In this document: positions 1 through 64,000 of the stretch, in pieces | How positions within the stretch are numbered: the first letter of the stretch is position 1 | Layout: each line of letters opens with the position of its first letter | Assembly (NCBI RefSeq): GCF_900089955.1 | Contig: NZ_FLQX01000135.1 | Location: 1-64,000, forward strand | DNA: 64,000 nucleotides | Source: Candidatus Accumulibacter aalborgensis | Lineage (GTDB): Bacteria; Pseudomonadota; Gammaproteobacteria; Burkholderiales; Rhodocyclaceae | Direction of reading: 5' to 3' | Position numbers and translations under genes: made by a program | Notes under the pieces: generated by a model | Database searches by the model: none | What the model was told of the DNA's origin: nothing | The model's input: the letters and a program-made list of their open reading frames with translations, nothing else

Positions 1-57
1 CCGGGCTCGTCCAACAAACGGATCAGATCGTGGCTTCGCACGATCTATCCTTATTCG

Positions 58-453
58 TTAGACCGCATTCAAAGCCACAGCGCGGTCTGGAAACGCTTTC
101 AGAAGCTTCTTGTCCATGGTCACCAGTCTAGTGCCCAGCTTTAGCGCCAGCGCAATGAATTCGCAGTCGTACGCAGAGCAATCGCTGTCGCGGACCAATT
201 CGAGGACGCTTCTGGAATCAAGCTCGTGCTCACAGCCGGCAAGCAAGCCTTCTGCTTCCACTTGCAGCGCAGCAGCCTGCTCGAAACTCAGGTTGTTGCC
301 TCGCATGTACCCCGCCAGAATGTTGCGAAACTCGCTGCGCCACAACACAGGGACTGCCCACTCCGGGTCACTTTCAAGCAGGGCCTCGGCGGCAAGCGTG
401 TAGTCACCAGGCAAGTACAAGTAGGCCACCACGTTTGAGTCCACAACAATCAT
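58..453 (-). CDS. vapC: PIN-domain toxin (VapC-type ribonuclease)
   Basis: 131-aa PIN-domain protein, the usual length for VapC toxins, which are Mg-dependent endoribonucleases. The acidic residues expected of a PIN active site are visible: D5 in the N-terminal VVDSN motif, E41 in RSEF, D96 and E98 in YDCEF, and D114 in VTMD. The start ATG overlaps the stop of the upstream antitoxin gene by four bases (ATGA), so the two are translationally coupled. Toxin function is inferred from family and context; nothing suggests it is broken. Confidence 0.9.
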   Translation of the reverse strand: MIVVDSNVVAYLYLPGDYTLAAEALLESDPEWAVPVLWRSEFRNILAGYMRGNNLSFEQAAALQVEAEGLLAGCEHELDSRSVLELVRDSDCSAYDCEFIALALKLGTRLVTMDKKLLKAFPDRAVALNAV

Positions 454-695
454 GCTCGCCCTTCACGCTTCATGGCGTCAATCTCACCAGCCGGGAACTT
501 CGTAGGTTCCAGCGCAGCCCGCAACTCGCGAGCGCGAGCCAAGCGCTCGGCTGGCGTAACCCCGGTTGGCGCCAACACGGCTTCGAGGCACACAATCGCC
601 TCGCTGTTCATACTCCGCCTGTGCAGCGCCGCAGAAGCCTTCAACCGCTCGTACACGGAGTCAGGAATGTTCTTCAACGTCAGGGTCGTGGGCAT
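450..695 (-). CDS. FitA/VapB-like ribbon-helix-helix antitoxin
   Basis: 81-aa protein whose N-terminus (TLTLKNIPDSVYERLKASA, then HRRSMNSEAI) has the form of an Arc/FitA ribbon-helix-helix DNA-binding domain. The C-terminal part (EPTKFPAGEIDAMKREGR) would be the toxin-binding tail. It lies directly upstream of the PIN toxin with ATGA overlap. Proteins of this kind neutralise the toxin and repress their own operon. The operator should lie just above 695 but was not identified. Confidence 0.85.
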   Translation of the reverse strand: MPTTLTLKNIPDSVYERLKASAALHRRSMNSEAIVCLEAVLAPTGVTPAERLARARELRAALEPTKFPAGEIDAMKREGRA

Positions 696-898
696 CGGTC
701 ATCGCCCCCAAAAGGCAACCATTATGGTTCCCGCACCCGTGATCGTCAACCTACTCTGACGCTGCCCCTTGGATTGTCACGGCTTGCGCAGGCGGAGCTC
801 TGGCGGCTGCTCTGGCGCAGCTCGAATGCAAGGGTCGCTGCCGAAAATGTTCGCTTCGGCTCTCTTGCAGAACATACCTAACTCGGTATACTTTGCCC

Positions 899-1276
899 AT
901 GAACATCCCTCCTCGAACCGAGCGTCCGTTGCACTGGGTCGGCTCGGCCAAGCGCAATCTGCTGGATTTCCCCGAGGAGGTGGTTGATGAGTTCGGTTAC
1001 GCGCTAGGGGTGGTGCAAATGGGTGGCCAACCCCCAACAGCGAAGCACTGGAAGGGTGAAGGGACCGGCGTCTTCGAATTGGTGGAGGATTTTCTTGGGG
1101 ACACCTATCGGGTCGCATATACGGTGCGATTCGCCAAGGCGGTCTATGTTCTTCACTGCTTCCAGAAGAAATCGCCATCCGGCATCCGCACCGCCAAGGC
1201 CGACATCGACCGCATCCGTGAACGATTGAAGACGGCGCGCAACGACTACGAGGTACGATATGGCAAGGAAAACTGA
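899..1276 (+). CDS. HigB/RelE-superfamily toxin (phage Gp49-like)
   Basis: About 125 aa, resembling Gp49-like HigB toxins, which are ribosome-dependent mRNA interferases of the RelE fold. Typical features are the N-terminal KRNLLDFPEEV helix, the GTGVFELVEDF and YRVAYTVRF strands and the HCFQKKSPSGIRT basic stretch before the last helix. I prefer ATG 899; a TTG six bases upstream is possible. A -10-like TATACT lies at about 887-892. The antitoxin gene follows with a 17-bp overlap, the toxin-first order typical of higBA. Its first 75 bp recur in decayed form at about 2026-2100. Confidence 0.85.
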   Translation: MNIPPRTERPLHWVGSAKRNLLDFPEEVVDEFGYALGVVQMGGQPPTAKHWKGEGTGVFELVEDFLGDTYRVAYTVRFAKAVYVLHCFQKKSPSGIRTAKADIDRIRERLKTARNDYEVRYGKEN

Positions 1277-1595
1277 AACGGTAGAAGGCGGTACGGGCGA
1301 CGTGTTCCGGGACTTGGGATTTGCAGACGCGGGAGAACGGAAACTTCGTGTTCAGCTCGCCATGCGCCTCAACGACCTTATCAAGGATCGGAAGCTGACA
1401 CAGACTATGGTGGCCGAAATCTTCGGCATCCCCCAGCCCCATGTTTCCGAGCTACACAACTTCAAGCTGAGTCGTTTTTCGTCGGAGCGCCTGCTACACT
1501 TCATTACTCTACTCGACAAGGACGTGGAAATCGTCATTCGTCCCAAGGCGGCAAATCACACGACAGGTCTGGTTTCCGTGCTGGTTGCTGCCTGA
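1260..1595 (+). CDS. HigA-like XRE-family antitoxin
   Basis: 111-aa helix-turn-helix protein. The segment LNDLIKDRKLTQTMVAEIFG followed by QPHVSELHNFKLSRFSSERL is a clear Cro/XRE HTH, and the DKDVEIVIRPK tail is typical of the HigA2-type antitoxins paired with Gp49-like toxins. It starts inside the 3' end of the toxin gene. Expected roles are toxin neutralisation and operon autorepression. The last 15 or so residues may be a variable tail. Confidence 0.87.
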   Translation: MARKTETVEGGTGDVFRDLGFADAGERKLRVQLAMRLNDLIKDRKLTQTMVAEIFGIPQPHVSELHNFKLSRFSSERLLHFITLLDKDVEIVIRPKAANHTTGLVSVLVAA

Positions 1596-1687
1596 ATGGC
1601 GAGAGGCAAATACCTTCCGTCTGCCCATGAGATAGGTGAAGGTGAATTGGAAGGCAAGATAGTCGGCAGCGTTCGGCCAAGGGAAGT

Positions 1688-1937
1688 AAGGGGTCCGACC
1701 GTCTGAGACGGCCTTGATCATCGTTTCGGCCACCTACCGCGGAGCGCCGCACCCCAGTCCGGAGTGGTCCATCCGCGGTACGCAATGCCGAGATCGCCGG
1801 CGAGGAGTGCCGCACTGGGGTGCGGCGCGTCCAGCGTAGTTCCACCCGAGGGCGCGCGTGCTCTCGCCATATCGCCGGAGCAGTGCCGCGAGCGTGGGCG
1901 CGGCCGGAATGATGATCAAGGCCGTCTGACCCCTTTT
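1688..1937 (+). repeat. MITE-like palindromic element
   Basis: A 17-bp perfect inverted repeat (1706-1722 with 1911-1927) is flanked by imperfect GGGGTC/GACCCC ends (about 1690-1696 and 1927-1933). It encloses a second perfect 15-bp inverted repeat (1744-1758 with 1814-1828). No coding sequence is convincing inside. Length of about 250 bp, nested symmetry and a gene-free interior resemble a non-autonomous transposable element. The boundaries and any target-site duplication are not established. Confidence 0.55.
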
Positions 1938-1971
1938 TTACTTTTTATGCTTTTTATGTTTTTTTTATGAA

Positions 1972-2101
1972 AACGTTCGCTTTGGCTCTCTTGCAGAATG
2001 GACCGAAGCCGATATACTTTGCCCATGAGCATCACTTCTCGAACCGATCGTCTGTCGCATTGGGTCGGCGCGGCCAAGCGCAATCTGTTGGATTTCCCCA
2101 T
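1972..2101 (+). pseudogene. Decayed copy of the higB-like promoter and 5' end
   Basis: This segment closely parallels about 848-972: the same upstream stretch, the same TATACTTTGCCCATGA box, and the same first codons through the KRNLLDFP coding stretch. After 2100 the similarity stops abruptly and no open frame continues. It is a truncated second copy of the toxin gene start, left by duplication followed by deletion. It sits just right of the palindromic element and left of short direct repeats. Confidence 0.75.
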
Positions 2102-2128
2102 GGCGCGTAAGAGGTTGTTGGAATGTTA

Positions 2129-2179
2129 GAACTGACCCCGCCAGCTGACTGAACTGACCCCGCCAGCTGACCCCGCCAG
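2129..2179 (+). repeat. Short tandem direct repeats
   Basis: An exact 20-bp repeat occurs at 2129-2148 and 2151-2170, with a third partial copy (CTGACCCCGCCAG) ending at 2179. It lies exactly where the decayed toxin copy ends. It may be a recombination scar or the end of a lost mobile element. From 2180 to 2376 I see no other structure apart from the leader of the methyltransferase gene. Confidence 0.6.
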
Positions 2180-2376
2180 TGCTGCAACCGGGGGGAGAAA
2201 CAAGAGAGACAGAACAAAGCACGCCAAGGGCAAAACCGGGGCAGCGCTGTCGAGATGCTGGTCAAACTGTAGTGCAGCTAAAATTCGGTGCAGTTTTGTC
2301 TTTGCTCAGGCGGCCACTTTAATTTGTCAACTTGCGCCATAGCATAAATACGGACAACAAATAAGGACTATAAGCA

Positions 2377-3399
2377 ATGTACTTAAAGCAACCCGTCATA
2401 GACATTCCTGCCCAAAAACTCCGCGCGCCACGCAATAGGACTCTAACCATTGCAGCCGAGGAGACTCTAAGCCTCATTGCTAAAACGATTACCCTTGAAA
2501 CCAATGTCAAACCTGAAGACATCCACGGAAGCGTGATTCATCAGGACATCTTCGAATGCATTAGGTATCTACCCGATGCATTCATTGATCTTCTAGTTAT
2601 TGACCCACCCTACAACCTCAACAAAACATTTTCTGAAACGAAGTTCTCTAAAACAACCTCAGCTAATTACGAGCAGTGGCTTGACAGCTGGATGCAGAAG
2701 CTGATTCGATGCTTGAAGCCTAACGCATCGATATACGTTTGCTGTGATTGGCAATCATCTAGCTCGGTTCAGTCTGTATTGCATCGTCATTTTATTGTAC
2801 GTAACCGCATAACATGGGAACGCGAGAAAGGGAGGGGGGCTACTACTAACTGGAAGAACTGCTCTGAGGACATTTGGTTTTGTACAATGTCCAGAGACTA
2901 TTTTTTTGATGTTGAAGCCGTCAAGGTTAAGAAGAGAGTTATAGCTCCCTACCGAGACAAATCTGGAGCCCCAAAAGACTGGGAAGAAACAGACGCAGGA
3001 AACTTCCGTCTGACTCATCCATCTAATCTTTGGACAGATATATCAATTCCATTCTGGTCTATGCCGGAGAATACAGACCACCCAACGCAAAAACCTGAGA
3101 AGCTTATCGCAAAACTCATACTGGCCAGCTCTAAAAAAGGAGCCTTCGTCTTTGATCCGTTCCTAGGCTCGGGTACCACGTGCGTTACAGCAAAGAAGCT
3201 AGGACGGAAATTTTGTGGGGTCGAAGTAGAATCAGAATACTGCCAAATGGCTATTAAACGGCTCGCCCAAGCTGACCACGACACGACCATTCAAGGCTAT
3301 CATGATGGCTATTTCTGGGAAAGAAATTCGCTTAGCGAACAGAAATCTACCAAGCTGCGAATTGCCCCTACAAGCATGCTAGGCCTTTTCGATGAGTGA
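2377..3399 (+). CDS. Beta-class DNA methyltransferase (N6-adenine or N4-cytosine)
   Basis: 340-aa site-specific DNA methyltransferase. Catalytic motif IV DPPY (residues 76-79) precedes the AdoMet-binding motif I FDPFLGSGTT (259-268), the beta-class order; HPTQKP (235-240) is the usual motif upstream of motif I. DPPY favours adenine-N6 methylation but does not exclude cytosine-N4. Base composition is much richer in A+T than the surrounding chromosome, indicating transfer. The stop overlaps the start of the next gene by 8 bp, so it is probably the modification half of a type II restriction-modification operon. Recognition sequence unknown. Confidence 0.9.
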   Translation: MYLKQPVIDIPAQKLRAPRNRTLTIAAEETLSLIAKTITLETNVKPEDIHGSVIHQDIFECIRYLPDAFIDLLVIDPPYNLNKTFSETKFSKTTSANYEQWLDSWMQKLIRCLKPNASIYVCCDWQSSSSVQSVLHRHFIVRNRITWEREKGRGATTNWKNCSEDIWFCTMSRDYFFDVEAVKVKKRVIAPYRDKSGAPKDWEETDAGNFRLTHPSNLWTDISIPFWSMPENTDHPTQKPEKLIAKLILASSKKGAFVFDPFLGSGTTCVTAKKLGRKFCGVEVESEYCQMAIKRLAQADHDTTIQGYHDGYFWERNSLSEQKSTKLRIAPTSMLGLFDE

Positions 3400-4549
3400 G
3401 TTTCTAAAGGCACTGATCGTTTCTATCTCGACCCATCATGGCATCAACGACAAGAGCAAGCTAACACACTTAATTGCGGATAAGTTTTCGCTGACACAAG
3501 ACCGCGCAGTCTATTACTGTGCAGATTTTGCTATCAGGTTTAGTTCATCCAAGAATGAGAGCTTCAGCAATACTGTTCTTTCCCTTTCAAATCTCCAAAA
3601 AGTCGATGATAGGCCATTTATAGCATGCCTTGTCACTCCACAGAAAAACTACCTGCATCTGGCTAATTCAACTTTTCTAAAAAAAATAAGTCACAGTTCA
3701 CAAGAGTTACGCGAGAACAACATACGAGGGAGCATAAATGGCTCAGACATAATGAGAGAGTTTGAAGGAATCAGGAATTTTCCTGATAATTTCGAGCGAT
3801 TGTTTAATATCCATCATGGATTAGGTTTTGAAGGCAATCTTGTTCGCTTGGTTGAGGCAACTAATGATATTAGTCCGACAGGTAGGAAATATCTCGTTAC
3901 CGAGGCTGCGCGACTAACGATTATGGACGCCCCTGAGCGATCGGTAAAGTTTGTCGCCTCACCAGACGCAGCCGAACTAAAGCGGGAGCTTGATGAGAAG
4001 GTCCGCTGCTTTAGAAACGAAATCCTTCTTGCGGCACTTATTGAAAATGTAAATGTGCGAGGAAGAATTATAGAATATCTAATCGCCGGCGAGGATGAGC
4101 GTTTACAACAGGAACTAATTGCAGCATTAAGGGATGGGAGGAATAGCTTGCCGCAGTTCAAAACGGAAAACAGCCTTGGCGACTACACGCGAATCTTTGA
4201 TGAATATCATACGGAGACAGATGTTAAGACCAAGATAATGATATTGAACTCAAACCCAAAGGCTTATAACCTAGACAAGATGCTAGAATTTCTGGCGACA
4301 GAAAATTCCATTTTCATGTTTTATTTCGTTGGTGTTGACCCTGATAAAATTGCCAATACGGTACTTGTCTCAATGTTTCAGACCAAGCTCCTCAGATCTA
4401 CCATCCTACTGAAACATTGGGCTGGCAGAAATTCTAGGGGCGTGTCGCAGTTTGAGGGGAAGACTATCGGACGCCTTATAGCAAATCCTGAGTCCGATAT
4501 AGAGAAGCAAGCCGCCAGAGAATTCCTCGATAAGGTTGTAAACATCTAA
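3392..4549 (+). CDS. Probable cognate restriction endonuclease (unrecognised family)
   Basis: 385 aa, overlapping the methyltransferase gene and sharing its low GC. I do not recognise a named family. A conserved-looking stretch runs from about residue 95 to 175: NNIRGSINGSDI, then GIRNFPDNFERLFNIHHGL and GNLVRLVEATNDI. No canonical PD-(D/E)XK or HNH motif can be pointed to with confidence, although SDI...EGIRN and LVEATN could be part of a nuclease core. Coupling to a methyltransferase makes a type II endonuclease the leading explanation; a specificity or control function is the alternative. Confidence 0.55.
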   Translation: MSEFLKALIVSISTHHGINDKSKLTHLIADKFSLTQDRAVYYCADFAIRFSSSKNESFSNTVLSLSNLQKVDDRPFIACLVTPQKNYLHLANSTFLKKISHSSQELRENNIRGSINGSDIMREFEGIRNFPDNFERLFNIHHGLGFEGNLVRLVEATNDISPTGRKYLVTEAARLTIMDAPERSVKFVASPDAAELKRELDEKVRCFRNEILLAALIENVNVRGRIIEYLIAGEDERLQQELIAALRDGRNSLPQFKTENSLGDYTRIFDEYHTETDVKTKIMILNSNPKAYNLDKMLEFLATENSIFMFYFVGVDPDKIANTVLVSMFQTKLLRSTILLKHWAGRNSRGVSQFEGKTIGRLIANPESDIEKQAAREFLDKVVNI

Positions 4550-4753
4550 ATGTCAGACGCTGTTACCACAAAATATTGCATCAAGTGTAGACAAACAAAA
4601 GCAGCACACGACTTTCACAAGCTAACTAAGAGCAAAGATGGCCTACAGGGCTACTGCAAGGAATGCAACACTGCAGCGGCTATGGGTTATTTTGATAAGG
4701 AAAAAACAGCCCGAAGGCTGGCGCGGCAGAAGAAACGCGCCGACAATGACTAA
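4550..4753 (+). CDS. Small zinc-binding (CxxC...CxxC) protein in the RM operon
   Basis: 67 aa. Its ATG directly abuts the upstream TAA, so it belongs to the same operon. Two CxxC pairs (CIKCRQTK and YCKECN) about 25 residues apart are followed by a basic tail (KTARRLARQKKR). Similar knuckles occur at the N-terminus of phage endonuclease VII/HNH-like proteins, but no HNH catalytic core is present. It could be a DNA-binding control protein, an accessory subunit, or the remnant of a longer nuclease. Confidence 0.65.
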   Translation: MSDAVTTKYCIKCRQTKAAHDFHKLTKSKDGLQGYCKECNTAAAMGYFDKEKTARRLARQKKRADND

Positions 4754-4990
4754 CAATCGAATGGCTGATAAGCGCTCTGGGATAAGTTCTTTGATATTCC
4801 GAGGCGGCCTTTCCTCATGGATTAACTGTTGGAATGCCGGAAGACTTTTCACAACCGCTCATGAGTATTCCTGAAGGGGAAAAAGGCATGCCTAAGGCAT
4901 CGCGTAGCGCCATGAGGGTCTGACGGCTTTTGTTCTTTTTTTCGCTTTTTTCGATGTCGTTTCATAGCTCCGCACACTCAGGAGAAGCCA

Positions 4991-5218
4991 ATGTCACCCA
5001 CCTTGGAAACGCTGCAAGCTGAGGTGCTGCGTCTATCACTGGCCGACAGGGCGCGGCTCCTTGATAGGCTTATTGCCAGTCTGGACGTCGACTGCGAAGC
5101 CGAAGCCGCCTGGGATGCTCTTGCTGACGAGCGCGAACAGGAACTTGAGACGGGCGCGGTACAGCCGGTGCCCCTCGATGTGGCCATCGCCAGGCTGGAG
5201 GCACGATTCCCCGGATGA
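4991..5218 (+). CDS. Addiction-module antitoxin (RelB/ParD-like)
   Basis: 75 aa of the short 'addiction module component' type: LETLQAEVLRLSLADRARLLDRLIASLD, then an acidic Trp-containing helix (AAWDALADERE). AGGAGA lies 6 bases upstream of ATG 4991. The stop overlaps the next start (ATGA at 5215-5218). It is expected to bind and neutralise the downstream ParE/RelE-fold toxin. Confidence 0.85.
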   Translation: MSPTLETLQAEVLRLSLADRARLLDRLIASLDVDCEAEAAWDALADEREQELETGAVQPVPLDVAIARLEARFPG

Positions 5219-5508
5219 AAGTCACGCTGCACCCTGGCGCTGAGCAAGACATCCGGGAGGCTGCCGCCTTCTACGAGCGCGAAGGCTCAGCCGTTTTGGC
5301 GGCACGATTCGTGGCCGAGTTCAAGCGGCTGTCGAGCCTTCTCGTCGAGCACCCGGAGATCGGATCGCCAAGAACCAGAGATCGGCGAGGCTTCGCCATG
5401 AGCATCTTTCCGTACACCGTGATCTATCGCGCTGGTGCGGACGAGATCCGGGTTCTGGTCGTCAAACATGACAGCAAACGCCCGGGCTATGGCCGCACAC
5501 GGGTTTAG
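5215..5508 (+). CDS. ParE/RelE-family toxin
   Basis: 97-aa RelE/ParE-fold toxin. Recognisable parts are the N-terminal VTLHPGAEQDIREAAAFYE helix pair, then HPEIGSPRTRDRRGFAM, and the C-terminal IFPYTVIYRAGADEIRVLVVKHDSKRPGYG strands. Family members poison gyrase (ParE) or cleave mRNA (RelE); the sequence alone does not decide. Translationally coupled to the antitoxin upstream. It is the third intact addiction pair within 5.5 kb. Confidence 0.87.
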   Translation: MKVTLHPGAEQDIREAAAFYEREGSAVLAARFVAEFKRLSSLLVEHPEIGSPRTRDRRGFAMSIFPYTVIYRAGADEIRVLVVKHDSKRPGYGRTRV

Positions 5509-5543
5509 CCAGCCAAGGTCCATAGCGACGCCTGACCCGACGC

Positions 5544-7340
5544 TCAGTGCCAGCCACCCGCACCGGTTTGCTCGCGCGCCTCGCGATCGCGCAGCAGGTT
5601 CTCTTTGAGTTCTTCGTGGCCGCTCTTGGCGATGGCCACGGTTTTCGCCTCGTCGCGAAAATGCGGCAACAGCGCGTTGAGCGTCACCAGGTTATGCCGC
5701 CGGAAAGCATCGGCGATCTGACGCGCTTCATACGGTTCAACACCGAGTAGAGTCAGTGCCGTACGGGCGGTCTTCAGCGACGACTCGAAGGTCTCGCGCT
5801 CGATCGCCGTCACGCCGCGATCGGCCAGTTCGAGCCAGTGGCGCACATTGCGCGCCCGCGCCACGATGGCCAGGCCCGGAAAGCTCTCCCTGGCCAGATC
5901 GACCAGCGCCAGACTTTCAGCGACGTCGTCGATCGCCACCACCAGCAGCTTCGCCTTGGCAGCACCCGCCGCGGTCAGCAGATCGAGCCGCGTCGCGTCG
6001 CCATAAAACACCTGATAGCCGAACCTGCGCAGCGTGTCGATCTGGTCGGGATCGTGATCGAGCACGGTGATGTGGATGCCTTGCGCCAGCAGCATGCGGC
6101 CGACGATCTGACCGTAACGCCCCATGCCAGCGATGATCACCGTTGCCGTGTCGTCGTCGATCGCATCCGCTTCGCGCTGGCTGCCCGCGCGCTGCGCCGT
6201 CAGGCGATCGAAGGCGATCAGGAGCAGCGGCGTGGCGGCCATCGACAGCGCCACGGCAGCCGTCAACAGGCCTTCCCAATCGCGCGGCAAGACCTGCGCC
6301 TCGCGCGCGACACCGAAGACCACGAAAGCAAATTCGCCGGCTTGCGCGAGCAGCGCGGCGAACAGCCAGCGCTCGGAGCGGGGAACGTCCAGGCGCGGGG
6401 CGATCAGCGCCAGCATCGTCCCCTTGACCGCGAGCAGACCCACCACCAGTACCGTGAGCAGGCCGGGATGTGCGATCACCTGGCCAAAGTCGATCGACAT
6501 GCCGACGGCAATGAAGAACAGTCCGAGCAGCAAGCCCTTGAACGGCGCGATGTCGCTTTCCAGTGCGTGCCGGTATTCCGAGCTGGCCAGCAGCACGCCG
6601 GCGATGAAGGCGCCGAGCGCCATCGACAAACCCGCCGCGGCCATCAACTGCGCGATACCGATCACCAGCAGCAAGGCAAACGCGGTGAAGATCTCGCGCA
6701 CGTCGGCCTTGGCGATCAACCGCATCAGTGGCCGCGTGAGAAAGCGGCCGATGATCACCACGCCGGCGATCGCGGCCAGCGCTTTCGCCGCCCCTAGCCA
6801 GCCGGCACCGCCTTCACCACCCGCTGTACCGAGAAAAGGGACCAGCGCGATGAGTGGAATCGCGGCGATGTCCTGAAACAGCAGCACGGCAAAACTGCTG
6901 CGGCCGACCGGAGCCGCCATCAGGTTGCGCTCGTTCATCGTCTGCACAGCGATCGCCGTCGATGAGAGCGCCAGTGCCAGTCCCGCAGCGAGCGCGGCCT
7001 GCCAGGGCAGACCCAAGGCGACCAGAGTAAGTGCCAGCGCTGACCCACAGGCGGCCATCTGCAGGCTACCGCCGCCAAACACCGCGCGGCGCATTTCGAT
7101 CAGGCGTTTGAGTTCGAGTTCAAGCCCGATCAGAAACAACATCAGGACGACACCGAACTCGGCGAAGTGCAGCGTCGACTCCACTTCGCCGACCAGCTTC
7201 AGGCCCCAGGGGCCGATCAGCCAGCCGGCAATCAGGTAGCCGAGGACCGAACCGAGACCGCCGCGTTTGGCGATCGGCACGCAGACCACGGCCGCGCCGA
7301 GGTACACGAGTGCATCGCGCAACACCGCTGGCTCAGCCAC
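5544..7340 (-). CDS. kefC: KefB/KefC-type monovalent cation:proton antiporter
   Basis: 598-aa CPA2 antiporter. About 12 hydrophobic segments in the first 380 residues form the Na/H-exchanger domain (GYLIAGWLIGPWGL, LFLIGLELE and GAFIAGVLLASS are characteristic). A cytoplasmic TrkA-N/RCK nucleotide-binding domain follows (VIIAGMGRYGQIVGRML, then VLDHDPDQID). KefC proteins export K+ in a glutathione-adduct-gated manner to acidify the cytoplasm during electrophile stress. I chose GTG 7340 because it overlaps the kefF stop by 8 bp, the classical kefF-kefC arrangement; an open frame extends to 7376. Confidence 0.9.
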   Translation of the reverse strand: MAEPAVLRDALVYLGAAVVCVPIAKRGGLGSVLGYLIAGWLIGPWGLKLVGEVESTLHFAEFGVVLMLFLIGLELELKRLIEMRRAVFGGGSLQMAACGSALALTLVALGLPWQAALAAGLALALSSTAIAVQTMNERNLMAAPVGRSSFAVLLFQDIAAIPLIALVPFLGTAGGEGGAGWLGAAKALAAIAGVVIIGRFLTRPLMRLIAKADVREIFTAFALLLVIGIAQLMAAAGLSMALGAFIAGVLLASSEYRHALESDIAPFKGLLLGLFFIAVGMSIDFGQVIAHPGLLTVLVVGLLAVKGTMLALIAPRLDVPRSERWLFAALLAQAGEFAFVVFGVAREAQVLPRDWEGLLTAAVALSMAATPLLLIAFDRLTAQRAGSQREADAIDDDTATVIIAGMGRYGQIVGRMLLAQGIHITVLDHDPDQIDTLRRFGYQVFYGDATRLDLLTAAGAAKAKLLVVAIDDVAESLALVDLARESFPGLAIVARARNVRHWLELADRGVTAIERETFESSLKTARTALTLLGVEPYEARQIADAFRRHNLVTLNALLPHFRDEAKTVAIAKSGHEELKENLLRDREAREQTGAGGWH

Positions 7341-7872
7341 GATGCTCCCCACCAGCAAACGGCAGCAAACGCTCACGATAGCGCGCGGCGTGCTGGCGCA
7401 GCGCAGCTTCTTCGATCAGATGGGCGCCATGCACGACCTGCGGCGGTAACCAGTGCATGCCGCAGTAGCGGGCGGTCATTTCCATCACCGGAACAAAGGC
7501 CTCGAAGCCATATCCCTGGCTTCCCTCCGGCGCGTAATCTGCCGACGGCGCGCCGGTAGTGGTGACCCACAGACACGACTTGCCGACCAGCGCGGTGCCC
7601 CCTTCGCCGTAGGCCCAGCCCTCGGCGAGCACGGTGTCGAACCAGAGCTTCTGCAACGCCGGTGCCGAATACCACATGATCGGATGCTGCCAGACGATCA
7701 GTTCCGACTCGACCAACAGCTTGCGTTCAGCGGCGATATCGATCCCGAAATCAGGATACGTGTCGTAAAGCGAGCGCACGGTCAGCGACGGCAGCTCGCG
7801 TACTGCATCGAGCAGCACACGATTGGCGCGCGATCGCGCTGGATGCGGATGGGCGTAAAACAGAGCGATCAC
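7333..7872 (-). CDS. kefF: KefF-like quinone oxidoreductase, antiporter ancillary protein
   Basis: 179-aa flavodoxin-fold NAD(P)H:quinone oxidoreductase of the KefF/MdaB type. Visible motifs are the N-terminal AHPHPARSRAN, the WQHPIMWYSAPALQKLWFD segment that closes over FMN, and GKSCLWVTTTGAPSADY. KefF is required for full KefC activity and reduces quinones. Overlap with the antiporter start supports co-translation. Confidence 0.9.
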   Translation of the reverse strand: MIALFYAHPHPARSRANRVLLDAVRELPSLTVRSLYDTYPDFGIDIAAERKLLVESELIVWQHPIMWYSAPALQKLWFDTVLAEGWAYGEGGTALVGKSCLWVTTTGAPSADYAPEGSQGYGFEAFVPVMEMTARYCGMHWLPPQVVHGAHLIEEAALRQHAARYRERLLPFAGGEHRG

Positions 7873-7888
7873 GGATCACCGGCTCGTG

Positions 7889-8470
7889 CTAGCGACCATC
7901 GTTGCCAGCCGCAGCCTTGCGTGCTTCGAGCTCGAGGTGGCAAGGCGCCAACAGCAGATGCGCCAGATGTTCCGGATCGTTCGAACGCAGGTGTTCGGCA
8001 AATTCCGCCAGCCGAGGATCGTCGGCATCGGCGAGGGCGCCGATCAGCGCCCTCGCCGCTTCGCGCGGGTTTGGCCCGCCGGCCTGATAGCCTGGCCAAT
8101 CCTTGTAGTGTGACAATAGTTGTTCACGATGGTCCTGATAGAGCGAGCAATTGCGGGTGAAATCGAGCTCGGCCTGCCTGGCCTCGATCTCCGCGTCGAT
8201 CTGGGCATCGGACTTCTGGTAATGAGTCTTCTCGGCTTCACGCCAATGTGGCTTGTCGCCGTGCGTTTCGCGCAAGGTCGCGAAGGTGTTCTTGAGCGCG
8301 ACCTGTGAATGGGTACCGGCATCCCGGAAAACATGAACGAGGTCTTTGCCATGGCCCTCTGTGCCGACATAGCGCATTCCCGCCGTGACCTGGCGTGGAT
8401 TGAAACCGAACTGGCGTGCACACGCCGCGCGGAGGGTGTCGAAGAGTTCATTGATTTTCGCAGGGCTCAC
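7889..8470 (-). CDS. Hypothetical protein
   Basis: 193 aa, family not recognised. It is hydrophilic and helical in appearance, with no signal peptide or membrane segment and several His/Tyr/Asp-rich stretches (KPHWREAEKTHYQKSD, YQDHREQLLSHYKDWPGYQ). The segment AEHLRSNDPEHLAHL near the C-terminus is copied, almost identically, into a 32-residue chimeric ORF at 62973-63071. Downstream of a phn gene remnant on the same strand and upstream of kefF. Confidence 0.6.
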   Translation of the reverse strand: MSPAKINELFDTLRAACARQFGFNPRQVTAGMRYVGTEGHGKDLVHVFRDAGTHSQVALKNTFATLRETHGDKPHWREAEKTHYQKSDAQIDAEIEARQAELDFTRNCSLYQDHREQLLSHYKDWPGYQAGGPNPREAARALIGALADADDPRLAEFAEHLRSNDPEHLAHLLLAPCHLELEARKAAAGNDGR

Positions 8471-8585
8471 GGGTCAATCCTTTCGTTCAGGCATGGGCGC
8501 CACGATGGCAAGGAGAGATTGCATAACGATGGCAGCGATGATCTGCGCGAATTTGAGGATCGCGTGGGTCACGTGTGTGACTATG

Positions 8586-8633
8586 CTACAACACAACACG
8601 AGATCCTTTGCTTCGATCGGCACGATTGTTCAT
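8586..8633 (-). other. 15-residue ORF at the phnC tail boundary
   Basis: Starts at the ATG overlapping the TGA of the phnC-like tail and reads MNNRADRSKGSRVVL before TAG. The same leader (MSNRGDRSKGS) begins the chimeric ORF after intact phnC at 63 kb, so this was probably the 5' end of a gene downstream of phnC that is now interrupted. Whether it is translated is unknown. Confidence 0.4.
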
Positions 8634-8872
8634 GAAAACGCCTCCCGTCCAGCCTCCCACCGCTGGGCGACGGAAGCCGGGCAGGTGCTTCGATTCCGAC
8701 CCGCATCCGGCCGATAGAGATCGACGAGTTTCTGGTCGTCGATGCTGGCCAGCAGCAGACCGAACACCACGGTGTGTATGGAGCGCGCGACATCGAGGAT
8801 CGCCTTTGGCGCCCACGACAGCGGCCGCGGCACCGCCAGGTTGCGGCCCGTCGGGGCACGGACCGGCCTCAT
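8630..8872 (-). pseudogene. phnE/phnC fusion remnant
   Basis: 80-codon frame starting at an ATG that overlaps the phnD stop (ATGA). Residues about 10-42 (GRNLAVPRPLSWAPKAI, then LDVARSIHTVVFGLLLA) resemble the middle of a PhnE-type permease. From ASIDDQKLVDLYRPDAGRN onward it matches the C-terminus of the PhnC-type ATPase encoded at 63068-63895. The Walker A, Walker B and signature motifs and most membrane helices are missing, so no transport function is possible. It is a deletion product joining two adjacent operon genes in frame. Confidence 0.75.
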
Positions 8873-9741
8873 TTCGCCTGCAGGATTCCTGTCGCCAGAC
8901 CGGCGTCGCGAATCGGCTTGTAGAAGCTGTTGTCGCGGCTGACAAAGCCGCTGTAGTGCGGCGGGAGCAGCTTGGGCTCGGTTTTCAGGGCCTCACCGAC
9001 CTCGCTGAGCGCTGCCTGCAGGCGAGTGACAAAGGCTTTATCGGCGGCCAGTGCTTTGCTGACCGCGACCGCGTCGTTCGGCAATGGCGCCGACTGCCAG
9101 ATGATCTTCGATTGCTCGGCCTTGATCAGACCCTGCTCGATCATCGCATTGCGGTTGCGGTTGTAGTCAGCGCCAGCGTCGAGAACACCCTGGGTGACCT
9201 GTGTTTCGATCGCCTGATGTTTGGTATACAGCACCTTGCTGAAGTAGCGCTCCGGGTCGATTCCCTGGGTCATGAAATAGTGCAGCGGGATCAGGTAGCC
9301 GGAGGTGGAGCCCTTGTCGCCGAAGGCGAAGGTCTTGCCCTTGAGGTCGGCTGGCTGGTTGATGCCGGAGTTCGGGTGGGTCACCATGATGGCGAAATAC
9401 TCGGGCTTGCCGTCGTACAGAATTGTGGACACTACCTGCGCTCCGGCCTGGTGATTGGCCAGCACATAGCCCCACGGCCCGATCAGCGCAATGTCGGTCT
9501 CGCCGTTGGCCAGCGACTTGGCCAGGCCTTCCCAGCTATCGACGGTGCGTAGTTCGACCGGTCGATTGAGCCTCACCGAAAGATAAGTCGCCAGCGGGCG
9601 GTAGGTGGCATCGTTCTTTTCCTTGTCCGGCTGGAAGAGCCCGACGCCGAATTTCAAGGGTGGCTCTGCGGCAAAGGCAGTGCCGTCGAGAACGGCCGTT
9701 GCAATGAAGATGCAGAGACAAAGACCGATAAGGCGTTTCAC
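8869..9741 (-). CDS. phnD: Phosphonate/phosphite-type ABC transporter substrate-binding protein
   Basis: 290-aa PhnD-family periplasmic binding protein. A signal peptide (KRLIGLCLCIFIATAVLDGTAFAAE) precedes FGVGLFQPDKEKNDATYRPL; ETDIALIGPWGYVLA, FAFGDKGSTSGYLIP and the late GADYNRNRN are typical of the family. GTG 9741 is preferred over the longer frame (to 9921) because GGAG lies 6 bases upstream and the signal peptide starts there. Phosphonate, phosphite or another oxyanion could be the ligand. Its partner genes are only present as a fusion remnant here and near the right end of the window. Confidence 0.87.
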   Translation of the reverse strand: MKRLIGLCLCIFIATAVLDGTAFAAEPPLKFGVGLFQPDKEKNDATYRPLATYLSVRLNRPVELRTVDSWEGLAKSLANGETDIALIGPWGYVLANHQAGAQVVSTILYDGKPEYFAIMVTHPNSGINQPADLKGKTFAFGDKGSTSGYLIPLHYFMTQGIDPERYFSKVLYTKHQAIETQVTQGVLDAGADYNRNRNAMIEQGLIKAEQSKIIWQSAPLPNDAVAVSKALAADKAFVTRLQAALSEVGEALKTEPKLLPPHYSGFVSRDNSFYKPIRDAGLATGILQAK

Positions 9742-10336
9742 GACGGGCTCCGGTAGCGAGTTCAAATGCAAAAAGAGATTCTGCTTGACGGCTGAGTTGA
9801 GCAAAATACAGGAGCGAGCGGCCCGCTCAATCTGGAGCATGTGATCGGTGGCTGCCGACCTCGCTCCAGATCGAACAGTAGCAGATTGGCTCTCTTGGTG
9901 TTGAGTCGAAGAATCTGCCAAAACCTTTCACACTTCAGGTGTCGGCGCAGAGCTTGCAGTTCGGCATGTGGGGTGTGACGGCCTGAGCAAACCTCTCACT
10001 GGAAGCGGCAGTCGCCTGGGCAAGTCAGCATGGCCGCAAGTCCCGCAGGGGCCAGGAAGCTCGCTGACTCCAGAAACCGATCCGCTTCCAGCGGCAAAGA
10101 CCGATGGTTTCTTGCGCAGGTCGGTACTGCAGCGGCGGTCTGGGCACTCTGGCGCGGGCAAGGACTCGCCGCATCAGTGGACTTCGCGTGCACGACGTCT
10201 GTCCCGTAATGAGGGTGAGGGGAGATTCGTCGCTCGCGCGACTTTCATACCAAGGGGCGCCAATTAAAAGTCGTTGAATTACCGCCACCCGTCCCCATCT
10301 GCAATACATCGACACAATTCTTCGGAGGATCGCGGC
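9742..10336. other. Intergenic region between phnD and clpB
   Basis: No convincing gene. It holds an 8-bp inverted repeat (9831-9838 with 9863-9870) upstream of phnD that could be an operator, a third partial copy of the dispersed GTCGC...GCGAC repeat (about 10210-10247, inverse orientation), and the clpB promoter region. Nothing further seen. Confidence 0.6.
10273..10300 (+). promoter_or_regulatory. Candidate sigma-32 (heat-shock) promoter of clpB
   Basis: GTTGAA at 10273-10278 and CCCCATCT at 10293-10300 are spaced 14 bp, matching the known RpoH pattern (CTTGAA, about 13-15 bp, CCCCATnT). It lies 37 bp upstream of the clpB start. clpB is a classical heat-shock gene. Confidence 0.75.
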
Positions 10337-12916
10337 ATGCGTTTGGACAAACTGACCACCAAGTTCCAGCAGGCTCTGGCCGATGCACAGAGCCTTGCCG
10401 TGGGACACGACAACCAGATGATCGAGCCGCAGCACCTGCTGCTGGCCCTTCTGCAGCAAGAGGATGGCTCGACAAGTTCCCTGCTCGCGCGCGCGGGAGT
10501 CAATGTACCGCCGCTCAAGGCGGCGCTGGTTCAGGCCATTGGCCGTTTGCCGAAAGTCGAGGGGCACGGCGGCGAGGTGCAGGTCGGTCGCGACCTGACC
10601 AATCTGCTCAACCTTACCGACAAGGAGGCGCAGAAACACGGAGACCAGTTCATCGCCTCGGAAATGTTTCTGCTCGCGCTGTGCGCCGACAAGGGCGAAG
10701 GAGGTCGCCTGGCCAGGCAGCACGGACTGGTCCGGCAATCGCTGGAGCAGGCCGTCGCTTCGGTCCGTGGCGGCCAGGCCGTCGATAGCCAGGAAGCCGA
10801 GGGCCAGCGCCAGTCCTTGAGCAAGTACTGTATCGACCTGACCGAGCGCGCCAGCCTGGGCAAGCTCGATCCGGTCATCGGCCGCGACGACGAGATTCGC
10901 CGGACGATCCAGATTCTGCAGCGGCGGACCAAGAACAATCCGGTGCTTATCGGCGAGCCCGGCGTCGGCAAGACCGCCATCGTCGAAGGACTCGCACAGC
11001 GCATCGTCAATGGCGAGGTACCCGAAACGCTCAAGGGCAAGAAAGTGCTGAGTCTCGACATGGCCGCCCTGCTCGCCGGGGCCAAGTATCGTGGCGAATT
11101 CGAAGAGCGCCTGAAGCAGGTGCTCAAGGAGATTGCGCAGGAAGAGGGACGCATCATTCTGTTCATCGACGAGATGCACACCATGGTCGGCGCCGGCAAG
11201 GCCGAGGGCGCCATCGACGCCGGCAACATGCTCAAGCCGGCGCTGGCGCGTGGCGACCTGCACTGCGTGGGTGCGACGACGCTCGACGAGTACCGCAAGT
11301 ACATCGAGAAGGACGCCGCACTCGAACGTCGCTTCCAGAAAGTGCTGGTAGACGAGCCGACGGTCGAATCGACGATCGCCATCCTGCGCGGCCTGCGTGA
11401 GAGATACGAGTTGCACCATGGCGTCCCGATTACCGATCCGGCGATCGTCGCGGCCGCTGAACTGTCGCAGCGCTACATTACCGACCGCTTCCTGCCGGAC
11501 AAGGCGATCGACCTGATCGACGAAGCGGCGGCACGGATCAAGATGGAGAGCGACTCGAAGCCCGAAGTGATGGACAAGCTCGACCGGCGCATGATCCAGC
11601 TCAAGATCGAGCGTGAGGCGGTGCGCAAGGAACGCGACGAAGCGTCGAAGAAGCGGATGCATCTGATCGAGGAGGAACTCGTCAAGCTTGGTCGCGAGTA
11701 CAACGACCTCGATGAAATCTGGAAGGCCGAAAAGGCGCAGCTCCAGGGCAGCGCGCACATCAAGGAAGAGATCGACCGGCTGAAGGTCGAGCTTGCCGGC
11801 CTGCAGCGGGAGAGCAAGTGGGCGCAAGCCGCTGAAATCCAGCATGGCAAGCTGCCGCAGCTTGAGGAGCAACTGACGGCTGCCGAGAAGTCGGGCGATG
11901 GCAGCCGGCAAAACAGACTTCTGCGCACCGAAGTGGGTACCGAAGAGATCGCCGAAGTCGTTTCGCGGGCAACCGGCATTCCGGTGGCGAAGATGATGCA
12001 GGGCGAGCGTGAGAAGCTGCTGCTGATGGAAGACCGCCTGCACCAGCGTGTCGTCGGGCAGGACGAGGCCGTCCGTCTGGTGGCCAACGCCATCCGCCGC
12101 TCGCGCGCCGGCCTCTCCGATCCCAACCGGCCTTACGGCTCGTTCCTCTTTCTCGGCCCGACCGGTGTCGGCAAGACCGAACTGTGCAAGGCGCTGGCCG
12201 GCTTCCTCTTCGATTCGGAGGAGCACCTGATTCGCATCGACATGAGCGAATTCATGGAGAAGCACTCGGTGTCACGCCTGATCGGCGCGCCACCGGGTTA
12301 CGTCGGCTACGAGGAGGGGGGCTACCTGACAGAAGCAGTCCGGCGCAAACCCTACTCGGTGATCCTGCTCGACGAAGTCGAGAAGGCACACCAGGACGTA
12401 TTCAACGTTCTGCTGCAGGTCCTCGACGACGGCAGGATGACCGACGGGCACGGACGCACCGTGGATTTCAAGAATACGGTCATCGTCATGACGTCGAACC
12501 TGGGTAGCCAGATGATCCAGCAAATGGCCGGTGACGATTACCAAGTGATCAAGTTGGCGGTAATGGGTGAAGTGAAGACCTATTTCCGCCCCGAGTTCAT
12601 CAACCGGATTGACGAGGTGGTTGTATTCCACGCGCTCGACGAGCAGCATATCAAGTCGATCGCCAGGATTCAGCTCGCTTACCTCGAAAAGCGCCTGGCG
12701 CAGCTCGAAATGAAGCTGGAAGTGGCCGACAGCGCCTTGTCGGAGGTTTCGTCGGCCGGCTTTGACCCTGTTTATGGCGCGCGCCCACTGAAGCGTGCGA
12801 TTCAATCACAACTCGAGGACCCCCTGGCCAGGGCCATTCTCGAAGGGCGTTTTGCCGCCGGCGATACGATCCACGTGGCCTGCGACGGCGGCATCATGCG
12901 CTTCGACAAGGTTTAG
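10337..12916 (+). CDS. clpB: ATP-dependent disaggregase ClpB
   Basis: 859-aa Hsp100 disaggregase, full length. Order: Clp N-terminal repeats (1-145), first AAA+ domain with Walker A GEPGVGKT, the long coiled-coil middle domain (about 400-520, rich in [14 protein letters not shown] segments), second AAA+ domain with Walker A GPTGVGKT and a Tyr pore-loop motif near [13 protein letters not shown], and the D2-small domain. With DnaK/DnaJ/GrpE it threads aggregated proteins. Start at ATG 10337 ([10 protein letters not shown]) follows GGAGGA; the frame is open further upstream but without support. Confidence 0.97.
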
Positions 12917-13024
12917 GCGGCGGATTTATGGCACGAACTTTGCTCTACATTGTCGAAGGCTGGTATCGGTAATGAACCGGAACGCCTTCAAGCATCGTGA
13001 CCGTCCCCCTGGAAAGGAGTGCGC

Positions 13025-13258
13025 ATGAACATCGTCTACAACAGTCAGCACTACGCGATCGTCGCTTACCCGGTACAACAGGGTTTTGAGCTGGTGGACA
13101 AGGCTGCCAGCCGCAGCTTGTATGTCCAGGGATCGGTCGCGCGGGACTTGCGCGAGGCTATCGACGCGATTCCCGACAGTGAACGCGACGAAGAGTCGAT
13201 CGACGCCCTCCTCGACACATACTGCGCCGGTGCAGCACGCCCGATCGTCCTGCACTGA
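13025..13258 (+). CDS. DUF3567 family protein
   Basis: 77 aa, beginning MNIVYNSQHYAIVAYP and matching the short betaproteobacterial DUF3567 type, function unknown. AGGAG sits 6-7 bases upstream of ATG 13025, favouring it over ATG 13019. A central acidic stretch (IPDSERDEESID) follows the EAIDA helix. Stands alone between clpB and tRNA-Met. Confidence 0.8.
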   Translation: MNIVYNSQHYAIVAYPVQQGFELVDKAASRSLYVQGSVARDLREAIDAIPDSERDEESIDALLDTYCAGAARPIVLH

Positions 13259-13356
13259 TTTGGGGCTGGTTCGCTCCCAATCAGTGCTGATCTTCAGCCT
13301 GCATCCTGCCGGATCCACTGGCCACGCCCAGCTTCCGCAGTTTGCGGCGCTCACGC

Positions 13357-13386
13357 TTGACCAGGAACTGGCGAGGGACCTATAAT
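13357..13386 (+). promoter_or_regulatory. Sigma-70 promoter of tRNA-Met
   Basis: TTGACC (13357-13362) and a perfect TATAAT (13381-13386) are separated by 18 bp and end 12 bases before the tRNA 5' end, with a GC-rich discriminator as expected for a stable-RNA promoter. Confidence 0.85.
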
Positions 13387-13397
13387 CGCGGCCCCAA

Positions 13398-13474
13398 GGT
13401 GATGTAGCTCAGTTGGTTAGAGCGATGGATTCATAACCCATAGGTCGGTGGTTCAATTCCACCCATCACCACCA
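13398..13474 (+). tRNA. tRNA-Met (CAT anticodon), elongator type
   Basis: 77-nt cloverleaf with encoded CCA. Acceptor GGTGATG pairs with CATCACC; the D arm is GCTC...GAGC, the anticodon loop TTCATAA, and the T arm has GGTTCAATTCC. The first acceptor pair is a matched G-C, unlike the mismatch of initiator tRNAs, which supports an elongator. One A-C mismatch appears at the base of the anticodon stem. Confidence 0.95.
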
Positions 13475-13834
13475 AAGAAACAAAGGATTAGCCCGGCTCA
13501 CAAGGTCGGGCTTTTGCTTTCTGGCGATCTGGCAAGCAAATGGTAAGCAGATTTCATCAATCCGAATCCCGGCGCGGTCGGCCGGATTGGATAGCGGGAA
13601 TTTCCGCTTTTGCCAACCCGGCTTCGCGCGCTGGCGGGGGCGAACTCTCCGAGTTTGGAGAGTTTCCAATTTCATCGCCGGCCTCCCCGCGCTGGCGGCC
13701 GGCGTGAGCGTCAGTTCAACTGACACCCACTCTGGACGGGCGGGCGGAGGTCTATTTACAGTTGGAATGCGACACTGGCGCAACCCCGAGTCGTCCGGGG
13801 CAGCCCTCACCGGTTCCCTCTTCTGGGCGGCAAT
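13475..13834. other. Gene-poor region after tRNA-Met
   Basis: Contains the tRNA terminator (13490-13516) and an 8-bp inverted repeat with a 6-nt loop (13643-13650 with 13657-13664). The short frames crossing it lack coding character. A tRNA 3' end next to an accessory cassette is a classical island insertion site, but no attachment-site repeat or integrase was found. Confidence 0.5.
13490..13516 (+). terminator. Rho-independent terminator of tRNA-Met
   Basis: Stem AGCCCG (13490-13495) with CGGGCT (13507-13512) followed by a short T run, 15 bp after the tRNA CCA end. Confidence 0.7.
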
Positions 13835-14158
13835 TCACTTGCGGCGCGGGTTCTCCTGAAACCTGTTCATGTCTCGCCACACCTCAAAGTAGGCGTTGTG
13901 CCGATCGTCGTCGGTCACCTGGTTCTTGAAGTTCCCGTAGGCGATGCTCCGCACGGATTCGGCGATCGCGTCCACGACCTGACTACGCAGAATGCGCGCT
14001 CTGTATCGGTAATCGGTCCCGGCGCCTTCGATGACTTGAGCCTCCGGGAAAATCCGTTCGATGTCGCCGCTTCTCCTGGCTCGAACCAGAAGCGTGCAGC
14101 CGGTTTCATCGCCCTTGTCGACGATCGAGAGAAAGGCATCCGGCAGAAAAATCCACAT
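13835..14158 (-). CDS. Conserved short protein of unknown function
   Basis: 107 aa starting MWIFLPDAFLSIVDKGDETG with a central DYRYRARI and a later YGNFKNQV motif. From memory, a widespread family of uncharacterised short proteins shares the MW-(I/F)-F start and the Y-R-A and NFK segments. No signal peptide, membrane segment or catalytic motif is obvious. Last gene of a minus-strand cassette after the NUDIX protein (21-bp gap), suggesting co-transcription. Confidence 0.7.
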   Translation of the reverse strand: MWIFLPDAFLSIVDKGDETGCTLLVRARRSGDIERIFPEAQVIEGAGTDYRYRARILRSQVVDAIAESVRSIAYGNFKNQVTDDDRHNAYFEVWRDMNRFQENPRRK

Positions 14159-14179
14159 GAGCGTGTCCTCGGTTCTTGT

Positions 14180-15526
14180 TTACTTCAACAGCGCCTTGAG
14201 CAGTGGCGCATCTTTGCTATTGGTCAGGAAGCTGGCCAGTGCCGCTCGGGGCACCAGCGACACCGCTTGCGACTCCCATCCCATGTCGGCCGGGTTACCG
14301 CCGACGCGCCGGGCCAGATAGTAGCGGGTCGTCGTCATTGTGCGCTGCGAATCCGCCAGGAACCCGGTGATCTGCACCTGGAGCCCTGATTCCTCGAGGG
14401 CTTCCCTGATCGCCACCGCCTGCAGCGGCAAGCCGGCTGCATCGACCCTGCCCTTGGGGAAGGTCGCGCTGTAGCCACCGAAGCCGTTGCTGGGATGAAC
14501 GATCCACACGCGGCCATCCGCTTCCTCGACGACGACACCTGCGGCAGCGTGCTTACCCGATCCGACGTGAAAGGTCGGTTCAACGAGGTCCGCCATCTGG
14601 CCCTGTACGCTCTTCCATTCGAGGTCGGTGGTCGGCGCATTCGCCCAGGAGAGGAAAGGCAGGCCGTTGATCTCCGTGGGCATTGGTCCGTCCGGGATGA
14701 CCATAGCCGTCTTGCCGGGATCATACCAGGCGGAAAGCTTCGTCGGGGTACTGGGGTGCCCTAGTTTCACGGGCTTTCCATGTTCGTCCAGGCGCGGATG
14801 CAGGGACGGCCCTGGTTCCGGTTCGGGCTCATCCGCCCGCCACTCGTCTGCATCGGCGGCCCGCTCCTCGACCTCGCCCTCGTCAGTCTCGACTTCGGCC
14901 GCCGCACGCTCCCAGACGTAATCCTTGAGCGTCCGTCCCGGCATGTAGACCGTGTTGGTGCCCAGCAGCACGGCGGCGACAAAGGCTTCCAACACTTGCA
15001 GACGTTCGAGCAACACCTCCATGTCGCAGTGTGCGTCCTTGACCGCTTTGGAGATGAGGCTGCCGATCTGCAGCGAGACACCAGCCAGACCTTCGGAGAC
15101 GATGCAGGAGAGATTTTCACCATCGTAGTAATCCGGATCGAGGTCGAAGTAGCGAATGACTGCCTTGCCGAGTTCCGCGAGTAGTGAGCCCCTGGCTTCC
15201 TCCAGTGAGCCGTTGAAGTATGCCGGGTCCATGTTGATCTCGGCATGCGTGGCGCGCCAGCCATCGGCCCTCGGTTCGAAATGGATGCGGAACATGTAGA
15301 ACCCGGTCCAGCTTCGGTAAATGTGCAATCCACTGTCCGCGAAATAGGCGAACCATTTCTCCTCCATCGCAACGGGGACATATCCGAGGCGAATGTTCGC
15401 CATCTGCGCTTCCGTGAACGGGATATACAGCGGCATGAGGACCGGCATCTCGGTCATCGGCTTGAGATCCCGCCAATCGTTGCGGGTTGCGGCGATCGGC
15501 CGCTCGGGTGGAGCGGGCGTGGTCAT
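14180..15526 (-). CDS. Two-domain protein with C-terminal NUDIX hydrolase
   Basis: 448 aa. The first 200 residues or so form an unrecognised domain (YVPVAMEEKWFAYFADSG, then HIYRSWTGFYMFRIHFEPR), followed by an acidic linker. A NUDIX domain occupies about 285-445, with its box at 359-382: G-RVDAAG...REALEESGL. The box has one extra residue between the G and the REALEE helix and Gly where Glu is usual, so the substrate cannot be guessed. Overlaps the ADP-ribosylglycohydrolase stop by 4 bases. NUDIX enzymes often cleave ADP-ribose, which fits the neighbour. Confidence 0.75.
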   Translation of the reverse strand: MTTPAPPERPIAATRNDWRDLKPMTEMPVLMPLYIPFTEAQMANIRLGYVPVAMEEKWFAYFADSGLHIYRSWTGFYMFRIHFEPRADGWRATHAEINMDPAYFNGSLEEARGSLLAELGKAVIRYFDLDPDYYDGENLSCIVSEGLAGVSLQIGSLISKAVKDAHCDMEVLLERLQVLEAFVAAVLLGTNTVYMPGRTLKDYVWERAAAEVETDEGEVEERAADADEWRADEPEPEPGPSLHPRLDEHGKPVKLGHPSTPTKLSAWYDPGKTAMVIPDGPMPTEINGLPFLSWANAPTTDLEWKSVQGQMADLVEPTFHVGSGKHAAAGVVVEEADGRVWIVHPSNGFGGYSATFPKGRVDAAGLPLQAVAIREALEESGLQVQITGFLADSQRTMTTTRYYLARRVGGNPADMGWESQAVSLVPRAALASFLTNSKDAPLLKALLK

Positions 15527-16384
15527 GTGGCTGCCGTTGCCACGGCCGGCAGCAGTTTCTCGGCCATCGTGCCGATCATTTCGCCCATGGCCAGCTTCTT
15601 AAGCCACTCCTGTGGAATTCCGGCCTCGCCGTAGAAGGCACCGGCGATCTGGCCGGTGATCGCTGCCGTGGTGTCGGCGTCGTCGCCGAAATTGGTCGCC
15701 ATCAGCACGGCTTCGCGGTAGTTGCCGGTCTGCTGGAAGCACCACAGGCTCGCTTCGAGGCTCTCTACCACGTAGCCGCTGCCCTTGACCTGCGCTCGCG
15801 TCTTGGCCCGATAGCCGCCGGCAGCGATCGCCGCGAGCTTCGGGGGTAACTCACCCGCGTGGTCGGGCACGGCGAGAACCGCCTCCTTGTCGGCGCCGTG
15901 CGTGGTGCGCGACTGCTCGCCGCAATACTGCACGGCCAACTTCATGTCGTCGAGGTAGCGGATCGGCACTGGTGCCAGGCGCATGATGCAGCCGTTCCCG
16001 GCGCTGTGCGGGTCGGTCGAGCCGCACAGCGGATTACCGTAGCGCCGGAACTGCCGCAGAGCCTGGCTGACGGTGCCGCCGATGTCGAAGCAGCGGCCGT
16101 TGCTGCTCATGTAGCCGTTCTGCGCCCAGTCCTGGTAACGGAGCATCTGGTCCTGGGGATCGAACCCCCTGGCCAACAGACTGGCGCCGAGGCACAAGGC
16201 CATCGACGCGTCGTCCGTAAACTCTCCGGGATTGAGCCGGAATGGCCCGCCGCCGACCATGTCGGTAACTTCCGGGAAGCTGCCGCGGCGGCGGAATTCG
16301 ACGGCGGTGCCCACGGCATCGCCAGTCGCCAGTCGCCAGTCCCAGCAGCGCACCGCGTGCGCGATCGATTCGGTCCGCATTCAT
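15523..16384 (-). CDS. ADP-ribosylglycohydrolase with frame-switching repeat near its start
   Basis: About 285-aa DraG/ARH-fold enzyme that removes ADP-ribose from modified targets. Metal-binding motifs are present: FTDDASMAL, SAGNGCIMRLAP and FGDDADTTAAITGQIAG. The RBS (GGGGAG) precedes overlapping start codons ATGAATG. From ATG 16384 the N-terminus reads like the family (MNADRIDRARGALLGLATGD), but three tandem copies of a heptanucleotide (16319-16339) put the rest out of frame. ATG 16380 in the other frame gives an uninterrupted protein with an altered first 17 residues. Two copies would restore the normal reading. Confidence 0.85.
16319..16339 (+). repeat. Heptanucleotide tandem repeat (TCGCCAG x3)
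   Basis: Three exact copies inside the fifteenth to twentieth codons of the ADP-ribosylglycohydrolase gene. A change of one unit shifts the reading frame; two copies encode LATGDAVG in frame with the ATG at 16384. Could be a phase-variable switch, a fixed mutation or an assembly error. Confidence 0.8.
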
Positions 16385-16802
16385 CTTTGCTCCCCGTGTA
16401 TTGGTCGGCCCGTTATGCCGGGACTGTAGCTCAGCAGGTGAGCCCCAAAAGGTCAGACGCTCACGATTCTTGAGTTTTCCGCTTGCGTTTCCACAATTCT
16501 TCGCCGCGGGTTGGGTGATCGCGCAGACCGAAGGCCTCTTCGGCGCCCAGGCCAAACGGGTCGCCCTGCGTCGTTGACGAGTGGCTGGCGTCACCTTCGC
16601 GCCTTGCTCGTGTTGATCGCCGACGGCAGCAAAGTCGTCCGCGCGACGCCGGACACCTGATGGCAGTGACGTAGCCATTGCCACAATCACAGCCCGTTTC
16701 ACCACCCGACGGCCCGAGGCACACGCCTTTGGCGGTCTTCTTGCTTGGGAGATTCACCATGCCCATGCCGGAACCCGGATCATTGTACGTTAGAATATCG
16801 GC
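16385..16802. other. Intergenic region with doubtful ORF
   Basis: Between the glycohydrolase cassette and the amidase. A minus-strand frame (16461-16766, starting MGMVNLPSKKTAKG with a CDCGNG motif) looks partly coding, especially its end (GDPFGLGAEEAFGLRDHP), but has no clear ribosome site and a low-complexity Arg-rich middle. It may be a frameshifted remnant. A TAGAAT at 16791-16796 is a possible -10 element. Confidence 0.3.
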
Positions 16803-17684
16803 ATGACGCGCTGTGCACTCATCGCCCGGATCGCTTCCTGGCCTCCTGATCGGCCCGTTGCCAGACAACAGGCAAATCACCTTCGCGACTGCGTCCGCCG
16901 GCGTTCGAGGTCATTTTCTCGCCTTCTGCGCGCCACGCGTCTCGCTGTCGCCTGCGCTTTCCTGGCCGGCTGCGGCGGACTTCCGATAGGTCCAGAGGAA
17001 CGGGCCATTGTGGTTCCGTCGCCAAACCACAATGCCCGTCGGCCAAATTTCGTCATCCTGCACGACACCAGCAACAGCACCGTCGACCGTGCCCTCAGGA
17101 CGCTCACCGACCCGGCGCGCGAAGTCAGTGCGCATTACCTGATCGGACGCGACGGCACCTTGTACCAGCTCGTCGACGAAAGCCGGCGCGCCTGGCACGC
17201 TGGCGCTTCGTACTGGGGAGGTGACACCGATCTCAACTCGGCGTCGATCGGCATCGAGCTCGACAACACCGGCGCCGAACCTTACTCGGAAGCGCAGATC
17301 CTCTCTCTCCTCGATCTGTTGAAAGGCTTGCAGGAACGTTACCGGATTCCGGCGAGCAATTTCCTCGGGCACGGCGACGTGGCCCTGCGGCGAAAAGTCG
17401 ATCCGAGTCGGCACTTCCCCTGGGAACGCCTGGCCAGACAGGGGTTCGGCCTGTGGTGCGACGAACAAGCGCTAACGCTGACGCCAAACCCGGATCCTGC
17501 CGATCCTCTGCTTGCCCTGCAGGCCATCGGTTACGACGTTGCCAATCCTGCCGCCGTCCTGGCGGCGTTTCGGCGGCATTTTCTCGGCATCGAGCGCATC
17601 GCTAAGGACGGTGAAACGAGCGCGGCGGAGCGCCGGTTGATGCAGTGCCTGGCGATCGCGAAGCGCAGGAAACCCGCGTCATGA
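16803..17684 (+). CDS. N-acetylmuramoyl-L-alanine amidase, AmiD-like lipoprotein
   Basis: 293 aa. A basic N-terminal region leads to a lipoprotein signal ending in the lipobox LAGC (Cys57). The amidase_2 domain shows zinc ligands in FVILHDTSN and GHGDVALRRKVDPSRHFPW, with SAHYLIGRDGTLYQLVDE and IGIELDN between. The C-terminal 80 residues (DPLLALQAIGYDV..., LAAFRRHFLG) form a peptidoglycan-binding domain. Outer-membrane-anchored amidases of this type cleave the stem peptide from murein or anhydro-muropeptides during wall recycling. The true start may be downstream of ATG 16803, since the part before the signal is unusually long. Confidence 0.85.
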   Translation: MTRCALIARIASWPPDRPVARQQANHLRDCVRRRSRSFSRLLRATRLAVACAFLAGCGGLPIGPEERAIVVPSPNHNARRPNFVILHDTSNSTVDRALRTLTDPAREVSAHYLIGRDGTLYQLVDESRRAWHAGASYWGGDTDLNSASIGIELDNTGAEPYSEAQILSLLDLLKGLQERYRIPASNFLGHGDVALRRKVDPSRHFPWERLARQGFGLWCDEQALTLTPNPDPADPLLALQAIGYDVANPAAVLAAFRRHFLGIERIAKDGETSAAERRLMQCLAIAKRRKPAS

Positions 17685-17946
17685 AGCGGCCGCAGGTCGA
17701 AACCATCGTGCTTCAACGCTCCCCGTGATCGGCTTGCCGAAGACGACCACAAGCCCATGAGCGTCAGCCGCTGGTAGGCCGTTTCCCGGCGCTGGCGCTT
17801 GACGAGGCGTCGGCCACGCTGGAGTTGAACCGGGAACTGTTGGCGCGTCAGTTTCAGGTGATGATACGATGACGACGCGCATCGCGGCGAAAGCTGCCAC
17901 ACGTTCCCGCCGCAAACTTCCCCTCAAAGTACCATTGAAAGGAGAA

Positions 17947-18399
17947 ATGACCATGCCCACAGGTACTGTTCGACTGCATCGTGTGCTCCGAGCCACCCCG
18001 GAGCGTGTCTATCGGGCATTCCTGGATGCCGACGCACTGGCAAAGTGGATACCTCCGCACGGCTTCACGTGCAAGGTGCACCACATGGACGCCACGGTCG
18101 GCGGAACTTTCAGGATGTCGTTCACCAACTTCAACACAGGAAACGGTCACTCTTTCGGTGGCGAGTATCTCGAACTTGTTCCCGACGAGCGAATCCGCTA
18201 CACGGACAAATTCGATGATCCGAACCTGGCCGGGGAAATACAGGTGACGGTCGCCTTGATGAAAGTGTCGTGCGGCACCGAGATCAACATCGTGCAGGAA
18301 GGGCTGCCCGAAGTCATTCCCGTCGAGATGTGCTATCTCGGTTGGCAGGAGTCTCTTGCCCAACTCGCGACACTCGTCGAACCCGAGATTCCGGGCTAG
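17947..18399 (+). CDS. SRPBCC/AHSA1 family protein
   Basis: About 150 aa of the START-like Aha1 C-terminal type: LHRVLRATPERVYRAFLDADALAKWIPP, then GGTFRMSFTNF and FGGEYLELVPDERI. The fold carries a hydrophobic ligand cavity; functions vary and no specific one can be assigned. ATG 17947 is chosen because GGAG precedes it closely; the longer frame from 17869 adds a basic, unlikely N-terminus. Monocistronic. Confidence 0.85.
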   Translation: MTMPTGTVRLHRVLRATPERVYRAFLDADALAKWIPPHGFTCKVHHMDATVGGTFRMSFTNFNTGNGHSFGGEYLELVPDERIRYTDKFDDPNLAGEIQVTVALMKVSCGTEINIVQEGLPEVIPVEMCYLGWQESLAQLATLVEPEIPG

Positions 18400-18594
18400 C
18401 AGGATGGCGCTGAAGCGCCTAGGTTGGGGTGAGCTGGCGAACCCCATCACGGTGCCATTCCTCACCCCAGACGCGATAGTCGCAGTCGTCAACAGCGCAA
18501 ATCATGCCTCGGCATGAAAGCGCTTCGCAGGTACGAATTCATGGACCCCGCGCTTGTGCGCCTCCTTGAAGCGAAGGTCCTCAGCAAGCGGTGT

Positions 18595-18616
18595 CGGGTT
18601 GCGCTGCGCCAACCCG
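18595..18616 (-). terminator. Hairpin downstream of ald
   Basis: CGGGTTG (18595-18601) pairs with CAACCCG (18610-18616) around an 8-nt loop, just beyond the ald stop. No T tract follows on the minus strand, so it may be a dispersed palindrome rather than a true intrinsic terminator. Confidence 0.4.
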
Positions 18617-18629
18617 ATCAAGACTGTCG

Positions 18630-19748
18630 TCAGCCGGCAACCAGCGAAAGCGCATCGTGATAGGGGTAGTCGAGGTCTTCGGCGACTTCACGGCAGGTGA
18701 CCTTGCCGAAGGCGACGTTCAAGCCGTTGCGCAGGTGTTCGTCGTCCTTGAGCGCCTGTCGCCAGCCCTTGTCGGCGATCTGCAGGGCAAAGGGCAGCGT
18801 CGCATTGTTGAGCGCGTAGGTCGAGGTGCGCGGTACGCCACCCGGCATGTTGGCGACGCAGTAGTGCACGACGTTGCCGACCATGTACGTCGGGTCGGCA
18901 TGGGTCGTCGCTTTGGCCGTCTCGCAGCAGCCGCCCTGGTCGATGGCCACATCGACGATCACCGAACCCGGCTTCATGACCTCGACCATCGCTCGGGTGA
19001 TCAGCTTCGGCGCCGCAGCGCCCGGAATCAGCACGCCACCGATGACCAGATCGGCACGCAGTACGTGGTGCTCGACATTGTCCCGATTCGAGAAAACGGT
19101 CATCACGCGCGCGCCGAGCAAACGATCCATGCGCCGCAGGACGTCGATGTTTCGGTCGATGACGACCACCTGGGCACCCGTGCCGACGGCGACCTGGGCG
19201 GCGTTCGAGCCGACGACTCCGCCGCCGAGAATGACGATCTTCGCCGACGGAACGCCGGCGACGCCGCCAAGCAGAATGCCCATGCCGCCGTGCGCTTTCT
19301 CGAGACAGTAGGCGCCGGCCTGAATCGACAGTCGACCGGCGACCTCCGACATCGGCGCCAGCAGGGGCAAGCCGCCGCCAGGCTGGGTGACGGTCTCGTA
19401 GGCGATGCACACCGCACCGCCAGCGACCAGGTCGGCACACTGCTCGGGGTCGGGTGCGAGATGCAGGTAGGTGTACAGAATCTGGCCCTCGCGCAGCATC
19501 GCTCGCTCGCCAGCCTGCGGCTCCTTGACCTTGACGATCATTGCCGCGGTGGCAAAGATCTCCTCGGCGGTTGGCGCAATCGTCGCGCCGGCCTTCTGAT
19601 AGACCTCGTCGGTGGCGCCAATGTCTCTACCGGCGCCGGTTTCCACCGTCACCTGATGACCGTGGGCAACCATTTCCCGAACCGAAGACGGGGTCAGGCC
19701 AACGCGGTATTCGTGGTTCTTGATTTCCCTGGGTACGCCGATGTGCAT
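18630..19748 (-). CDS. ald: Alanine dehydrogenase
   Basis: 372 aa, full length. NAD-dependent interconversion of L-alanine with pyruvate and ammonia. Shown by the N-terminal [18 protein letters not shown] signature, KVKEPQ substrate-binding motif, the Rossmann glycine motif [16 protein letters not shown] after the second strand, and [13 protein letters not shown] near the active site. Faces away from the ECF sigma gene, with a 257-bp divergent spacer that likely carries both promoters. Confidence 0.95.
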
Positions 19749-20005
19749 CTCTGTCTCCTGGCCAATGGTTTTTGGGGCTGCTCATCTTATGCCATTTCGC
19801 GATCTGTGGCGGCTTTTTTGGCAGCCGCAAAACGGGCTGCAGACCATGGCCAGCGGCGCGCGCGGCCTGCCACCCGGCAAGACTGTTGCGAGTCATCGCT
19901 TGGCGTTAAACTGCGGTCTTTCTTGCGCAGTCCGGACCGTTTGGAGATCACCGCCGTGCCGACCCCCCTCCTCCCGTGGCAATCGTTCGCTGACGGCGCC
20001 GCCGC

Positions 20006-20656
20006 ATGATGGCGAATGATACCGGCAGCGTCGATGACCAGCCACCCGCAGCCGGCAGGCGCGGTAAACTGCCCCCGGCCGCTGCGGCCATCGCCGCCGA
20101 ACTGGCCGGTTTTCGGCGCGACATGCTGCGCTTCGCGGTGCTGCAATTGCGTGATCAGGCCAGCGCCGAAGATGCGGTGCAGGAAGCGATGCTCTCCGCG
20201 CTGGAGGGGGCCGACCGCTTCGCCGAGCGGGCAAAGCTCAAAACCTGGGTGTTTTCGATCCTCAGAAACAAGATCGTGGACATCATCCGGCGACGGGTGC
20301 GCGAACCGAGTTACCAGGACCCCGAAGAAGAGATCGACGACGCCGATTTCGACCCGCTGTTCAAGAGCAACGGCCATTGGCAACGCGACGCCCGACCTGC
20401 CGACTGGGGAGACCCGGTCAAGAGTTTCGAGAACCAGCGCTTCTGGGCCGTCTTCGATACCTGCCTGAACCGGCTGCCGACGGGAACAGCGCGCGTCTTC
20501 ATGATGCGCGAGATGCTCGGCCTGGATACCGACGAAATCTGCGAGGAGCTGTCGATGAGCAGCAACAACTGCTGGGTCGTGCTGCACCGGGCACGCATGG
20601 GGCTGCGTATCTGCCTCGATCAGAAATGGTTCGCTGCCGGAGCCAAGACAGAATGA
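20006..20656 (+). CDS. ECF-type sigma-70 family RNA polymerase sigma factor
   Basis: 216 aa. Region 2 runs from about residue 35 to 100 (MLRFAVLQLRDQASAEDAVQEAML, then KLKTWVFSILRNKIVDIIRR). Region 4 lies at about 150-205 (LNRLPTGTARVFMMREMLGLDTDEIC, then SSNNCWVVLHRARMGL). The linker of about 50 acidic residues is longer than in RpoE. Overlaps the downstream zinc-finger anti-sigma gene (ATGA), so it is probably held inactive by it until a stress signal. ATG 20006 and 20009 are equally possible starts. Confidence 0.9.
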   Translation: MMANDTGSVDDQPPAAGRRGKLPPAAAAIAAELAGFRRDMLRFAVLQLRDQASAEDAVQEAMLSALEGADRFAERAKLKTWVFSILRNKIVDIIRRRVREPSYQDPEEEIDDADFDPLFKSNGHWQRDARPADWGDPVKSFENQRFWAVFDTCLNRLPTGTARVFMMREMLGLDTDEICEELSMSSNNCWVVLHRARMGLRICLDQKWFAAGAKTE

Positions 20657-20850
20657 TGCCCTGCAGGGAAGCCGTCAGACTGATGTCCGACGAGATGGAC
20701 CGCGAACTCGCCGGCGGCGAGCGTTTTGGCCTGCGTCTGCACACGCTGCTGTGCACTGGCTGTCACCACTATCGGCAGCAGATGTCCTTCCTGCGCAAGG
20801 CGTGCCGGCAGGAGGAGAAGGCTGCCGACGACGCGCCGGACAAGGCCTGA
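20653..20850 (+). CDS. Zinc-finger (zf-HC2) anti-sigma factor
   Basis: 65 aa. The segment CREAVRLMSDEMDRELAGGERFGLRLH is followed by a LHTLLCTGC motif, giving the H-x3-C-x2-C zinc site of the ZAS anti-sigma fold. There is no membrane segment or sensor domain, so this is a minimal soluble anti-sigma factor. ATG 20653 overlaps the sigma gene stop. Zinc release by oxidation is a plausible control mode, known for RsrA/ChrR-type ZAS proteins but not shown here. Confidence 0.85.
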   Translation: MMPCREAVRLMSDEMDRELAGGERFGLRLHTLLCTGCHHYRQQMSFLRKACRQEEKAADDAPDKA

Positions 20851-21077
20851 TGCCCGCGCACATCGTCGCCGCACACCAGGCGGCCACCGAAAGATGTCGT
20901 TGCGAAAGGTTTGATCCGAAACAATCGCCGCCTATCCCCTGACCACGTCAGCGGCGGTTCCGTCCAACCGCCGTTGTTTGCCGCGATAAGCCATCGCCCA
21001 GACCGAGCGCTTTTTGGGGCAGAGACAAGCGGCACACGTTTTTGTCGACAGCTGATCGGCTTCATAAAATCTGGCCG

Positions 21078-21683
21078 TCAGTGCATTCCCGTGTTCTTGT
21101 AGAGTGTCCTGAAACGCCCATCCGACAGGATCTCATCAAAAACATCGAAGGTCTTGCAACCGACGAATAGCTTCTTGAGCGTCTTCAAGCCGTACCGTTC
21201 CTTGAGGCTCGTGACTTCTTCTGGCATCTCCTTCGCAGCTAGGTCACCGGCCTGCGCGAGATACGTCCATCCGTCTTTGCGGTGATACCGGGTAGCCACA
21301 TCACGCAACAGCTTGACAAGCGGACTAGCCTGAAGCCACATCAGCTCAAGTTGCTTCTCGCACTCCGGGCTGCCCATGAACTTAGAAAGCAACCGCCTGC
21401 TCTCGTCCATGTGCGTCACGGTGCTCTTCAGATGCTCATGCATCGGCAGTACCTTTTCGCGCTGGGCGTCGAGGTAGGCCACGGTTTCAGTCATCTTGTC
21501 GGAGGAATCTGGCTCGCAGCGCGGCAGAAAATGATGGACCAGCTCATTGACGAGTCGGGTGAAGTCACCGACCCGAAGGCGCCCCCGGGCCTTGGTCGCC
21601 GCCACACATTTTGCGCAACGGGGTTGCATTTGGCTCGCTCGCGAGGCAAGATTCGCGCTCCGCGCCAAGCCTGAACAAACCAA
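21078..21683 (-). CDS. OST-HTH/LOTUS-domain protein
   Basis: Up to 201 aa; the start is uncertain (21629 and 21494 are alternatives). The C-terminal 70 residues, from GWTYLAQAGDLAAKEMP through YGLKTLKKLFVGCKTFDVFDE, look like an OST-HTH (LOTUS) domain, an RNA-binding winged helix often joined to NYN ribonuclease domains. No NYN domain is visible here; the N-terminal part is helical and unrecognised (LVNELVHHFLPRC). Free-standing OST-HTH proteins are uncommon, so an upstream fusion may have been lost. Confidence 0.65.
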   Translation of the reverse strand: MVCSGLARSANLASRASQMQPRCAKCVAATKARGRLRVGDFTRLVNELVHHFLPRCEPDSSDKMTETVAYLDAQREKVLPMHEHLKSTVTHMDESRRLLSKFMGSPECEKQLELMWLQASPLVKLLRDVATRYHRKDGWTYLAQAGDLAAKEMPEEVTSLKERYGLKTLKKLFVGCKTFDVFDEILSDGRFRTLYKNTGMH

Positions 21684-21698
21684 GCACCCGCCTCCCTG

Positions 21699-21842
21699 AT
21701 GCCTTCCTCCACACGCCCTACCCTGTCGGCCAGCATCGCGAAGCGCAATTCGGTTCTCTGCGCCAGCGCCGCGGCACGGCTGATCTGGGCAGTCGGCGCG
21801 CTGGTGTTGCTGTGGACCGCCGTCCTCTGGGCGCTCGATTGA
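21699..21842 (+). CDS. 47-residue single-pass membrane microprotein
   Basis: ATG 21699 to TGA 21842: a basic N-terminus (SIAKRNSVLCASAAAR) and one strongly hydrophobic helix (LIWAVGALVLLWTAVLWALD). Its stop overlaps a TTG that begins the ABC ATPase frame, suggesting an operon with the metal transporter. Function unknown; an accessory subunit or leader peptide is possible. Confidence 0.55.
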   Translation: MPSSTRPTLSASIAKRNSVLCASAAARLIWAVGALVLLWTAVLWALD

Positions 21843-22639
21843 ACGCTGCAGCGCAAGTCACACCGTTGTCGCCTCCACGACGCGCGGGCCCAATCGTGCG
21901 TTTCGACAACCTGACCCTGGGCTACAACCGCCATCCGGCGGTACACCACCTGCGCGGTGAAATTGCCGCCGGCAGCCTGCTGGCCATCGTCGGCCCCAAC
22001 GGTGCCGGCAAGTCGACGCTGCTCAAGGCGATTGCCGGCGAACTGCGGCCGCTGCAGGGCCAAGTCGAATTGCACGGCGTGCAGCGCCAACAGATCGCTT
22101 ACCTGACCCAGTTGGCGACGCTCGACAGCAGCTTCCCGATGGTCGTCCATGACTTCGTGGCCATGGGTCTGTGGCGCGAGATCGGTGCCTTTAGCGGACT
22201 GAATCGCGCCCAGCGGCGGCGCATCGACGAGGCGATCGGCGCCGTCGGCCTCGCCGGGCTCGAGAGCCGACCCATAGGCTCGCTCTCGGGTGGCCAGTTG
22301 CAGCGCACGCTCTTTGCCCGCGTGTTGCTCCAGGATGCGCCGCTGGTCCTGCTCGACGAGCCCTACGGCGCGATCGACGCGGCCAGCGTCCGTGACCTGG
22401 CCGCGCTGATCAGGCACTGGCACCACGAAGGGCGAACGGTGATCGCGGTACTGCATGACCTCGAACACGTGCTGCACGAGTACCCCGAGACGCTCCTGCT
22501 GGCGCGTGAAGTGGTCGCGCGCGGCGACACGGCGAGCGTGCTCAGCGACGAGAACCTGCGCCGTGCCCGCCAACTCGCAGAAGGGCGCGGCGACCAGGGG
22601 AACGCCCCGGTTTGTCATAACGAGCAGGATGCCGAATGA
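21839..22639 (+). CDS. Metal (Zn/Mn) ABC transporter ATP-binding protein, ZnuC-like
   Basis: 266 aa from TTG 21839, or 247 aa from GTG 21896, where family similarity begins (VRFDNLTLGYNRHPAV). Walker A GPNGAGKST, signature LSGGQLQRTLFAR, Walker B LVLLDEPYGAID and switch His in AVLHD are all intact. The 'x-LGY...HHLRGEI' start and pairing with an ABC-3 permease place it in the zinc/manganese/iron chelate group. Overlaps the permease start by 4 bases. No substrate-binding protein gene is adjacent. Confidence 0.85.
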   Translation: MNAAAQVTPLSPPRRAGPIVRFDNLTLGYNRHPAVHHLRGEIAAGSLLAIVGPNGAGKSTLLKAIAGELRPLQGQVELHGVQRQQIAYLTQLATLDSSFPMVVHDFVAMGLWREIGAFSGLNRAQRRRIDEAIGAVGLAGLESRPIGSLSGGQLQRTLFARVLLQDAPLVLLDEPYGAIDAASVRDLAALIRHWHHEGRTVIAVLHDLEHVLHEYPETLLLAREVVARGDTASVLSDENLRRARQLAEGRGDQGNAPVCHNEQDAE

Positions 22640-23517
22640 CTGAAACGCTGGCCAGCATACCGCTGCTCGCGCCCTTCATCGAGTTCGGCTTCATGCGCCG
22701 GGCACTCGCCGGGTGCCTGGCGCTGTCGCTCGGGGCGACGCCGGTCGGCGTCTTCCTGATGTTGCGCCGAATGAGTCTGGCCGGCGACGCGATGTCGCAT
22801 GCGATCCTGCCGGGCGCCGCCGTCGGCTATCTGATCGCCGGACTGTCGCTGCCGGCGATGACCATCGGGGGCCTGGTCGCCGGCCTGGCGGTGGCCGTGC
22901 TGGCGGGTGGCGTGGCGCGCCACACGGTGATCAAGGAGGACACCAGTCTGGCCACCTTCTACCTGATCTCGCTCTCGGCCGGCGTGCTGATCATCTCGCT
23001 GCGCGGCAGCAGCGTCGATCTGTTGCACGTTCTCTTTGGCAGCGTGCTGGCACTCGACGACGCGACGCTGCTGCTGCTCGCCGGTTTCACCTCGGTATCG
23101 GTCGTGGCGCTGGCGATCGGGCTGCGGCTGTTCGTGCTCGAGGGCTGCGATCCGGCTTTCCTGGCGCGTATCAGCCGTCTCGGACCGGTAGCTCACTATG
23201 GCTTCATGGTCCTCCTGGTGGTCAATCTGGTCGCCGGTTTCCACGCCCTCGGCACCTTGATGGCGGTGGGAATCATGATTCTGCCGGCGGCAGCGGCGCG
23301 CCTGTGGGTTTGTGATATCGGTCCGCTGCTGCTGATCGCTGTGCTCACCGCAATTCTCGGCTCGCTGATCGGGTTGCTGCTGTCGTACTACGTCAATCTG
23401 CCGGCCGGACCGGCAATCGTGCTGACGCTCGGCGCGCTGTACCTGCTGTCGCTGGCAGTCGGCCCGCTCGGACCGCTGGCCAGTCGCTGGCGGGCGAGCT
23501 GGCATTTCGAGCGCTGA
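22636..23517 (+). CDS. Metal ABC transporter permease (ZnuB/ABC-3 family)
   Basis: 293 aa, about eight or nine hydrophobic helices. Family motifs: FGFMRRALAGCLALSLGATPVGVFLMLRR at the N-terminus (given here in outline), MSLAGDAMSHAILPGAAVGYLI and the late GTLMAVGIMILPAAAARL. Forms the channel for Zn2+ or Mn2+ with the upstream ATPase. Its cognate binding protein must be encoded elsewhere. Confidence 0.88.
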   Translation: MTETLASIPLLAPFIEFGFMRRALAGCLALSLGATPVGVFLMLRRMSLAGDAMSHAILPGAAVGYLIAGLSLPAMTIGGLVAGLAVAVLAGGVARHTVIKEDTSLATFYLISLSAGVLIISLRGSSVDLLHVLFGSVLALDDATLLLLAGFTSVSVVALAIGLRLFVLEGCDPAFLARISRLGPVAHYGFMVLLVVNLVAGFHALGTLMAVGIMILPAAAARLWVCDIGPLLLIAVLTAILGSLIGLLLSYYVNLPAGPAIVLTLGALYLLSLAVGPLGPLASRWRASWHFER

Positions 23518-23714
23518 ACCCGCGCAGGCAGGGCAGGGCCCGCGAGAGCCCGTCCTGACGGTCGCTCATCGGCTGGCAGGGCAAGAAATCACTCGGACGT
23601 GTGCCAGCCGGGACCTGTAGAATGTTTTGCAACGACGAACCATCATCGAGCCGGCAGCAGATCGACGCATGAAGGATCCGTCGTTTCCATCCATTCCAGC
23701 CAAGGAGACTCCTC

Positions 23715-24743
23715 ATGCAGCGCATTCTGTCCTCTCCCTTCGCAACGGTCGGCTTCACCTCACTCGTCTTCACCGCTGCGCTCGCCTTCAGCCCGCTGGC
23801 CGTCTGTGCGGAAGCGGTGGTCAAGATCGACGGATCGAGCACCGTCTATCCGATTGCCGAAGCGATGGCCCAGGAGTTCCAGCGCGCCAAGCTGCACGAG
23901 GTGCACGTCAATGTCGGCGTTTCCGGGACGAGCGGCGGTTTCGCCAAGTTCTGTCGTGGCGAGACCGACATCGCGAGTGCCTCACGACCGATCCTCAAGA
24001 AGGAAATGGAAGAGTGCGCCAAGGCCGGCATCCGCTACTACGAGATGCCGTTGGCCTACGATGCGCTGACCGTCGTGGTCAATCCACAGAACACTTTCGT
24101 CAAGAGCCTGAGCATCGCCGACCTGCGCAAGCTCTGGGAACCGAGCGCACAGGGCAAGATCAACACCTGGAAGGACCTCAACCCGGCGTGGCCGGCGGAG
24201 AAAATCAAGCTCTTTGCCCCCGGCGCCGATTCGGGGACTTTCGAGTACTTCACCGAAGTCGTTGTCGGCACGGCGAAGGCCAGCCGTACCGACGCGACCA
24301 CGGCCGAAGATCACGCCGTGCTCGTGCAGGGGATTGCCGCCGACAAGGATGCGCTGGGCTACGTCGCCCTCGACTACTATGTCGAGAACCAGCAGAAGCT
24401 GAAGGCCGTGGCGATCAGTGACGGCAAGGAAGCCGTACTGCCGACGGTGGCCAGCATTCGCAGCGGCCGCTATCAGCCCTTCTCGCGCCCGATCTTTCTC
24501 TACGTCAGTGAAAAGTCGCTCGACAAGCCGGCGGTCAAACAGTTCGTCGACTTCAGCATGAAGAATGCGGCCAGGGTGGTCGAGGAAGTGAACTATCTGC
24601 CGCTGCCGGCCAGGGCATACAGTGAGAACCTTGAGCGCATCACGGCGAAGAAGGTCGGTACCGTTTATGGCGGCGAGGACAAGGGCCGCTTGCGGCCACT
24701 AGACTCCATGCAGATCCTCAAGGCCTTGATGCACGGTTCGTGA
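23715..24743 (+). CDS. PstS-like phosphate-binding protein (second copy)
   Basis: 342 aa. Signal peptide cleaved after about residue 33 (LAVCAEA), then [16 protein letters not shown] and [27 protein letters not shown], the loop that clamps phosphate. Differs clearly from the pstS of the operon downstream and resembles the SphX/PstS-2 type that scavenges phosphate. Monocistronic and convergent to pstB, sharing the bidirectional terminator at 24812-24852. Either an alternative binding protein for the same transporter or a phosphate sensor. Confidence 0.9.
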
Positions 24744-24811
24744 ACGCGACGACCGCGACAGGCGATGTGATCGCCCCGGAACCTGCGGTGAACGACGGCA
24801 ACTGAACCAAG

Positions 24812-24852
24812 AACGGGAAATCCGCCGGCCTGGCCGGAGGATTTCCCGTTTT
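24812..24852. terminator. Bidirectional rho-independent terminator
   Basis: Stem AACGGGAAATCC with GGATTTCCCGTT, with a secondary CCGGCC/GGCCGG stem in the loop, followed by T residues on the plus strand and preceded by A residues for minus-strand termination. Lies between the convergent PstS-like gene and pstB. Confidence 0.85.
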
Positions 24853-24876
24853 CAGTCGCCACAACTTGCCATCAGA

Positions 24877-25659
24877 TCAACCGAAGCGCCCGGTGATGTA
24901 GTCCTCGGTCTGTTTCTTTTTCGGTTTTATGAACAGCTCTTCAGTTCTGCCGAACTCGACCAACTCACCGACATACATGAACGCCGTGAAGTCGGAAATG
25001 CGCCCCGCCTGCTGCATGTTATGCGTCACGATGGCGATGGTGTATTCGGACTTCAGCTCGTTGATCAGCTCTTCGATCTTGCCGGTGGAAATGGGATCCA
25101 GCGCCGAGGTGGGCTCGTCCAGCAGGACGACTTCCGGCTTTACGGCAATGGTGCGAGCGATGCACAGGCGCTGCTGCTGGCCACCCGACAAGGAGAAACC
25201 GCTTTGCTGCAGCTTGTCCTTGGTTTCGTCCCACAGCGCTGCCTGATGCAGCGCCCATTCGACGCGCTCGTCCATCGCTGAGCGTGACAGACGCTCGTAA
25301 AGCCGCACGCCGAAAGCGATGTTTTCGTAGATGGTCATCGGGAACGGAGTCGGCTTCTGGAAAACCATGCCGATCTTGGCGCGCACCAGGTTCACGTCCT
25401 GCTTCCTGTCCAGCAGGTTCTTGCCGTGGAAGTTGATCTGCCCTTCGGCACGCTGTCCAGGATAAAGGTCGTACATGCGGTTGAAGGTACGCAGCAGCGT
25501 AGACTTGCCGCAGCCGGAAGGGCCGATGAACGCCGTGACCTTGCTTTTCGCGATATCCAGCGAAATGTTGGTCAGACCACGGAAGTCGCCGTAATAGAAA
25601 TTCAGGTCGCGGACTGAAAGAATGGCATTGGCATTGGCGGCAGGGAGAGCAGCGGACAT
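24877..25659 (-). CDS. pstB: Phosphate ABC transporter ATP-binding protein
   Basis: 260 aa. Walker [10 protein letters not shown], signature [13 protein letters not shown], Walker [14 protein letters not shown] and the PstB-specific [20 protein letters not shown] are all present. Start [11 protein letters not shown] (25659) has GGAG about 6 bases upstream; the frame extends further without support. Last gene of pstSCAB; phoU does not follow, which is unusual. Confidence 0.96.
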
Positions 25660-25673
25660 GAGGAACTCCGGGT

Positions 25674-26516
25674 TCAGACTGAGGACTTCTTGCGGAAGAT
25701 GGCGCGCGCGATGATGTTGATGGCGAGCACCATCAGGGCTATCAGCAGAGCACCGCCCCAGGCCAACTTGACCCAATTGTCGTAAGGGCTCATGGCAAAC
25801 TGGAAGATCACCACCGGCAGGTTGCCCATCGGTTCCGACATGTCGGTACTGTAGAACTGGTTGTTCAACGCAGTGAACAGGAGCGGCGCTGTTTCCCCGG
25901 TGACCCGGGCAATGGCCAGCAGGATGCCGGTCACCACGCCGGACGAAACGGCGCGCAGGGTGACTTTCAACGACACCTGCCAGCGCGGCGCGCCGACGGC
26001 GAACGCCGCCTCGCGCAGGCTGTTGGGCACCAGCAAGAGCATGTTCTCGGTCGTCCGCACGACCACCGGAATGGCAATCAGCGACAGGGCCAGCGACCCG
26101 GCCCAGCCCGAGAAACCACCCAGCGTGGCCACTGCCAGAGCGTAGACGAACAGGCCGACGACGATCGACGGCGCCGACAACATGACGTCGGTGACGAAAC
26201 GGGTGACGGCTGCGAATTTCGATGTGGCGCCAAATTCGGCCAGGTAGATGCCGGCAAGAATGCCAATCGGAGTGGAAACCAGTGCGCTCACGCCAACGAT
26301 CATCAGGCTGCCGACGATGGCATTGCGCAAACCACCTCCCTCAGTACCCGGTGCCGGCGTGTCGCGGGTAAAGAAATCCAAGCTCAAAGCGGCAAAACCG
26401 TTGTAGAACAGTGTCCAGAGAATCCACAGCAGGGCGAGCAGGCCGAAGGCCATCGCGGTCATCGACAGCGCAACGCCGATGCGGTTGGTCAGGATGCGGC
26501 GGGAATACAGATTCAT
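25674..26516 (-). CDS. pstA: Phosphate ABC transporter permease PstA
   Basis: 280 aa, six predicted helices. Family motifs ESTGG-type [23 protein letters not shown] at about 50-70 and the EAA loop near [20 protein letters not shown]. Forms the membrane channel with PstC. 14 bp upstream of pstB, so co-transcribed. Confidence 0.95.
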
Positions 26517-26538
26517 GGCAATGCTCCTGATGGGCTTC

Positions 26539-27534
26539 TCACCTGCCTTGCCTGGCGATACCGCGCTGGATCAACCAGCGAGACATTGCCAGCACGAGGA
26601 AAGTGATGATGAACAGCACCAGACCGAGGGCGAACAGAGCCGAGATGTGCAGCCCGGGATCGGCTTCACCGAACTCATTGGCCAGCGTGGCAGCGATTGA
26701 TGTACCCGGCGCAAAAAGGCTGCCCACAATGCGGTTGGCGTTACCAATGACGAAAGTGACGGCCATCGTTTCGCCGAGTGCACGGCCAAGGCCGAGCATG
26801 ATGCCACCGATGACGCCAACGCGGGTGTAGGGCAGGACGACACCGGTGACCACTTCCCAGGTCGTGCAACCGACGCCATAAGCGGACTCCTTGAGCTGCG
26901 CTGGAACGGTTTCGAACACGTCACGCATCACCGAGGCAACGAAGGGAATCACCATCAGCGACAGCACGATGCCGGCGGTGAGGATACCGACGCCGATGGG
27001 CGGACCAGCAAACCAGCCACCAATCACCGGCACCTTGCCGAAGATCGCCTGCAAGCAAGGTTGCACGTGCTTGGCAAACAACGGCGCAAAAACGAACAGA
27101 CCCCAGATGCCGTAAATGATCGATGGCACACCAGCGAGCAGTTCAATCGCCGTGCCGAGCGGGCGGCGCAAGCAGGCCGGACACGTTTCGGTGAGGAACA
27201 AGGCGATGCCGAAGCTGACCGGAACGGCGATCAACAGCGCGATCACCGAGGTCACCACCGTACCGTAGATGGCGGCGAGCGCACCAAACTTGTCGTCCGG
27301 CACATTCCAGACGTCGGTCCAGAGAAAGGCTGGGCCGGATTGCCTCAGCACGGGCATCGCTTGCACCGCCAGGGCAATCAGCATGCCCGCCAGCGCGACG
27401 AGCACGATGAAGGCGAAGAACAGGGTGAGCTGATGAAAGATCGTGTCCTGCCACTTGAACTTCCGGACCTGACGCGCATGGAAATCGACAGCTACTGGCA
27501 TGTCAAAAGGTACGGCCGTAGTCAATTCGCTCAT
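26539..27534 (-). CDS. pstC: Phosphate ABC transporter permease PstC
   Basis: 331 aa, six helices after a hydrophilic N-terminus. Motifs: FGALAAIYGTVVTSVIA, ELLAGVPSIIYGIWGLFV and the EAA-loop ALGETMAVTFVIGN. Start MSELTTAVPF (27534) has AGGA nine bases upstream; an in-frame ATG at 27543 is the alternative. Lies between pstS and pstA. Confidence 0.95.
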   Translation of the reverse strand: MSELTTAVPFDMPVAVDFHARQVRKFKWQDTIFHQLTLFFAFIVLVALAGMLIALAVQAMPVLRQSGPAFLWTDVWNVPDDKFGALAAIYGTVVTSVIALLIAVPVSFGIALFLTETCPACLRRPLGTAIELLAGVPSIIYGIWGLFVFAPLFAKHVQPCLQAIFGKVPVIGGWFAGPPIGVGILTAGIVLSLMVIPFVASVMRDVFETVPAQLKESAYGVGCTTWEVVTGVVLPYTRVGVIGGIMLGLGRALGETMAVTFVIGNANRIVGSLFAPGTSIAATLANEFGEADPGLHISALFALGLVLFIITFLVLAMSRWLIQRGIARQGR

Positions 27535-27619
27535 GGCGATCATTCCTGTCTGGTGCAGGCATTCTCTGCGGGGGTCTTCGGTGGGCCACGGAATTTCCGG
27601 ACAAAGTCACTGGAAGACC

Positions 27620-28636
27620 CTATTTGACGTCGTTCATCTCGGTCTCAACCATCTTCGCCACACTGGCGGGCAAAGGCACGAAGCCCAACTCGGTGGCCAT
27701 CTTCTGCCCGTTGTTCAGGGCCCAGGAAAAGAAGTCGACCACGCCCTTCTGCCTGGCAGCGTCAGTGCCCTTCGCATAGGCCAGGACGTAGGTGGCGCTG
27801 GTGATCGGCCAGGCGTTCTTGTGCGCCTGGTCAAGCAGGTCGGGGGCCATTCCTTTGACCTTGAAGTTGGCGCCGGCAGCAGCGTCGGCAATGGACTCCT
27901 GGCTTGGCACGATGTGCTTGCCGGCCTTGTTCTTGAGGGCCGCGAAGGTCATCCTGTTCTTCATGGCATCGGCAATATCGACGTAGCCGATCGTGCCGAC
28001 AATCTTCTGCACGTTCGCGGCCACACCGGCGTTACCCTTGCCGCCGACGCCGTTGGCGGGCCAGTTCACGTTGTTGCCGGCACCGACCTCACTCTTGAAA
28101 GACGCCGACTGCTTGGCCAGGTAGTTTGAAAAGACGTAGGTGGTACCCGAACCATCGGAACGAAAGACCAGGGTAATGGCCAGATCAGGCAGCTTGAGGC
28201 CGGGGTTCTGAGCGCCAATGACCGGGTCGTTCCACTTCTTGATGGCCCCGCGGAAGATGTCAGCCGTGCTCGGACCATCAAGTTTCAGTTTGCCCGATTC
28301 GATGCCGGGGACATTGATCACGATGGTCACACCGCCCATCACGGTGGGGACCTGCACCAGACCGGCAGCGTCGAGATCCGACTCCGTCAGCGGCGCATCG
28401 CTGCCGCCGAAGTCGACTGTCCTGGCCTTGATCTGCTTGACGCCACCGGAAGATCCGATGGCCTGATAGTTCACCTGGCTCTTGGTGGCTGCCTTGTAGG
28501 CTTCAGCCCACTTGTTGTAAATGGCCGCCGGAAAGGTCGCGCCGGCGCCGGTGATGTCGACGGCCAGGGCCGACAGGCTCAGGGACATGGTGGCGGCCAG
28601 AACGGACAACTGCCGCAGGGTGCGTTTGCTATTCAT
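27620..28636 (-). CDS. pstS: Phosphate-binding protein PstS
   Basis: 338 aa. Start MNSKRTLRQLSVL (28636) gives a signal peptide cut near SALA-VDITGAG. Phosphate-contact loops: GAGATFPAAIYNKWAEAY, SSGGVKQI and DFGGSDAPLTE, plus RSDGSGTTYVFSNYL. High-affinity periplasmic phosphate receptor of the Pst transporter. First gene of pstSCAB, preceded by a candidate PHO box and a -10-like TAGACT on the minus strand. Confidence 0.97.
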   Translation of the reverse strand: MNSKRTLRQLSVLAATMSLSLSALAVDITGAGATFPAAIYNKWAEAYKAATKSQVNYQAIGSSGGVKQIKARTVDFGGSDAPLTESDLDAAGLVQVPTVMGGVTIVINVPGIESGKLKLDGPSTADIFRGAIKKWNDPVIGAQNPGLKLPDLAITLVFRSDGSGTTYVFSNYLAKQSASFKSEVGAGNNVNWPANGVGGKGNAGVAANVQKIVGTIGYVDIADAMKNRMTFAALKNKAGKHIVPSQESIADAAAGANFKVKGMAPDLLDQAHKNAWPITSATYVLAYAKGTDAARQKGVVDFFSWALNNGQKMATELGFVPLPASVAKMVETEMNDVK

Positions 28637-28687
28637 CTTCAATCTCCGGGCTTCAGTGAGGGGACCCCTGGAGTCTAGGTGCCGAAT

Positions 28688-28705
28688 GTTGCAGGATTGT
28701 GACGG
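28688..28705 (-). promoter_or_regulatory. Candidate PHO box upstream of pstS
   Basis: On the minus strand CCGTCAC-AATC-CTGCAAC: two heptamers, each matching 5 of 7 positions of CTGTCA(T/C), spaced 11 bp start to start like known PhoB sites. TAGACT about ten bases further downstream could be the -10 element. Confidence 0.6.
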
Positions 28706-28850
28706 ACAGGCAGCACAGGCCAATGCGCTGAGCTTCCAGCGCTGTGGTTTTCAGGGACCAAGAAGCGTCGATCTCCCGGTCGCGAAGACGAGGAATTCAC
28801 ACTGCCCACCGCACACCGTGCGGGTTGCCTGGAATACCCGGCGCCACTGG

Positions 28851-29582
28851 TCAGTGTTCGGTGAGCGTGATCAGGATGTCGGCGTACCAGGCGCAGTTCA
28901 GGCCCAGTGCTTCGTCCAGTCGGCGGTCCCGCGTACCGACATCGAGCCGCGCCGAATGGACGCCAAGCAACAGCCAGGGCAGGTCGTCTTGCGTCGGCGG
29001 CGGGCCAGCAACGCGCAGGACGACCGGCGCACCGCTCGTCCCACGGTGAGTACGCGCATCGGTGAGGAAGTAGCCCTCACCCTTGAAGCGGAGGCCGAAC
29101 GACGAGGCGATCACCGCTTGGCGGACCACCGGCATGTGGTGCAGAGTGTCGTGGAAGCCGAGCGGGAAACCCACGACCAGCAAGGAGGAGCCGACCTCCA
29201 GTTGGTCCTGAGGACCCGGCAGGTGTGCCGGCGTGAACGCCCGATAGACCGTCGTTGCCGGCAGCGCGGCGCGTTCAATCTCGATCACCGCCACGTCGAT
29301 GTCGCCAGCCTTGTCCAGGCCCTGACGCCAGAGGCTATTGCTGCCGCAGTACAGCGGAATCGAGAAGCCCGTCGATTCGGCCATGTTTTCGGGGTCGATG
29401 TGCAGTTCTATCTCGATCCGGTCGGGAAAATGCCGGCTCGGTTTGTCGAGCATCACGTGCCGGCTGGTGACCACGAAGAGCCGTTCGCCACGCGCGAAGA
29501 AGAACCCGCTGGCATTGGTCAGCGCCCGCTGCTGCTGGAAAGTGCAGATCCGCGCAGCGGTGAGCAGAATGGTATCGATCAC
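28851..29582 (-). CDS. Trypsin-like serine protease (S1-fold)
   Basis: 243 aa with a complete catalytic triad in chymotrypsin order: His in VVTSRHV, Asp in GDIDVAV, and Ser in RTHRGTSGAPVV. No signal peptide, PDZ domain or membrane anchor is visible, so it may act in the cytoplasm or be exported by other means. Its start lies 3 bp after the stop of the ecotin gene, in the same operon, which pairs a protease with a protease inhibitor. Substrate unknown. Confidence 0.8.
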   Translation of the reverse strand: MIDTILLTAARICTFQQQRALTNASGFFFARGERLFVVTSRHVMLDKPSRHFPDRIEIELHIDPENMAESTGFSIPLYCGSNSLWRQGLDKAGDIDVAVIEIERAALPATTVYRAFTPAHLPGPQDQLEVGSSLLVVGFPLGFHDTLHHMPVVRQAVIASSFGLRFKGEGYFLTDARTHRGTSGAPVVLRVAGPPPTQDDLPWLLLGVHSARLDVGTRDRRLDEALGLNCAWYADILITLTEH

Positions 29583-29585
29583 GCA

Positions 29586-30062
29586 TCAGCCCTTTTCCAT
29601 CCCCTTCGCTTGCGGTGCGGCGCTCCATACCCGGTAGCGCACGTCAACGCCTGCCGGCACATACACCACGATCGGCAAGCGACTGTTGTAACGGACGAAA
29701 AAGGGTTCGCCGGCAAGCATGATGAAGCGCTTCACCTTCGCTGCGTTCGGGTCGATGGCCATCAGCGTGCCCGCCATCGGCCCCAGCTTGCTGACCAGGT
29801 AGCGTGAAAATCCCCAGCCACGGATCGTCTCTTCCTCAATCTTGCCGGCAAAGAAGTAGCGGTTCCCCGGGTCCACCTCGACCGTCCTGCCGACGATCAA
29901 CTCCACTCGGGAATCGGATTCTTCATCCAGTTTCGGAAGCTGGAGGACGTAGCGAATCATTCCCTCATCGGCGGCTGGAAACGCCTGCAGGTTGTCCGCC
30001 GCCTGCGCCAACGGAATTGCCACGAGCATGCACAGTGCAGCCAGCAAGCGAATCATTCTCAT
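29586..30062 (-). CDS. eco: Ecotin-family serine protease inhibitor
   Basis: 158 aa. Signal peptide (LLAALCMLVAIPLAQAA) followed by the ecotin fold: LPKLDEESDSRVELIVGRTVEVD, then EEETIRGWGFSRYLV and the very characteristic RYNSRLPIVVYVPAGVDVRYRVW. The reactive loop region LGPMAGTLMAID carries Leu-Met at the expected P1 site. Unlike E. coli ecotin it has no cysteines, so the loop disulfide is missing. A periplasmic dimer that blocks trypsin-like proteases, including host enzymes. Confidence 0.93.
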   Translation of the reverse strand: MRMIRLLAALCMLVAIPLAQAADNLQAFPAADEGMIRYVLQLPKLDEESDSRVELIVGRTVEVDPGNRYFFAGKIEEETIRGWGFSRYLVSKLGPMAGTLMAIDPNAAKVKRFIMLAGEPFFVRYNSRLPIVVYVPAGVDVRYRVWSAAPQAKGMEKG

Positions 30063-30247
30063 ATCCTCTCCTTACAGGAATCGCGATGGGAAAAAACCTG
30101 CCCGTGGTCCATAATGCCGAGGGCCCGCCAGCATTATGGCACGCGCAGCACTGTGCCAGGAGCATCTGGGTTTGCTGGGGAACCGTCTTTCCTTCGTCCC
30201 CGATTCAATGGGTCGACCGATCAATTCACCGATTCCACTGCCCACCT

Positions 30248-33010
30248 ATGCCTACCTTGCTGCTGGTCGACGGATCATCGTACCTCTACCGCGCCTTCCA
30301 TGCCCTGCCCGACCTGCGGACGACGCAGAACGAGCCGACCGGTGCGCTCCATGGCGTGCTGAACATGCTGCGCCGACTGGAGAGCGACTACCAGGCTGCG
30401 GGAATTGCCTACAAGGCCTGTGTCTTCGACGCCAAGGGCAAGACCTTCCGCGACGACTGGTACCCGCAATACAAGGCCAACCGCCCGCCAATGCCCGACG
30501 ACATGGTGCGCCAGATCGAACCCCTGAACGCGGCGATCGCCGCTCTCGGCTGGCCATTGCTGATCATCGACGGTGTCGAGGCCGACGATGTGATCGGCAC
30601 GCTGGCCAGGCAAGCGGCGGCGCAGGGCGTCGAGGTGGTGGTGTCGACCGGCGACAAGGATCTGGCGCAACTGGTTGGTCCGCACATCAGGCTGATCAAT
30701 ACCATGAGCAACGAGGCGCTCGACGAGGCCGGCGTGATGGCCAAGTTCGGCGTGCCGCCCGAACGGATCGTCGATTATCTGGCCCTGGTCGGCGATTCCG
30801 TCGATAACGTTCCCGGCGTCGACAAGGTGGGCGCCAAGACGGCGGTCAAGTGGCTAACCCAGTATGGATCACTCGACGGAGTGATTGCGGCGGCAGCGGA
30901 AATGGGCGGCGTGATCGGGCAGAACCTGCGCCGTTCGCTCGACTTCCTGCCCCTGGCGCGGCGCCTGGTCACGGTTCGCTGCGATCTCGACTTGCCGCTG
31001 ACGCTGGCCGAGTTGACCCCGCGGGCACCCGATCACCCGCGTCTGATCGAGCTTTTTTCGCACTACGAGATGCGCTCGTGGCTCAGGGAAGCGCAGAGCG
31101 AACGATCAGCAGCCGGCGCTGCGCCGGCGCCGGCCGGCACGTCACCGACTTCGCTGGCCGTGCAAGCCGATCTGCTGCCCACCGATGCGCACCGTGCGGC
31201 TTACGAAACGATCCTTGACTGGCAGGCTTTCGAGCGCTGGTTGCAGAAGATCGGCAAGACGCCGCTGACCGCGCTCGACACCGAAACCACCAGTCTCGAT
31301 CCCTTTGCCGCGCGCATCGTCGGCCTGTCACTGGCTGTGGCGGCGGGCGAAGCGGCTTATCTGCCGCTGGCCCATCACTATCCGGGCGCGCCGGCACAAT
31401 TGCCGTGCGACGAAGTGCTGGCCCGCCTGAAGCCGTGGCTGGAATCGGCGCAGCACGCCAAGATCGGCCAGCATCTGAAGTACGACCAGCACGTTCTGGC
31501 CAACCACGGCATCGCTCTGGCCGGCGTCAGACACGATACGCTCCTGCAGTCCTACGTCCTTGAATCAGGCAAGGACGGCGTGCGCGGCCACGATCTGGGC
31601 CAACTGGCAACGCGCCATCTCGGACTGGCGACGATTCCCTACGAGGCGCTCTGCGGCAAGGGCGTCAAGCAGATCGGCTTCGACCAGGTGGCGATCGACA
31701 AGGCAGCCGAGTACGCTGCCGAAGACGCCGATCTATGCCTGCGCCTGCACGACCGGCTATACCCGCAGATTGCCGCCGACGCCGGTCTGGCGCGCGTCTA
31801 CGGCGAAATTGAAATCCCGGTACGCGACATTCTCTTCCGCATGGAGCGGACCGGAGTGCTGATCGATGCGCAGTTGCTGACCCAGCAGAGCCACGAGATC
31901 GGCAAGCGCCTGCTCGAACTCGAAGCGCGCGCGCACGCGGCGGCGGGTCAGCCATTCAACGTCAACTCGCCGAAGCAGTTGGCGGAGATCCTGTTCGACA
32001 AGCTCGGCCTGCCGGTGAAGAAGAAAACGCCGACCGGATCGCCATCGACCGATGAGGAAGTGCTCTCCGAGTTGGCGCTCGACTATCCACTGCCCAAAAT
32101 CCTGCTCGAATCGCGACAGCTCGCGAAGTTGAAGGGCACTTATACCGACAAACTGCCGAAAATGGTCAACGCCAGCAGCGGGCGCGTGCACACCAGCTAC
32201 GCGCAGGCGGTGGCGGTCACCGGTCGGCTGGCGTCGAGCGACCCCAATCTGCAGAACATCCCGGTGCGCACAGCCGAAGGCCGGCGCATCCGCGCCGCCT
32301 TTATCGCTCCGCCCGGCAGCCGAATCGTCTCCGCCGACTATTCGCAGATCGAGCTGCGCATCATGGCGCACCTCTCCGAGGACGAGCGTCTGCTGGCAGC
32401 CTTTGCGCAGGGCGAGGATGTGCATCGGGCGACCGCCGCCGAGATCTTTGGCGTTCGGCCGGACGAAGTCGGTCCCGATCAGCGGCGCGTCGCCAAGGTG
32501 ATCAACTTCGGACTGATCTACGGCATGAGTGCTTTTGGCCTCGCGCGCGAGCTCGACCTCGAAAGAGGCGCCGCACAGGCTTACAGTGAGCGCTATTTCG
32601 CTCGCTACCCAGGGGTCGCGCACTACATGGCGACGACTCGCGAGACGGCCAAGGCGCAGGGCTACGTCGAAACGGTTTTCGGCCGCCGACTGTGGCTACC
32701 CGAAATCCGCTCCAGCCAGGCCGGCCGTCGCCAGGGCGCCGAGCGGGCAGCGATCAACGCGCCGATGCAGGGCTCGGCAGCGGATTTGATCAAGACGGCG
32801 ATGATCGTCGTCCAGGGCTGGCTCGATGCCGAGCGCCTGCAGACGCGCCTGCTGATGCAGGTGCATGACGAACTGGTCCTCGAAGTGCCCGACGACGAAC
32901 TGGTGCGCGTGCGCGGCGAGTTGCCGCGCCTGATGACCGAATGGGCGAGCCTGCGCGTGCCGCTGGTCGTCGATGTGGGCGAGGGAGCGAACTGGGACGA
33001 GGCGCACTGA
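30248..33010 (+). CDS. polA: DNA polymerase I
   Basis: 920 aa, full length. Order: 5'-3' exonuclease (1-290, starting MPTLLLVDGSSYLYRAFHAL), 3'-5' exonuclease (about 325-520 with intact ExoI LDTETTSLD, ExoII-like LKYDQHVL and ExoIII YAAEDADLCL) and polymerase domain with motif A SADYSQIELRIMAH, motif B KVINFGLIYGMSAFGLA and motif C QVHDELVLE. Proofreading should be active. The frame is open to 29804 but ATG 30248 fits the family start. Confidence 0.97.
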   Translation: MPTLLLVDGSSYLYRAFHALPDLRTTQNEPTGALHGVLNMLRRLESDYQAAGIAYKACVFDAKGKTFRDDWYPQYKANRPPMPDDMVRQIEPLNAAIAALGWPLLIIDGVEADDVIGTLARQAAAQGVEVVVSTGDKDLAQLVGPHIRLINTMSNEALDEAGVMAKFGVPPERIVDYLALVGDSVDNVPGVDKVGAKTAVKWLTQYGSLDGVIAAAAEMGGVIGQNLRRSLDFLPLARRLVTVRCDLDLPLTLAELTPRAPDHPRLIELFSHYEMRSWLREAQSERSAAGAAPAPAGTSPTSLAVQADLLPTDAHRAAYETILDWQAFERWLQKIGKTPLTALDTETTSLDPFAARIVGLSLAVAAGEAAYLPLAHHYPGAPAQLPCDEVLARLKPWLESAQHAKIGQHLKYDQHVLANHGIALAGVRHDTLLQSYVLESGKDGVRGHDLGQLATRHLGLATIPYEALCGKGVKQIGFDQVAIDKAAEYAAEDADLCLRLHDRLYPQIAADAGLARVYGEIEIPVRDILFRMERTGVLIDAQLLTQQSHEIGKRLLELEARAHAAAGQPFNVNSPKQLAEILFDKLGLPVKKKTPTGSPSTDEEVLSELALDYPLPKILLESRQLAKLKGTYTDKLPKMVNASSGRVHTSYAQAVAVTGRLASSDPNLQNIPVRTAEGRRIRAAFIAPPGSRIVSADYSQIELRIMAHLSEDERLLAAFAQGEDVHRATAAEIFGVRPDEVGPDQRRVAKVINFGLIYGMSAFGLARELDLERGAAQAYSERYFARYPGVAHYMATTRETAKAQGYVETVFGRRLWLPEIRSSQAGRRQGAERAAINAPMQGSAADLIKTAMIVVQGWLDAERLQTRLLMQVHDELVLEVPDDELVRVRGELPRLMTEWASLRVPLVVDVGEGANWDEAH

Positions 33011-33084
33011 GGCAGTTCGCTAGCGGGAGCTTGCTTATCTGACATCCGAGGTGGGTGGGAATAAACACTCCGGATTGCCGCCTG

Positions 33085-33666
33085 CTACTGCGTCATCGAA
33101 CGCTTCTTCACCGTGTAGCTGACCGGCTCGAGCGTCTGCCCGGTCCATTTGTAGGCCCACACGCCGTAGCGATCGTCGGTGGCCGGCGTGCCGTTGACGA
33201 TCAACAGGTTGCTGTCGGCACGGTACTCCAGCATCTCCCTGTTGTTGAGCTCACCATTACCCGGCGTTGCGCCTTCGAGCTGGGGCGGAAAGTGCACCGC
33301 ACCCGTGCGGCCGTCGATGAAGGCGACCCGCACGCAACCGCTGCCGCAGCCCCAGGTGGCGACAACGAAGCGTCCAGCGAAGTTCGGGCCCGTGGCCGCA
33401 GCGTCCCTCAGCGCCTGGCTGAGTACGGTCTTGAAGTTCGCTGCCTTGCCCTCCAGGTGGGGTTGCTGGACGACACTGCGTTCGACGCTGGCCGGGTAGC
33501 GCGAGAACGCCGGCGGCGCACTGGTCACCGTGGTCACCGTGGGCGCAGCGGCTTGCCCGCTGGCGACGCCCGGACCGACCTGCGCGACGACGGGCACGCT
33601 GGCCAATACTCCCGCGACGAGCAGCAGGGCGAGATGCGAATGCAAGGTGTGCGAAGTGTGCGTCAT
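33085..33666 (-). CDS. Secreted hypothetical protein
   Basis: 193 aa. N-terminal signal peptide (HLALLLVAGVLASVPVVAQV), an Ala/Thr-rich linker, then NFAGRFVVATWGCGSGCVRVAFIDGRTGAV, whose closely spaced Cys pair may form a disulfide. The same motif occurs in uncharacterised exported proteins. No enzymatic motif recognised. Alone between polA and the porin gene. Confidence 0.7.
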   Translation of the reverse strand: MTHTSHTLHSHLALLLVAGVLASVPVVAQVGPGVASGQAAAPTVTTVTSAPPAFSRYPASVERSVVQQPHLEGKAANFKTVLSQALRDAAATGPNFAGRFVVATWGCGSGCVRVAFIDGRTGAVHFPPQLEGATPGNGELNNREMLEYRADSNLLIVNGTPATDDRYGVWAYKWTGQTLEPVSYTVKKRSMTQ

Positions 33667-33862
33667 GCGGGTTCCCCATTCTCATTTCCGGTGCGCAAGG
33701 ACAGGAAATCCAAAGGCGCCTTCGAGAGTATGGGGGCCCCCATGAGGCCGCGTCAATCGAATTTGGTCGCAAGAAGCCCCCGACTCGTGGGCGAGGTCCA
33801 GCCCTGGCTGCGGCAAGCTGCCCTGAGACAGCAAGGTAACTGCCCCATGGCAGGTCAAGCGC

Positions 33863-35197
33863 TCACCACCAGCCTTCGAATTGCAGCCCGATCGTCGAAC
33901 CCTGATTGCCGCTGGCGAAGATCCCGGTCGAGGCGGTCGAGGCGACAGCAGAATTGGTCGAGCCATTGGCCGCCCGCGCTGCCGCTTCGTTCCAGCGCGC
34001 ATAGGTATAGAAAAAGCGCAGTTCGGGCCTGGCCCAGAAACCGCGCGCCATCGCCAGCGTTGGCGCGATCGTCAGCTTGGTCAGGTTGCGCGTGTCGCCG
34101 ACGCTCGGCCTGACCTGGTCGTGGCCCAACTCGCCCTGGAGTTTGAGGTGATCGGTGAAGCCATAGACCAAGCGGCCCCCGATCGAGAGCCAGGTCTGGT
34201 CACCCAGGGGTGACTCGTCCTTCTGATATACCCCGGTCAGCATACCGCCGAGCTTTGGCGTCATCTGAGCAAAGAGGCCTTCGACGACGCGAAAGCGCGT
34301 GTCGGAAGTGGTATTGGTCAGCGGCCCGGTGCTGCCGAGTCCGGTTCCCGGCCCAACGCCGTATTGCACGGCGAACTTGTTCCAGCCTTCGCCCCAGAGG
34401 TTGGTCTGGCGATGCTGAACAGTGACCGACCAGCCCGAATCGCCGCCGGTATAGATATGGCCGGACGCGGGAATCGCGCTGTAGCCGAACTCGAGTTCGC
34501 CGTTGGGATTGACCTTCAGCCCGCGCACCTGGAAGTCGTAACGGTCGGCCTTGATGGCCTGGTCGCGGTTGTCCTCGGTAAACATCGCCAGGCTTACCTT
34601 TACGCCACCGATCGCGATATCCTCAACGCCGCCGCCCAGTCCTTGCGGGTTCCAGTAGAAGAAGTCGTTGATGTGGATGTCTTCGCGCTTGTAATAGCGC
34701 AAACCGGCCCAGAGCGCGCCGCCGTTGAGGAAGGAGAGCTTCTCGGCGGCGAGGTAGGCCTGCGCGACGCTGGTGTCGGTGCTGTAACTCGTCGAGTTGT
34801 AGGCCATGGGTCTGTTCAGGCTGAACATGGCATTCGCGCTGATGCTGGCGCCGTCGGTAAAGCTGACGATCTGCTTGCCGAAAAACAGCTCGCCATAGAC
34901 CTCGCACTCGTTGCCCAGCCGGTATTTGGCTCCCGCACCGGCCAACTGGAAGCAGGCGGCTCGACTCCCTTCCGAGTTGATACCGGCGAGAGCGCGCAGG
35001 TAGCCGGCAACAACCAGATCGCCCGCGTCTTTGGCGACCTTCGGCGCCACCTCGTCGACGGGTATTTCGGGTGCCTCGACGCCGCCGACATCGGTATCGA
35101 CGACCTTCGGGTCGCCAGCCTCGGCGGCGCCGGCCGCTTGGCCGCACAGCAGTGCGACCAGAACCAGGGTAAGTGGGCTCAGGGGTACGTTGCGCAT
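33863..35197 (-). CDS. LamB-type (maltoporin/sucrose porin) outer membrane protein
   Basis: 444 aa. Signal peptide (LVLVALLCGQAAGAAEA), then YLRALAGINSEGSRAACFQLAGAGAKYRLGNECEVYGEL (given in outline), typical of LamB trimeric sugar porins, and strands such as WAGLRYYKREDIHINDFFYW. Ends in an aromatic Trp, as OMP assembly requires. ATG 35197 has AAGGA about 7 bases upstream. The position after fruK and the fruA remnant suggests uptake of fructose-containing sugars. Confidence 0.85.
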   Translation of the reverse strand: MRNVPLSPLTLVLVALLCGQAAGAAEAGDPKVVDTDVGGVEAPEIPVDEVAPKVAKDAGDLVVAGYLRALAGINSEGSRAACFQLAGAGAKYRLGNECEVYGELFFGKQIVSFTDGASISANAMFSLNRPMAYNSTSYSTDTSVAQAYLAAEKLSFLNGGALWAGLRYYKREDIHINDFFYWNPQGLGGGVEDIAIGGVKVSLAMFTEDNRDQAIKADRYDFQVRGLKVNPNGELEFGYSAIPASGHIYTGGDSGWSVTVQHRQTNLWGEGWNKFAVQYGVGPGTGLGSTGPLTNTTSDTRFRVVEGLFAQMTPKLGGMLTGVYQKDESPLGDQTWLSIGGRLVYGFTDHLKLQGELGHDQVRPSVGDTRNLTKLTIAPTLAMARGFWARPELRFFYTYARWNEAAARAANGSTNSAVASTASTGIFASGNQGSTIGLQFEGWW

Positions 35198-35324
35198 GGT
35201 CAGTTCCTTCATTCTGTAACGGTCGGGCAGGACAAACCCCTTGCCGTGCCCGCTGCCGTCATGGGGGTGGTGCCTTGAGGGGAAGGGTGTGGGCGAAAGA
35301 GGACCCCTCGCCGACGAGGCCTGG

Positions 35325-35597
35325 CTAGACTGCCATCGGCGCCTCCTCGGCCAGCGGTTTCTTGAGCACGGTCAAGGCCAGCGTGGTGACCACGGTACCT
35401 GCGGCGATGGCGCCAATGTAGGGCAACAACTGGCCGACGGCGTTGGGAATCGCCAGAACGAAGATGCCCCGGTGCGGCGCGTGCAGCGTACAGCCGAAAA
35501 ACATCGACAGCGCGCCGGTTTTCTTCACGGCCTCGGCGGCCATGAACGTATGCGCGATGCCGGTGGGGCATGCGGTAACGACAACGATCTTTGCCAT
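35325..35597 (-). pseudogene. fruA: fruA remnant: PTS EIIB start fused to EIIC end
   Basis: 90-codon open frame. Residues 1-26 match the start of a fructose EIIB domain (VVTACPTGIAHTFMAAEA with the phospho-Cys). Residues 30-86 match the very end of the EIIC domain (FFGCTLHAPHRGIFVLAIPN). Intact FruA proteins have over 500 residues, so over 400 are missing through an in-frame deletion. The sugar site is absent and transport is lost, though the short frame could still be made. Confidence 0.85.
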
Positions 35598-35616
35598 TGG
35601 TGTCCCTCTTTCGTGA

Positions 35617-36612
35617 TTACAGTGATTCCGGCTGACTGCCTGCCAGAGCCCCTGCAGGGCGTACTGTGACTTGCGCCATGAATGATTCGACGATTGCCGT
35701 CGACGGCAGGCGCGGCCCCAACTGGGTCAGTGCGCCAAGGGCACTGGCGGTAGCCAGGCGCGCGCAGTCGGCCAGGTTCCAGTCGCGCAGACTACCGGCG
35801 ACGAAGCCTGCCACCATGGCGTCGCCGGCACCGACCGTGCTCTTGACCTCGACCTCGGGCGGCAGGGCGTGCACACATTCGTCGGTGGTGACGAACAACG
35901 CCCCTTGGTGACCCATCGACACCACCACGCAGCCCAGGCCGGCAGCGATGAGTTGGCGCGCCGCGCTGATCACCGACGCTTGGTCGGGCAGCGGCGCACC
36001 CACCAGTTCTTCCAGCTCGGCGATGTTGGGCTTGATCGCCCACGGGGCCGCGGCAATGCCGTGGCGCAGTGGGTCGCCGCTGCTGTCGAGCAGCACTCGC
36101 TTGCCTGCCGCCTTGAGCCGGCGGATCAGGTCGGGGTAGTAAGCAAAGGGAACGCCAGCGGGAACACTGCCGGAGAGCACAAAGCAGTCATGCTCGGCGA
36201 GCAGCGTGTCGATCGTCCGCGCCAGTTCGGCGAGGTGTTCAGCGGTGGCGGCGGGGCCGGGGAAGTTGATGTCGGTGATCGCCGGTGACGTCTCGTCGAT
36301 GATTTTGACATTGACCCGAGTGTTCCCCGGGACGCGCACGAAGGCGTCGGTCATCGCCTTGCTGGCGAAGAGCTGTTCGAAGACGCCCGCGTTGTCGCGA
36401 CCAAGCAGGCCAGTGACGGCGACGCGAAAGCCCAGATCGGCGAGGAAGGAAGCGACGTTCACTCCCTTGCCGCCGGGGTCGGATTGCTCCCAGGCGACCC
36501 GGTTGACTGTCCCGGCGGCGAAGTCGGGAATTGCCACACTCTGGTCGATGGCCGGGTTGAGGGTAAGTGTGGCGATGCCGGTCGATCGTTTCATGGTCGT
36601 TGTTTCCATCAT
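35617..36612 (-). CDS. fruK: 1-phosphofructokinase
   Basis: 331 aa PfkB-family kinase phosphorylating fructose 1-phosphate with ATP. Start motifs LTLNPAIDQSV and PGGKGVNVASFLADLG bind the sugar; STVGAGDAMVAGF carries the catalytic Asp of the anion hole. The most likely start is MKRSTGIATL (36594), with an earlier ATG at 36612 that overlaps the stop of a 5'-truncated upstream frame. Without a working FruA in this locus its substrate must come from another transporter. Confidence 0.92.
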   Translation of the reverse strand: MMETTTMKRSTGIATLTLNPAIDQSVAIPDFAAGTVNRVAWEQSDPGGKGVNVASFLADLGFRVAVTGLLGRDNAGVFEQLFASKAMTDAFVRVPGNTRVNVKIIDETSPAITDINFPGPAATAEHLAELARTIDTLLAEHDCFVLSGSVPAGVPFAYYPDLIRRLKAAGKRVLLDSSGDPLRHGIAAAPWAIKPNIAELEELVGAPLPDQASVISAARQLIAAGLGCVVVSMGHQGALFVTTDECVHALPPEVEVKSTVGAGDAMVAGFVAGSLRDWNLADCARLATASALGALTQLGPRLPSTAIVESFMAQVTVRPAGALAGSQPESL

Positions 36613-36734
36613 AGGGCGCGCCGGGCCAGTGCCTGCATGTCGACCAGGATCACCGGGAAAGAGAAGGTGCCCGGTTCCTCTTGGATGTACAGGCCGGCGA
36701 TCTGCGCCAGGGCGACGGGGCCGACGCTACTGTG
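36609..36734 (-). pseudogene. 5'-truncated, probably frameshifted gene fragment
   Basis: 41-codon tail ending in a TGA that overlaps the fruK ATG: ...VALAQIAGLYIQEEPGTF, then PVILVDMQALARRAL. Just upstream another frame continues the apparent protein (PYHLPLIGGEVFQNTLTV), so one base seems to have been lost or gained. The parent protein is not recognised. Sequence further upstream carries the GCAATGCGCTTCGCTT hairpin. Confidence 0.45.
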
Positions 36735-36816
36735 AGCGTGTTCTGAAAGACCTCACCGCCGATCAACGGCAAGTGGTACGGGGTGCGTCCGGCAAGTCAT
36801 GCGACGTTTGCCAGTT

Positions 36817-36843
36817 GGCGCAATGCGCTTCGCTTGTTGCGCC
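36817..36843. repeat. Dispersed hairpin with GCAATGCGCTTCGCTT core
   Basis: GGCGCAA (36817-36823) pairs with TTGCGCC (36837-36843). The same loop core appears in the hairpin at 55240-55278, with different but again complementary arms. Confidence 0.6.
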
Positions 36844-36945
36844 CGACGAGTTGTCGGCGACGCGCACGGTGCATTCATTCGCCCCCCCCGGCAAGTGCCC
36901 GTTTGACCATGGTCGGGCGGGCCACCTATACTTCCGCTGGTGCCA

Positions 36946-37539
36946 ATGAACACCTTCTCCGTGCCTGCCCACTCTTCCGCTCCGCGTCAGCCCTCGGCCG
37001 GCGCTTCTTGCCGGCGCATCGCGGCCGTGGCCCTGACGAGTCTGCTGGTCGCTTGCGGCAGTCCGCCGAGCCGCGTCGCGGTGTACCAGAACGAAGGTTT
37101 CGAGGCCAACGAAACCTTCTCGCGCCTGTTCGACGCCAGCGTCGACGCGACCTGCGAGGCGGCGCGCCGCGCGCTGCTCAGCCAGGGCTACCTGCTGAGT
37201 ACGGTGAAGCGCGATTTCATCAGCGCCAGCAAGAACTTCCAGCCCGAGGGCGAAGTACATGTGGAGATCGTATTCAACGTCGTCTGCGCGCCTGAAAGCG
37301 GAGTGGGAAAGGTGTCGACGGCGTATGTGAACGCCATCCAGGACCGCTACGCGCTCAAGAAGAATCCGAACTCGGCCAGTGTCGGCGTTGCCGCGATCGG
37401 TTCGGTGTCGATTCCTGTCGGGTCCAGCGAGGATTCGCTGGTCAAGGTGGCCAGCGAAACGATTCCCGCTGGCCCGTTCTACGACCGCTTCTTCTCGCTG
37501 ATGCAGCACAAGCTGCTCCAGCAGACGGGCGATGAGTAG
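36946..37539 (+). CDS. DUF2242 lipoprotein
   Basis: 197 aa from ATG 36946. Lipobox LVAC in VALTSLLVACGSPPSR, then NEGFEANETFSRLFDASVDATCEAARRALLSQGY (in outline), matching the betaproteobacterial DUF2242 family of unknown function. Envelope-anchored. Start could be 36940, two codons earlier. Convergent with dsbC. Confidence 0.82.
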   Translation: MNTFSVPAHSSAPRQPSAGASCRRIAAVALTSLLVACGSPPSRVAVYQNEGFEANETFSRLFDASVDATCEAARRALLSQGYLLSTVKRDFISASKNFQPEGEVHVEIVFNVVCAPESGVGKVSTAYVNAIQDRYALKKNPNSASVGVAAIGSVSIPVGSSEDSLVKVASETIPAGPFYDRFFSLMQHKLLQQTGDE

Positions 37540-37555
37540 CACCCTGCCTGCACGA

Positions 37556-38269
37556 TTACTTGCCCGCGCTCGACGTTTGGGCGAGTTTCTGCTCTATCTT
37601 GGCCAGGGGAACGGCTCCGGGGATCCTCTCGCCATCGGCAAAGAAGATCGTCGGCGTGCCGTTGATGGCCAGGCGTCTACCCGTTTCGACGGCGGTCTTG
37701 ACCGCTGTGGTATCGCAGTCGCCCTTGCCAGCGGGCGCCTTGCCGTCGACCATCCAGTCAGTCCAGGCCTTCGCCCGGTCAGCGGAACACCAGATCTGGT
37801 TTGACTTCTCCAGAGAATCGGGCGACAGGATCGGGTAAAGGAAGGTATAGATGGTCACGTTATCGAGTTTGGCGATTTCCTTGGCCATTTTCTTGCAGTA
37901 ACCGCAATTGGGATCCTCGAAGGTCGCGAAAACACGCTTGCCGTCGCCACGTACCTGCTTGACGGCCATCGTCAGCGGCAGGTCCGAGAACTTGATCGCG
38001 GTCAGTTTCTGCATCCGCTCGGCCGTCACGTTTTTCATGGTTTTGCCGTCGAGTAGCGTGCCAACGAGCAGCGCCGACACCTTTTCGTCGGTATAGAGAA
38101 TCTGGCCATCGGCGTAGACTTCATAGAGAGCGAGGTAGGGGGTCTTGGTGACGCTGGCGACCGGGCCACCGAGTTTGGCTTCGACGGCCTTCTTCACGGA
38201 GGCTTCGTCCGCCAGGGCGGGCAGGCTGAGCGCTGCGGCCAGCGCGAGCGGAACTAGTTTCGTGTACAT
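37556..38269 (-). CDS. dsbC: Periplasmic disulfide isomerase DsbC
   Basis: 237 aa. Signal peptide (KLVPLALAAALSLPALA) then an N-terminal dimerisation domain (DEASVKKAVEAKLGG) and a thioredoxin domain with active site CGYC in FEDPNCGYCKK, and cis-Pro loop NGTPTIFF. A second Cys pair (IWCS...GDC) is typical of DsbC. Start MYTKLVPLAL (38269); the upstream frame lacks support. Follows the UbiH-type gene. Confidence 0.95.
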   Translation of the reverse strand: MYTKLVPLALAAALSLPALADEASVKKAVEAKLGGPVASVTKTPYLALYEVYADGQILYTDEKVSALLVGTLLDGKTMKNVTAERMQKLTAIKFSDLPLTMAVKQVRGDGKRVFATFEDPNCGYCKKMAKEIAKLDNVTIYTFLYPILSPDSLEKSNQIWCSADRAKAWTDWMVDGKAPAGKGDCDTTAVKTAVETGRRLAINGTPTIFFADGERIPGAVPLAKIEQKLAQTSSAGK

Positions 38270-38300
38270 CTGCTTTCTCCGATTGATGGGGGTTGCCGTT

Positions 38301-39470
38301 TCAGAAGCCGCCGATGGCATAGCGCACCAGCAGGTTCTTTAGGAGTGGTAGACCGTTGGTGAGGTTCATTCCCAGCTTGCGCAAGGGCTTGAGTCCGGGG
38401 AAATCGTTTCGGAAAAGCTGGTGCAGCGCGTGCGTGGTGGTTTGCAGCAGCAGGGTCTCCTCGCGCCGTTCTCGCTGATAGCGAGACAGCAGGCGCTGGT
38501 TGCCGATGTCCTGCCAGTCCGGCGTCGCCGCCAGCAAATCGGCTAGCGCTTTGGCGTCCCGGTAGCCGAGGTTGATACCATGGCCCGAAAGCGGGTGAAT
38601 GCCATGCGCTGCGTCACCGACCAGCGCCAGTCGCGGAGCGACGATCCGTGGCACCTGCAGCAGGGACAGCGGAAAGGCGGCCGCGGGAGTCAACAGCTTG
38701 AGAGCACCGAGTTCGTGATTTCCGGCCGCAGCGACGCGGGCACACAGTTCGTCTGCCGCCATGGCCAGTAATGTTCTGGCATTCTCGTCCGCAGTGGACC
38801 AGACGATCGAGATGCGATCGCCAGCCATCGGCAGCCAGGCCAGCACTCCATCAACGCGAAACCACTGCCGCGCGATGCCGCGGTGCGGACGCTGGCACTC
38901 GAAATTGGCGACCAGCCCCAACTCACCGTAGGGGGTGTTGATCGCCGGCACGGCAAGCGCCTCCCTCACCCAGGAGTCGCGCCCATCAGCGCCGATCAGC
39001 AAGCGTGCCGACAAGGCGCGGCCGTCGGCCAGCGTCAGTACGGCAGCCGCGGCATTCATCTGCAGGGCTTGTGGCGCCGCCGGACAGAACAACGTCAGAT
39101 TACCTTGCCGCTTGACGTTTTCCCAGAGTTCGCAAGCCATCAGCGATGATTCAAGAATCCAGCCAAGTTCGGCGATGCCTGATTCGTAGGCCGAAAAATC
39201 GAGCTCCGCGCCATCGTCGGCGAATATTTTCATCGCATGAATGGGCTCGATCCGCTCTGCTGCCATGTGCTTCCAGGCGCCAATCTCCTGCAGGAAACGG
39301 GCATTGACCGGTGAGACCGCGTAGACCCGCGCGTCCCAGCCGGTGGAAGGCGACGGCGAACGGTGTTCCACCAGGGCGACCCTCAGGCGCGTGTCACGCA
39401 GCGCACAAGCCAGCGACAATCCGGCCAGGCCGCCGCCAACGATCAGGACGTCGAATGCTGTCGGTTGCAT
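38301..39470 (-). CDS. UbiH/UbiF/VisC-family FAD-dependent hydroxylase
   Basis: 389 aa. FAD-binding motif VLIVGGGLAGLSLACALRD near the start, the middle GADGRDSWVREAL (DG motif), and GDAAHGIHPLSGHGINLGYRDA (in outline) that binds the FAD ribityl chain. Such enzymes hydroxylate the ubiquinone ring; which position cannot be decided. Expected on the membrane with the other Ubi proteins. Confidence 0.9.
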   Translation of the reverse strand: MQPTAFDVLIVGGGLAGLSLACALRDTRLRVALVEHRSPSPSTGWDARVYAVSPVNARFLQEIGAWKHMAAERIEPIHAMKIFADDGAELDFSAYESGIAELGWILESSLMACELWENVKRQGNLTLFCPAAPQALQMNAAAAVLTLADGRALSARLLIGADGRDSWVREALAVPAINTPYGELGLVANFECQRPHRGIARQWFRVDGVLAWLPMAGDRISIVWSTADENARTLLAMAADELCARVAAAGNHELGALKLLTPAAAFPLSLLQVPRIVAPRLALVGDAAHGIHPLSGHGINLGYRDAKALADLLAATPDWQDIGNQRLLSRYQRERREETLLLQTTTHALHQLFRNDFPGLKPLRKLGMNLTNGLPLLKNLLVRYAIGGF

Positions 39471-39561
39471 GCTATCAGAATCGGCAAGGTGGCCACGGTG
39501 CCGCGCACCGGCGGACGAGGGGTTTTACAAGGACGCACAAGGGTGATAGAAGTGTACCCCC

Positions 39562-39927
39562 ATGAACGCGCTCGCTTGGCCAGCCGCCCATTCCTACTTT
39601 CCCGCCATCGTCTGTACCGAGCATGACTCGCCAATCGACGCGCTGGTTGCCTTGTGCGTACCGCGAGACGAAGCAACGGATCTGGTTGCCGCATCGTGGG
39701 CGGCCGGAAGATCGAGTTGTCTGGTGACGGCGCTTGACGGTGGTCGCCCGGTCGTCGTCTTGCGCACCCCGGATGGTCGCTGGGCCGCATGCAATGCGTT
39801 TTTCGGCGATCTCTGTTCAACTCCTGAGGAGGCCGCTCGACGCCTGAGCAGACTGCTCAAGCGCCGGCGCCGAGGTTACGTGGCCTGGCTACCTGCCGAA
39901 CGTGCAGGGCCAGTGGGAAACAGTTAG
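39562..39927 (+). CDS. Hypothetical protein
   Basis: 121 aa, divergent from the UbiH-type gene by about 90 bp. It is not recognised. It contains DSPIDALVALCVPRDEATD, DGGRPVVVLRTPDGRWAACN and an Arg-rich end (LSRLLKRRRRGYVAWLP). No signal peptide or membrane segment. Coding is plausible from composition and lack of a competing frame. Confidence 0.5.
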   Translation: MNALAWPAAHSYFPAIVCTEHDSPIDALVALCVPRDEATDLVAASWAAGRSSCLVTALDGGRPVVVLRTPDGRWAACNAFFGDLCSTPEEAARRLSRLLKRRRRGYVAWLPAERAGPVGNS

Positions 39928-39981
39928 ATTTGGCCACGGCTCCGTTCACGGGTCTGGCCAGGAAAGTCTCCGGGTGCAAAC

Positions 39982-40010
39982 AAAAAGCCGGCCTCTGCTC
40001 GATGGCCGGC
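39982..40010 (-). terminator. Rho-independent terminator after psiF
   Basis: On the minus strand GCCGGCC-(10 nt)-GGCCGGC followed by TTTTTG, 21 bp downstream of the psiF stop. Confidence 0.85.
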
Positions 40011-40030
40011 GCCTGTGGGTAGCCGTCGAT

Positions 40031-40345
40031 TTACGCAGGGCTGGCCTTCAGACACTCGCTCATGAACTTCTTGCGCTCGTCACCCTTCAGTTCTTTGCTG
40101 GCCGCGTCGCTGTTGCAGGTCTTCATCTTCTCCTGTTGAGTCGCTTTCGCCGGTTTGGCGCCGAGACAGGTGCTCATGAACTGTTTGCGCTCGTCGCCCT
40201 TCAAGGTTTTTTCTCCCGCTTCCACGTTACAGGCCTTCATCTTTTCCTGCTGCGCCTTCTGGGCTTCCGTAGGTTCCTTTTTCTCTGCGGCCAAGACGCC
40301 ACCGGCGGCAAAGGCAAGAGCAACTAGAGCAATCACGGCTTTCAT
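40031..40345 (-). CDS. psiF: PsiF-type phosphate-starvation-inducible protein
   Basis: 104 aa. Signal peptide (VIALVALAFAAGGVLAAE), then two PsiF repeats of about 35 residues, each with an M-K-x-C-N core and GDERKxFMSxCL end (Cys pairs). E. coli psiF is PhoB-regulated; molecular function unknown. ATG 40345 has a GGAG ribosome site. Only 46 bp after hprK and no PHO box seen there, so it is probably read through from the hprK operon or has a promoter inside hprK. Confidence 0.9.
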   Translation of the reverse strand: MKAVIALVALAFAAGGVLAAEKKEPTEAQKAQQEKMKACNVEAGEKTLKGDERKQFMSTCLGAKPAKATQQEKMKTCNSDAASKELKGDERKKFMSECLKASPA

Positions 40346-40391
40346 CGGGGGGTTCTCCTTAGGTTGAGGAAGTCTGCTGATTAGGCCACTG

Positions 40392-41336
40392 CTACAGGTC
40401 GTCGTCAAGCAGTGCCTGCTGCTGCCGGTTGATGAAATCCCCCATGCTGTCGATGCCACGCAACTGAAGGATGCTGTTGCGCACCGCCGCTTCGAGGAGA
40501 ACGGCGATATTCCTCCCGGCGGCCACCGGAATGACGACCTTCCGTATCGGTACGCCAAGGATGTCCTGCGATTGGGCATCGAGGGGGAGACGAGGACCAT
40601 CAGAGCTACTGACTGGCCTCTGCAGGTGCACGATGAGCTTGAGCTTCATCTTGCGCCGCGAGGCGGTTTCGCCAAAAATCGTGCGAATGTTGAGCAGGCC
40701 CAGGCCGCGCACTTCGAGATAGTCGCGCAACATGCTCGGACATTGCCCTTCGATCGTGGTCGGTGCGATGCACGCCAGCTCGACGACATCGTCAGCGACC
40801 AGACCATGCCCGCGCGAGATCAACTCCAGGGCCAGCTCGCTCTTGCCAACGCCGGAATCGCCGGTAATCAGAACACCCATTCCCAAAACATCCATCAACA
40901 CGCCGTGCACCGAGGTAGACGTGGCCAGCCGGCGCGAAAGATAGCTGCGCAACAGTTCGATCACCGCCGAGCAGGGCTTCGAACTGACGAACAAAGGGGT
41001 CTGCGTCGACTCGCAGCCCTCACGAATCGCCGGCAGGACTTCCAGGTCATCGGCAAGAATCAGCGCCGGTGGCCTGGCGACCATCAGTTCCCTGACCTGA
41101 TTGCGCAGGCGATCGGCCGAGACACGGGTAGCCCAGGCGTGTTCCGCTCGGCCGATCACTTGCAGCCGTTCCGGGTGAATCAGGTTCAGGTGACCGACCA
41201 CATCGGCGCCGAAATTGCTTTGCTCCCTGAGCTCGATCTGGCGGTCTACGCCGACCGCGATCTGCCAGGAAAGCTTCAGTTTTTCGCGGTGGTCCTCATA
41301 GAGTTGGAGGACACTGAACTGACGTCGGGCGCTCAT
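40392..41336 (-). CDS. hprK: HPr kinase/phosphorylase
   Basis: 314 aa. Walker A GDSGVGKSELALEL in the C-terminal half, preceded by MDVLGMGVLIT, followed by VADDVVELACI and the HPrK signature near EVRGLGLLNIRTIFG. It phosphorylates and dephosphorylates Ser of HPr/NPr-type proteins. In betaproteobacteria it lies, as here, directly after ptsN (3-bp gap), linking it to the nitrogen PTS. Confidence 0.95.
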   Translation of the reverse strand: MSARRQFSVLQLYEDHREKLKLSWQIAVGVDRQIELREQSNFGADVVGHLNLIHPERLQVIGRAEHAWATRVSADRLRNQVRELMVARPPALILADDLEVLPAIREGCESTQTPLFVSSKPCSAVIELLRSYLSRRLATSTSVHGVLMDVLGMGVLITGDSGVGKSELALELISRGHGLVADDVVELACIAPTTIEGQCPSMLRDYLEVRGLGLLNIRTIFGETASRRKMKLKLIVHLQRPVSSSDGPRLPLDAQSQDILGVPIRKVVIPVAAGRNIAVLLEAAVRNSILQLRGIDSMGDFINRQQQALLDDDL

Positions 41337-41339
41337 TGC

Positions 41340-41786
41340 TCAACTGGCAAAGAGCTGACGGACCGTTCGTGCATCAGTGGCCTCGGTCAGCGCTTCGCGA
41401 CACGTGCGATCGGAAAAGTGCTGTGCCAACTCGGAAAGGATCTGCAGGTGCTGCTCGGTCGCCACTTCCGGAACCAGAAGGACGAACAGGATAGTGACCG
41501 GCTTGCCGTCGGGAGAATCAAAAGGAACGGGTGAAGCAAGTCGCAGAAAAGCGCCGGTCGCTTCCTTCAATCCCTTGATGCGGCCGTGCGGGATGGCCAC
41601 ACCCTGACCGAGCCCGGTCGAGCCCAGCTTCTCACGCGCAAAGAGACTGTCAAAAACGGTACTGCGGGCGATGCCAAGGTAGTTTTCAAAAAGCAGCCCC
41701 ACGTGTTCGAAGACGCGTTTCTTGCTGCTCGCGTCCAGGTCGAGGATGATGTTTTCGAGGGGCAGTAGTTGGGTAATCTGGCTCAT
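41340..41786 (-). CDS. ptsN: Nitrogen-PTS EIIA component PtsN
   Basis: 148 aa. The phosphorylated His lies in GVAIPHGRIKG. The rest (LLPLENIILDLDASSKKRVFEHV, then FVLLVPE) matches EIIA-Ntr. Start MSQITQLLPL (41786) chosen; the longer frame has no support. Regulates potassium, phosphate and nitrogen functions by its phosphorylation state. Between hpf and hprK. Confidence 0.95.
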   Translation of the reverse strand: MSQITQLLPLENIILDLDASSKKRVFEHVGLLFENYLGIARSTVFDSLFAREKLGSTGLGQGVAIPHGRIKGLKEATGAFLRLASPVPFDSPDGKPVTILFVLLVPEVATEQHLQILSELAQHFSDRTCREALTEATDARTVRQLFAS

Positions 41787-41879
41787 GCGACAAAAACCTG
41801 AAAAAGCTGACGTGGATTGATGCAAAAAGCGCACGGATCAGTGGCCTGGCCAGCGATCCGTGCGCACACTACAGATCGA

Positions 41880-42206
41880 TCACTCGGCAACGATGTGGTC
41901 GGTGATCTTGTTGCCGCGATGGTGATCCTGCAACTTCTGCTTGTACTTCTGCACCTGACGTTCCAGCTTGTCCACCAAGCCATCCACCGCTGCATAGAGG
42001 TCTTCGTCGACGGATTCCACGTAGACATCCTTGCCTGCGAGGTGCACAGTCACTTCGGCCTTCTGATTCAGCTTGTCCACCGACAGAATCACGCTCACGT
42101 CAATTAGGTTATCGAAATGGCGAGTGATCCGCTCGAGCTTGCTGGTGACGTAGTCGTGCAGCGCCGGGGTAATCTCGAGGTGGTGTCCACTGACTTGCAG
42201 GTTCAT
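41880..42206 (-). CDS. hpf: Short-form ribosome hibernation promoting factor
   Basis: 108 aa. Start [20 protein letters not shown] (42206), then [21 protein letters not shown] and the [36 protein letters not shown] tail (in outline). Length marks the short HPF that with RMF-like factors makes 100S ribosomes. Placed after rpoN as in many proteobacteria. Confidence 0.94.
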
Positions 42207-42222
42207 GATGTGGCTCCTTCTT

Positions 42223-43641
42223 CTAAAGGGACTTGCGTAAATTGACCGGCGGGATACTGAGCGCATCGCGGTATTTTGCAATTGTTCTCCGCGCGACGAC
42301 AATGCCCTGCTGACCAAGAACCTCGGATATCTGATTATCCGAGAGGGGCTTCGTCGGCTCTTCGGTGCTGATCATTTGCCTGATCAACGCCCGAATGGCC
42401 GTTGCTGAGCATGCCCCACCAGCTTCGGTGCTGACGTGGCTGCCAAAAAAGTACTTCAATTCAAAAATTCCGCGCGGCGTCGCCATGTACTTCTGGGTCG
42501 TCACCCGCGATATCGTCGACTCGTGCAGTCCCAGAGTGTCGGCAATTTCCCGCAGCACCAACGGCCTCATCGCCACCTCGCCGTGATCAAGGAACTGACG
42601 TTGACGTTCGACGATAGCCTGCGCCACACGAAGGATCGTGTCAAACCGTTGCTGCACGTTCCGGATCAGCCAGCGTGCTTCCTGGAGCTGGCCGGCGAGG
42701 CCGGAGCCTCTATGCCGAGACAGTATCTGGGCGTACAGGCTATTGATCCGGATCCGCGGGAAGGCGTCCGAATTGACGTTTACCGACCACTGTCCGCGCA
42801 CTTTCCGCACCACCACGTCGGGCGTCACGTAGCGCGTGTCGGAAGAGGCATACTGTGCGCCCGGCCGCGGATTGAGGCTACAGATCAGCAGGTGTGCAGC
42901 GCGTAGCGCGTCATCGTCACAGCCCGTTTGTTTCTTGAGTCTGGGAAAATCGTGGTGGGCCAGCAGTTCCAGATAATCGCGAACGATTTCCAGCGCCAGG
43001 GTGCGCGTGGCATCAAGCGGCAACGCTTCCAGTTGCAGCACCAGGCACTCCACCGGACTGCGCGCGCCAATACCGGTCGGGTCGAGATGTTGCAAGTGGT
43101 TGAGCGCAATCTGCAGTTCTTCGAGCTCGATCTCGAGTTCCAGCGGCATCGTTTCGGCGAGTTCATCGAGTGACTGGGTCAGGTAACCGTCTTCGTCGAG
43201 GGCTTCGATCAGACAGCGCACCAGGACGCTGTCACGGCCGGGGAGGGTCATCAGGCCGAGTTGCGTCAACAGGTGCTCGCGCAGCGAGACAGTGGCCGCC
43301 TGGATGTCATGATAATCGCCATCTTCGTCGTCATCGAAAGAACCCGACGAGCCAGCGTAGCTGCCTTCATCGCCGAGCCAACTGTCGTCGTCGGTCAAAG
43401 TGCTCTCGACACGTTCTTCGGACTGACCCTGGGCGGCCGATTCGTCGACGCCACTATCTCTGGATGGCGCTTCAAACGGCGCGTATTCCTCATCCCGTTC
43501 AAGGAGCGGGTTCTCCAGCAGATATTTTTCCAGTTCCTGCTCGAGCTCAAGCGTCGACAACTGCAGCAGCCGGATCGACTGTTGCAGTTGTGGCGTCAAG
43601 GCGAGATGCTGTGTGAGCTTGAGCTGGAGGGAGGGTTTCAT
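42223..43641 (-). CDS. rpoN: RNA polymerase sigma-54 factor
   Basis: 472 aa. Region I starts [27 protein letters not shown] and ends around the acidic region II (about 60-115, many Asp/Glu). The core-binding domain and the HTH ([20 protein letters not shown]) follow; the RpoN box [10 protein letters not shown] binds the -24 element. Works only with AAA+ activators. Between lptB and hpf. Confidence 0.97.
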
Positions 43642-43716
43642 TTACCGGACCGGGTAAGCCACTGCGCTGCCATGGGGAAACGGCCCGTATGGTTCTCTAA
43701 TCATGGCTCGCTGGTT

Positions 43717-44451
43717 TCAGAGGCGGAAATTCTCGCCCAGATAAACCTTCCGGACATTTTCATTATAGATGATTTCGTCCGGCCGGCCAGAGGCAAGGAC
43801 GCTACCTTCGTTGATGATGTACGCGTGGTCACAGATGCCCAGCGTTTCGCGAACGTTGTGGTCGGTAATCAACACGCCGATACCGCGCTCCTTGAGAAAG
43901 CGGATGATCTTCTGAATATCCAGCACGGCGATCGGATCGACGCCGGCAAAGGGCTCGTCGAGCAGAATGAAGCGTGGTGCAGTGGCCAGTGCACGCGCAA
44001 TTTCGACGCGCCGGCGCTCGCCGCCGGATAGTGAGGTCGCCGGGCTGTGGCGAAGGTGGCTGATATGCAGTTCTTCGAGCAGACTTTCCGTGCGCGCTTC
44101 GAGGTCGTCAGCCGGCGGTTGTTGCAGTTCCAGTACGGCCTTGATGTTTTCACTGACCGTCAGCTTGCGGAAAACGGAAGCCTCCTGAGGCAGATAGGAG
44201 ACCCCGAGTCGAGCGCGCTTGTGAATCGGCAGATGCGTCAGTTGGGTACTGTCTAGATGAACCTCGCCGCCATCACAAGCCACCAGACCGACGACCATGT
44301 AGAAGCAGGTCGTCTTGCCGGCGCCGTTCGGACCGAGCAGGCCAACCACTTCACCGCTGGCCACCTCCAGGGAAACGTCATGCACCACCGTACGGGACTT
44401 GTAGCGCTTCTTGAGCTGGCGTGCGAACAGGGTGCTCTGCAGATCTGACAT
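43717..44451 (-). CDS. lptB: LPS export ABC transporter ATP-binding protein LptB
   Basis: 244 aa. Walker [14 protein letters not shown], signature [13 protein letters not shown], Walker [17 protein letters not shown] and switch His in [10 protein letters not shown] are intact. Powers extraction of lipopolysaccharide through LptFG-LptC-LptA. The usual upstream lptC and lptA genes are not here; recX and recA lie upstream instead. Confidence 0.95.
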
Positions 44452-44454
44452 GTT

Positions 44455-44904
44455 TCAATCATCTTCAAGGTTGCCGCGCAGAACGCGCCGAATGGTTTCA
44501 CCCGAGAATCCCCGGCCGGACAGAAAGCGCATTTGCCGAGCACGTCCGGCAGGGTCGCCGACGCCAGGCGGCTGGCCGCCGAATTTACGTTGCCAAACCC
44601 GGCGTGCCCGCGTCAATTCATCGTCACCAGAGGCCAGCGCGGCGTTGACCACTTCATCGGGAACTCCCTTGGCGCGAAGTTCGTACGCCAGCCGCGCGTC
44701 ACCCAGGCGCGCGGCGCGAGAATTGATCCGTGCGCGGGCATAGCGTTCATTGGAAAGCAGGCAGCGTGCCGTCAGATCGTCGAGCAGAGCCTCAAGCTGC
44801 TCCGTCGACTCGGCATGGGGAGCAAGCTTCTGCAACAGCTCCGGACGCGCGTAATCGCGGCCCGCGAGGAGGCGAAGAGCCCGCTCACGCAGCGCTTCGT
44901 TCAT
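44455..44904 (-). CDS. recX: RecA regulator RecX
   Basis: 149 aa, three-helix repeat type: LRERALRLLAGRDYARPELLQKLA, RCLLSNERYARARINSRAARLGDARLAYEL and GFSGETIRRVL (in outline). Binds and limits RecA filaments. 10 bp after recA, so co-transcribed from the LexA-controlled promoter. Confidence 0.92.
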   Translation of the reverse strand: MNEALRERALRLLAGRDYARPELLQKLAPHAESTEQLEALLDDLTARCLLSNERYARARINSRAARLGDARLAYELRAKGVPDEVVNAALASGDDELTRARRVWQRKFGGQPPGVGDPAGRARQMRFLSGRGFSGETIRRVLRGNLEDD

Positions 44905-44914
44905 CGGCCGAACA

Positions 44915-45931
<1,017 letters not shown>

Positions 45932-46011
45932 TGCGTATCCTTTTCCTTGATTGACGGGAATTATCCCATGTTCGACCGTACTCGGTGCGCCGGTGTCAGC
46001 GGGGCCGGTAC

Positions 46012-46027
46012 CTGTCATTATATACAG
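46012..46027 (-). promoter_or_regulatory. LexA (SOS) box of recA
   Basis: CTGTATATAATGACAG on the minus strand: CTG-N10-CAG with an AT-rich centre, overlapping a TATAAT -10 hexamer. Matches the proteobacterial SOS box. Confidence 0.85.
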
Positions 46028-46091
46028 CAACCGGCCGATGATCCGTTGTGACGAGGTATTGCCCTGGTCTTTTCCGGCACCTCGCTGGACT

Positions 46092-48080
46092 TTACGGTCG
46101 CCGCGGCAGGCGACTTTCCTGGAGATCGATCAAGAACAGGAATTCGCGCACCGTACCGAGAGCGAAGCCTCTTCGCTCGCCGCTACGGTTGTCACGCAAG
46201 AGTGCTTTCAAGTAATGGATGCAGGCGAGAGAACCCCATGTGCGCAAGATTTCATTCGCGATGTGTGGCCATTGCCTGATCGTCGGCAAGCGCAGGAGCA
46301 ATTGGTCGATCGACGGTGCATCTTCTTGGCTGATCGAGAAACCCGGCCGACTGGCTTCTGCGGCCGTTTCCCAGTCCGGTGGCGCCACATTGAAATGGCG
46401 CTTGAGCTTCAGTCCAGCGGCCTCGAAGGCTTCACGCTGTTCGTCCTGACGGTAAAGATCAAGCAATTTCAGCCAGGGAGGAACGGCCGCCGTCGGCTTG
46501 TTGGCGACAAATTCCTCCAGCGCCTGCACCGCCCCCTCGATGCGACCGAAGGAAAGCATGATCTCGGCGAGTTCGAGTACGGCGGTCCCCTCGTCGTCCT
46601 CGCTCATGGCCGGCAATTCGTCCCAGGCGCTCGGCCCGTCATCGGCAAGTGAAGCGGTGTCGGTGTTCGTCTGGCTCTCGGCAACGACGGGCGAGCTGTC
46701 GCTACGGCGAGTCATCTGCAGTTCCCAAACGGAATCCGTGTGGACCTTGCCCGGTTTTTCGCCAGCCCTTGATGCCTCCTCAGTGGCGGTCGCGCGGGTA
46801 GGCCGACGAGAACGCTGCTCGGCTCGCCAGCGAAGCAGCCAGATCAAACCCGCAATCAGCGCGCCCAGCAAAGTGATCGCCAACCAATCCCACCACCCGT
46901 TTGTCTTCCCGGCCACCGGCGCCTCGCTGGGCGCAGCGCTTGGTGGTGGCGGTCGCGGCGCGGCCGGCAGCACGGCAGCACTGATCGCCGCCGCAGGCTC
47001 GGCTGGTCGCGCCGCGCTGGCCGTCCTGTTCTGCAGTTCGCCGAGCGTCGCCTCAAGGCTGCGAATCTGTTCAGCCAGCGCCAACTGCTGCGCCGCCTGA
47101 GCGTGCAGAGCGGACAACAGCCCGAACTCCAGCCGGAGCAGCGCGCGTTGATCGTCGCTGGTCTTGTCCTGCCGCTTGACCGACAGTCGCGCACTCAAGC
47201 GCAAACGCGAGTCATGCCCCGCCTGGGCTTGCTCGCTATCGGCAGCACTGGAAATCTCCAGGCGGTCCTGGGCGCGGCCTGCCGCAGGTGATTTCCGCGC
47301 CACAGGCCTGTCTCGCGAATCGCGGGCCGCAGCATCGTCTTCGGGAGCGGCGGCACTGGCTCCCGCCAGTAAGCGATCAGCCCGCTGGCCTTGCCGGCTG
47401 GCAGGGAGGTGGAGCTGCGTGCCTGCCGGCAGTTGCCTGCCGCCGCGAGAACCGAGATCGGTTGCCGGGTTCGCCGCCTGCAAGGCCCTGAGAAAGCGAA
47501 CTTGCGTACGAGGCTGCTGAGGAAAGAGCAGTCGCGCGATGCCACGCGCCGATTGGTGCTTACCCGTACGCCAGGTTCCAGGATTGGGATTCCTTGCCGG
47601 CAGGTGCTGCGGCAGGGGTACTTGAACCGGCGCGCGGCTGACCGCAGGCAGTTCCACCGCTCTGGGCGCCATCCTCGCCCGAGGGGGGTCGATCAGCAAC
47701 AGGTAGTTGCGCACGACCTCGGCACCGCAACCCGCGCGGAGATTGACCTGCAGAACCGGCTCATTGATGATCTGGTCGGACACGACACGCAAACGCAGGC
47801 GGCCGGCGTGCTTCTCTAGGGTCACCCGGCCCTGCGTCAACGCCGGGACATCGGCATCGGCGCTGCCGGGCTGGCCGAGGCGAAAACACTCGGCGATCGA
47901 TCGCTGCTCGGCAGATCCGTCGATGAGTTGCACCTCTGCCTCGAAGCGTTTGCCGAGCGAGGAGAGGACGGTCATCTTGCCGAGACCGAGTGCCCTGGCA
48001 TCCCCTGCCGACAGGAACGCGATCGGCAGCAGCAGCAAAAAAAACCTGGCCAGCGGGGTGTTGACGATTGTCGAGCGCAT
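46092..48080 (-). CDS. FimV-like pilus/peptidoglycan-associated protein
   Basis: 662 aa from ATG 48080. Signal peptide ([18 protein letters not shown]) then the FimV N-terminal signature [23 protein letters not shown] long Pro/Ala/Arg-rich region with a coiled coil ([22 protein letters not shown]) precedes one TM helix ([18 protein letters not shown]) and a cytoplasmic TPR-like end ([24 protein letters not shown]). The LysM motif usual in FimV is indistinct. FimV proteins act in type IV pilus assembly and polarity. Confidence 0.75.
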
Positions 48081-48206
48081 CGGCAGGAAGGCAAGGCACG
48101 TGTCGGTCACGCATTCTAGTCCAAGGCGACAGCGTTTGACCAAGTGGCCTGGCGCTTTCCGGGGTCGAGAAGCATCCATTAAAGCATTACCCTGTGCCCG
48201 ACTTCC

Positions 48207-48719
48207 TCAAGCCTGAAGGCATTCGGCACGCCGCAGCAGACCCTGCAGGGCATGGCCCACCGACTGCGCACGCACCGCCTCGCGGCCTCCCGAAAAGCAG
48301 CGCGTGTCGGTGTCGATTTGCCCACCCGGCCCGGCCCAGCCAAAACAGACCGTGCCAACCGGCCTGCCTGGCGAGCCACCGCCCGGCCCGGCGATTCCGG
48401 TGATAGCGAGAGCCCAGTCTGCAGGGCTGTGTTGCAGAGCGCCCATGGCCATGGCCGCCGCGGTCGCTTCGCTGACCGCACCCTGTTCTGCCAGCAGGCC
48501 AGCACCGACGTCGAGGAGCTCGATCTTGGCCTCGTTCGAGTAGGTAATGAAGCCACGCTCGAACCAATGGGAACTACCGGCGATCGCCGTCACGCACTGC
48601 GCCGCCCAGCCGCCAGTGCACGACTCGGCGGTCACCAGGCGCTGGCCATTGGCGAGCAGCAGCTTGCCGACTTCGGCAGCGAGCGCCTCGAGAAAGAGCA
48701 CTGAAGGGTGATCAGCCAA
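48207..48719 (-). CDS. pncC: Nicotinamide-nucleotide amidase (CinA C-terminal family)
   Basis: 170-aa stand-alone CinA C-terminal domain. Signatures: LVTAESCTGGWAAQCVTAIAGSS, FITYSNEAKIELLDV and ITGIAGPGGGSPGRPVGTV. Hydrolyses NMN to nicotinate mononucleotide in NAD recycling. Overlaps thiL by 8 bp; pgpA, often between the two, is missing. Confidence 0.93.
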   Translation of the reverse strand: MADHPSVLFLEALAAEVGKLLLANGQRLVTAESCTGGWAAQCVTAIAGSSHWFERGFITYSNEAKIELLDVGAGLLAEQGAVSEATAAAMAMGALQHSPADWALAITGIAGPGGGSPGRPVGTVCFGWAGPGGQIDTDTRCFSGGREAVRAQSVGHALQGLLRRAECLQA

Positions 48720-49665
48720 AGTGGTCGAAGCCTTTCCTGTTGATCGTCAGTTCCCGCCCGTTGGCATCGAGTAGCGCCAGGCGGTGAGAATCGGAGGCGG
48801 TGAGCCGACCGCATCGCCAGAGTGGCAGATCGAGCTGTTTGCCAAGTTCGACGACTTCGTTTCTCGTTTCCGGGCAGGCTGAAAACAGCAGTTCGTAGTC
48901 GTCACCGCCGGCTAATTGACACTGGCGAGCGAGCACCGGGTCCACTCCTGCCGGCAGCGCCGGCAACTGCGCGACAAAGACCTCGGCGGCAACCGCCGAA
49001 CGTTCGAGGATATGGCCAAGATCAGCGAGCAGGCCATCTGACACGTCGATAGCCGCGCTGGCCAGCCCGCGCAGGAGTCGGCCCAGTTCAACGCGCGGCA
49101 AGGGCTGCTGCAGAGCGGCCAGACACCGTTCGGCAAGCGCAGCAGGGAGTTTGGTTCTGCCCTGCAGTTGGGCCAGACCCAGGGCCGCCAGACCAGGCTG
49201 GCCGGAGACCCAGAGATCGTCACCCGGCAGGGCCCGATCACGACGCAGTGCCGTGCCCGCCGGGACCTCACCGAGTGCTGTGAGAGACAGATTGAGCGGC
49301 CCGCGCGTCGTGTCGCCACCAACCAGATCGACCCCGTAACGACCGGCGCAGGAAAAGAGACCTTCGGCAAAGGGCGCCAGCCAGGCCTCGCAAGCTTCCG
49401 GGAGGCTAGCGGCCAGCAAGGCCCAGCGTGGCTCGGCGCCCATCGCCGCCAGATCGGAGAGGCTGACCGCGAGCACTTTCCAGCCGAGCTGCCAGGGGTC
49501 TGTGCCGGGCAGGAAATGGGTGCCTTCGACCAGCATGTCGGTGGTGATCACCAGATGCATGCCCGCTGACGGCGCAAGCAGTGCACAATCGTCACCCGGG
49601 CCGAGGACAGCCTGGCGCGTCGGCCGGGAGAAAAAACGGCTGATCAGTTCAAACTCGCTGGGCAT
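48712..49665 (-). CDS. thiL: Thiamine-monophosphate kinase
   Basis: 317 aa. Start MPSEFELISRFF, then LGPGDDCALLAPSAG, TTDMLVEGTHFLPGTDP (Mg-binding aspartates) and AAIDVSDGLLADLGHI. Makes thiamine diphosphate from the monophosphate. In a riboflavin/thiamine operon after nusB. Confidence 0.95.
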   Translation of the reverse strand: MPSEFELISRFFSRPTRQAVLGPGDDCALLAPSAGMHLVITTDMLVEGTHFLPGTDPWQLGWKVLAVSLSDLAAMGAEPRWALLAASLPEACEAWLAPFAEGLFSCAGRYGVDLVGGDTTRGPLNLSLTALGEVPAGTALRRDRALPGDDLWVSGQPGLAALGLAQLQGRTKLPAALAERCLAALQQPLPRVELGRLLRGLASAAIDVSDGLLADLGHILERSAVAAEVFVAQLPALPAGVDPVLARQCQLAGGDDYELLFSACPETRNEVVELGKQLDLPLWRCGRLTASDSHRLALLDANGRELTINRKGFDHFG

Positions 49666-49709
49666 CGCCGCTCCCGGGCACCGCCGACCCCTCCAATCGA
49701 CCCGGTCGA

Positions 49710-50219
49710 TCAGCGGCTTCGGCTGCGCGCCGCCCGCTTGGCTTCGACCTCGGCGGGTCGCAAGCTGGCCGCCAGTTTGTCGAGGACGCCGTTGACGTAC
49801 TTGTGACCGTCGGTGCCACCATAGCCCTTGGCCAACTCGATTGACTCATTGATGATGACCCCGTACGGCGTTTGTGGGTGATTCTTCAACTCGAATGCGC
49901 CGGCCAGCAGAACGCAGGCCTCGATGGGCGACAGTTCAGCAAAGGGCCGGTCGAGATAGACCTGCAATCGTTCCTGCAAGCTCTCGCGCTGCGCCAGGGC
50001 GCCGCGCAGGAGCCCGACGAAGAAATCGCGATCAGCCTTGTCGAAGCCCTCCGTGTCGCCGAGATGCGCTTCGATGGCCGCTTCGTCGTTACCGCTCACC
50101 TGCCATTGGTAGAGCCCCTGCAAGACGAACTCGCGGGCCCGACGGCGCGGCGAGCGGGCGGCGGGCTTGGCTCCGGGGGTGGCCGGCGAGTTCGGTGCGA
50201 CTGGTGACTTCGCGGCCAT
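49710..50219 (-). CDS. nusB: Transcription antitermination factor NusB
   Basis: 169 aa. An Ala/Pro-rich N-terminus precedes RRRAREFVLQGLYQWQVSG; the end INESIELAKGYGGTDGHKYVNGVLDKLA is the classical NusB signature (in outline). Acts with NusE on boxA RNA in rRNA transcription. One-base overlap with ribH. Confidence 0.96.
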   Translation of the reverse strand: MAAKSPVAPNSPATPGAKPAARSPRRRAREFVLQGLYQWQVSGNDEAAIEAHLGDTEGFDKADRDFFVGLLRGALAQRESLQERLQVYLDRPFAELSPIEACVLLAGAFELKNHPQTPYGVIINESIELAKGYGGTDGHKYVNGVLDKLAASLRPAEVEAKRAARSRSR

Positions 50220-50734
50220 TAAGGGCGCTCCCCGATGGCGCGCAGCAGATTGGCCATCTCGACCGCCACCTGGGCGCAGTCGGACCCCTTCTGCTGCATG
50301 CGGACCAGCGCCTGATCGTCATCTTCGCAAGTCAGGATGCCGTTGGCGATCGGCACGCTCCTGTTCAACTGTACTTCCATCAGCGCCCGGCACGAGTCGT
50401 TGGCCACCACCTCGAAGTGATAGGTCTCGCCGCGGATGACCGCGCCAAGCGCGATCAAGGCATTGAAGCGCCCGCTGCAGGCCATCGTCCGCAGGACCAG
50501 AGGGATTTCGAGAGCACCGGGCACACAGGCCAGCGTGATGCTGCCTTCGTCGACGCCAAGGCGCTTGAGTTCGGTCGTACAGGCGCTGAGCAAGCCTTCA
50601 CCAATGTCCTGGTTGAAGCGGCTCATGACGATGCCAACCGCCAACCCGGCGCCATCGAGCGAAGCGTCATATTCGTGGATATTGTCGCAGCGTACCGTCA
50701 GGGGAGTGCCTGTGGGGGGTTTCGGTCTAGCCAT
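50219..50734 (-). CDS. ribH: 6,7-dimethyl-8-ribityllumazine synthase
   Basis: 171 aa. [31 protein letters not shown], and [19 protein letters not shown] with the catalytic His are family hallmarks. Condenses the pyrimidine intermediate with dihydroxybutanone phosphate made by the adjacent RibBX. Confidence 0.96.
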
Positions 50735-51867
50735 CAGAGTCTTTCAAGGTCAGCGGGTGTGGCAACGTGGCCGGTCACTTCGAGGTCGAAACCGGTCATG
50801 CTCGGCATTCGGCGCGGGCTCGACAGCAGTTTCATCTTGCCGACGCCCAGATCCCGCAGAATTTGGGCCCCGATGCCGTAGGTACGCGGGTCCCAGCGGG
50901 CGGCTGGGCGCTTGGTGGCGACCGGTTCGCGCAGAGTCGCGAGAATGTCCTGGCCGCTTTCGGGGCGGTGCAGCAGGACGATGACGCCAGCGTCCACGCG
51001 AGCCAGCGCCGCCTGCGCCATGTCGAGGGAAAAAGTATGCCGCCCACCGCCAGGATCGAGAAAATCGACCACCGACAGCGGTTCGTGCACACGCACCAGC
51101 GTTTCCCGGTCCGGGCGAATCTCACCCTTGGCCAGGACCAGGTGGACTTCGTTCGACGTGCAGTCGGTATAAGCATGCAGCGTGAACTGGCCATGGGCAG
51201 AGTGCACCGTTTTCGACAGCGTACGCTCGATCAGCGTCTCATGCCGGCTACGGTAATGAATGAGATCGGTGATCGTGCCAATCTTCAGTCCGTGCGCACG
51301 GGCAAAGTCGACCAGGTCGACCAGCCGTGCCATGCTGCCGTCTTCCTTCAGGATCTCGCAGATCACCGCCGCCGGTTCAAGTCCCGCGAGCAGCGCCAGA
51401 TCGCAGCCGGCCTCGGTGTGGCCGGCACGCACCAGCACCCCGCCCGGCCGCGCCATGATCGGAAAGACGTGTCCCGGCTGAACGATGTCATCGGGTTGGG
51501 CGTTCCTCGCCACCGCAGCCTTGATCGTCAAGGCGCGGTCCTGAGCCGAGATGCCGGTGGTCACCCCTTCGGCAGCTTCGATCGAGACCGTGAACGCGGT
51601 GCTGTGCGGGCTCTTGTTGTCGCGCGCCATCTGGCTCAGGCCCAGTTGCCGGCAGCGCGCCTCGGTCAGCGTCAGGCAGATCAGCCCGCGACCAAAACGG
51701 GCCATGAAGTTGATCGCCTCGGCCGTCGCATGTTCGGCAGCCAGAATGAGGTCGCCTTCGTTTTCGCGGTCCTCCTCGTCGACCAGGACGACCATGCGCC
51801 CGGCACGCATTTCGACGATGATCTCTTCGATCGGTGAAACATCTGCAGAAGTGCTCTGAGGTGCCAT
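50734..51867 (-). CDS. ribBX: Dihydroxybutanone-phosphate synthase with degenerate GTP cyclohydrolase II domain
   Basis: 377 aa. The DHBP synthase part (1-205) is complete: [33 protein letters not shown] and [12 protein letters not shown]. The second domain keeps the fold ([25 protein letters not shown]) but where GCHII has a Cys-rich zinc site and RCDCG, this has [21 protein letters not shown], without cysteines. GCHII activity is therefore unlikely. Start [11 protein letters not shown] (51867) or 51879. Confidence 0.9.
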
Positions 51868-52207
51868 TCGTTTGCCCATCCAGGATCGGTCGCCAATCCG
51901 TGATTCTCTCAGTTTCCGGGCCTGACCGCCATCAGAGGGATTTCATTCGCGACCAGCAAGCGCTTCCACACACCCCAATCCAGGCAAGTCCCGAGCAAAG
52001 TTCGGCTCGCCGGCGAGGCGCCGAGGGCAGGCTGACGGTGCCTGAGAGGCGCGAACTCCGCGTATCCATCTCCCAACAGGCGAAATATTCGTTTTATGAT
52101 GCTGAGTGGCGATGGGAGCAGTCCATCGGCTGGTAAGCAAGGCACTGGCCGGAAGTGGGTCGGCACGTTCCGACGCTTGTGGATGGTAAGTACGGGAGGG
52201 CCCTTCA
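51868..52207. other. Divergent intergenic region
   Basis: Between ribBX and the receiver-domain gene. No coding sequence. I looked for an FMN riboswitch on the minus strand and did not find its conserved segments. TATGAT at 52095-52100 may be a plus-strand -10 element; no -35 match. Confidence 0.5.
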
Positions 52208-53317
52208 ATGTCAATGAATGAGAGCGTGCTGCTGATCGCCGCTGGTGTGTTCGTCGCTTTTCTCCTGCTCCGTTTCTTCATCGCCCGCCGTTCTGGCGGC
52301 CATCGACAAGCGGGAGAGCAAGCCAGCCATGAAGCCGAGCGCCAAGCCGCCGAGGAGGCCGAACGCCAAGCCGCCGAGGAGGCCGCTCGCCGCGAAGCCG
52401 AACGCCAAGCCGCCGAGGAGGCCGCTCACCGCGAAGCCAAACGCCAAGCCGCCGAGGAAGCCGCCCGCCGCGAGGCCGAACGCCAAGCCGCCGAGGAAGC
52501 CGCCCGCCGCGAGGCCGAACGCCAAGCTGTCGAGGAGGCCGCTCACTGCGAGGCCGAACGCCAAGCTGTCGAGGAGGCCGCTCACCGTGAAGCCGAACGA
52601 CAAGCTGTCGAGGAAGCCGCCCACCGCGAAGCCGAACGCCAAGCCGCCGAGGAGGCCGCTCGCCGCGAAGCCGAACGCCAAGCCGCCGAGGAAGCCGCTC
52701 GCCGCGAGACCGAACGCAAATCTGTCGAGGAAGCCGCTCACCGCGAGGCCGAACGCCAAGCCGCCGAGGAAGCCGCTCGCCTGGAGACCGAACGACAGTC
52801 CATCGAGGAAGCTCTTCGCCAGGAAGAGCAGGAAATGCTGGCCGTCGAGGCAGCAATCCGCCGGGAATCGGAACGTCAGGCCGCCGAAGAAACGCAACGC
52901 CAGGCCCGCGCAGCGGCCGCGGCGAAGCCCAAGCCACCCGAACAGACCGTAGTGATGGTCGCTGACGATTCAAAGGTCGTGCGCATCAAGACCGGCCGCC
53001 TGCTCAGCGCGCACCAGTACCAGGTTGTGGTGGCCGAAGACGGGCTCGACGCGGCCCGACAGATCGGCAGTTCGCTACCCGACGTGCTGGTGACCGACGT
53101 AGACATGCCCGGTATGGGTGGCTTCGAACTGACGCGGCAACTGCGCGGCGATCCTCGTACCGCGCATGTGCCGATCATCATGGTGACCTCCGACAGTGAG
53201 CAGCTACGTTCCGAGGCCGCCGCAGCGGGAGTCAACGTGATCCTCGGCAAACCTTACCCCGAAGAACAACTGATTGCCCACATTCAGCGGCTGATGAGCA
53301 GCCAGCGCGGCGGATGA
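52208..53317 (+). CDS. Membrane-anchored response-regulator receiver protein with 13-residue repeats
   Basis: 369 aa. Residues 7-26 form one membrane helix; about 41-231 are some fourteen repeats of 13 residues (consensus REAERQAAEEAAH), predicted as a long charged coiled coil like the TolA stalk. Residues 247-365 form a CheY-like receiver: acidic pair D253-D254, phospho-Asp297 in VTDVDMPGMGG, and Lys348 in GKPYP. No output domain follows. GGGAGG precedes ATG 52208. The next gene overlaps by ATGA. Confidence 0.85.
   Translation: MSMNESVLLIAAGVFVAFLLLRFFIARRSGGHRQAGEQASHEAERQAAEEAERQAAEEAARREAERQAAEEAAHREAKRQAAEEAARREAERQAAEEAARREAERQAVEEAAHCEAERQAVEEAAHREAERQAVEEAAHREAERQAAEEAARREAERQAAEEAARRETERKSVEEAAHREAERQAAEEAARLETERQSIEEALRQEEQEMLAVEAAIRRESERQAAEETQRQARAAAAAKPKPPEQTVVMVADDSKVVRIKTGRLLSAHQYQVVVAEDGLDAARQIGSSLPDVLVTDVDMPGMGGFELTRQLRGDPRTAHVPIIMVTSDSEQLRSEAAAAGVNVILGKPYPEEQLIAHIQRLMSSQRGG
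52328..52900 (+). repeat. 39-bp tandem repeats in the coiled-coil region
   Basis: About fourteen imperfect 39-bp units encoding REAERQAAEEAAx. Several neighbouring units are nearly identical at DNA level, so unit number may vary between strains. Confidence 0.85.
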
Positions 53318-53712
53318 GTCGGCAGGCGCTGCCGGAATTCGTCGTCGCCTGCCTCTGTGCCGACTGGTGCGCCGTCTGCCGGGACTATGCGAGCGGCTTC
53401 AGGAACATTGCCTTGCAGTTCCCCGCGGCCGGGTTTCAATGGCTGGACATCGAGCTGCATACCGATTATCTGGGCGACCTGGACGTCGAAAATTTCCCGA
53501 CACTGCTCATCAAGCGTCGGCAATGGGTCTTGTTCTACGGCACCATGCCGCCCTCCCCGGCCCACCTGAAGCGCACTCTGGAGGTCTTCGTCCAGCAGAG
53601 CGCAGCAGAAAGTCAGGAATACGCGCTGTCCAGCGTCGAACGACGCTGCTGGCAGAACGATGTCGACCTGCAGCGGCTGGGCAGCGATGATCGGGGAAAG
53701 ATTTCGGCCTGA
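53314..53712 (+). CDS. Thioredoxin-like protein
   Basis: 132 aa. CxxC active site at C19-C22 (DWCAVCRDY), then WLDIELHTDYLGDLDVENFPTLLI with the cis-Pro loop, a compact thioredoxin fold. No signal peptide, so cytoplasmic. The start overlaps the stop of the receiver-protein gene, suggesting a joint function. The last 35 residues are a variable extension. Confidence 0.82.
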   Translation: MSRQALPEFVVACLCADWCAVCRDYASGFRNIALQFPAAGFQWLDIELHTDYLGDLDVENFPTLLIKRRQWVLFYGTMPPSPAHLKRTLEVFVQQSAAESQEYALSSVERRCWQNDVDLQRLGSDDRGKISA

Positions 53713-53730
53713 GCGGTGGCCACCCGCAGG

Positions 53731-54657
53731 CTACACCGCAACCAGCATCCCACCCTGATCCTTCAGCGCACCGACGAGGATCAGGTCTCTGACCAGCCAG
53801 TGGGCGAGCACCTCGTTGCTCTGCTGGAGGTAGCGCGCGTTGACACTCTGGCAGAAGCTGAGGCCGGCGAGAAAATCCGGCAGATCGGCGCGCCGGAGTT
53901 GCCGCCTCTCCAGCAGGGCAAAGACGAGGATCACTTTCAGCGCGTGGCGGGCCAGCAGTTCGACATCATCCTCGAATACGGCAAGCTTCCGGTATGCGCG
54001 TGCGAAGGCATCGTCGACCTCGGCGAAGGGCGCGCCGTGGCCGGGAATCACACCATCGACCGGCAGGCGAGCCAGAACGTCGAGCGTTTCGCGCGCCGCC
54101 TTGAGGCCGCCGGCATCCTCGGGATGGCCAAGGAGTTCCGAGAAGATGACGCCGAAGCCGTTGCGCCATAGTGCATCACCCGAGATCAGCAGGCGTCGCT
54201 CGGCGTTGTGAAAGGCCAACGCGTCCATGTCGTGGCCGGGAACGGCGATCGCGCGCCAGTTGAGGCCGCCGAGTTCGACCTCGTCACCGGCGGCGATCGT
54301 CGCATCGTGACGGAAGCGCGTCGCCGACTGGCCAAGCGGCGAGAGCAAAAGCGCTTCCTCGTCCCACTCGGCAATCGTCGCGTCGATTCCCGCGGGAACG
54401 ATCACCCGGCAGCCGAAAGCCGCTCTCAGCGCAGCATTACCGCCGATATGGTCGGAATGCGAGTGGGTGTTCAGCAGGCGGGTCAGGCGGCGACCGGCCA
54501 GCTCGTGTTCGAGCAGTGACACCGTCTGCTGAGCATGCGTCACGTAGCCACTGTCGATCAGCGCCGCCTGCTCACCTTCGAGGAAGAGGACATTGTTCGA
54601 CGACAGCCAGCCACGTTCAAGAACCAGCAGATTCCCGGGCAGAATCACCGTGACCAC
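53731..54657 (-). CDS. MBL-fold metallo-hydrolase
   Basis: 308 aa. Zinc ligands: THSHSDHIGG, PGHDMDALAF, ISGDALW and GVIPGHGAP. The C-terminal 80 residues form a helical/winged-helix end as in LACTB2-like hydrolases. Substrate not predictable. Its last codons run convergent to the thioredoxin-like gene. Confidence 0.88.
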   Translation of the reverse strand: MVTVILPGNLLVLERGWLSSNNVLFLEGEQAALIDSGYVTHAQQTVSLLEHELAGRRLTRLLNTHSHSDHIGGNAALRAAFGCRVIVPAGIDATIAEWDEEALLLSPLGQSATRFRHDATIAAGDEVELGGLNWRAIAVPGHDMDALAFHNAERRLLISGDALWRNGFGVIFSELLGHPEDAGGLKAARETLDVLARLPVDGVIPGHGAPFAEVDDAFARAYRKLAVFEDDVELLARHALKVILVFALLERRQLRRADLPDFLAGLSFCQSVNARYLQQSNEVLAHWLVRDLILVGALKDQGGMLVAV

Positions 54658-54660
54658 TTA

Positions 54661-54777
54661 AGTCGCGCCGGCGACTCACGAATCTCCCCTCTCCCGCCTG
54701 CGGGAGAGGGGTCGGGGGTGAGGGAAACGGTCATGACTTTCTCCTTATGGGGTGTACCTTGAGAAGTCATGACCGTT
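54661..54777. repeat. Dispersed structured repeat, copy 1
   Basis: About 117 bp with three hairpins: GTCGC-GCGAC, CTCTCCCGC-GCGGGAGAG, and a 14-bp stem 54726-54739 with 54764-54777. A second copy lies at 58285-58400. The end overlaps the last codons of the DUF1289 gene. Confidence 0.8.
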
Positions 54778-54964
54778 TGTCCGGCGAATCGTCGTTGAGC
54801 CCGTCATCGAAGATGCGCAGCGAGCGCACCTCCTCGGCGACGATCCCCTGCGTAGCCACCGATACCGGCAGGGGCGGACGACCGCAGCCGAGGCAATAAC
54901 CGGAATCGGGGTCGAACATACAGATACCCACGCACAGATAGTCGTCTTCAGTATCGTTCATCAT
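54767..54964 (-). CDS. DUF1289 family protein (second of tandem)
   Basis: 65 aa. Four-cysteine motif: CVGICMFDPDSGYCLGCGRP, a probable zinc or Fe-S site. Its ATG overlaps the stop of the preceding DUF1289 gene by one base. The end (LNDDSPDKRS) is encoded within the dispersed repeat. Function unknown. Confidence 0.8.
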   Translation of the reverse strand: MMNDTEDDYLCVGICMFDPDSGYCLGCGRPPLPVSVATQGIVAEEVRSLRIFDDGLNDDSPDKRS

Positions 54965-55188
54965 CAACGCTCGCAGTCGCCACGGAACTCGCCTCCCGAC
55001 GCACACCCGGCTGGATCGTGCTCGACGCGACGACGCTCGACGGCGACCAGAATGCTCAGGCGGCGATCGTTCGAAGCAGCGCTCCAGTCGGCAATCTCCT
55101 CAATGGTCCGGAAGCAACCGAGACAGAAAGCAGTGTCGTCATCCATCCGGCAGACATTGATACACGGTGAGGCCACCGCCTGAATCAT
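54964..55188 (-). CDS. DUF1289 family protein (first of tandem)
   Basis: 74 aa. SPCINVCRMDDDTAFCLGCF, then RTIEEIADWSAASNDRRLSIL, a full DUF1289 domain with the typical IEEIADW helix. ATG 55188 has GGAG close upstream. Follows the HMG-CoA lyase gene on the same strand but with a hairpin between. Confidence 0.85.
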   Translation of the reverse strand: MIQAVASPCINVCRMDDDTAFCLGCFRTIEEIADWSAASNDRRLSILVAVERRRVEHDPAGCASGGEFRGDCER

Positions 55189-55239
55189 GAGACGCTCCTC
55201 CAGCGTAGGGCGCAATAACCAACGGGCATTGCGCCGGAT

Positions 55240-55278
55240 GGGTACGGTGCAATGCGCTTCGCTTATTGCACCGTACCC
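55240..55278. repeat. Perfect 14-bp hairpin between DUF1289 and HMG-CoA lyase genes
   Basis: GGGTACGGTGCAAT (55240-55253) pairs with ATTGCACCGTACCC (55265-55278) around an 11-nt loop containing GCGCTTCGCTT. Same core as at 36817-36843. Could act as a terminator or mRNA stabiliser. Confidence 0.75.
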
Positions 55279-56207
55279 GGTTGACTATGGCATTCGAGTG
55301 CCAAGGCCTTGTTGCGCGCCGCTCTCCGCCGATAATCCCGGCCCAGGTAGAGCGAGATGAACTCGCCGGCAGCCAACAGTTTATCCCGGTCGACGCCGGT
55401 TTCGATGCCCAGACCATGCAGGAGAAAGACCACGTCCTCGGTCGCCACGTTCCCGCTGGCCCCAGGCGCGTAGGGACAGCCGCCGAGTCCGGCGATCGAA
55501 CTGTCGAAGACTGCCATTCCCAGTTCCAGCGAGGCGTAAACGTTGGCCACTGCCATGCCGTAGGTGTCATGGTAATGGCCGGCCAGCCGCTCGATCGGCA
55601 CCAGCGCCGCACAGACCTCGATCATCCGCTGCACCGAGGTCGGCGTCCCGGCGCCGATGGTATCTCCGAGCGAGATCTCGTGGCAACCCATGTCGTAGAG
55701 TTGCCTGGCCACCCAGGCGGTCCTTGCCGGGTCGACGGCGCCCTCGTACGGACAGGCGACGACGCACGAAACGTAGCCACGGATCTTGATCTCGAGTGCG
55801 CTGGCGGAATCGACGACGGCAGCGTAGCGCTTGAGACTTTCGCCAATACTGCAGTTGATGTTCTTCTGTGAGAACGTTTCCGAAGCGGCAGCGAAGATCG
55901 CGACTTCCTGCGCACCTGCTTCGACTGCGGCATCGAAACCCTTGAGGTTGGGCGTCAGGACCGGGTAGGAAACCGCCGGCCGGCGCCGCGGACTGGCCAG
56001 CAGCGCACGCAGGACCTCGGCACTGTCGGCCATCTGCGGCACCCAGCGTGGCGACACGAAGGACGTCGCCTCGATGGCCACCAACCCGGCGTCGGCCAGC
56101 CGTTCGATCAACTCGATCTTGATCGCCGTGGGAACGATTTGCTGTTCATTCTGCAGGCCATCACGCGGCCCGACCTCGACCAGCTTCACCCGCAACGGCC
56201 TGGTCAT
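55263..56207 (-). CDS. Hydroxymethylglutaryl-CoA lyase
   Basis: 314 aa. [21 protein letters not shown] is the family start, with [29 protein letters not shown] and [33 protein letters not shown] carries the catalytic Cys. Cleaves HMG-CoA to acetoacetate and acetyl-CoA, the last step of leucine degradation. Overlaps the liuD-type gene by 4 bases. Its last codons fall in the hairpin. Confidence 0.95.
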
Positions 56208-58249
56208 TGCGCCGCCTCGCAATCAGCGAGATCGACCAGTTGCGCACCATCTGCCACCTGTTCTCCGGCTGCGTAGCAGAAGGCTCTGACCCGCCCGTTC
56301 TTCGGCGCGGTAATCGTGTGCTCCATTTTCATGGCCTCGAGAATCAGCAGTGGAGTGCCCTTGTCGACGCGCTGGCCGACGGTAGCCAGCAAGGCGACCA
56401 CCTTGCCCGGCATCGGTGCGGTCAGACCACCGCCCTGCGTACCACCGGCTTCGACGAGATGCAGCGGATCGTCGCGCTGGAGGACGTAGTTCGTCCCGTT
56501 GAGAAAGACATGGCGTTTCTGCTCGTGCTTCTCGGTGACCGCGACGACGCTGGCCACCAGGCGTCGGTCGTCGAGCTCGACGGCCACCTGTCCCGCGAAC
56601 CGGCCGCTGTCGAGAATCCGGCCGCGTGCCAGCACCGACTCGCCGCCCAGCGTCAGGCGCCAGCCGTCGGTGTCATAGGCGACGACGACTTCATGCAGGG
56701 TATCACCGCTGCGATAGGTGATCGTGCGTCGCGGCTCGATGTTCAGACGCCAGCCGTCGTGCAGGCTCCAGGGCGACCAGGGGTCACCCGAATGGAGCGC
56801 GCGAGCGACGGCGGCGGCCTGCTCGCGCAGCAGACCGGCCACCGCGGCGACGAAGAAAACGCTGCTCGGAGGCTCGCTGTGGGCGGGGAACAGAAACTCG
56901 CGGCTACGCTCGATCAGCCCGGTGTCGAGGTCGGCGTTGGCGAAGGCCGGACAGGCCACCAGGCGCGACAGGAAGTCGATGTTGGTCGTCACGCCGACGA
57001 TGCGGTAGTCGGCCAGCGCCTGCTGCATGCGCGCCAGCGCCGCATGGCGGTCGACGTCCCAGACGATCAGCTTGGCGATCATCGGGTCGTAGTAAGGGGT
57101 GATCTCGTCGCCCTGTTCGATACCGGTATCGACACGGACATTGAGGCTCTCGGCCGGTCGCGCGAGATGTAGCAGGCGACCGGTCGCCGGCAGGAAATCG
57201 CGCTCGGGGTTCTCGGCATAGATGCGCGCCTCGAGCGCATGGCCGCGAATGTCCAACTGCTCCTGGCGCAGCGGCAGCGGCTCGCCGCTGGCCACGCGCA
57301 ACTGCCATTCGACCAGATCCTGGCCGGTAATCATCTCGGTCACCGGGTGCTCGACCTGCAGGCGGGTGTTCATTTCCATGAAGTAGAAACTGCCGTCCTG
57401 CGCGAAGCTGTCGCTGGCGATGAACTCGACCGTGCCGGCGCCGACGTAGCCGACCGCCCGCGCCGCATCGACCGCTGCCTTGCCCATCAGCGCCCGGCGC
57501 GCCGGCGTCATGCCGGGTGCTGGCGCCTCTTCGAGCACTTTCTGGTGCCGGCGCTGCACCGAGCAGTCACGCTCAAAGAGGTAGACGCAATGCCCCTGAG
57601 TGTCGGCGAAAACCTGGATCTCGATGTGCCGCGACCGGCTCAGATACTTCTCGATCAGCACCTTGTCGGAGGCAAAGGACGCTGCCGCTTCCCGCTTGCA
57701 CGAAGCGAGCGCGGCGGCAAAATCGTCGCTTTTTTCGACCACGCGCATTCCCTTGCCGCCGCCGCCGGCAGAAGCCTTGATCAGCACCGGATAAGAGATT
57801 GCATCGGCCTGCCGGTGGAGGAATTCTGGGTCCTGGTCGTCGCCGTGGTAACCCGGCGTCAAAGGAACGCCAGCGGCGGCCATCAAGGTCTTGGCTGCCG
57901 ATTTTGAACCCATGGCGCGGATCGCTGCCGCCGGCGGACCGATGAAAACCATCCCTGCGGCCGCGCAGGAGTCGGCGAACTGGTCATTTTCGGACAGAAA
58001 TCCGTAACCCGGATGGATGGCCTGCGCGCCGGTGCGCCGCGCCGCATCGAGAATCCGCTCACCGACCAGATACGACTCGCGCGCCGGCGCCGGCCCGATA
58101 CACACCGCCTCGTCGGCCAGGCGGACGTGGCGTGCGTTGTCGTCGGCCTCGGAATAGACAGCCACCGTGCGCACCCCCAGACGACGCGCCGTCCGGATCA
58201 CGCGACAAGCGATCTCGCCGCGATTGGCTATGAGAATTTTGCTGAACAT
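56204..58249 (-). CDS. liuD: 3-methylcrotonyl-CoA carboxylase biotin-containing subunit
   Basis: 681 aa. Biotin carboxylase domain (1-450: [52 protein letters not shown]) and a C-terminal biotinyl domain with EAMKMEH near residue 640. Start [11 protein letters not shown] (58249). Neighbouring HMG-CoA lyase, carboxyltransferase and hydratase genes favour methylcrotonyl-CoA over propionyl-CoA as substrate. Confidence 0.92.
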
Positions 58250-58284
58250 TTCGCCCCTTTCCCACATGTAGGCTGGGTTAATGT

Positions 58285-58400
58285 GAAAGTCGCGTCAGCG
58301 ACTCACGAACCTCCCCTCGCCCGCTCGCGGGAGAGGGGTCGGGGGTGAGGGGACGGTCATGGCTTTCATCATCTGGGGTGTCTGTAATTGCCATGACCGT
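58285..58400. repeat. Dispersed structured repeat, copy 2
   Basis: Parallel to 54661-54777 along its whole length. The distal stem (58353-58363 with 58390-58400) carries a compensated change against copy 1 (CATGGC/GCCATG for CATGAC/GTCATG). Sits between liuD and liuC, breaking the operon spacing. Confidence 0.8.
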
Positions 58401-58483
58401 TAGCCCGCAGGGCGCAAGCCAAAATCCGGCGCCGAAATCGTCGCGTTACGCTTCGCTAACCCGACCTGTGAAAGCCTTGCCTG

Positions 58484-59281
58484 TCAATCGGCCAGCCAGT
58501 TCGGCCGCCGCTTATCGAGAAAAGCGGCCAGGCCTTCGCGGCCCTCGGGGCTGGCGCGGACGCGCATGATGCGCTGAACGGTCTCTTCGATCGTCTGGTC
58601 GTCGATCGGCTGACCGGCGACCACACGAATCAGTGCCTTGCATTCGGCCTGCGCGTTCGGGCCGTTGGCAAGCAGGCTGTCGAGAATCTCGGCGATCGCG
58701 TCGTCGAGTTGCTCTTCGCCTGGAACGAGTTCGTGCAACAGGCCGATCCGGTAGGCCTCGGCGGCCGAGAAGCGCTCGGCAGTGAGCATGTAGCGGCGGC
58801 TGTAGCGCTCGCCAATGGCCGCCAGCACGTAGGGGCTGATCACCGCCGGAACGAGCCCGAGCTTCACTTCGCTGAGCGTAAATACCGCATCGTAGGTGGC
58901 AACCGCGATGTCACAGGCGGCGATCAGTCCGACCCCGCCGCCGTAAGCAGCACCCTGAACGCGGGCAATCGTCGGCTTCGCGAGTTCGTTCAGCGTCGAC
59001 ATCAGCTCGGCAAGGCGGTTGGCGTCGAGCAGGCTCTCCTCCGGCGTGTAGCCCGCGGCACGCCTCATCCAGTGGAGGTCCGCGCCGGCACAGAAACTCT
59101 TGCCGGTTGATGACACAACAACGGCGCGAACGCGTTCGTCGGCCTCAAGCTCACGCAAGCCGGCAGTCATCTCGGCGATCAGTTGTTCGTCAAAAGCGTT
59201 GTGGCGCTGCGCTTTGTTCAACGTCAGGATGCCGACGCCGCCATCGACTTCGGTCATGATTGATTGATATTCGCTCATCAA
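58484..59281 (-). CDS. liuC: Enoyl-CoA hydratase family (methylglutaconyl-CoA hydratase)
   Basis: 265-aa crotonase-fold enzyme. FCAGADLHWMRRAAGY forms the oxyanion hole, followed by GAAYGGGVGLIAACDIAVA and a catalytic-region SEVKLGLVPAVISPYV. In this operon it should hydrate 3-methylglutaconyl-CoA to HMG-CoA. Starts 6 bp after the carboxyltransferase stop. Confidence 0.9.
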   Translation of the reverse strand: MMSEYQSIMTEVDGGVGILTLNKAQRHNAFDEQLIAEMTAGLRELEADERVRAVVVSSTGKSFCAGADLHWMRRAAGYTPEESLLDANRLAELMSTLNELAKPTIARVQGAAYGGGVGLIAACDIAVATYDAVFTLSEVKLGLVPAVISPYVLAAIGERYSRRYMLTAERFSAAEAYRIGLLHELVPGEEQLDDAIAEILDSLLANGPNAQAECKALIRVVAGQPIDDQTIEETVQRIMRVRASPEGREGLAAFLDKRRPNWLAD

Positions 59282-59287
59282 TGCCCT

Positions 59288-60907
59288 TCACATTCGGAAA
59301 ATGCCGAACTTCGTCGCTTCGGCGTCGGCGTTCAACGCCGCCGACAAGCCAAGACCGACCACCCGGCGGGTGTCGGCGGGATCGATGACGCCGTCGTCCC
59401 AGAGGCGGGCACTGGCGTAGTAGGGGTGACCCTGCAGCTCGTACTGGTCGCGGATCGGCGCCTTGAATGCCTCCTCATCGTCGCTGCTCCAGGTCTTGCC
59501 GGCGGCTTCGAGTCCGTCGCGCCTGACGGTCGCCAGTACGTTCGCCGCTTGCTCGCCACCCATTACCGAGATGCGCGCGTTCGGCCACATCCACAGGAAA
59601 CGCGGTGAATAGGCGCGGCCGCACATGCCGTAGTTACCGGCGCCGAAAGATCCGCCGATGACCACCGTAAACTTCGGCACGCGCGCGCAGGCGACCGCAG
59701 TGACCATCTTGGCTCCGTCGCGGGCAATGCCGCCGTTTTCGTACTTGCGACCAACCATGAAGCCGGTGATGTTCTGCAGAAAGAGCAGCGGAATGCCTCG
59801 TTGCGCGCAGAGTTCGATGAAATGCGCAGCCTTCAGCGAGGACTCCGAGAAGAGGATGCCGTTGTTGGCGACGATCCCCAAGGGGTAGCCCCAAAGGCGC
59901 GCGAAGCCGCAGACGATGGTCGTTCCGTAACGTGCCTTGAACTCGTCGAAATCCGATCCGTCGACGATGCGGGCAATGATCTCGCGCACATCGAAGGGCT
60001 TCTTGCTGTCGGTCGGAATCACGCCATACAACTCATCGGCCGCGTAGAGCGGTGCGCGCGGCTCGCTGAGGCTCACCGGCGGGCTCTTGCGCCAGTTGAG
60101 GTTGGCGACGATGCGGCGCGCGATCGCCAGCGCGTGCGCGTCGTTTTCGGCGTAGTGATCGGCGACGCCGGAGACGCGCGTGTGGACGTCGGCGCCACCG
60201 AGATCCTCGGCGCTCACCACCTCTCCGGTCGCCGCCTTGACCAGCGGCGGTCCACCGAGAAAGATCGTTCCCTGGTCCTTGACGATGATCGACTCGTCGG
60301 ACATCGCCGGCACGTAGGCACCGCCGGCGGTGCACGAACCCATCACGGCGGCGATCTGCGGGACGCCGGCAGCCGACAGATTGGCCTGGTTGTAGAAGAT
60401 GCGGCCGAAGTGCTCCTTGTCCGGAAAGACTTCGTCCTGCATCGGCAGGAAGGCGCCACCCGAATCGACCAGATAGATGCACGGCAGTCGATTCTCGCCG
60501 GCAATCTCCTGCGCCCGCAGGTGCTTCTTGACGGTCAGCGGGTAATAGGTGCCGCCTTTGACCGTCGCATCGTTGGCAACGATCATGCACTCGACGGCGT
60601 TCACGCGACCGATGCCGGTGATCAGCGACGCTGCCGGCACCTCGAAAGGAGTGGCTTCGCCATACATGCCGTAGGCGGCGAGCTGCGACAGTTCGAGGAA
60701 CGACGAACCCGGATCGATCAGCGCACTGACCCGCTCACGCGGCAGCAATTTGCCGCGCGCCAGATGCTTCTGGCGCGCGGATTCAGGGCCGCCATGAGCG
60801 ATTCTGGCCACCGTCGCGCGGAGATCCGCGACGACCTCGTCCATTGCGGCCACATTGGCCCTGAAGTCGGCGCTGCGCGCGTTGAGCTGGGTTTGCAGAA
60901 TCGGCAT
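59288..60907 (-). CDS. liuB: 3-methylcrotonyl-CoA carboxylase carboxyltransferase subunit
   Basis: 539 aa. [20 protein letters not shown]-like region, [37 protein letters not shown] and [19 protein letters not shown] are typical of MCC-beta; [20 protein letters not shown] binds CoA. Start [12 protein letters not shown] (60907) overlaps the upstream isomerase stop. Confidence 0.95.
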
Positions 60908-61518
60908 CAAAAACCTCCGCTGGCCAGCCAGCGCTCGATCTGTGGCAGGCGGTCGGCACCAAAAAACGGTTCGCCGTCGACGATGATGTACGGCGAACCG
61001 AAGACGCCCTTGCCGAGCGCCGCATCGCATTCGGCTTTCAGCCGCTCCTTGAGTGCCTGGCTATTGAGCGCTGCCGAGAGTGTAGCGCGGTCGGCGCCCT
61101 GGCGGGCGGCGAGTTCGAGCACCACATCGGGCTGAGAAATGTCTCGTCCCTCGGCGAAGCAGGCGCGATAGACGGAGTGGGCGAAGGCCCGTGCCCTTGC
61201 GCAATCCTGCTCGTGCAGCCAGTAGTAGGCGCGCGCGGCGTGCATCGTGTTGAGCGGAAAGGTCTCCGGGTGCTTATAGGGCACGTCGAGGAAGCGCGCC
61301 GAACGCGAGAAATCGTGCAGCGAGTACTCGCCCTTGAGCGGAACGAGAGTCAGCGGTGCGGCGCCGGTCTGCTTGAAGACGACGCCGAGCAGGATCGGCC
61401 GCCACTTGACCTTGCGACCGAAGCGGGCGGCGAGATCGTCGATCTTCTCGGAGGCCAGGTAGCCATAGGGAGATGAGAAGTCGAAGTAGAACTCTATGCA
61501 TTCGACGGGCGGCGTCAT
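60907..61518 (-). CDS. DsbA-family 2-hydroxychromene-2-carboxylate isomerase-like protein
   Basis: 203 aa. [17 protein letters not shown] with a catalytic Ser in place of the DsbA Cys, and [23 protein letters not shown] near the end, as in the HCCA isomerase/GST-kappa group. Role in leucine degradation is not established, though it is the first gene here of the liu operon. Start [10 protein letters not shown] (61518). Confidence 0.88.
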
Positions 61519-61645
61519 GGGGGTATTCTCCTTGGGCTTGAGTGAAAGGCACAAGTAGCGCATATTGCACCTCGACGCGGCCACATGCCAATTGTTGCGT
61601 CTGATTCCGGGTTCTTGAACGCTCCCTCACCTCCAGGAGAAGACA

Positions 61646-62374
61646 ATGCTATCCACTTCAATTCAGCGGGTCCCGACTGTCCTTGCCGCCTGTGTCGCGC
61701 TGCTTGGCGGCGCTTCCACCGTCAGCGCTTCGGTCATCTCTCCTACCCCGACGCTGCCGGTCCTTGGCGTGCCCTATGCCTCGGCCACCGGCGTCGGCTG
61801 CTTTCCGGCCGCTGGCGTCTGCGTCGTCCCCGGGACGCTCACGATGACCTCGCTCATCTCGTCGATTTTCGACTCGACCGGGCAGGATATCAAGACAACC
61901 GCGTCGTACGCGAGCACGCTCACGACACTGGGAGGCGTGCCGCTCGGACCGGTCAACCTGTTGGGCACGCTCGAGGAAGAAATTCTTGGCCGCACGTCGT
62001 CAACCCAACTCGGCATCTGGGGGACCGAACTTCTGGCGCTTTGGCTGAGCGGCCCCGTGCTTGGCCACACGCTCACGCTGACGCTGGACCCGGCGCATGC
62101 ATCCACCGGCCAATCCTCGATCGAGGCCCTGGGTGCCGGCGTCGGCGGCAACGACGGTTTCCGCATCGACAGCTTCTTCGACGTGTTCGTCGAGCTGACG
62201 CTTGACACAACGCCTCAACTGATGACCACGCGTGGCCCGCTGCAGTTGTCCGTTATCCCGGAACCGTCGACGTGGCTCCTGCTGCTGACCGGTTTCGTTG
62301 GCCTTGGCTTCGGGTGGCAGCAGCGACAACAGGCGGCCTGGCAAATCAAAAGGAGCCAGGACCGAATGCTCTAG
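61646..62374 (+). CDS. PEP-CTERM sorting-domain protein
   Basis: 242 aa. Signal peptide (VLAACVALLGGASTVSASV), a Thr/Ser-rich exported body, then VIPEPSTWLLLLTGFVGLGFG and a basic tail: the PEP motif, helix and Arg/Lys stop that an exosortase recognises. Likely exported and linked to exopolysaccharide or floc matrix. GGAGAAG precedes ATG 61646. Exosortase not in the window. Confidence 0.92.
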   Translation: MLSTSIQRVPTVLAACVALLGGASTVSASVISPTPTLPVLGVPYASATGVGCFPAAGVCVVPGTLTMTSLISSIFDSTGQDIKTTASYASTLTTLGGVPLGPVNLLGTLEEEILGRTSSTQLGIWGTELLALWLSGPVLGHTLTLTLDPAHASTGQSSIEALGAGVGGNDGFRIDSFFDVFVELTLDTTPQLMTTRGPLQLSVIPEPSTWLLLLTGFVGLGFGWQQRQQAAWQIKRSQDRML

Positions 62375-62394
62375 CTAACGGTCCACCTTCGAGA

Positions 62395-62961
62395 TCAGTC
62401 AGCGGCATGCTCTCGCAGCCAGAGAAGAACCTCTTCAGCATTTTGATCCGGCGGAAAGACCGGATAGAACACTTTCCTGATTCGACCATTTTCGGCGATC
62501 AGAGTGAGTCGTTTGAAGAGACGCATTGCGGCTACGGTGAAGGTAGGCAGTCCAAGCACACTCTCCAGGCGCAACGCGGTGTCACTGAGCAGTTCAAAGG
62601 GCAGGTGAAGCCGGTTTCGCGCTTCGAGTTGATATTCGGTGGTTTGTGAACTCAGCCCGAAGACGCCAGCACCGAGCACCCCGAGTTCGGAAAAATGGTC
62701 GCGGAAGCTGCACGATTGCGGCGTGCAGCCACGCGCGCCTGGAATACCGTCCCACCCGTCCGGCAAGTGAATACCGGGACGCCCAGTCATGGGATAGACG
62801 TAGATCACCCAAAGTCCGCTCAAGCGCCCCAGGTTGATGGCCGAACCATCGGTGCTTGAGAGTACGAGATCCGGCAGAGCAGCGTCGGTCAGGTGCGTTG
62901 CTGCGCCATCGTCGATTGGCACCGGCAGGTCTGCTGGCAGCGGAAAGTAGTTTTCACTCAT
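62395..62961 (-). CDS. Peroxiredoxin (AhpC/TSA-Redoxin fold)
   Basis: 188 aa from MSENYFPLPAD. YVYPMTGRPG, then GARGCTPQSCSFRDHF: Cys pair five apart, the first in the peroxidatic position, as in BCP/PrxQ. Reduces peroxides via thioredoxin. Preceded by a chimeric ORF derived from phn-locus DNA, so its promoter region has been rearranged. Confidence 0.85.
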   Translation of the reverse strand: MSENYFPLPADLPVPIDDGAATHLTDAALPDLVLSSTDGSAINLGRLSGLWVIYVYPMTGRPGIHLPDGWDGIPGARGCTPQSCSFRDHFSELGVLGAGVFGLSSQTTEYQLEARNRLHLPFELLSDTALRLESVLGLPTFTVAAMRLFKRLTLIAENGRIRKVFYPVFPPDQNAEEVLLWLREHAAD

Positions 62962-62972
62962 GCGGGTCTCCG

Positions 62973-63071
62973 TTACTGTTGCTGCGACGGCAGATGGGCC
63001 AGATGATCCGGATCGTTCGAACGCAGGTGTTCGGCAGATGATCCTTTGCTTCGATCGCCACGATTGCTCAT
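62973..63071 (-). other. 32-residue chimeric ORF after phnC
   Basis: Begins at the ATG overlapping the phnC stop: MSNRGDRSKGS then SAEHLRSNDPDHLAHLPSQQQ. The first part equals the 15-residue ORF at 8586-8633; the second equals the C-terminal segment of the 193-aa protein at 7889-8470. About 590 bp lying between these parts at the left locus is absent here, marking a deletion junction near 63038. Confidence 0.7.
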
Positions 63072-63895
63072 GGAAACGCCTCCAGTCCAGCCTCCGACCG
63101 CTGGGCGGCGGATGCTTGGCAAAGCGTTCGATTGCGATCCGCATCCGGCCGATAAAGATCGACGAGTTTCTGGTCGTCGACGCTGGCCAGCGGCAAGTCG
63201 AAGGCGATCCGCCCCAGTTTGAGTCCGATCACCCGGTCAGCCAGCAACGGTAGCAGCGACGGGGTATGAACGACGGTGATCAGGGCGGCCTCGGCGGCAG
63301 CCTTGACCAGCAGATGACAGACCTCAGCCGCCGCAGACGGATCAAGGGCCGCCGTCGGCTCGTCGGCGAGTATCAGCCGCGGACGCTGCATCAGCAGCCG
63401 GGCGACGGCCACCTTCTGCCGCTCGCCGCCGGACAGGCGATCGGCGCGCGTATCGGCGCGCGCCAGGAGGCCGACGGCGCGCAGCGCAGCCTCGGCCCTG
63501 GCCATTTCATGGAGCGGAAAGCAGCGCGTCCAGCTACGCCAACCGGTGATGCGTCCGAGGCTGCCGACGAGCACGTTTTCGCGTGCGGACAAGCGGCTGA
63601 CAAGATGCAGGCCCTGCATGACCTGGCCGACTTCGACGCGCAGCGCACGCAGTTCTCGGGCTGGCAAGGGCCGGTCGAGGGTCCGCCCGAGCACTTCCAC
63701 TTGGCCACTCACCGGTGGCAGGAAGCCGCTCACGAGGCGCAGCAAAGTGGATTTTCCAGCGCCATTGTGGCCGACGATAGCCACCCGTTCGCCATGGGCA
63801 ACGGTCAGACGGTCGATCGCCAACAGCGTGCGGCCCTGCGCCGCGCAGAACACCGATTCGAGAGTCAGGCAGCCCGTCGCGATCGTCGTGCTCAT
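63068..63895 (-). CDS. phnC: Phosphonate-type ABC transporter ATP-binding protein
   Basis: 275 aa from ATG 63895, which overlaps the permease stop (ATGA). Walker A GHNGAGKST, signature LSGGERQKVAVAR, Walker B LILADEPTAALDPS and switch His in VVHTP are intact. The C-terminal 40 residues (ASVDDQKLVDLYRPDADRN...) recur in the fusion remnant at 8630-8872. Powers the PhnE-type permease; ligand unknown. Confidence 0.88.
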   Translation of the reverse strand: MSTTIATGCLTLESVFCAAQGRTLLAIDRLTVAHGERVAIVGHNGAGKSTLLRLVSGFLPPVSGQVEVLGRTLDRPLPARELRALRVEVGQVMQGLHLVSRLSARENVLVGSLGRITGWRSWTRCFPLHEMARAEAALRAVGLLARADTRADRLSGGERQKVAVARLLMQRPRLILADEPTAALDPSAAAEVCHLLVKAAAEAALITVVHTPSLLPLLADRVIGLKLGRIAFDLPLASVDDQKLVDLYRPDADRNRTLCQASAAQRSEAGLEAFP

Positions 63896-64000
63896 AGCAG
63901 CGCCTTGCGGATTCGCCGGCTGAAGGCGTCGAATCCGGCGACCAGGAAGATGATCACCAGCAGCACGGTCGACAACCGGCCCCACTGGAACAGTGAAGTC
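63892..64000 (-). CDS. phnE: Phosphonate-type ABC transporter permease, C-terminal part
   Basis: Partial at the window edge: last 35 residues (TSLFQWGRLSTVLLVIIFLVA, then DAFSRRIRKALL), one membrane helix and a basic cytoplasmic end typical of PhnE. The rest lies beyond 64000. Confidence 0.8.
   Translation of the reverse strand, partial: TSLFQWGRLSTVLLVIIFLVAGFDAFSRRIRKALL

Follow-up and report, generated by a model that had tools for sequence, protein, structure and literature searches.

A three-unit heptanucleotide array at the start of an ADP-ribosylglycohydrolase gene of Candidatus Accumulibacter aalborgensis: probable erosion of a defence-type islet rather than a translational switch

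The window analyzed here is a stretch of 64,000 nucleotides from the Candidatus Accumulibacter aalborgensis genome (contig NZ_FLQX01000135.1, assembly GCF_900089955.1). Between a tRNA-Met gene and an amidase gene it carries an islet of three minus-strand genes, which encode an ADP-ribosylglycohydrolase (ARH), a NUDIX hydrolase and a small protein termed MWIF. The locations of these genes and of the features discussed below are collected in Table 1. The start codon of the NUDIX gene overlaps the ARH stop codon (ATGA). None of the PADLOC models matches any of the three proteins (13835-16384), and MWIF, which also lacks Pfam and PHROG matches, has an NCBIfam match that lies below cutoff.

Table 1. 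Positions of the islet genes, their borders and the sequence features near the ARH start
Feature	Position	Strand	Basis
tRNA-Met (CAT), islet border, also present in G005	13398..13474	+	
107-aa MWIF protein, third cassette gene	13835..14158	-	no Pfam, PADLOC or PHROG match
N-domain + NUDIX hydrolase, 448 aa	14180..15526	-	PF00293
Junction of 288-bp in-frame deletion between two CGCGGAA copies, NUDIX gene	15173..15179	-	L159 and four other relatives
ADP-ribosylglycohydrolase ORF (ARH/DraG/Tri1 fold), 285 aa, altered N-terminus and internal deletion	15523..16380	-	PF03747
Junction of 63-bp (21-codon) in-frame deletion	15891..15892	-	alignment of 42 relatives, model comparison
Heptanucleotide array, (CTGGCGA)3 on coding strand, TCGCCAG x3.3 on + strand	16319..16341	-	sequence, tandem census
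ATG2, in frame with enzyme body at three units	16378..16380	-	frame reading
ATG1, family-like start, out of frame with enzyme body at three units	16382..16384	-	relatives' starts, frame reading
Shine-Dalgarno-like GGGGAG	16390..16395	-	putative function, from sequence
N-acetylmuramoyl-L-alanine amidase gene, other islet border, conserved in G005	16803..17684	+	

Three exact TCGCCAG units occupy positions 16319-16339 and the periodicity runs to 16341, while TRF adds an imperfect fourth unit and extends the array to 16345. The minus strand around the array and both starts reads GGGGAGCAAAGATGAATGCGGACCGAATCGATCGCGCACGCGGTGCGCTGCTGGGACTGGCGACTGGCGACTGGCGATGCCGTGGGCACC; here the three CTGGCGA units (16339-16319) are preceded by CTGGGA, a fourth copy that is one base short. 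This is the only exact seven-nucleotide tandem of three units in the window, and none arose in 200 simulated windows (first-order Markov, 64 kb each). Two-unit tandems of the same length occur as often as these simulations predict (5 seen, about 5 expected). The 21-mer of the array has a single occurrence in the whole 4.7 Mb genome. A 39-bp tandem array of 11.7 copies with 88% match lies elsewhere in the window, at 52319-52812, and is unrelated to the heptanucleotide array.

The array holds one unit beyond what the family reading frame allows. Both the seven nucleotides of a unit and the four nucleotides that separate the two ATGs equal 1 modulo 3, and the sequence and its frames agree with a preliminary description in which three units put ATG 16384 out of frame and ATG 16380 in frame: reading from ATG 16384 gives a 116-aa out-of-frame product, and reading from ATG 16380 gives the 285-aa ORF. 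That description had also placed both ATGs within range of a single GGGGAG, as borne out by spacings of 5 nt to ATG 16384 and 9 nt to ATG 16380. Its further proposal that ATG 16384 is usable with two units and ATG 16380 with three holds as well, in that the two-unit reading, MNADRIDRARGALLGLATGDAVGTAVEF, restores the exact family start (cf. Methylotenera). The ancestral two units correspond to the codons CTG GCG ACT GGC GAT (L-A-T-G-D). With three units, translation from ATG 16380 would yield MRTESIAHAVRCWDWRLATGDAVG, in which family-like sequence resumes at L17-A18-T-G-D. The N-terminus is thus altered, as had been noted, over some 15-16 residues without homology rather than the 17 first given. 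Because two units restore the family N-terminus, the three-unit state is, on sequence comparison, the derived one, arising by duplication of one unit.

The availability of a second start was assessed in 30 relatives, which were searched for a +1-frame start codon within -21 to +30 nt of their own start. An ATG that would rescue the frame occurs by chance in 4 of the 30, and any of ATG, GTG or TTG in 11. Because equivalent codons are this common, ATG 16380 is an unremarkable and fortuitous coincidence. An RNA hairpin that might regulate the two starts was also considered and was ruled out by comparison with shuffled sequences, as the stability around both starts is no greater than that of the shuffles (z = 0.31).

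The encoded protein is assigned to the ARH family by profile score. It matches PF03747 at 208.1 bits, above the gathering cutoff of 26.2, in two stretches that leave profile positions 159-192 unmatched, and it scores under the equivalog cutoffs of NF041672 (Tri1 ADP-ribosylarginine hydrolase; 276 bits, cutoff 490) and TIGR02662 (DraG dinitrogenase reductase-activating glycohydrolase; 130.5 bits, cutoff 337). Between the RTTH and GSGY motifs it has 42 residues, versus 61-70 in all 42 aligned relatives, and in this span the gene is exactly 21 codons shorter than its closest relatives. The helix that follows the TTH motif, present in 42 of 42 relatives, is absent, leaving the all-helical core incomplete; the solved homologues 6dre (Tri1), 2cwc (Thermus) and 2woc (DraG) align through the deleted segment without loss. 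Since the core helix is missing in both frames, neither reading is likely to give a normal enzyme, and activity has most likely been lost or severely reduced. The earlier suggestion that the enzyme would be made in both states as a functional switch is not supported, as these 21 residues are lost whichever start is used.

Predicted structures agree with the alignment. The AlphaFold model of the intact closest relative, L032, has a mean pLDDT of 94 and a continuous helix at residues 5-29, and its counterpart of the deleted segment is an 18-residue helix (166-183; pLDDT about 96). The model of the window protein has a mean pLDDT of 81 and a broken first helix, and confidence falls in the active-site loop AGNGCIM (58-64) and further at the deletion junction (43-55), where the low values may partly reflect poor alignment coverage. 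Its best structural matches in the PDB are nevertheless Tri1 entries (6drh/6dre), the nearest fold, and Thermus ARH. Like Tri1, DraG and ARH (6dre, 2woc, 2cwc), it has the fold and the metal-binding motifs, but its N-terminal helix is replaced and one core helix is missing. The TDD (T55 D56 D57) and DxDT (D234 A235 D236 T237) motifs of PF03747 proteins, which we take to be the metal ligands, are kept and are invariant in the alignment; beside them, TDDT has become TDDA. In the alignment with relatives 9 of 89 conserved positions are changed, five of them due to the two lesions. Global decay by substitution, considered as a separate possibility, is weakly visible, most deviations stemming from the two ARH lesions. 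A further damaged copy lies on an Azonexus hydrophilus plasmid (L097, 4953-7311), where an IS256-family transposase interrupts a related ADP-ribosylglycohydrolase gene.

The neighboring NUDIX protein is without approximately 96-100 residues that are present in four relatives. Its deletion junction is a 7-bp direct repeat, which fits recombination between CGCGGAA copies 288 bp apart. A locus of the same genus (L159 in genome G005) keeps the deleted segment, with DNA identity of 77-87% on either side, and its islet sits between the same amidase gene and tRNA-Met as in the window. No ARH gene is present at the G005 islet. The tRNA-Met/amidase site is occupied there by a type III-like helicase-NUDIX gene (L159:8995-12372), and this copy is damaged, with about 460 residues of the helicase-NUDIX fusion gone and a stop interrupting the NUDIX part.

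We consider it likely that the 7-bp duplication and the other lesions represent slippage erosion of the remnant of a restriction-type defence islet, and not a switch. Replication slippage would have added one CTGGCGA to two accidental units; the duplication follows from comparison, whereas slippage is its presumed mechanism, a short-direct-repeat signature being evident at the 288-bp deletion. The extra unit shifts the frame of ATG 16384. ATG 16380 happens to fall in the new frame, within range of the same GGGGAG, and translation of the remaining 285 aa could begin there, with 15 residues that lack homology in place of helix 1. The yield from ATG 16380 would probably be reduced by competition from ATG1. 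Residual translation is plausible and would keep the coupling to the NUDIX gene. Together with the 63-bp and 288-bp deletions, the duplication fits the erosion of an islet, bordered by the amidase gene and tRNA-Met, that was once under selection. Counting against decay, the ARH frame is open over 285 codons with TDD and DxDT retained, and two in-frame deletions combined with a rescue start form a pattern that selection to keep the ORF uninterrupted would also produce. If the decay is real, the ORF being conserved elsewhere and the small number of other conserved positions changed suggest that it is recent. The locus illustrates how two repeat units that arise by chance from codons, combined with a second ATG, can look like a contingency switch, and how a search for further lesions in that gene tells decay apart from regulation.

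An assembly or sequencing error, with two units actually present in the organism and translation beginning at ATG 16384, is an unlikely alternative to erosion. The genome is a draft of 181 contigs, short tandem arrays are a classic site of error, and two units give a perfect family N-terminus. The tract of 21-27 bp is, however, shorter than any common read, and an error would leave the 63-bp and 288-bp lesions in the operon unexplained; the direct repeat at the latter marks it as a genuine deletion.

Slippage between two and three units could instead alternate translation between ATG1 and ATG2 and so change the level or the N-terminus of the enzyme. In the lic genes of H. influenzae, several ATGs in different frames lie upstream of CAAT repeats, and the tetranucleotide tract is long, variable and under selection. 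The window locus resembles them in having alternative starts in different frames that are read through one tract, but its tract has three units and its second ATG is a coincidence. In neuO of E. coli K1, a coding heptanucleotide (AAGACTC) tract of 3-53 units varies between strains, and full-length translation requires a unit number that is a multiple of three (PMC13001214). The likeness lies in a seven-base tandem repeat early in the coding sequence of an enzyme, where unit number sets the frame; here there are just three units, derived from two accidental ones, and no known variation. The (GACGA)n tract of H. influenzae hsdM has 1-4 units, with strain variation and a measured switching rate (PMC2651432). 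It too is a short tract in a defence-type gene in which one unit shifts the frame, whereas the window gene has no known variation and carries other lesions.

We regard such a switch as quite improbable. The frame arithmetic works, one Shine-Dalgarno sequence reaches both ATGs, the tract is unusual for this window and occurs nowhere else in the genome, and short tracts can switch elsewhere (hsdM, (GACGA)4 to 3, PMC2651432; neuO heptanucleotides, PMC13001214). There are only three units here, although three units alone do not exclude switching, since hsdM tracts of three to four units switch. The preliminary description had looked to related genomes for variation in the repeat, but none of about 40 relatives from public genomes has a seven-nucleotide tandem at the site, which rules out a conserved contingency tract. 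Within the genus, compared with one genome per species, there is no second ARH gene of the same branch and no second copy of the locus with an ARH gene; the other ARH-family genes of the genus, including C127 in the same genome, belong to a different, DraG-like branch. No virus or plasmid DNA-level copies able to show unit variation were found. A rescue ATG is, moreover, not rare by chance (4/30), and the core helix is missing from the enzyme in both states. Of the hallmarks of a contingency locus, a frame-altering tandem tract is present (three 7-nt units, +1), whereas conservation of the tract in orthologues is lacking, as is an intact on-state product, given the helix deletion in both frames; the enzyme is presumably inactive. 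The switch is unlikely because the tract is not conserved, there is no evidence of variation and the product is broken in both states.

A compact, shortened yet functional ARH started at ATG 16380, to which the lineage would have adapted, is very improbable. An open ORF, the kept metal ligands, two in-frame deletions and the retained translational coupling to the NUDIX gene through the ATGA overlap would accord with such an enzyme, but the helix is missing in no other member, model confidence is poor around the active site and 15 N-terminal residues are without homology. Most doubtful of all is the idea that the three-unit array acts as an active, reversible switch between two starts of the shortened ARH, with two N-terminal forms, in a restriction-linked NUDIX/ARH cassette.

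The cassette itself, a by-product of this analysis, outweighs the array in importance. NUDIX, ARH and MWIF genes, or two of the three, occur together in L032, L035, L036, L038, G157, G110 and an Aeromonas plasmid. Among the neighboring genes are those of type I restriction in L151 and L090, of a type III restriction subunit in L092 and of a ZorD-like helicase in L036. In L091 a type III-like restriction helicase and the NUDIX protein form a single fusion, next to a type III methyltransferase. The recurrence beside restriction and Zorya-type genes, together with the L091 fusion, suggests an uncharacterized ADP-ribose- or nucleotide-processing arm of defence loci. A fragmentary second MWIF copy lies in the same genome (L149:3594-3740, G000:C159), where 49 residues with 63% identity contain one stop.
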